Source: a virus
Strand: one strand, 5' to 3'
Length of the DNA stretch: 20,731 nucleotides
Virus record (IMG/VR): IMGVR_UViG_3300025115_000064
Location: 1 to 20,731 of that record
Positions 1 to 20,731 of this stretch are shown here, one piece after another. The notes beneath the pieces were generated by a model. The model made no database searches and was not told the origin of the DNA. It worked only from the letters and a program-made list of their open reading frames with translations. The translations under genes and the position numbers were made by a program. Positions within the stretch are counted from its first letter, which is position 1; each line of letters begins with the position of its first letter.

Positions 1-139
1 TGTGCCAATCTATCCACTGCCTTATCCGACATATCCCTGGATAACGTATTGCGATACTCGAACATGTTATGACCTGAATTATGGAACCTATAACATTTTT
101 ACTCCAGAGCCATGAAAGAATTAATTTAAAATCAAATAT
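1..139 (+). other. Window edge: probable 3' end of an upstream gene plus short intergenic leader
   Basis: Two + strand frames are open from the left edge. Frame 1 runs to a TGA at 70-72 and ends ...DNVLRYSNML. Frame 2 runs to a TGA at 113-115 and ends ...YGTYNIFTPEP. Only one is likely to be the end of an upstream gene. The base composition becomes more A+T-rich after about 72, which slightly favours frame 1, but frame 2 is longer. I cannot assign a product. The remaining bases up to 139 form an A+T-rich leader before the next gene, with no clear Shine-Dalgarno or TAnnTTTG element. Confidence 0.35.
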
Positions 140-658
140 ATGGGAAGTGTAACATACAAAAATCAACCTGCAATTAACAAAACAAAAGGTAATGTGCCGT
201 TAGCAGGAACGAGCCACATATACAGAGTGCAAAAGAAACTTTGGAATGATAGTATAGAAGATGTTCTGCATGGATTATTCATTGGTAAAACATTGCACGT
301 TTGCTGCGGTAAATCATTGCTTGGTGATGTGCGATTAGATGCTGATGCTGAAAATAATCCTGACATAATTTGTGATGCTTCAAAAATGCAAGACTTTGTA
401 AAGGATAACGAATTTGAAACAGTAATTTGCGACCCACCTTACAACGGTAATTTTCAATGGAATCACGATTTATTGTCAGAACTTTCGAGAGTAGCAAGTA
501 AAAGGATTATTTTTCAGCATTGGTTTATCCCTGCAAATCCAACAGGAACGTATAAAAAGGCACAGGAGAAATTTCTTTTGTCAGATGTATTAGTGTGGCA
601 GCCTAAAACATACTTTGGCAGGGTGCAGGTTGTTTCAGTGTTCGATGCTGTTTCTTAA
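140..658 (+). CDS. Small class I SAM-dependent DNA methyltransferase-like protein
   Basis: This 172-aa protein looks like a minimal amino-methyltransferase core. A motif-I-like segment (residues about 52-69, HVCCGKSLLGDVRLDAD) would bind S-adenosylmethionine, and DPPY at about residues 98-101 is the catalytic motif IV of N6-adenine and N4-cytosine methyltransferases. A C-terminal strand segment (YFGRVQVVSVFD) fits the end of the Rossmann fold. It is much shorter than restriction-modification methyltransferases and has no visible target-recognition domain, so it may need a partner or act on another substrate. The gene lies a few hundred bases before a ParB-like and a Mom-like gene, which suggests a DNA-modification cluster. 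The start at 140 is the first ATG of the frame, behind an A-rich leader. The methyltransferase fold is fairly secure; the substrate is not known. Confidence 0.7.
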   Translation: MGSVTYKNQPAINKTKGNVPLAGTSHIYRVQKKLWNDSIEDVLHGLFIGKTLHVCCGKSLLGDVRLDADAENNPDIICDASKMQDFVKDNEFETVICDPPYNGNFQWNHDLLSELSRVASKRIIFQHWFIPANPTGTYKKAQEKFLLSDVLVWQPKTYFGRVQVVSVFDAVS

Positions 659-689
659 ACTTGTGCATAACAAATAAACAAACGAAACC

Positions 690-890
690 ATGAAAGAAAC
701 ATTAGACATTGCAATTAGATGGTGCATACTTGTACTATTGATAGTGAGTATGCTCTATATTGTATTTGATAGCAAAAAAGATATCAAAGAGAAATCCGAA
801 CTCCGGCAGCTGCAAATGGAGTATTACCGGACAGCTACAAAGCGGGACAGCGTGATAATTCAGCGGGAACTTAAATTCCTGAATAAATAA
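690..890 (+). CDS. Small single-pass membrane protein with a charged helical tail
   Basis: The product is 66 aa. Residues about 8-27 (AIRWCILVLLIVSMLYIVF) form one hydrophobic helix. The remainder is a highly charged, probably coiled-coil helix rich in K, E, R and Q. The leader is A-rich without a strong ribosome site, as is usual in Bacteroidetes. The topology is likely N-in with the tail either cytoplasmic or periplasmic; the sequence does not decide. It lies between the methyltransferase-like gene and the ParB-like gene. Small one-helix proteins of this kind occur as holin/spanin-like proteins, superinfection factors or unknowns in phages. I do not recognise the family and assign no function. 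Confidence 0.6.
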   Translation: MKETLDIAIRWCILVLLIVSMLYIVFDSKKDIKEKSELRQLQMEYYRTATKRDSVIIQRELKFLNK

Positions 891-899
891 TTACCTTCA

Positions 900-933
900 T
901 TTGTCGAAATCCCGATTTTGTGGGTTAACTTTG
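900..933 (+). promoter_or_regulatory. Bacteroidetes-type promoter in front of the ParB-like gene (P1)
   Basis: TAACTTTG at 926-933 matches the TAnnTTTG -7 element of Bacteroidetes promoters. A TTTG at 900-903 sits 22 bases upstream, one base more than the usual 19-21 spacing. The -33 element lies in the 10-mer TTTGTCGAAA (900-909), which recurs at the promoter before the portal gene. Transcription would begin at about 938-941, essentially on the ATG at 940, so the message would be leaderless or nearly so. Assignment is from consensus match only. Confidence 0.5.
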
Positions 934-939
934 TGGGCT

Positions 940-1533
940 ATGAAAGTTAAAGAATTGATAATTAATCCGAAAAATCCGCGACTTATAAAAAACGAACGCT
1001 TTGAATTATTGAAGCGTTCAATCCAGGAGTTTCCGAAAATGATGGAATTGCGCCCAATCGTATATGATCCGGCAACAATGCACATTCTCGGCGGTAATAT
1101 GCGATTCAAGGCATTACAGGAACTCGGATATAAAGAGATACCGGACACCTGGATAAGATCAGCCGACCAGTTGACCGATGAAGAAAAGCAGCGGTTCATC
1201 ATTGAGGATAACGTTCCGTTTGGTGAATGGGATTATCAGCAATTGAATGAATGGGATTCAGACGACTTATCAGTTTGGGGGCTTGAGCTACCAAGTTTTG
1301 AAGAGTTAAAAGATGAATATGGCGAATCGTTTACATTAAAAGATGGAGACAAGGAGCCATTTCAACAAATGACTTTCACACTGGCAGATGAACAAGCCGA
1401 ACAAATCAAAAATGCAATAGCCGACATAAAGCAAACAGATGAGTACAAGTATGCCGAAACAATGGGCAACGAAAACAGCAACGGGAATGCACTTTATTTA
1501 ATTGTGATGCAATGGGCAGAGCAAAGGAAATAA
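940..1533 (+). CDS. ParB N-terminal (ParB/sulfiredoxin-like) domain protein
   Basis: The 197-aa product has a ParB-N fold in its first ~90 residues: INPKNPR near the N-terminus, then ELRPIVYD and the box-II-like signature ILGGNMRFKALQELGY, equivalent to GGxRRxxA in ParB and related nuclease/NTPase domains. An acidic middle (DSDDLSVWGLELP) resembles phage ParB-like proteins linked to DNA modification. It lacks the ParB helix-turn-helix and dimerisation domain, so plasmid-style partition is unlikely. I chose the ATG at 940 over the in-frame TTG at 901 because the promoter element (926-933) lies between them. Its 3' end overlaps the mom-like gene by 22 bases, which implies translational coupling. 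Such domains in phages often sit beside methyltransferases or Mom-like enzymes; a role in DNA modification or its control is an inference. Confidence 0.78.
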   Translation: MKVKELIINPKNPRLIKNERFELLKRSIQEFPKMMELRPIVYDPATMHILGGNMRFKALQELGYKEIPDTWIRSADQLTDEEKQRFIIEDNVPFGEWDYQQLNEWDSDDLSVWGLELPSFEELKDEYGESFTLKDGDKEPFQQMTFTLADEQAEQIKNAIADIKQTDEYKYAETMGNENSNGNALYLIVMQWAEQRK

Positions 1534-2330
1534 TCGTCAAGGTAATACCTGCAAAGATTGCTAATGAGTTTGTCAAAAAGCATCATTATTCGGGGAAGGT
1601 GGATACAAGAACACAGATTTCTTTTGGGTGTTTTTTAGATGACAAATTACATGGCGTGATGCAGCTAAGCCCAAGTATAAATAAAAATGCATCAATAAAT
1701 TTAGTAAATGACACAGGATGGAATAATTTTATAGAACTTGCACGAATGGCATTTGATGATTATATGCCAAATAATAGCGAAAGCCGATGTATATCAATTA
1801 TGATGAAGTTGCTCAAAAAACAAGCACCACATATTGATTGGGTAGTATCATATGCAGATGGAACACAATGTGGTGATGGAACTATTTACAGGGCAAGCGG
1901 TTTCCATTTAATAGATATAAAGAAAAATACATCAATGTGGGAAATGCCAACCGGTGAAGTCTGTTGTAGTATAATTTTCAATCCAGGATTTAATCCAGGT
2001 GGAAAAGAAAAAAAGGCGGTTCAATTTGGTAAAACAGGAATGTATGAAACTTGGCCAGCGACAAGATATTTAAAGCATATAGGAGCAAAAGCAATACCAG
2101 GCTTTCAGTTAAAGTACATATATTTTTTAAACAAGCAAGCACGCGAAAGATTGACCGTCCCTATTTTACCATTCAGCAAAATAGATGAAATGGGAGCGGG
2201 TATGTATAAAGGGAAAAAAGTATCTTTGTCAGAAAGAAAACACGCGGCAGTAGCTCACTCGGGAGAGCAGCTTACATCCAGTAAGACGGGGGCGTTCGAT
2301 GCGACCGTGCCGCTCAAAATTGCATTATGA
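1512..2330 (+). CDS. mom: Mom-like (GNAT-fold) phage DNA adenine modification protein with tRNA-encoded C-terminus
   Basis: The 272-aa protein resembles Mu Mom and its relatives. FVKKHHYSGKV (residues 20-30) matches the N-terminal HHYS-type signature, followed by a β-rich segment, ELARMAF (75-81), a helix beginning SESRCISIMMKLL, and VVSYAD (111-116) then GDGTIYRASGF (121-131), the GNAT-like core. In Mu, Mom converts adenine in DNA to N6-carbamoylmethyladenine, which protects phage DNA from many restriction enzymes; the same role is inferred here. The gene is strongly A+T-rich in codon use compared with the terminase genes that follow, a sign of separate ancestry. Residues 245-268 are encoded by a tRNA-Gly-like sequence (2244-2314), so the tail (AVAHSGEQLTSS... 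to VPL) may be a by-product of an overlapping RNA. The start overlaps the ParB-like gene and the stop overlaps the terminase small subunit start (ATGA). Confidence 0.8.
   Translation: MGRAKEIIVKVIPAKIANEFVKKHHYSGKVDTRTQISFGCFLDDKLHGVMQLSPSINKNASINLVNDTGWNNFIELARMAFDDYMPNNSESRCISIMMKLLKKQAPHIDWVVSYADGTQCGDGTIYRASGFHLIDIKKNTSMWEMPTGEVCCSIIFNPGFNPGGKEKKAVQFGKTGMYETWPATRYLKHIGAKAIPGFQLKYIYFLNKQARERLTVPILPFSKIDEMGAGMYKGKKVSLSERKHAAVAHSGEQLTSSKTGAFDATVPLKIAL
2244..2314 (+). tRNA. tRNA-Gly-like element (anticodon TCC) nested inside the mom-like gene
   Basis: The 71 bases fold as a cloverleaf. Acceptor: 2244-2250 with 2307-2313, six Watson-Crick pairs and a G·G at 7-66. U8 A9 are 2251-2252. D arm: GCTC 2253-2256 with GAGC 2265-2268 around an 8-base loop that contains GG. 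Anticodon stem: 2270-2274 with 2282-2286, four pairs plus G·A at 27-43; loop CATCCAG gives anticodon TCC. Variable loop: 2287-2289. T arm: 2290-2294 with 2302-2306 (one G·A mismatch at 51-63) around loop TTCGATG. The discriminator is T2314, followed by CAA rather than CCA. All the classic bacterial Gly identity elements are present: G1-C72, C2-G71, G3-C70, G10-C25, U73, C35 and C36. Position 33 is A instead of the near-universal U. It may be a non-decoding tRNA-like RNA, or a decayed tRNA; expression is unproven. Confidence 0.75.
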
Positions 2331-2707
2331 AATACGACGAAGAACATATCTCGATGATCATCAAGGCTATTGCTGATGGTGCTGGGAGGAACCGCGCTGT
2401 TAAGGCTGCCGGTATTCATTATGATACATTCGTTCAGTGGATGAAGTTCGATGAGTTCAAAGCGCGGGTATTAGAGGCTGAGGGTGTGGGGATGGACAAA
2501 ATAAAAGACCTGGCAAAGCGCGGAATAATAGAAAAATTCAATCAGAATTGGCAGGCTGCTGCATGGTGGCTGGAACGCAATTATCCTGATGAATACCGTC
2601 AGCGAACATCAACAGAACACTCCGGCGAAATGAAGACCGGAATGACAATCCACATCGAAGACTCCGGCATTCCTATTGCTAACTCCGAGGACGATGTTCA
2701 GGAGTAA
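2327..2707 (+). CDS. terS: Terminase small subunit
   Basis: The 126-aa product has the usual plan of a small terminase: an N-terminal helix-turn-helix (IADGAGRNRAVKAAGIHYDTFVQWM, residues about 15-40, given here as the HTH span), a central helical oligomerisation region (FKARVLEAEGVGMDKI), then NWQAAAWWLERNYPDEYRQR (about 74-93), a segment very frequent in phage small terminases. The tail is acidic and probably contacts the large subunit. It recognises phage DNA and passes it to the large subunit for packaging. Its ATG overlaps the mom-like stop (ATGA), and its stop lies 14 bases inside the large subunit gene, so the three are translationally coupled. Base composition becomes more G+C-rich from this gene onward. 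Confidence 0.85.
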   Translation: MKYDEEHISMIIKAIADGAGRNRAVKAAGIHYDTFVQWMKFDEFKARVLEAEGVGMDKIKDLAKRGIIEKFNQNWQAAAWWLERNYPDEYRQRTSTEHSGEMKTGMTIHIEDSGIPIANSEDDVQE

Positions 2708-3854
2708 CAGGCTTCTGAAAGAAATCCTAAACTGCCCATCCCAGGATATAGTATTGCAGGGTGGTACCGCATCCGGCAAAACCTATGCAGCCTTACAGGC
2801 TATCTTCGCATGGAGTTGCAAGCACCCTGGACTAATCACAACAGTAGTCGGCGAGGATATCCCGAACCTGAAACGCGGGGCTTTACGTGACAGTCTGCGG
2901 ATTATCAACACTACGCCGGAGATAAAAGAACAGGTAATCGGTTACAACCAGCAGGACAGGATCATCACGTTCCGCGGCGGTTCGATCGTTGAATATACCT
3001 CGTATGAGGATGAACAGGACGCGAAATCCGGCAAGCGGAATATTCTGTTTGTGAACGAGGCAAACGGTATGCCCTGGGAGATCGTATGGCAGTTGAAAAT
3101 CAGGTCAAACATGGCGCCATTCAGCAGGCGGATTTATGACTACAATCCGACAGCCTCGTTCTGGGTACATGACCGGTTGATCGGTAAGCCAGGGGTGACG
3201 TTGTTCATCACCGATCACCGACATAATAAGTACCTGACAAAGCAGCAGCATGAAGAGATCGAGAACATCCCCGACAAAGAATCATGGCGCGTCTATGCCA
3301 GGGGGTGGACTGGCAACCTGAAGGGGATTATTTTCAAAGGCTGGATCCAAACCAGCGAGAAACCAAAGAACATAGACCTTACATTGTGGGGTATTGATTA
3401 CGGTTATGGCGACAAGGAGACCAGCGGTAAGACAGCAATAATCCGCCTGCAATATGTCAAGCCTTATACAATCTACCTGAAAGAATGTGCCTACCTGACC
3501 GGAGAAGTCGACGAACACCTGATCCGCGAAGTGATGACCGCTCACGGATGGGTCAACGGTCAACCGTTCTACTCGGAACATGACAAGAACATGATTCTGG
3601 CACTACGGAAAATCGGGGTGCATGTGCTCCAGGCGCGCAAGGGTGAACACTCGGAATTCAATGGTATTGTCAAGGTCAAGAAGTTCGCAGCGTTCTACGA
3701 TCCGGACGAATCCCCTAATCTGCACTGGGAGCGGACACATGCCAAGTTTATGACCGTCGGGGACGAGGTTACCCGCATTGTTGAGAACACGAAACGGTAT
3801 CACCTATTGGCAGCCCTCCGGTATGCTATATTCACGCATTTTCAGACGATATAG
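2694..3854 (+). CDS. terL: Terminase large subunit (packaging ATPase/nuclease)
   Basis: From the ATG at 2694 the protein is 386 aa. The ATPase domain has Walker A GGTASGKT at residues 23-30 and Walker B ILFVNEAN (about 117-124). The C-terminal RNase H-like nuclease begins with WGIDYGYGD (catalytic Asp at about 235) and continues with FYSEHDKNM (acidic residues at about 295 and 297). The end reads YHLLAALRYAIFTHF where relatives usually have a DHxxDAxRYA pattern, so the customary final Asp is missing. This is the PBSX/Terminase_3 type. An in-frame TTG at 2676 would add six residues, but the ATG is preferred. The enzyme drives DNA into the prohead through the portal encoded next. The gap before the portal gene carries a promoter. 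Confidence 0.93.
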   Translation: MFRSNRLLKEILNCPSQDIVLQGGTASGKTYAALQAIFAWSCKHPGLITTVVGEDIPNLKRGALRDSLRIINTTPEIKEQVIGYNQQDRIITFRGGSIVEYTSYEDEQDAKSGKRNILFVNEANGMPWEIVWQLKIRSNMAPFSRRIYDYNPTASFWVHDRLIGKPGVTLFITDHRHNKYLTKQQHEEIENIPDKESWRVYARGWTGNLKGIIFKGWIQTSEKPKNIDLTLWGIDYGYGDKETSGKTAIIRLQYVKPYTIYLKECAYLTGEVDEHLIREVMTAHGWVNGQPFYSEHDKNMILALRKIGVHVLQARKGEHSEFNGIVKVKKFAAFYDPDESPNLHWERTHAKFMTVGDEVTRIVENTKRYHLLAALRYAIFTHFQTI

Positions 3855-3861
3855 GCGATGT

Positions 3862-3914
3862 AAATAATTATTTTAATGTTTTTTGTCGAAAACGGTAAAA
3901 CGTGATTATATTTG
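3862..3914 (+). promoter_or_regulatory. Promoter for the head gene cluster (P2)
   Basis: TATATTTG at 3907-3914 matches TAnnTTTG and is 21 bases downstream of TTTG at 3882-3885, which is canonical Bacteroidetes spacing. The -33 region contains TTTGTCGAAA (3882-3891), identical to the 10-mer at promoter P1. A perfect 12-base palindrome, AAATAATTATTT (3862-3873), lies just upstream and could be an operator or simply A+T-rich. The predicted transcript starts at about 3920, leaving a short leader with CAGGG right before the portal ATG at 3932. Confidence 0.6.
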
Positions 3915-3931
3915 CCCTGTAATTCGCAGGG

Positions 3932-5269
3932 ATGAAAATCAAAATACAGTCCCCTTTCAAGATCATCAGGGAGAAGTCTATCTCGCTGCCTACCGCCGTC
4001 AAATTAACTGACGGCACTGTTTTTTATACCTGGAATCCTGAGATGCTGGGAGGCAGAGGCACCTACGATGTTAGCATGGTAACCGGTCAAATGAACGCCT
4101 ATTCAGCCTGCGCCCCGCTATGTTCGATTATCAACAAGGAGGCAGACGCGCTGAAGAATGGGCGGTTCTATTTTCTTGACGATAAGGGCAACGAGGTAAA
4201 GCCGGAGCGCAAAGACCTGGGCGCGCTGTTGTACCGGGCTAATCCTATCCAGTCCTTTAAGCAATTCATTGCACAGGTTTATGCGTTCTCGAAGATTCAT
4301 GGCATCTGCTATGTTTTGCCGGTCGCCGGATTCGTTGGTGGTGATGTCAAGTCGATGTACGTGGTGCCTAACTTCATGGTCAAACCGAGATACACGAGGC
4401 GACTATTCCAGCAGACGAGCCTAACGGAGATCATCGAAGGGTATGAGGTGCAGGGGATCGACCGGTTGATATTGCCGAACGAGATGATTGTTTTCCGTGA
4501 TGGTGGGGTACCTAACTTCATGGAATTTGACAGGTATATGCAGCCGATGAGCCGGATGGTACCTGTCCAGGACTCCATTAATTCCGTGATAGCCTCGACG
4601 GATGCCTGGGTGACTATTGCCAAGCGCAAAGGGTTACCGCTGGGAATTATCTCATCCGGCGGGAAAGATGCGACCAGCACCATCCCACTGACACCGACTG
4701 AAAAGGACGAGGTACATGATGAGCTGAACACCGGTTACGGGATGTCCGGAAGCATGAAGAAGTTTATCATCACATCCGCGTCGCTGAACTTCCAGGCTAT
4801 CAGCGTCCCGACGAAAGACCTGATGATCCTGGACGGTATCGAAGCACACAGCCGGATCATCTGTAATGCCTATGGCTATCCGTTCCGTTTGTTGGAATAC
4901 GACACCGGATCGAGCCTGTCGAATGGCGGGGAGGTGAAGGAAGCGCGGAAGACACTCTACGTAGAACAGATCATACCAGACGCGGAAACTATCTGTGATG
5001 TGCTGAATGAATACTTCGGACTTCGACAGTCCAGGCTTTCGGCGGACTATTCGCACCTGGAAATTTTCCAGAAGTCGAAGGAGGAGGGGGCGCGGGCGTT
5101 GCTATCCCTTACCGCCGGACTTGACAAAGCATACCTGAATGGGATCATCACGGCGGAAGAATACCGGATGAGCCTGTCAGAATTGATGAACATTAATCCC
5201 GATGTGCCCTATGGAACGACGTACCACATCACCGCCACTGTCGAAAGAGGAGAAGGCGCGGTTGATTAA
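3932..5269 (+). CDS. Phage portal protein (HK97-like)
   Basis: The 445-aa product has the length, gene position and pattern of HK97-type portals. An N-terminal helix (AYSACAPLCSIINKEADAL) is followed by LLYRANPIQSFKQFIAQVYAF, the region that precedes the clip. A central wing and crown-stem helix follows (VPVQDSINSVIASTDAWVTI), then ITSASLNFQAISVPTKDLMIL and AYGYPFRLLEYDTGSSLSNGGEVKEARKTLY, typical of the C-terminal part of portals. As a 12-mer ring it would form the DNA channel at one capsid vertex and dock the terminase. It directly follows promoter P2. Its final codons overlap a tiny ORF that bridges to the protease gene. Substitution by another ring protein is unlikely. Confidence 0.88.
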   Translation: MKIKIQSPFKIIREKSISLPTAVKLTDGTVFYTWNPEMLGGRGTYDVSMVTGQMNAYSACAPLCSIINKEADALKNGRFYFLDDKGNEVKPERKDLGALLYRANPIQSFKQFIAQVYAFSKIHGICYVLPVAGFVGGDVKSMYVVPNFMVKPRYTRRLFQQTSLTEIIEGYEVQGIDRLILPNEMIVFRDGGVPNFMEFDRYMQPMSRMVPVQDSINSVIASTDAWVTIAKRKGLPLGIISSGGKDATSTIPLTPTEKDEVHDELNTGYGMSGSMKKFIITSASLNFQAISVPTKDLMILDGIEAHSRIICNAYGYPFRLLEYDTGSSLSNGGEVKEARKTLYVEQIIPDAETICDVLNEYFGLRQSRLSADYSHLEIFQKSKEEGARALLSLTAGLDKAYLNGIITAEEYRMSLSELMNINPDVPYGTTYHITATVERGEGAVD

Positions 5270-5339
5270 AGAGAAACAGAAGCAGGTGAAGGAAAGACGA
5301 ATCATCCAGAAGCCTGATCAATATATGCAGGAGTTATGA
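5211..5339 (+). CDS. Tiny highly charged protein bridging portal and protease genes
   Basis: An ATG at 5211 opens a 42-aa frame that overlaps the end of the portal gene in another frame and runs to the TGA at 5337-5339. An upstream ATG at 5202 would add three residues. The product is rich in Lys, Glu, Arg and Gln (PPLSKEEKARLIKEKQKQ, then a helical basic tail ending QYMQEL) and should be one long helix. Its TGA overlaps the protease ATG as ATGA, the usual sign of translational coupling, and without this gene there would be a 66-base untranslated gap in a tightly packed operon. No family recognised; a small scaffold or assembly helper is possible but unproven. Confidence 0.55.
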   Translation: MERRTTSPPLSKEEKARLIKEKQKQVKERRIIQKPDQYMQEL

Positions 5340-6148
5340 TACCTGAATTTGCAACACTGAAAGATAAATTTACATGGCTTCGGGCTAACAAAAGCCTGAT
5401 TGCGATGGCAAAGAAAGCAGCCTTCAAGGTCGCTGATCCGGTATCGTTTCTCAACGTTACGATTGGCGAAGGCGGGACGCTTGAAAAAGCACTGGCCAAT
5501 CCTGGGCTGTTGAACCTGACAGAGTTCCCTGTTGACGTGGTGATCAATACCACTATGATCCGCGATTCACACGATGATGTTCATATCGACGGACTGTGGT
5601 CTAAAAGCCTGAAAGAATCAAAAGGGCTGTATCACTTGCAGGAACACCGGATGGCGTTCGACAAGGTTATCAGTGACAGGGTAACAGCACAAACGAAGTT
5701 GATCGCATGGGGTGAAATCGGATTACCCTACAAAGGTATGACCGAGGCGTTAATGTTTCATTCGGTCGTTGAGAAAGAACGCAATCCATATATGGCAGAA
5801 CAATACGCTAAGGGGCGGGTGAAGAATCACAGCGTCGGGATGCGTTATGTCAAGCTCGATTTGGCGATGAACAGCGACGACAAGTATGATCAGGAAGAGA
5901 AAGCAGTTTGGGATAAGTACATTGATAAGATTGCCAATCGTGAAGAGGTGGAGGAAGATGGGTTTTTCTGGGCGGTCACGGAGGCAAAAGTTATAGAAGG
6001 TTCTGCGGTCTTGGTTGGTAGTAACCAGGCAACACCGACAATAAACATAGGCGAACCGCCTAAATCACTCCAGGCAGCCGATCCGATCACTGCCAGTGAG
6101 CCGGTAAACTGGGCGAAGTTAGCCGAAGCATTAAAAACAAAAAACTAA
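5336..6148 (+). CDS. Prohead (maturation) protease, HK97-like S78 type
   Basis: The 270-aa product lies between portal and capsid genes, the normal place for the capsid maturation protease. Likely catalytic residues are His at 100 or 104 (GLYHLQEHRMAF) and Ser166 in NHSVGMRY, which is the HxSxG-like serine motif of this family. The segment KVIEGSAVLVGSNQATPT near residues 225-242 matches the conserved last strand and loop of prohead proteases. The ~65-residue N-terminal extension before the core is longer than usual, and the C-terminal ~30 residues look disordered. It would cleave the scaffold and the capsid N-terminal domain before DNA packaging. The start overlaps the preceding tiny gene. 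Confidence 0.8.
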   Translation: MIPEFATLKDKFTWLRANKSLIAMAKKAAFKVADPVSFLNVTIGEGGTLEKALANPGLLNLTEFPVDVVINTTMIRDSHDDVHIDGLWSKSLKESKGLYHLQEHRMAFDKVISDRVTAQTKLIAWGEIGLPYKGMTEALMFHSVVEKERNPYMAEQYAKGRVKNHSVGMRYVKLDLAMNSDDKYDQEEKAVWDKYIDKIANREEVEEDGFFWAVTEAKVIEGSAVLVGSNQATPTINIGEPPKSLQAADPITASEPVNWAKLAEALKTKN

Positions 6149-6155
6149 AAGAAAC

Positions 6156-6638
6156 ATGAAAAAACTGATAACATTAATTTGTATTGTTCTCGTCGCCGGC
6201 ATGGCAATGGGACAACAGCGGTTAACGTTCACACCGACATCGAACGACTCGATTGTCGGGGCTGCAACTAAATACTGCACGCTCACGAACCCGATCACTC
6301 AGAAATGGACGGGTTGCATCGAGGTATACATTACTCCGTCGGTCAGCAACTCCGACTCTACACATGTCTGGATTGAAGGCAGTCAGAACGGATCGACGTG
6401 GTATAAGGTCACAACGTTGAACGCGCCGGATAAAGTAACCGGAACGTATTACACGGCTAATGCTGTAACGACCGCAGCCGGATACGATTACAAGGGACGC
6501 ATGGGAACGACCGCAGCCGGGTGGCTATGGACTACCAACGATTACATCCAGTACCCATATTTGCGGGTAGCAGTTCAGCATTTCATAGCAGCAACATCTG
6601 TTAAGATCACGCGAGCGCAGATTTACATCAAGAAGTAA
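6156..6638 (+). CDS. Secreted-looking β-rich protein in the head-decoration slot
   Basis: The 160-aa product begins with a clear Sec signal peptide: MKKL, a hydrophobic core (ITLICIVLVAGMA), and a probable cleavage after MG before QQRLTFTP. The mature part is Thr/Ser-rich and β-strand-like, ending with a run of alternating strands (VKITRAQIYIKK). There is no lipobox Cys. Its place between protease and major capsid genes is where many phages keep a head decoration protein, but a true head protein should not carry an export signal. A 15-base direct repeat (AACGACCGCAGCCGG at 6467-6481 and 6506-6520) gives two TTAAG segments 13 codons apart. Alternatives are a periplasmic or surface protein made late in infection. 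Family not recognised. Confidence 0.65.
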   Translation: MKKLITLICIVLVAGMAMGQQRLTFTPTSNDSIVGAATKYCTLTNPITQKWTGCIEVYITPSVSNSDSTHVWIEGSQNGSTWYKVTTLNAPDKVTGTYYTANAVTTAAGYDYKGRMGTTAAGWLWTTNDYIQYPYLRVAVQHFIAATSVKITRAQIYIKK

Positions 6639-6659
6639 TTAACTCAAAAAGTAAAGAAC

Positions 6660-7862
6660 ATGGAAAATATCACATTAGAAGGACGTGAACTGGAGGTATA
6701 CAATGCTATCAAGCAGATGGTAACAGAAAAGACAGCCGGACAAATCACGGAAGCGAAGATGATCGAAACGATCAACGCAAAATTAAAGGATTTGAAGGTC
6801 GACATTTCAGAAGACCCTGCATTTGTTAACCTCAAAGAAACCCTGGGAACAATGGGTATCACCGTCAACAAGCTAAGCGAGACAGGGCGGAAGCCATATA
6901 AGACCGTTAAGCAGCAGATCGTCGAACAACTGGAATCACGTAAGGCAGAATGGGATCGCTTCAAGAGGCGTGAACAGGACGGATTCACGTTGAATCTAGA
7001 CTTCACCGGTAAGGCAGCAGCCGAGATGCTATACTCGACACATGGCTACGATTCCGCGAGGGAATTCGTGGAACCAGGTTGGACGGATATAGCAAGGCAG
7101 CAGCCCTCTGTTATCCAGGTGTGTGACTACGGACAGACCGATTCAGTCAGTTACTCTTATATTCAAAAGATCAATCAGGAAGGGAACGCAGCGATTACCG
7201 CCAACGGAACCATTGCCCCGCTGATTGACTTCGAGACCGACAAAGTTACCTCTACCGCTGTGGATGTTCCTGCCAGGATCGAGATCAGCGAGGACTTTTT
7301 GATGGACGTTACCGGCATGGCTGACATGATTCAGGGTGAACTAAGATACCAGGTCGATAAAGCCTGTGATGACCTGATTGTCACTTTGATTGCAGCCGGA
7401 ACCGCTTTCACGCAGACAGGCATTGAGGTTGTGAGTCCTAACACGTTGGACTGCATCCGTGCAGCAGCAACACAGATCGAAGCTACCGGATTTGGCACAG
7501 CCAACGCAGTCCTGATGAACCCTGTTGATTTCATGAACATGGTTTCCAGCAAGGACAACGATGCGAACTATGTCATGCTTCCTATTGTGACCTTCAACGG
7601 AACGGTGATCGATAACCTCCGCGTTATCAAGACTACCCAGGTCAGCGCCGGCTACATCGCCGTGATGGATGGGATGAAAGTCAAGGTCAAGGAATACGGA
7701 CAGTATGAGGCCGGATTCGGTTACACCGGAACGAACTTCCCCGAATACGTTGTGACTCTCAGGGGTCGCAGGCGTCTGCACCGCTTCATCAAGTCGAATG
7801 AAGCCGGATCGGTTGTCTATGATGCTATCGCTGACATTCAGACAGCTATCACCGCAGCCTAA
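6660..7862 (+). CDS. Major capsid protein (HK97-like fold)
   Basis: The 400-aa product has the length and layout of an HK97-type capsid precursor. Residues 1 to about 110 are charged and helical (a δ-domain or scaffold-like part ending with WDRFKRREQDG) and are the likely target of the prohead protease. The mature-like part starts near FTLNLDFTGK and includes FVEPGWTDIARQQPSVIQV, a long central helix region (RYQVDKACDDLIVTLIAAG), NAVLMNPVDFMNM and a C-terminal segment ending VTLRGRRRLHRF, typical of the spine and P-domain elements. It should self-assemble into the icosahedral shell. The coding sequence is followed by a G+C-rich hairpin, which may protect this abundant message. Confidence 0.88.
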   Translation: MENITLEGRELEVYNAIKQMVTEKTAGQITEAKMIETINAKLKDLKVDISEDPAFVNLKETLGTMGITVNKLSETGRKPYKTVKQQIVEQLESRKAEWDRFKRREQDGFTLNLDFTGKAAAEMLYSTHGYDSAREFVEPGWTDIARQQPSVIQVCDYGQTDSVSYSYIQKINQEGNAAITANGTIAPLIDFETDKVTSTAVDVPARIEISEDFLMDVTGMADMIQGELRYQVDKACDDLIVTLIAAGTAFTQTGIEVVSPNTLDCIRAAATQIEATGFGTANAVLMNPVDFMNMVSSKDNDANYVMLPIVTFNGTVIDNLRVIKTTQVSAGYIAVMDGMKVKVKEYGQYEAGFGYTGTNFPEYVVTLRGRRRLHRFIKSNEAGSVVYDAIADIQTAITAA

Positions 7863-7868
7863 TCAATC

Positions 7869-7898
7869 GGGGCGGGAGGTCAATACGCTGACCGCCCC
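7869..7898 (+). terminator. G+C-rich stem-loop after the capsid gene
   Basis: GGGGC (7869-7873) plus GGTCA (7878-7882) can pair with TGACCGCCCC (7889-7898) around the loop ATACGC, leaving a 4-base bulge (GGGA) on the 5' side. Only two T residues follow, so it is not a strong intrinsic terminator. A partial terminator or an mRNA-stabilising hairpin for the capsid message is likelier. Confidence 0.5.
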
Positions 7899-7921
7899 TT
7901 AACAAATAAAAACTCAACGTT

Positions 7922-8095
7922 ATGTCAAAACAAGTAAAAGCAATCAATCTTCATGAGCGGGTTACCGTCTACCTGACAGCGGACAATCCTTACCTGCATC
8001 ACGGGCGCAAAGCCGGCGACGAAGTACAGGTATCTCCGTTCGTCGCTGAAAAGGGTATCAAGCTGGGACACTATTCCAAATCGAAACCGAAGTAA
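7922..8095 (+). CDS. 57-aa basic protein between capsid and connector genes
   Basis: An ATG at 7922 opens a 57-residue frame (MSKQVKAINLHERVTVYL... to HYSKSKPK) that ends at TAA 8093-8095, five bases before the next start. The composition is basic and the ends are Lys-rich; a short central part (NPYLHHGRKAGDEVQVSPFVAEK) resembles the compact SH3-like small proteins often found directly after capsid genes. The tight spacing on both sides and a coding-like codon pattern support a real gene. The function is unknown; a head-completion accessory is only a positional guess. Confidence 0.65.
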   Translation: MSKQVKAINLHERVTVYLTADNPYLHHGRKAGDEVQVSPFVAEKGIKLGHYSKSKPK

Positions 8096-8099
8096 AACA

Positions 8100-8600
8100 A
8101 TGGCTGTCATAGATTCATCATACTTCGTCGGCGAGATCAGCATCCCGAACACAGCAGGCAGCGGGGCGGTGGTAACTGCCACGCTGGCAAAGCTGAACCG
8201 GCTGATCAGCATCTATGAAAAAGACTATCTGACTAAACTGCTCGGAGATACTTTGTATGATGAATTCATCGCAGCGTTGGAGGTTCCTGATGACTGGGCT
8301 ACTGACTTACTGGCTGAGTTGCGGGATGATACTTTGAAACTATCGCCTGTCGCTTACTATGTCTATTACTTCTGGCTCCGCGATTCGGTTACTTATGTGA
8401 CCTCGAACGGACAGGCGGAAGGCAATAACGAGAATGCAGTCAGCTCCTCCCCTGCCCTGCGTATGTCTGAATCTTATAACCGGATGGTAAGGATGACGGA
8501 AGAAGTCCTGGACTATATCGGCGATGAGCAGGCAACGTTCCCATCGACTCCGGAAACGGAGTACACCTGGCTAAGAAAAATTAACACCTTCAACATATGA
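8100..8600 (+). CDS. Head-tail connector (gp6-like adaptor)
   Basis: The 166-aa, mostly helical product has the pattern ISIYEKDYLTKLLGDTLYDEFIAAL (residues about 37-61) followed by LSPVAYYVYYFWLRD (about 80-95), matching the small helical connectors that follow the capsid gene in Bacteroidetes phages and HK97 gp6-like adaptors. The protein would form a ring below the portal and link head and tail. Its stop overlaps the next ATG by four bases. Assignment rests on sequence pattern and on position together. Confidence 0.65.
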   Translation: MAVIDSSYFVGEISIPNTAGSGAVVTATLAKLNRLISIYEKDYLTKLLGDTLYDEFIAALEVPDDWATDLLAELRDDTLKLSPVAYYVYYFWLRDSVTYVTSNGQAEGNNENAVSSSPALRMSESYNRMVRMTEEVLDYIGDEQATFPSTPETEYTWLRKINTFNI

Positions 8601-9439
8601 TGCAACTGCCGGTCATATATGAATTATTCGAGGACGTGGTTTCCGAAGTTTCGGACGCCCTGGGCTACGATGTTCATTTCCGGCATGGTCATATGTTGGA
8701 GGTCGTTAACCAGGTCAAGGATATGATGATCGATCCGGATTCATCGAAACGCTATCCGCTTATAGCTTTGAGGCACGACATCAAGCAGAATCCCATCAGG
8801 GATGCTGTGGAAATAGACTGCAAGCTATACATAATCACCCTGTCCGATCCTCATTATACCGCGACAGAACGCTATGATAATGTTTTCATCCCTACGCTCC
8901 GCCCCATCTTTGCGGAACTGGTCAACCAGATTGCACGGTCGCAGTATTTCGATCAGGCAACAATTGACGAGGTGATGGAAACAGTGACGATCTACGAGCG
9001 TTTGTTCTGGGGCAATGAGGGGGTGATGGGCAACGATGCGCGGATATTCGCCGACTGGATCGATTGCATAGAGGTAGACATCAGCAAGCTGGTAGCTTAT
9101 CAGAATTGTGGCATTAGCGGGAAGGTTCCCAGGATAGTGGCAGCGTTCACGGACACATCCGGACTTTATTCTTTTATTGTCTGGAACTGTAAAATGGCTG
9201 ATCCGACTGGTTATCAAAATGATTTCTGGCTTAATTATGGGGGCAACAGAGATAATCTTAACTCTGCCATACAGGTCGCGGATAATGTCTTTCTGCTTGA
9301 CCATCATGGATCACCTTTGCAGCCGGTTGACATTATCACACTTGACATTGATCAGGGCAATATAGCATCCTACGCAGGAAGGCTGTATGCAGGCGTAACC
9401 GGTCAACCTGTTACTAACAATGTGTTACTGCCAGAGTGA
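8597..9439 (+). CDS. Neck or tail-terminator-like protein
   Basis: The 280-aa product begins with a ~170-residue α/β part (YELFEDVVSEVSDALGYDVHFRHGHMLEVV..., then YPLIALRHDI, IDCKLYIITLSDPHYTATERY and a helix IFAELVNQIARSQYF), a layout common to tail-completion and terminator proteins that cap the tail tube. The C-terminal ~110 residues, from about GISGKVPRIVAAF, look β-rich and Ig-like, so the protein appears to be a fusion of a neck domain with a surface domain. It is coupled to the connector gene by a 4-base overlap, and its 3' end overlaps the next small ORF by 20 bases. I am confident of a head-tail junction role by position, less so of the exact function. Confidence 0.5.
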   Translation: MMQLPVIYELFEDVVSEVSDALGYDVHFRHGHMLEVVNQVKDMMIDPDSSKRYPLIALRHDIKQNPIRDAVEIDCKLYIITLSDPHYTATERYDNVFIPTLRPIFAELVNQIARSQYFDQATIDEVMETVTIYERLFWGNEGVMGNDARIFADWIDCIEVDISKLVAYQNCGISGKVPRIVAAFTDTSGLYSFIVWNCKMADPTGYQNDFWLNYGGNRDNLNSAIQVADNVFLLDHHGSPLQPVDIITLDIDQGNIASYAGRLYAGVTGQPVTNNVLLPE

Positions 9440-9596
9440 ACAACGAAAGCTAATCCGGATGATCGAAAGGGAGTGGCGACAGGAGGGTAAGCGGTGGGCG
9501 TTGGTGAAGAACAAAAGCAACCGGCTGGAAACGATACCTGAAAGCAGCTTACCGATTGACAACGTTGAAGTGGTTTATAAATTAAAAACAATCTAA
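9420..9596 (+). CDS. Small basic protein before the tail tube gene
   Basis: A frame of 58 codons runs from an ATG at 9420 to TAA 9594-9596; a second ATG at 9459 would give 45 residues. The sequence is MCYCQSEQRKLIRMIEREW from the first start, then a basic helix and a short β-like end (NVEVVYKLKTI). It fills the otherwise empty gap between the neck gene and the tail tube gene. I favour neither start strongly; the first overlaps the neck gene by 20 bases, which is usual in this operon. The family is not recognised. Confidence 0.5.
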   Translation: MCYCQSEQRKLIRMIEREWRQEGKRWALVKNKSNRLETIPESSLPIDNVEVVYKLKTI

Positions 9597-9607
9597 ATAA
9601 CAGAAAA

Positions 9608-10483
9608 ATGAATAACTGTGGATCAATAGTAGCAGCCGGCATAGGCAACTGTAAGCAGCACCTAAAACGTTTCAAGGCGATGATCATTCAGACCAAAGGA
9701 ACGGTTTTCACCGCTGCCGAACTTGCAACGACCGCTGCGTTAAAGACCGATCTTTCTGCGGATGCTGGCATTACAGCATTGTATATCCCATTATCAGGTT
9801 ACACCCAAAACACGGACGCTCCGAACGTTGTAACCGGTGGCATAGGAACCAAGAGCGTATATGACGATCAGATTCCTTCCGGCGTGGCTTTCTGCGATGT
9901 CGGATTTGCTGATTACAAAACGCTCTGGGGTATGAATAACACGGTTGTCGATGTGATGTTCATCACAAAGGATGGCAACTGGGTATTGACACCGACCAGC
10001 ACGGGCGGATTCAAAGGTTTTCGCTGTGAGCTGTATTCAGTTCAGGACTTCCCGACCTTCGAGAATCCGAACGAGGCACACCCATTGAATGTGTTTTTCA
10101 AAGACGTGGAAGAATTTACCAACATGGTAGTGATGCCTATGAACTTCTCTTCCTCGGAAATTGAAGACCTGGTACCGGTTGGGCTTGACATAGTCCAGAC
10201 CGCTGACTACGCTGCCGGTGATGCTGTTGTTAAGGCAACACTTAGGGGATCTTCCACCGGTAAAGCCGGATTAACTGACTGGGATATTATCGATACGAAC
10301 GTTCTCGATCCTGGTGTATCCGACTCCGACGATGGTGGCGGGGTCTATACGCTGACATTGCAAAAGGATGCCGGCGGGACACCTGAAGACCTTGCAGCAG
10401 GTGAGTACATCACCGTTCAGGGCAAGCTGGTAGCAGCAACCTATGTTACCTACCTCACCCCGCCGATCAAAATCTACGGTTAA
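9608..10483 (+). CDS. Major tail tube protein, probable
   Basis: The 291-aa product is rich in β-strands and Gly/Thr/Asp, and is the last gene before a strong intrinsic terminator, fitting an abundant tail tube subunit. Residues about 60-200 form the probable tube domain (e.g. VDVMFITKDGNWVLTP, FKGFRCELYSVQDFPTF). The region from about residue 190 (PVGLDIVQTADYAAGDAVVKATLRG) to the end resembles an Ig-like C-terminal domain of the kind that decorates tail tubes. Its place upstream of the tape-measure cluster is the expected one. The assignment is from position and composition rather than a sequence signature. Confidence 0.55.
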   Translation: MNNCGSIVAAGIGNCKQHLKRFKAMIIQTKGTVFTAAELATTAALKTDLSADAGITALYIPLSGYTQNTDAPNVVTGGIGTKSVYDDQIPSGVAFCDVGFADYKTLWGMNNTVVDVMFITKDGNWVLTPTSTGGFKGFRCELYSVQDFPTFENPNEAHPLNVFFKDVEEFTNMVVMPMNFSSSEIEDLVPVGLDIVQTADYAAGDAVVKATLRGSSTGKAGLTDWDIIDTNVLDPGVSDSDDGGGVYTLTLQKDAGGTPEDLAAGEYITVQGKLVAATYVTYLTPPIKIYG

Positions 10484-10517
10484 TTGATGCCGATGTTAGC
10501 CCTTTTGAAATAGGGTC

Positions 10518-10543
10518 AAAGGGGGTGAAAAGCCCCTTTTTTT
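10518..10543 (+). terminator. Rho-independent terminator after the tail tube gene
   Basis: AAAGGGG (10518-10524) pairs with CCCCTTT (10533-10539) around an 8-base loop, followed by a run of seven T residues (10537-10543). It sits 11 bases before the next gene, and no TAnnTTTG promoter is visible in that gap, so it probably acts as a partial terminator that lowers expression of the downstream tail genes relative to capsid and tube. Confidence 0.8.
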
Positions 10544-10553
10544 AATCAAAACG

Positions 10554-10982
10554 ATGGGAAAACTGCATGAGTTAAGGCTGAGGTCTAATAGGTTTGTCGA
10601 GAACATTAACCTGTATGTTCAGGACGTGATCGATGACAATCAGGCATTGCTTGACCTTAACCGGCAACAGTTGAAGGAAGAACATAAAACCAAAAAGGAT
10701 AAATTGATCAGTCCGGAATACAGCAAAACGACAGCGATGTTAAAAGGTTTTCGCACGCCTGACTTATACGACACCGGCGAGATGCAACGAACTTTAACTA
10801 TCGCTGCTACCAATGACGGGAACTACTACATTGATCCGACGGTGGACTACGGTAACAGCCTGATTGAAAGATACAGTGAGGACATTTTTGGAATCGCTGA
10901 AAGCAAACAGGGGAAAGCAAAATCAATCACAACAAAACTATTAGCCGAGATTTACCGTAAAATCGTAATGCCAAATGCTTAA
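10554..10982 (+). CDS. Conserved phage tail-region protein, function unknown
   Basis: The 142-aa product has a helical, charged N-terminal half (RFVENINLYVQDVIDDNQALLDLNRQQL) and then FRTPDLYDTGEMQRTLTIAA and YYIDPTVDYGNSLIERYSEDIFGIAE, a pattern I associate with small tail-completion or HK97 gp10-like proteins. The DLYDTGEM... and DIFGI motifs look like the conserved parts. The gene follows the terminator with no visible promoter and overlaps the next gene by 8 bases. A tail assembly role is inferred from position only. Confidence 0.5.
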   Translation: MGKLHELRLRSNRFVENINLYVQDVIDDNQALLDLNRQQLKEEHKTKKDKLISPEYSKTTAMLKGFRTPDLYDTGEMQRTLTIAATNDGNYYIDPTVDYGNSLIERYSEDIFGIAESKQGKAKSITTKLLAEIYRKIVMPNA

Positions 10983-11604
10983 ACCGATCCACACCTGCAA
11001 GTCAATGACCGTCCGCCAATACTCACAATTCGAGGCGGGCGATGCTAAGGCTTTGCAGCGTTTTAGATGGATCCCTGCAAGCTGGTTTCCGGATGATCGG
11101 GCTGCGTTCGTACAGGAATTTACGGAGTTGTTCAATGCGGACTCGGACGTGATGGATAAGTCCTGGGAACAGTTGAACGATCAGAATCGGATTATGTTAT
11201 TGCAGGCACTGGCAGAGGCAATATACACGCATACGGTTACCAGGATTGAAATGAAGATGATAGCTGAAAAAGTAGGCTATCAGATGAAGGATGATGAGCG
11301 GTTAACCTGGTACCTGGAGCGCGTGAAGGAGATCACCGGAACGGAGTTGAAAACGCTGGATGACATTGTGATATTCCGCAACGAGGTTCAGCGAAAGATT
11401 GACAAGTATAATCAGAAGTACAGCAGACCGATAAAGGAGAAAAACACAACGATCCTGGAACTCTTCACCGCCTGTTGCCGGATTATGGAGGTCACTCATG
11501 ACTATACACGGATGACCTTGTGGGAGTTTGCACAGTTCAAACGACAGGCGGAGGAACACAGTCGAAGATTAGAAGCAGTATACAACAAGAATAAAGCGGA
11601 ATGA
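10975..11604 (+). CDS. Pre-tape-measure protein, possible tail assembly chaperone
   Basis: The 209-aa protein is largely α-helical and charged, lying directly before the tape measure gene where gpG/gpGT-type chaperones are expected. The N-terminal part (MTVRQYSQFEAGDAKAL, then RWIPASWFPDD) and the C-terminal segment (YTRMTLWEFAQFKRQAEEH) look like two small packed helical units. I found no slippery heptamer with a second frame extending it, so the classical -1 frameshift pair is not apparent. The stop is one base before the tape measure ATG. Chaperone is a positional inference. Confidence 0.5.
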   Translation: MLKPIHTCKSMTVRQYSQFEAGDAKALQRFRWIPASWFPDDRAAFVQEFTELFNADSDVMDKSWEQLNDQNRIMLLQALAEAIYTHTVTRIEMKMIAEKVGYQMKDDERLTWYLERVKEITGTELKTLDDIVIFRNEVQRKIDKYNQKYSRPIKEKNTTILELFTACCRIMEVTHDYTRMTLWEFAQFKRQAEEHSRRLEAVYNKNKAE

Positions 11605-11605
11605 C

Positions 11606-14011
11606 ATGGCAGAAATTACCGAAATCATAGCGAAAGAGGCGATCAAAGACATTGAGGCAGCGGACAAAGCGTTGACAGCCTTTGATGAGGGTATTATGCA
11701 GGTCATTACCCATCTCGGACAACTCAACCAGGCAACCGGAAAGGGTGGGATTAAGGAGTACAATCAGGCTTTGAAGGAACAAAACCAGGTACAAAAGGAA
11801 GCTATCAAGGCGACAAAGGACAGGGAGCGGGCGGAGGCGAAGGCAGCACAGGCTGAGGCAAAGGCAGCGGAGAAAGTCAGGCAGCACAACGAGGCACTGG
11901 CATTGAACGTTAAGACTGTCGACGAGGCGAAACGACAGTTAAAGGCATTGACAATTGAGCGCGATAAGGCTTCGACCAGCATGGGCAAGCAATCCCAGGC
12001 TGTGAAGGATTTGAACGCTAAGATGCAACAGAACACAGAATTCATCCGCGCGAATGGCACCGCTGCGGAGAAACAGAGGATGAACATAGGTAATTATGCG
12101 AGTGCTCTGAATGGTGTAAAGGGTGCTGCTATTGCTGTAATGGGTGCTCTTGGGATCACCGCTGGACTGGCAGGCGTGTTGAAAGTAGTTCAGGGCGCAA
12201 TAGCAACCAGCAACGCAGCAGCGGACGAATTAGAGCGGACAATGGGAGGAATGAAGGAGCAGGCTAATTATTTCGGGCGGGCTTTAATGACATTGGATTT
12301 CAGCAAATTCCGATCCAACCTGAAAGCTGCAAATGATGAGGGACGCCGGTACATATCGACATTACAGGACATTGAGGACTTAAAGCTATCACTGGCATTG
12401 CAGAAGGATGATATAGAATTACAGATCATCCAGCAACGGACAATTGCGAAGGACAGGCGTAATGATTTGAAGGACAGGGAGGCAGCAGTAGAAGAAATTA
12501 TTAGACTGGAAGAACAGAAGTTGACAAAGACGTTGGAGGTTTCCCAGCTGGATTTGGATAATTACCTGCAAAATACAGAGTTCAAAACGAAGGCAGATCG
12601 GGCGTTGTTGATGGATATGATAAAAAATTCCGGAGATTACATTAATCAGATCAAAAAGGGTGCAGCGTTGGTAAGGAAGATCAACAAGGAAACTCAGACA
12701 GAAATGGTTACCCAATATGGTATCCAGATTATTGTAGACACGAAGGCGCGGGAAAAAGCGTTCGCCTCGCTGAATGAAGAACAGAAAAAGCAGGTATTGT
12801 ATTATAAGACTGATGCAAAACTGTTAGGCAAACAACGTGAAGAGATTACAAAACTCGCACAGGTGAACAATGCAGCTACCAGGGAAATGGCAGAGGGGAA
12901 GGAATCGTTGGTAAGATTGCAAAACAGGCTGTATAATGAATTGATCAAAGAGGAGGAGGCAACCGAAAAGGCAGCAACCGCAACCGTAAAGCAGCAGACC
13001 ACTGTTGAACAATTAACCGGAAGAATATCAGCCTTAAAGAAAGAACTGGAAAACTCATTGCTGGTTACCGGCACCGCTCCTGAAGGTTTGGTAAGGGAAT
13101 TGATTGGATCTGAGGGTGAACTGGAAAGAGTAAAGAATCAGATGGATGAGATACTGGCTCGATACCAGCAGATCGTCAATATTGACATACCGGAAAGTCC
13201 GGAGTGGATGCCGGAAGAGATATTAACACCGGATTCAGCTGGTCCCAAACCGGCTGAGGAATACATCAGCAAAGGTATTAACTGGAGTCGTGAAGACACT
13301 TTGGCAGCAACGGAAACGGTAACAGATGCAGCGATGACGATGATCAGGAACGCGGATCAGGCTGCATTTGACAATAAGATGATGTTGCTGGAAAAAGAAA
13401 AAGAGGCGAAGTTAAGCAATACCAAGCTAACCGAAAAGCAGCGGGCGAAGATCGAAGAGGACTACCGAAAGAAGGAAGCCAAGTTGAAGGAACAGCAATT
13501 CAGAAAACAGAAGGCAGCGGACATCATCCAGTCGATAATAAATACCGCGCTGGGAGTTACAAAAGCATCTCCAAATGTTGCACAGATGATTTTAGCCGGC
13601 ATAGCTGGAGCAGCCCAGACCGCGATCATTGCAGCCCAGCCGATCCCGAAATTCGACAAAGGAACCATGAGAACTCCGTCGGTCTTCATCGCCGGTGAAA
13701 ACCGTCCGGAATGGATGATCAGCCCATCCGGAGCGGTGAGCCTGGTAACAAGACCGACTATGTTTAAGAATATGGCAGGGGCAACTGTAATAGGTGGGGA
13801 GGAGACCGAACGAATGATGAAGGCTGGCATTGCTCCGACCAGCGACATGCGACCGGACATAAGGGCGATGAAATCAGAGATCGTCCGCGCGATAAGGGAT
13901 AAGAGGGAGCTCCACATTACCGGCAGCGGGTCAAGGATAACTGAAAGGGCAGGAAACTACTACAAAGAATATTACAACCGACAGGTACAATGGGCAGGCA
14001 GGAAGAACTGA
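11606..14011 (+). CDS. Tail tape measure protein
   Basis: The 801-aa product is long, helical and rich in Lys/Glu/Ala coiled coil (residues about 30-160 and 420-560). It has a hydrophobic stretch (GAAIAVMGALGITAGLAGVLKV, near residues 171-193), and near the end a second one (ADIIQSIINTALGV, then AGIAGAAQTAIIAAQPIPKF), followed by SVFIAGENRPEWMISPSGAVSL, all typical of tape measures. Using the known rule of about 0.15 nm per residue, it would set a tail of about 120 nm. No lytic or peptidase domain is visible. Its 3' end overlaps the next gene by 22 bases. Confidence 0.88.
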   Translation: MAEITEIIAKEAIKDIEAADKALTAFDEGIMQVITHLGQLNQATGKGGIKEYNQALKEQNQVQKEAIKATKDRERAEAKAAQAEAKAAEKVRQHNEALALNVKTVDEAKRQLKALTIERDKASTSMGKQSQAVKDLNAKMQQNTEFIRANGTAAEKQRMNIGNYASALNGVKGAAIAVMGALGITAGLAGVLKVVQGAIATSNAAADELERTMGGMKEQANYFGRALMTLDFSKFRSNLKAANDEGRRYISTLQDIEDLKLSLALQKDDIELQIIQQRTIAKDRRNDLKDREAAVEEIIRLEEQKLTKTLEVSQLDLDNYLQNTEFKTKADRALLMDMIKNSGDYINQIKKGAALVRKINKETQTEMVTQYGIQIIVDTKAREKAFASLNEEQKKQVLYYKTDAKLLGKQREEITKLAQVNNAATREMAEGKESLVRLQNRLYNELIKEEEATEKAATATVKQQTTVEQLTGRISALKKELENSLLVTGTAPEGLVRELIGSEGELERVKNQMDEILARYQQIVNIDIPESPEWMPEEILTPDSAGPKPAEEYISKGINWSREDTLAATETVTDAAMTMIRNADQAAFDNKMMLLEKEKEAKLSNTKLTEKQRAKIEEDYRKKEAKLKEQQFRKQKAADIIQSIINTALGVTKASPNVAQMILAGIAGAAQTAIIAAQPIPKFDKGTMRTPSVFIAGENRPEWMISPSGAVSLVTRPTMFKNMAGATVIGGEETERMMKAGIAPTSDMRPDIRAMKSEIVRAIRDKRELHITGSGSRITERAGNYYKEYYNRQVQWAGRKN

Positions 14012-16986
14012 TAGCAGCGAACGCGGCGACGATGCCGAAACGATACCGGTTTACGCTGAGTAATCCGGCATTTGGCACGCTGGTATTGCGTTATGCACCG
14101 GACGGATGGAAGGATGATGAGTATAGTTTCACCCGAAACATGCGGTATTTCGGAGTGTTCAGGAAGTTCGCGCAAAAGGAATTGAAGTTCATCAAGGATG
14201 GGCGGGACTACCTGAAAGACTGTTACGAGGCGTTCGGAGTCAATGCTCCGGTGACTATCAAGGTTGAATACCTCTACAATACCGGCGTATGGGTAACCAG
14301 GTTTGAGGGTACTATCGACTATTCGACCTATAAGATCAACGATATATCCTGTGATGTTCAGGTCAAGGATGGAGGGTTTACGGATTTGCTTCTGTCCCGC
14401 GCTGCCACACCGGTAAACATCCTGGAATACCGATCGATTGACGGGGATGCTATCACACCGGCGGAGTTGAAATCGGTGATAATCCCTGATGTGTATATCG
14501 GGAAGAATGGGTATTTATCATGGTCCTCTGGTATGTTTTTCAGGTTTTCTGATTCGCATGTGGTGCCTATAATGATTAGATGGGGAGAGTTCACAGAACT
14601 GCAAAATCCAGATTATGAAAACAATAAGATTGATGATATTGATGGATGCTTTTTTGCTAATGCTATTACAGATTATGATAATACAGAAATAGTAATATCT
14701 TTGAGAGTTCAAAATGTCACAGATATTTTAGGCTTTACAGTGACATTAAAACAATATGATGGTAATGATTGGGTAGTAGTAGATTCTGGACAGTTTGAAT
14801 ATGATTATTATATATACTGGAAATATACTTCAGTGGTAAGTGTTAATATAGCAGCAGGGGACTACCTCATATTAGAGGTATTAGCCGATAGCGTTTTGTG
14901 TCAATTAGACTATATTGCTGCAACAGTATCGATGATTTACGTTGAAACTCAAATCGATTCTGTGACCGTTTCGGCGGTTGATTACCGCGAGGCATGGCGG
15001 GCGGTGGTGGCTAAGTTGACCGGACAGAACAATGCGATTTCATCCAGCATCTTCAACGATATTCACCTGGGGGTGATCCTATCGACACGCTACATCCGAC
15101 AGATCGAAGGGACTAATCCAGGAATTGCCTTCACGCTGGAAGACCTGTTCAATTCGCTGTCGATTTTCAACATCGGAATAGGTGTTAATAATGGAGTGCT
15201 GGAAATCGAACGGATGTCATATTTTTTCAATCCTTATGTTATCATCGACCTTTCAGACCGGATAAATGAATCCCTTATTGAAAAAGCTGTTATCCCTGAA
15301 CTCTATGCCAACAGGTTAAAGTTCGGATTCAACACCTCGGAATATGGGTATCTCGGCGGTATCTTTGAATTCAACACCGCGTCGGAATGGTCGACTGTGA
15401 TCAAGCCCATCAATCAGGAATTCGCGATCGTATCACCGTTCCGCGCCGACAGCACCGGTATTTACCAGGCTGTCGAAGAGGCGACGAATCCGGATAATGA
15501 AGTGGATCAGGAAAGCGATGCAGACCTGTTCCTGTTGGATGTCCAGACCGATGAGGTGGAGGACTACAAAGCAAAAACTGATGAGGAATTCGATTTCATT
15601 TCGGGATCATTAAAAACCAACGACCTGTTTAACCTGGACTATACACCGGCGCGGATACTTCGCCGGTGGGGAAGCTACATCCGTGCAATCCTGCATCAAA
15701 ACCTTACATCGTTTCTCCGCTGGCAAAAAAGCGACAAGAACAGCACGCTTGAATCACAGAAGACCGGCGAGGGTGTGATCGTCGAAAACTCCGATATAAG
15801 GGTCGATGAGCTGGAAGTTAACCGCTGGATCCCGGAAGCCTATACCGTCCAGGTACCTTTAAAGGAAACCGACCTTCAGGCTATCGAAGCGAATCCATAC
15901 GGGATCATCAAGCTGTCGGATACTAAGTATGGCTGGATACTGGATTATAAGAGCAAAAATGAAAACCGAACGAGTGACCTCCGACTATTGCGGGTCAACC
16001 TGAAAGCGGTCACACCGATACCATATAAGGAACTTGGTTTCGGAAAACTTTACAACTGGCACGCTGTCAGTGATATAGCTATCATAGTCAATAGTACCGG
16101 GTTAACTCCTTTTGATTGGCGAGTGGCAACGAAGGATGATTTTGATGAGTTGATAGAGTTCTGTGGTGGCAGCTCGGTTGCCGGTGGGATGTTGAAGGAA
16201 ACCGGATTTAAACGCTGGCTGTCGCCGAACACAGGGGCGGTTGATACTTATGGGTTTAGGGCAGTGGGTGGTGGACAGCGTAATGGGGCAGATGGTTCGT
16301 TTTCGGAAATGAAAATAACCGGATATATATGGAGTAACGAATTATCAAACATACCAGGGGAATATTGGTTATTAGCGGTATATAGCGACAATGCAACGGG
16401 GGATAATCCTACATTAATCCCAGAAACAGGCTCAGCTGTCCGCCTATGCCGAAACTCCAAACTCCACACCGGAGCGCGCCGGACATATACCGGCAACGAT
16501 GGAAGGGTCTATAATACGATAGTAATCAATGGCATCGAATGGACTATTGAAAACCTGAAAGAAACGCTCTACAAATACAACAAGTTTTCAATGCAGTTGA
16601 ATGGCGAGCTACCTTCTGCCGGTAATATCACTTGGGTGGTAATGTGTACTGGATATCCAACTGCATACATTACTATTGCGATTAATGGCGGGACTACAAA
16701 TGAGGATGTTTATGATGATATCATTGCAAACAGCACCTATCAGGTATTGGCAGCAGCAGACGTTTTCAGGGTTTTATTCGATTCTGATACTGATACTATT
16801 TGGTGTTTGTTCAAGTTACCGCCTTTTGTGGATGCAATGATTTCAGGCGGTGACCCTGGAGAAGTATATTTCAATTATCCGGTATCTGTCAGCAACGAAA
16901 TCCCGGAAGTGCAGGACGGGACCGACTGGAGCAACCTAACGACCGGCGCCTGGTGCCATTACGATAATAACAGCCAACACGAATAG
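13990..16986 (+). CDS. Large tail-tip/baseplate protein with a FISUMP-like lectin domain
   Basis: The 998-aa product follows the tape measure, where distal-tail and tip proteins are found. Residues 1-175 and about 320-680 are a β-rich structural scaffold. Residues about 175-320 (nt 14515-14945) are an A+T-rich inserted β domain. Residues 681-822 match the FISUMP-type C-type-lectin-like fold: FGKLYNWHAVSD, WRVATKDDFDELIEF, GGMLKETGFKRW, GFRAVGGGQRNGADGSFS, then SAVRLCRN. Residues 833-860 (YTGNDGRVYNTIVINGIEW...) look like the FISUMP N-terminal half, so the two halves are in swapped order. The last ~140 residues are β-rich. It probably binds host surface glycans or protein at the tip. The gene overlaps the tape measure by 22 bases. 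Confidence 0.65.
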   Translation: MGRQEELIAANAATMPKRYRFTLSNPAFGTLVLRYAPDGWKDDEYSFTRNMRYFGVFRKFAQKELKFIKDGRDYLKDCYEAFGVNAPVTIKVEYLYNTGVWVTRFEGTIDYSTYKINDISCDVQVKDGGFTDLLLSRAATPVNILEYRSIDGDAITPAELKSVIIPDVYIGKNGYLSWSSGMFFRFSDSHVVPIMIRWGEFTELQNPDYENNKIDDIDGCFFANAITDYDNTEIVISLRVQNVTDILGFTVTLKQYDGNDWVVVDSGQFEYDYYIYWKYTSVVSVNIAAGDYLILEVLADSVLCQLDYIAATVSMIYVETQIDSVTVSAVDYREAWRAVVAKLTGQNNAISSSIFNDIHLGVILSTRYIRQIEGTNPGIAFTLEDLFNSLSIFNIGIGVNNGVLEIERMSYFFNPYVIIDLSDRINESLIEKAVIPELYANRLKFGFNTSEYGYLGGIFEFNTASEWSTVIKPINQEFAIVSPFRADSTGIYQAVEEATNPDNEVDQESDADLFLLDVQTDEVEDYKAKTDEEFDFISGSLKTNDLFNLDYTPARILRRWGSYIRAILHQNLTSFLRWQKSDKNSTLESQKTGEGVIVENSDIRVDELEVNRWIPEAYTVQVPLKETDLQAIEANPYGIIKLSDTKYGWILDYKSKNENRTSDLRLLRVNLKAVTPIPYKELGFGKLYNWHAVSDIAIIVNSTGLTPFDWRVATKDDFDELIEFCGGSSVAGGMLKETGFKRWLSPNTGAVDTYGFRAVGGGQRNGADGSFSEMKITGYIWSNELSNIPGEYWLLAVYSDNATGDNPTLIPETGSAVRLCRNSKLHTGARRTYTGNDGRVYNTIVINGIEWTIENLKETLYKYNKFSMQLNGELPSAGNITWVVMCTGYPTAYITIAINGGTTNEDVYDDIIANSTYQVLAAADVFRVLFDSDTDTIWCLFKLPPFVDAMISGGDPGEVYFNYPVSVSNEIPEVQDGTDWSNLTTGAWCHYDNNSQHE

Positions 16987-16988
16987 CG

Positions 16989-18131
16989 ATGATAAACGTA
17001 CCTCTTTGCAATCCGGTAAGATTCCGCCCGCTGATAGGTCAGACGGATGCAAACTTTGACAACACATTCGCCGAGGACTGGAACGGTCAGAAACGACCAT
17101 TTAGCCAGATCGTAGCGCCGGATGATTGGTTGATACAGGTTGTGAGCGATGTGGACTACTACGACGACGAAGGGCAAAGTTCAGATTTGGTGATCAGGTT
17201 AGAATATGCTGATGGTGAGCCGGAGTATCTGCCTGATGTGCCTGTCGTTACGGAATTGCAGGGGTTGTATTACTACAATTACAATATCCGCCCATCATTT
17301 ACCGGATGTTTCCAGATGATCGTTGAGGTTTTTTCAACCGAAACGGACTATTTCCGTTCGGAGTGGTGCGAGGTACAAACCGGCTACGTCGATCAACTCC
17401 GCGAAGATAATCCGGATGTGCGTAAAATCGAATGGTTCAATCAGGAAAACGCGTTCGCTGCTAACTTCGTGGAGTCCGGATTTGTCGGTCTGGCTTATGT
17501 CGAAGCTAAGATGTACCTGCAATCACCGGCGGGTGATGTGCTGGTCTTTGACAATCAGGGGGACGAGGTTAAGTTAAAGGAAGTCTTCCAGCGGGTCTTC
17601 CAGTTCTCCGCTGAGTTGCCGGACTATCTCTGTGAGACACTGGCATTGGCAATGGCTCATGATCGGTTTTTTATCAACGACGTGGAATTTATCAGCAATA
17701 AAAAACCTGCATTCACCCAGCTTTCCGGACGGTCTAATATGTACCGAATTGATGCGGAATTGAAACAGGTAACAGCGATCGGATTGAACACGCATGATGC
17801 CGGATTTGACTGTGACGCCTTAACAACTGAAAAAATTATGAACATAACAGAAACAGGGTCAACGACTGATTTCACCGTTGAGGCTCCGGCAGGTTATCTG
17901 CTACACGTGATAACGGTTACATGGATTTCCGGTACCGGATCGGATGTCTATTGCGGGACGACAGAAGGCGGGACGGATATAATGACCAGCCAGACGATGA
18001 ACAGTGGAAATCCGCTATACACGGAGGTGACTCATCTGGATATTGCCTCGGCGACTACTTTATTTTTCAGCGTTGATGGTACCGCTACGGTTGACGTTAA
18101 TTTCCAATTCATAAAATCTGCGGAGGATTAA
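16989..18131 (+). CDS. Tail protein, baseplate/fibre-associated, function unknown
   Basis: The 380-aa product begins two bases after the tip gene and lies between it and the fibre. Residues 1-275 are β-rich with Tyr/Asp-rich segments (VVSDVDYYDDEGQSSDLVIRLEY, then LYYYNYNIRPSF) and resemble Bacteroidetes prophage proteins that follow the tip. Residues about 285-380 (ITETGSTTDFTVEAPAGYL... to VDVNFQFIKSAED) look like a separate small β-sandwich. No catalytic motif is visible. A structural or adsorption role is inferred from place. An apparent promoter element follows before the fibre gene. Confidence 0.6.
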   Translation: MINVPLCNPVRFRPLIGQTDANFDNTFAEDWNGQKRPFSQIVAPDDWLIQVVSDVDYYDDEGQSSDLVIRLEYADGEPEYLPDVPVVTELQGLYYYNYNIRPSFTGCFQMIVEVFSTETDYFRSEWCEVQTGYVDQLREDNPDVRKIEWFNQENAFAANFVESGFVGLAYVEAKMYLQSPAGDVLVFDNQGDEVKLKEVFQRVFQFSAELPDYLCETLALAMAHDRFFINDVEFISNKKPAFTQLSGRSNMYRIDAELKQVTAIGLNTHDAGFDCDALTTEKIMNITETGSTTDFTVEAPAGYLLHVITVTWISGTGSDVYCGTTEGGTDIMTSQTMNSGNPLYTEVTHLDIASATTLFFSVDGTATVDVNFQFIKSAED

Positions 18132-18163
18132 AAAATGTGGGTATCAAATGGAACAATCTTTTG

Positions 18164-18171
18164 TAACTTTG
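18164..18171 (+). promoter_or_regulatory. Possible -7 element before the tail fibre gene (P3)
   Basis: TAACTTTG matches TAnnTTTG, in an 86-base gap between the preceding gene and the fibre. I do not see a matching TTTG 19-21 bases upstream, so this is weaker than P1 and P2. A start near 18177 would leave a leader of about 40 bases before the fibre ATG at 18218. Confidence 0.35.
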
Positions 18172-18217
18172 GCACATGGGATGTGACATACTTTCAAACA
18201 TTTATAATTAACTACCT

Positions 18218-20530
18218 ATGGCACATTTGACAAATCTCGAGGCGGTTAACGCTCTATGCGTTTCCAGTGGTGGCTCCGGCGGTCACCTGTCAATGTTGCC
18301 GGCGTTGAATGAACTGTGCGCATTACAGGGAGTGACAGCCGGACATTTGGAAAACCTTTCGGCTCTGAATGCCATTGACACCGGATTAGGTGGGGATGGT
18401 GATCATCTTACTAATCTGGATGCGCTGAATAGTATCAGTCTATTGATCGGTGGTACTGGTGGCTATACATCTGTTTTGCCAGCATGGCAGGAGATTGAGA
18501 GTATAGGGTTTGATCAGCCATACGATCCCGAAGGTGATCCCGACTTTTTCGCTCACCTGCAAGGTTTGATAGGAAGCGAGAATCCTGCCGATCCTGATTA
18601 TGGAGTTTACTACATGGAGGACATTGTAGGAACGAATAACTGCAAACTTGTAAATTCGCTGTGTAATACTTTTGCATTTGTCAATGGGAGCGGCGGGGAT
18701 AGTTATGTACAGTTCCAAAGTAGAGCGTCAACCATCAATCTCAGCAGTACGGTTGTGACGACATACAAGTTGAAAATGAAATTAGATAATCTGACACAAG
18801 CTGTCGACGCAACACACCTGAATAAAGTCATAAGCAATGGCGGAACGACCAATTTTGGTAAGGGCTTTTTTGTATTTCACGATTACGTTGATAGTACGTG
18901 CATTTTCAAAGTTCAGATCAGCAACGGTACAAGATATATGCAGAAATCATTTACAACAGCCTTAGATACCGACTGGCATTTATATGAGTTTTCGTGGAAT
19001 CCAACAACGATGATTTTTACAATTACAATTGATGGCGAAGCAGAATCCGTTGCTTGGACAGCACCATTTACAACTGACAGCAATAGGCTTTATGAACATA
19101 CGAGTCAGTTTCTGCTGGGTAATAACAATGGATGCGGGTATTTTACCTGTGCTTATTTTGACGTTTACCGTGACGGATCACGTGTGTTTAATGTGCCTTT
19201 CCAGGTTAATTCAAGTATAGCCAATCAAGTATATGACAGAATCGCGGGGGGTTATTATGATATTCGTAAAACCACATTAGCCTATCAGGATGTATTTCCC
19301 GGAAATGTGCTGAATGGCTATGACCTGTATACCTATTTAACTGTGACATATTACGTTCCGTTGCTTACAACCGGAGAAAGCATATCATCGGTTAATTTGT
19401 CTGGCTACGCAAAAATAGCAACATACCCAGCGGGCGATTACCTGAATAATTGCGAAACGGATGTTGAAATCAACGGAACGGACTACACCTATACGGAACT
19501 GACTTCGTACCCATTTAGCAAAAACTTCAGCAAGTTCACCGCACTGAAGATTACCGACATCATTGCACACACAGCGACAGCAACACCGGCGACACGTGAA
19601 AAAATATTTGAATATCTGGGATTTACAATATTTAATATGTCCGGTTTTATTGGGGATAGTATCATGGCAGGAATCGCTGCCGACTATGATCTGCTTGCAG
19701 CAGGTTATGATGATTCTATCACGGCAGAAAAGGTATGGGAAATTAAGTTACAGCAATGGCAAGACGTGACAATATATAACTCTAAGCAACCCATACTGCA
19801 AACAGCAGTTATGACAGGAACGATCACCTCAAACACTTCATCTGCAACGGTTACAGGATCAGGGACAGCGTTTTTAACGGATTTGCAGGTTGGTAATTTA
19901 GTAATGAAGAACGACGCCGGTATTACTGTAATTGGAAGGGTACAAAGCATTGAAAGTAATACAAGCCTGACTCTGATGGCTAACGCTGTAAGCACCAATG
20001 CAGGCATCGCTTGGCGCAAAGACACTTATCCGAGATCGTTTTGTCCTTTATTGGGTATGGCTAAAAACAGAAATAATGGTCGAAATGCCGAGTACGCTGT
20101 TGGCGGTACTTTATTATCCGGTAATTGGCTGACAACTGAAAACTTAAACGTACTTTGGAAATCAAACATGTTGGCAGCGTTCAGAGCTGCAATGGAGTTG
20201 GACTTCTATCCACATTGGACAGGAATGTATGTTTGCTTAGGAACGAATGATGCAGAAACAGAGGCGAAACGTGATGCCATTGCTACTAATGCAGCAGCCT
20301 TAATAAATGATTTAAGGACATTTTCGGGAGAGGATATGCCGTTTCATTGGCTATTGCCAAGATCTAATGATGCGGACAGGATTATCGTTCGGAATTTACT
20401 GCTTGCCATGACAACTGACGACCTGTATTTCTACGAAAGCGACGACCTAACATACGCCGACAGCGTTCATCCTGATCATGCAGGCACTATCGCAATCGGT
20501 GAAATGTTTTACCTTGAAAACTTCCTATAA
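18218..20530 (+). CDS. Tail fibre with N-terminal repeats, LamG-like domain and SGNH/GDSL esterase domain
   Basis: The 770-aa product reads as a modular receptor-binding fibre. Residues 3-97 are four 20-residue repeats (HLTNLEAVNALCVSSGGSGG type) plus a partial fifth, probably the tail attachment part. Residues about 165-330 resemble a concanavalin/LamG-like β-sandwich (YKLKMKLDNL, then WHLYEFSWNPTTMIFTITIDG). From about 475 to the end is an SGNH hydrolase: block I GDS (Asp480-Ser481), block III GTND (Asn677) and block V DSVH (Asp748, His751), giving a Ser-Asp-His triad. A small β domain (about 534-600, ATVTGSGTAFLTDL...) is inserted between blocks I and III. It would deacetylate or de-esterify host surface polysaccharide during adsorption. 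The following gene starts on its stop (TAATG). Confidence 0.8.
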   Translation: MAHLTNLEAVNALCVSSGGSGGHLSMLPALNELCALQGVTAGHLENLSALNAIDTGLGGDGDHLTNLDALNSISLLIGGTGGYTSVLPAWQEIESIGFDQPYDPEGDPDFFAHLQGLIGSENPADPDYGVYYMEDIVGTNNCKLVNSLCNTFAFVNGSGGDSYVQFQSRASTINLSSTVVTTYKLKMKLDNLTQAVDATHLNKVISNGGTTNFGKGFFVFHDYVDSTCIFKVQISNGTRYMQKSFTTALDTDWHLYEFSWNPTTMIFTITIDGEAESVAWTAPFTTDSNRLYEHTSQFLLGNNNGCGYFTCAYFDVYRDGSRVFNVPFQVNSSIANQVYDRIAGGYYDIRKTTLAYQDVFPGNVLNGYDLYTYLTVTYYVPLLTTGESISSVNLSGYAKIATYPAGDYLNNCETDVEINGTDYTYTELTSYPFSKNFSKFTALKITDIIAHTATATPATREKIFEYLGFTIFNMSGFIGDSIMAGIAADYDLLAAGYDDSITAEKVWEIKLQQWQDVTIYNSKQPILQTAVMTGTITSNTSSATVTGSGTAFLTDLQVGNLVMKNDAGITVIGRVQSIESNTSLTLMANAVSTNAGIAWRKDTYPRSFCPLLGMAKNRNNGRNAEYAVGGTLLSGNWLTTENLNVLWKSNMLAAFRAAMELDFYPHWTGMYVCLGTNDAETEAKRDAIATNAAALINDLRTFSGEDMPFHWLLPRSNDADRIIVRNLLLAMTTDDLYFYESDDLTYADSVHPDHAGTIAIGEMFYLENFL
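18224..18508 (+). repeat. 20-residue tandem repeats in the fibre N-terminus
   Basis: Four units of 60 bases (residues 3-22, 23-42, 43-62, 63-82) plus a partial fifth (83-97). Consensus is HLxNLxALNxLCxxxGGxGG. The DNA copies are diverged, so the repeats are old and selected at protein level. Confidence 0.8.
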
Positions 20531-20731
20531 TGCGCCTCCCGATCATATTCCTAATCCTGCTCACCTGTCCCACAATGGGACAGAATGTGCCTTATGCAGA
20601 GATCGATCTGTGTCAGGGTAACAACTACACCGGGAGTAAAGGTTTTACGATTATGTATGAGTTTACTCCCGAAAAACAAGGATGGATAAAACACATGGAA
20701 TATCTGGTCAATGCTTACCCTATGCGAGAAT
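20530..20731 (+). CDS. Secreted protein, partial (continues past the window)
   Basis: The ATG at 20530 overlaps the fibre stop (TAATG). The 67 visible residues start with a signal peptide (MRLPIIFLILLTCPTMGQ), with cleavage likely after TMG, then NVPYAEIDLCQGNNYTGS and a short strand-rich part. A Cys in the hydrophobic core (LLTCPTMG) could also be a lipoprotein cysteine, although the motif is a poor lipobox. The gene is cut off by the window edge. Function not recognised; the tail module position suggests a surface or host-interaction role. Confidence 0.6.
   Translation, partial: MRLPIIFLILLTCPTMGQNVPYAEIDLCQGNNYTGSKGFTIMYEFTPEKQGWIKHMEYLVNAYPMRE

Follow-up and report, generated by a model that had tools for sequence, protein, structure and literature searches.

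The C-type-lectin-like fold is used by phages, and by diversity-generating retroelements (DGRs), for variable receptor binding. In this fold the first strand runs alongside the last. Two domain families are of concern here: FISUMP, recognised by the profiles PF09603 and TIGR02145 (Fib_succ_major), and Lcl_C/DUF1566 (PF07603), which includes the C-terminal domain of Lcl. DGRs are known to target both FISUMP and DUF1566 (PMC4159848, PMC8143477), and a C-type-lectin-like fold is ascribed to the Lcl C-terminal domain (PMC11162425). In canonical FISUMP domains, the N-half of the sequence comes before the C-half. No description of a permuted FISUMP or Lcl_C domain was found in the titles, abstract openings and passages searched (including passages of PMC7824862, PMC4159848, PMC8143477 and PMC11162425), in which subscription journals are thinly represented. 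The permuted FISUMP domain discussed here is apparently an undescribed form of a known domain. To our knowledge, natural circular permutants common to many sequences are uncommon.

The window, by which we mean the whole stretch of DNA analysed, is a complete virus record of IMG/VR, 20,731 bases long, in which genes for terminase, portal, major head and tape-measure proteins follow in that order. The features relevant to the tail tip are as follows.

11606-14011, directly upstream of the hub gene: probable tape-measure gene (tape-measure PHROG, E 1.9e-7)
13990..16986, + strand: tail-tip (hub) gene, 998 aa (open reading frame; PHROG 15220 match)
14971..15957, + strand: part of the tail protein common to other phages (PHROG 15220 match, relatives)
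16039..16452, + strand: FISUMP C-half, placed first, aa 684-821 (PF09603, TIGR02145 and our own C-half HMM, positions 1-130 of 131)
16453..16491, + strand: linker of 12-13 aa bridging the original C- and N-termini (HMM boundaries)
16492..16575, + strand: first part of the FISUMP N-half, aa 835-862 (HMM positions 1-28 of 56)
16576..16893, + strand: insert of 106 aa within the N-half, with no family match (Pfam, tblastn)
16894..16971, + strand: second part of the FISUMP N-half, aa 969-994 (HMM positions 31-56), with the stop 4 aa later

Residues 328-656 of the tail protein match PHROG 15220, a 'virion structural protein' (E 2.8e-51), and this part is also found in L134-L136 (loci are cited by L numbers), in Tenacibaculum phage JQ, in a Leeuwenhoekiella phage and in MD05. 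Elsewhere in the window, positions 1512-2330 encode a protein of the Mom family (PF25680, E 3.6e-48), whose namesake is the DNA-modification protein of phage Mu, and the gene beside it (901-1533) has a ParB_N match under the cut-off. A probable tail fibre of 770 aa is encoded at 18218-20530, with a PHROG tail-fibre match at aa 533-599 and a weakly sialic-acid-esterase-like C-terminus (SASA, E 4.5e-4, under the cut-off).

A preliminary description of this DNA had recognised the C-terminal half of a FISUMP domain in the hub protein and had placed the N-terminal half after it; both statements are borne out. Residues 684-785 align with positions 50-155 of PF09603 (E 3.5e-16; 60.4 bits against a cut-off of 33.9), and the C-half also matches positions 46-156 of TIGR02145 (E 1.7e-13; 51.7 bits against a cut-off of 41.65). 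The N-half motif TGNDGRVYNTIVINGIEWTIENLKETLY lies downstream of the C-half. Our own N-half HMM matches the protein in two parts, at HMM positions 1-28 (E 4e-8) and 31-56 (E 7e-10), and the second part, EIPEVQDGTDWSNLTTGAWCHYDNNSQHE, is its extreme C-terminus; the last 27-28 residues are 45-71% identical to canonical FISUMP domains in four other phage contigs. The segment originally proposed, 16029-16575, does contain FISUMP halves, but its coding frame begins at 16030, the frame from 16029 having stops. Its extent also fell short of the swapped domain, as it missed both the 106-aa insert and the final ~30 residues that complete the N-half. The insert stretch (16582-16896) matched no Pfam family at E 0.01 and no phage by tblastn at E 1; N-half inserts at somewhat later positions (HMM ~36-47) are present in L018, L028, L030, L035 and L105.

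We consider it probable that the C-terminus of the window's tail-tip protein is a complete, circularly permuted FISUMP domain, whose C-N order, completeness and end point are seen directly, as is the like arrangement in many phages. Relative to the canonical form, the old N- and C-termini would be joined via a linker of about 13 aa, which the fold should allow because its first and last strands adjoin, and the chain would be opened instead within the few residues that normally connect the N-half to the C-half, so that the domain begins (F)GKLYNWHAV and finishes ..YDNN. Both halves would then fold jointly as one C-type-lectin-like domain, situated at the distal tail, where it would serve as a swappable module in contact with the host surface. 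A tandem duplication followed by loss of the outer halves is the probable origin of the permuted form, a classical route to which the tandem canonical repeats in L046 and L048 point.

Separate HMMs for each half were used to scan the ORFs of 127 fetched loci and the window, and ORFs were counted as non-redundant if no two had identical last 120 aa, near-copies such as L078/L104 being counted separately. A FISUMP-half match was found in 151 ORFs (116 non-redundant). The C-half is followed by the N-half and then by a stop 1-12 aa later in 77 of the 151 (52 of the 116 non-redundant), and the C-half is the final match in 49 (41 non-redundant); as the loci were fetched partly using permuted queries, these and like counts are not prevalence figures. 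The remaining 25 ORFs (23 non-redundant) are either open at the 3′ end, as holds for nine ORFs assigned to neither end class, or fit neither class for other reasons; 14 of the 15 non-redundant ORFs of the latter kind contain a C-N unit followed by 13-1053 aa lacking another C-half. L001 has the same order and end point as the window, and in phage MD05 the permuted domain makes up nearly all of a 209-aa protein (RPMD05_88). In 74 other complete permuted units the C-to-N linker measures 7-19 aa (median 13). Permuted chains open at the N-to-C connector, whose length in canonical units is 6 aa in 22 cases out of 38. In L019/L020, positions 4018-9401 hold an array of consecutive genes, each with a C-terminal permuted FISUMP domain. 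No additional annotated phage came up in a tblastn search with the MD05 domain, and PHROGs gave no family for any of six single queries, five of them permuted (proteins or domains) and one a canonical protein.

Cellular genomes served as a control. A profile of permuted domains matched 80 of 198 Bacteroidota genomes, and among the best 30 loci 29 were canonical (in one of them, L161, with the halves split over two adjacent ORFs) and one was permuted (L153, the L051 gene), despite a query that favours permuted domains. In the phylum of a Falkowbacteria bin, 2 of 192 genomes matched; in the bin itself one pilin-like protein is permuted (L139, which is L053) and the other loci with two halves start with the N-half. 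A profile search of genome contigs gave 16 loci, four of them with a C-N unit (L050, L051, L052 and L053), which is internal in L052. L050 (5215-6669, Nanoarchaeota bin) carries its permuted FISUMP domain at the C-terminus and has, by our reading, a pilin-like N-terminus; that of L051 reads as lipoprotein-like. The permuted domain of L053 (5458-6642) is also C-terminal, in a pilin-like protein that matches the prepilin model TIGR02532 (E 2.7e-8).

Structure prediction was applied to relatives of the window's domain. For the permuted L015 domain, modelled with AlphaFold2 from 13 permuted rows, the best of five models reached a pLDDT of 83.1 and a pTM of 0.83, pLDDT falling to 56.0 across the five; these are monomer models, which are also compatible with halves exchanged between subunits. 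The top VIA match of the L015 model is the Lcl C-terminal domain (8q4e; Z 4.8, rmsd 2.5, 82 residues), in which L015 residues 8-140 alone (the C-half) align to chain residues 309-401; the second is the B. ovatus protein 4eps (Z 3.2 over 7-140). The canonical L032 domain (pLDDT 70.4, pTM 0.73) aligns from residue 12 to 195 with 8q4e chain residues 285-401 (Z 7.4, 96 residues), and also matches CarF (Z 8.4), Bd2740 (Z 7.3), Mtd (1yu4, Z 6.4) and snake C-type lectins (Z ~6). VIA cautions that a Z under 8, as in the modest Lcl match of L015, may reflect no more than a common arrangement. If L015 is a permutant, a sequential aligner should recover its C-half alone, as it does, while covering most of the length of canonical L032. 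Two viral models in BFVD match permuted L015 over 210 and 227 columns (TM 0.86 and 0.83), compared by structure alone. Foldseek found nothing for the L015 model in the PDB at E ≤ 0.001, and sequence searches for a solved FISUMP structure found none that was credible. From the predicted folds of these relatives, we infer a C-type-lectin-like fold for the window's domain.

The same arrangement of halves could be read in other ways. The C-half and N-half might be leftovers of two adjacent repeats, (N1 C1)(N2 C2), rather than one folding unit, or might pair across the subunits of an oligomer. Canonical tandem repeats do occur in phages, with five FISUMP copies in L046 and three in L048, and Lcl is a trimer (PMC11162425). 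Against this, order and end point are fixed in 52 non-redundant ORFs and in the 209-aa protein that is little else, the C-to-N linker varies within the narrow range given above, and the best L015 model is a single compact fold. We regard remnants of tandem repeats as unlikely and disfavour them for the fixed end point, the near-stand-alone copies and the compact model. Far less probable still is a DGR target with adenine-directed changes in 16254-16450, the stretch that the preliminary description had singled out as a possible variable region rich in NNY codons. NNY codons make up 27 of 66 (41%) there, below the gene-wide 521 of 997 (52%), and 903 of 932 sliding windows have at least as high an NNY content. 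As that description had itself noted, the window has neither a reverse transcriptase (RT, PF00078) nor a template repeat: no RT was found in the 20.7-kb record, and a scan of 134 sequences for A-biased repeats of at least 50 nt, which did recover pairs in L052, L128 and L129, gave none in the window. Among 102 records searched, three have an RT (two cellular genomes and the L093 contig); in the set of 67 chosen loci this search covered 54, the others being L054, L055, L095, L097, L107, L109, L113, L114, L116, L120, L123, L125 and L126. Each of the three RT-bearing records holds a permuted FISUMP gene as well, and in two cases a DGR shares its contig (L052; L093 with L129), but the variable repeats of the DGR-like pairs found (L052, again as L132; L128; L129) sit elsewhere, in genes that carry no FISUMP half. 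That of L052 lies in the neighbouring gene (9343-10995), those of L129 are ~22 kb away from the permuted FISUMP gene of L093, and neither half of FISUMP was matched in any ORF of L128, L129 or L132. Nor did excess variation in the domain appear between two diverged pairs of relatives: between L134 and L136 the divergence is 16.7% for the C-half, 16.0% for the N-half and 16.3% for the rest, and between L078 and L104 it is 0 of 381 positions for the C-half and 9.0% beyond the domain. The sole difference in 8,696 aligned bases of L019 and L020 does fall in a C-half, in a pair that, like the remaining pairs compared, is 99.65-100% identical and so carries little information. With neither an RT nor an A-biased repeat found in this 20.7-kb record, low NNY and no excess variation in relatives, diversification of this region finds no support, although an RT or a template could lie elsewhere in the phage's genome. 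The DGRs themselves are a Bacteroidales one in L052 (10868-12351; VR, TR and RT), near a gene with an internal permuted FISUMP domain, and one on the L129 virus contig (2396-3100), where a single template accompanies two variable repeats located in two small genes. Weak repeat pairs in L011 and L012 (exactly 75% bias, 8 mismatches) were taken for chance.

A circularly permuted domain thus remains our preferred reading, within which the number of permutation events is a separate matter. The trees are compatible with one main event. In a quick tree of 113 units, built without L060, L090 and any unit having an incomplete half, the permuted/canonical label needs three changes, at least two of them forced by starred branches, against a mean of 31.1 for shuffled labels. 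The window falls among canonical rows there (SH-aLRT 96*), and the smallest starred set holding it consists of 20 canonical rows and the window. Since both halves find their nearest counterparts in canonical FISUMP domains of phages, with a top identity of 45% to canonical L046, the window's permutation may have been an event separate from that of the other phages, a reading compatible with the preferred one and to which we give somewhat less than an even chance. It is opposed by a careful tree of 69 units, made without ten rows removed by name prefix (long in the quick tree) and every second remaining permuted row, which needs a single change (support 44/93) and in which the window's nearest rows are permuted; the window is moreover a long branch.

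A second family shows the same reversal. The Lcl_C/DUF1566 halves are reversed in eight of eight non-redundant phage-contig proteins having both halves, and ORFs of L040 and L048 have the Lcl_C C-half alone, at the ORF end. A search of Bacteroidota with the Lcl_C N-half matched 25 of 296 genomes, and all 30 loci examined, some of them overlapping, have the normal order; tblastn with the same half found no further annotated phage. Reversed Lcl_C domains are nested within the FISUMP N-half in L018 (aa 370-524) and L028 (aa 138-290), lie inside the FISUMP C-half in L010 (aa 247-403) and near the start of the permuted FISUMP domain in L001 (aa 349-499), the exact joints in the last two being our own reading of the sequence.

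The common part of the hub protein is followed by varied C-termini in different phages. In L134 and L136 these comprise a SpaA-like domain (tested on L134) and a permuted FISUMP domain, in L135 a weaker SpaA-like match and another domain, and in L070 and L082 a permuted FISUMP domain; the hub gene of phage JQ stops where the common part stops, and MD05 encodes hub and permuted domain in separate genes. Such varied C-termini on a conserved hub argue for a swappable host-contact module. The permuted FISUMP domain is, to judge from its position and the fold of its relatives, most likely a receptor-contact or display module on this swappable tail-tip C-terminus. In L078 and L104, permuted FISUMP domains that are near-identical (0 of 381 and 2 of 189 differences) lie in flanks that have diverged by 9%, which suggests recent module exchange.

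Opening FISUMP and Lcl_C at the connector would set both ends side by side at a new site, so that a domain could either hang from a C-terminus or be nested in another. More tentatively, and with the balance of probability against it, we propose that phages keep C-type-lectin-fold domains in permuted form, FISUMP and Lcl_C having been permuted separately and in parallel, as a plug-in format for tail C-termini or for slotting into other such domains (L001, L010, L018 and L028), which would turn a different surface to the host; permuted FISUMP would also have spread to a small number of surface proteins in cells (L050 and L053, both pilin-like, and the lipoprotein-like L051).

In the permuted proteins tested, the best alignment of Pfam and NCBIfam profiles covers one half alone, so that the permutation is easy to miss. 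Once recognised, it completes a class of tail modules in phages and marks the true ends of the domain for expression and structural work. Permuted domains also provide a natural experiment on what chain ends and display orientation mean for a binding domain.

Compared with known systems, the window's protein resembles Mtd and other variable C-type-lectin-fold proteins of DGRs in its phage tail location and probably in fold (to judge from canonical L032 against 1yu4), and differs from them in that no RT, template repeat or NNY excess was found in the window, its relatives likewise showing no excess variation. The Lcl C-terminal domain (DUF1566, PF07603; 8q4e) is the best structural match of the permuted relative L015 and is reversed in phage copies too, but belongs to another sequence family than FISUMP, and its cellular copies keep the normal order (30 of 30 loci). 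Closest is FISUMP itself (PF09603, TIGR02145): both of its halves are recognisable in the window, the C-half alone scoring above the curated cut-offs, and the differences are the reversed halves and the 106-aa insert in the N-half. Since the order in the window is C-N, with the stop 4 aa past the N-half, instead of N-half before C-half, we file its domain as a permuted variant of FISUMP and not as a canonical member.
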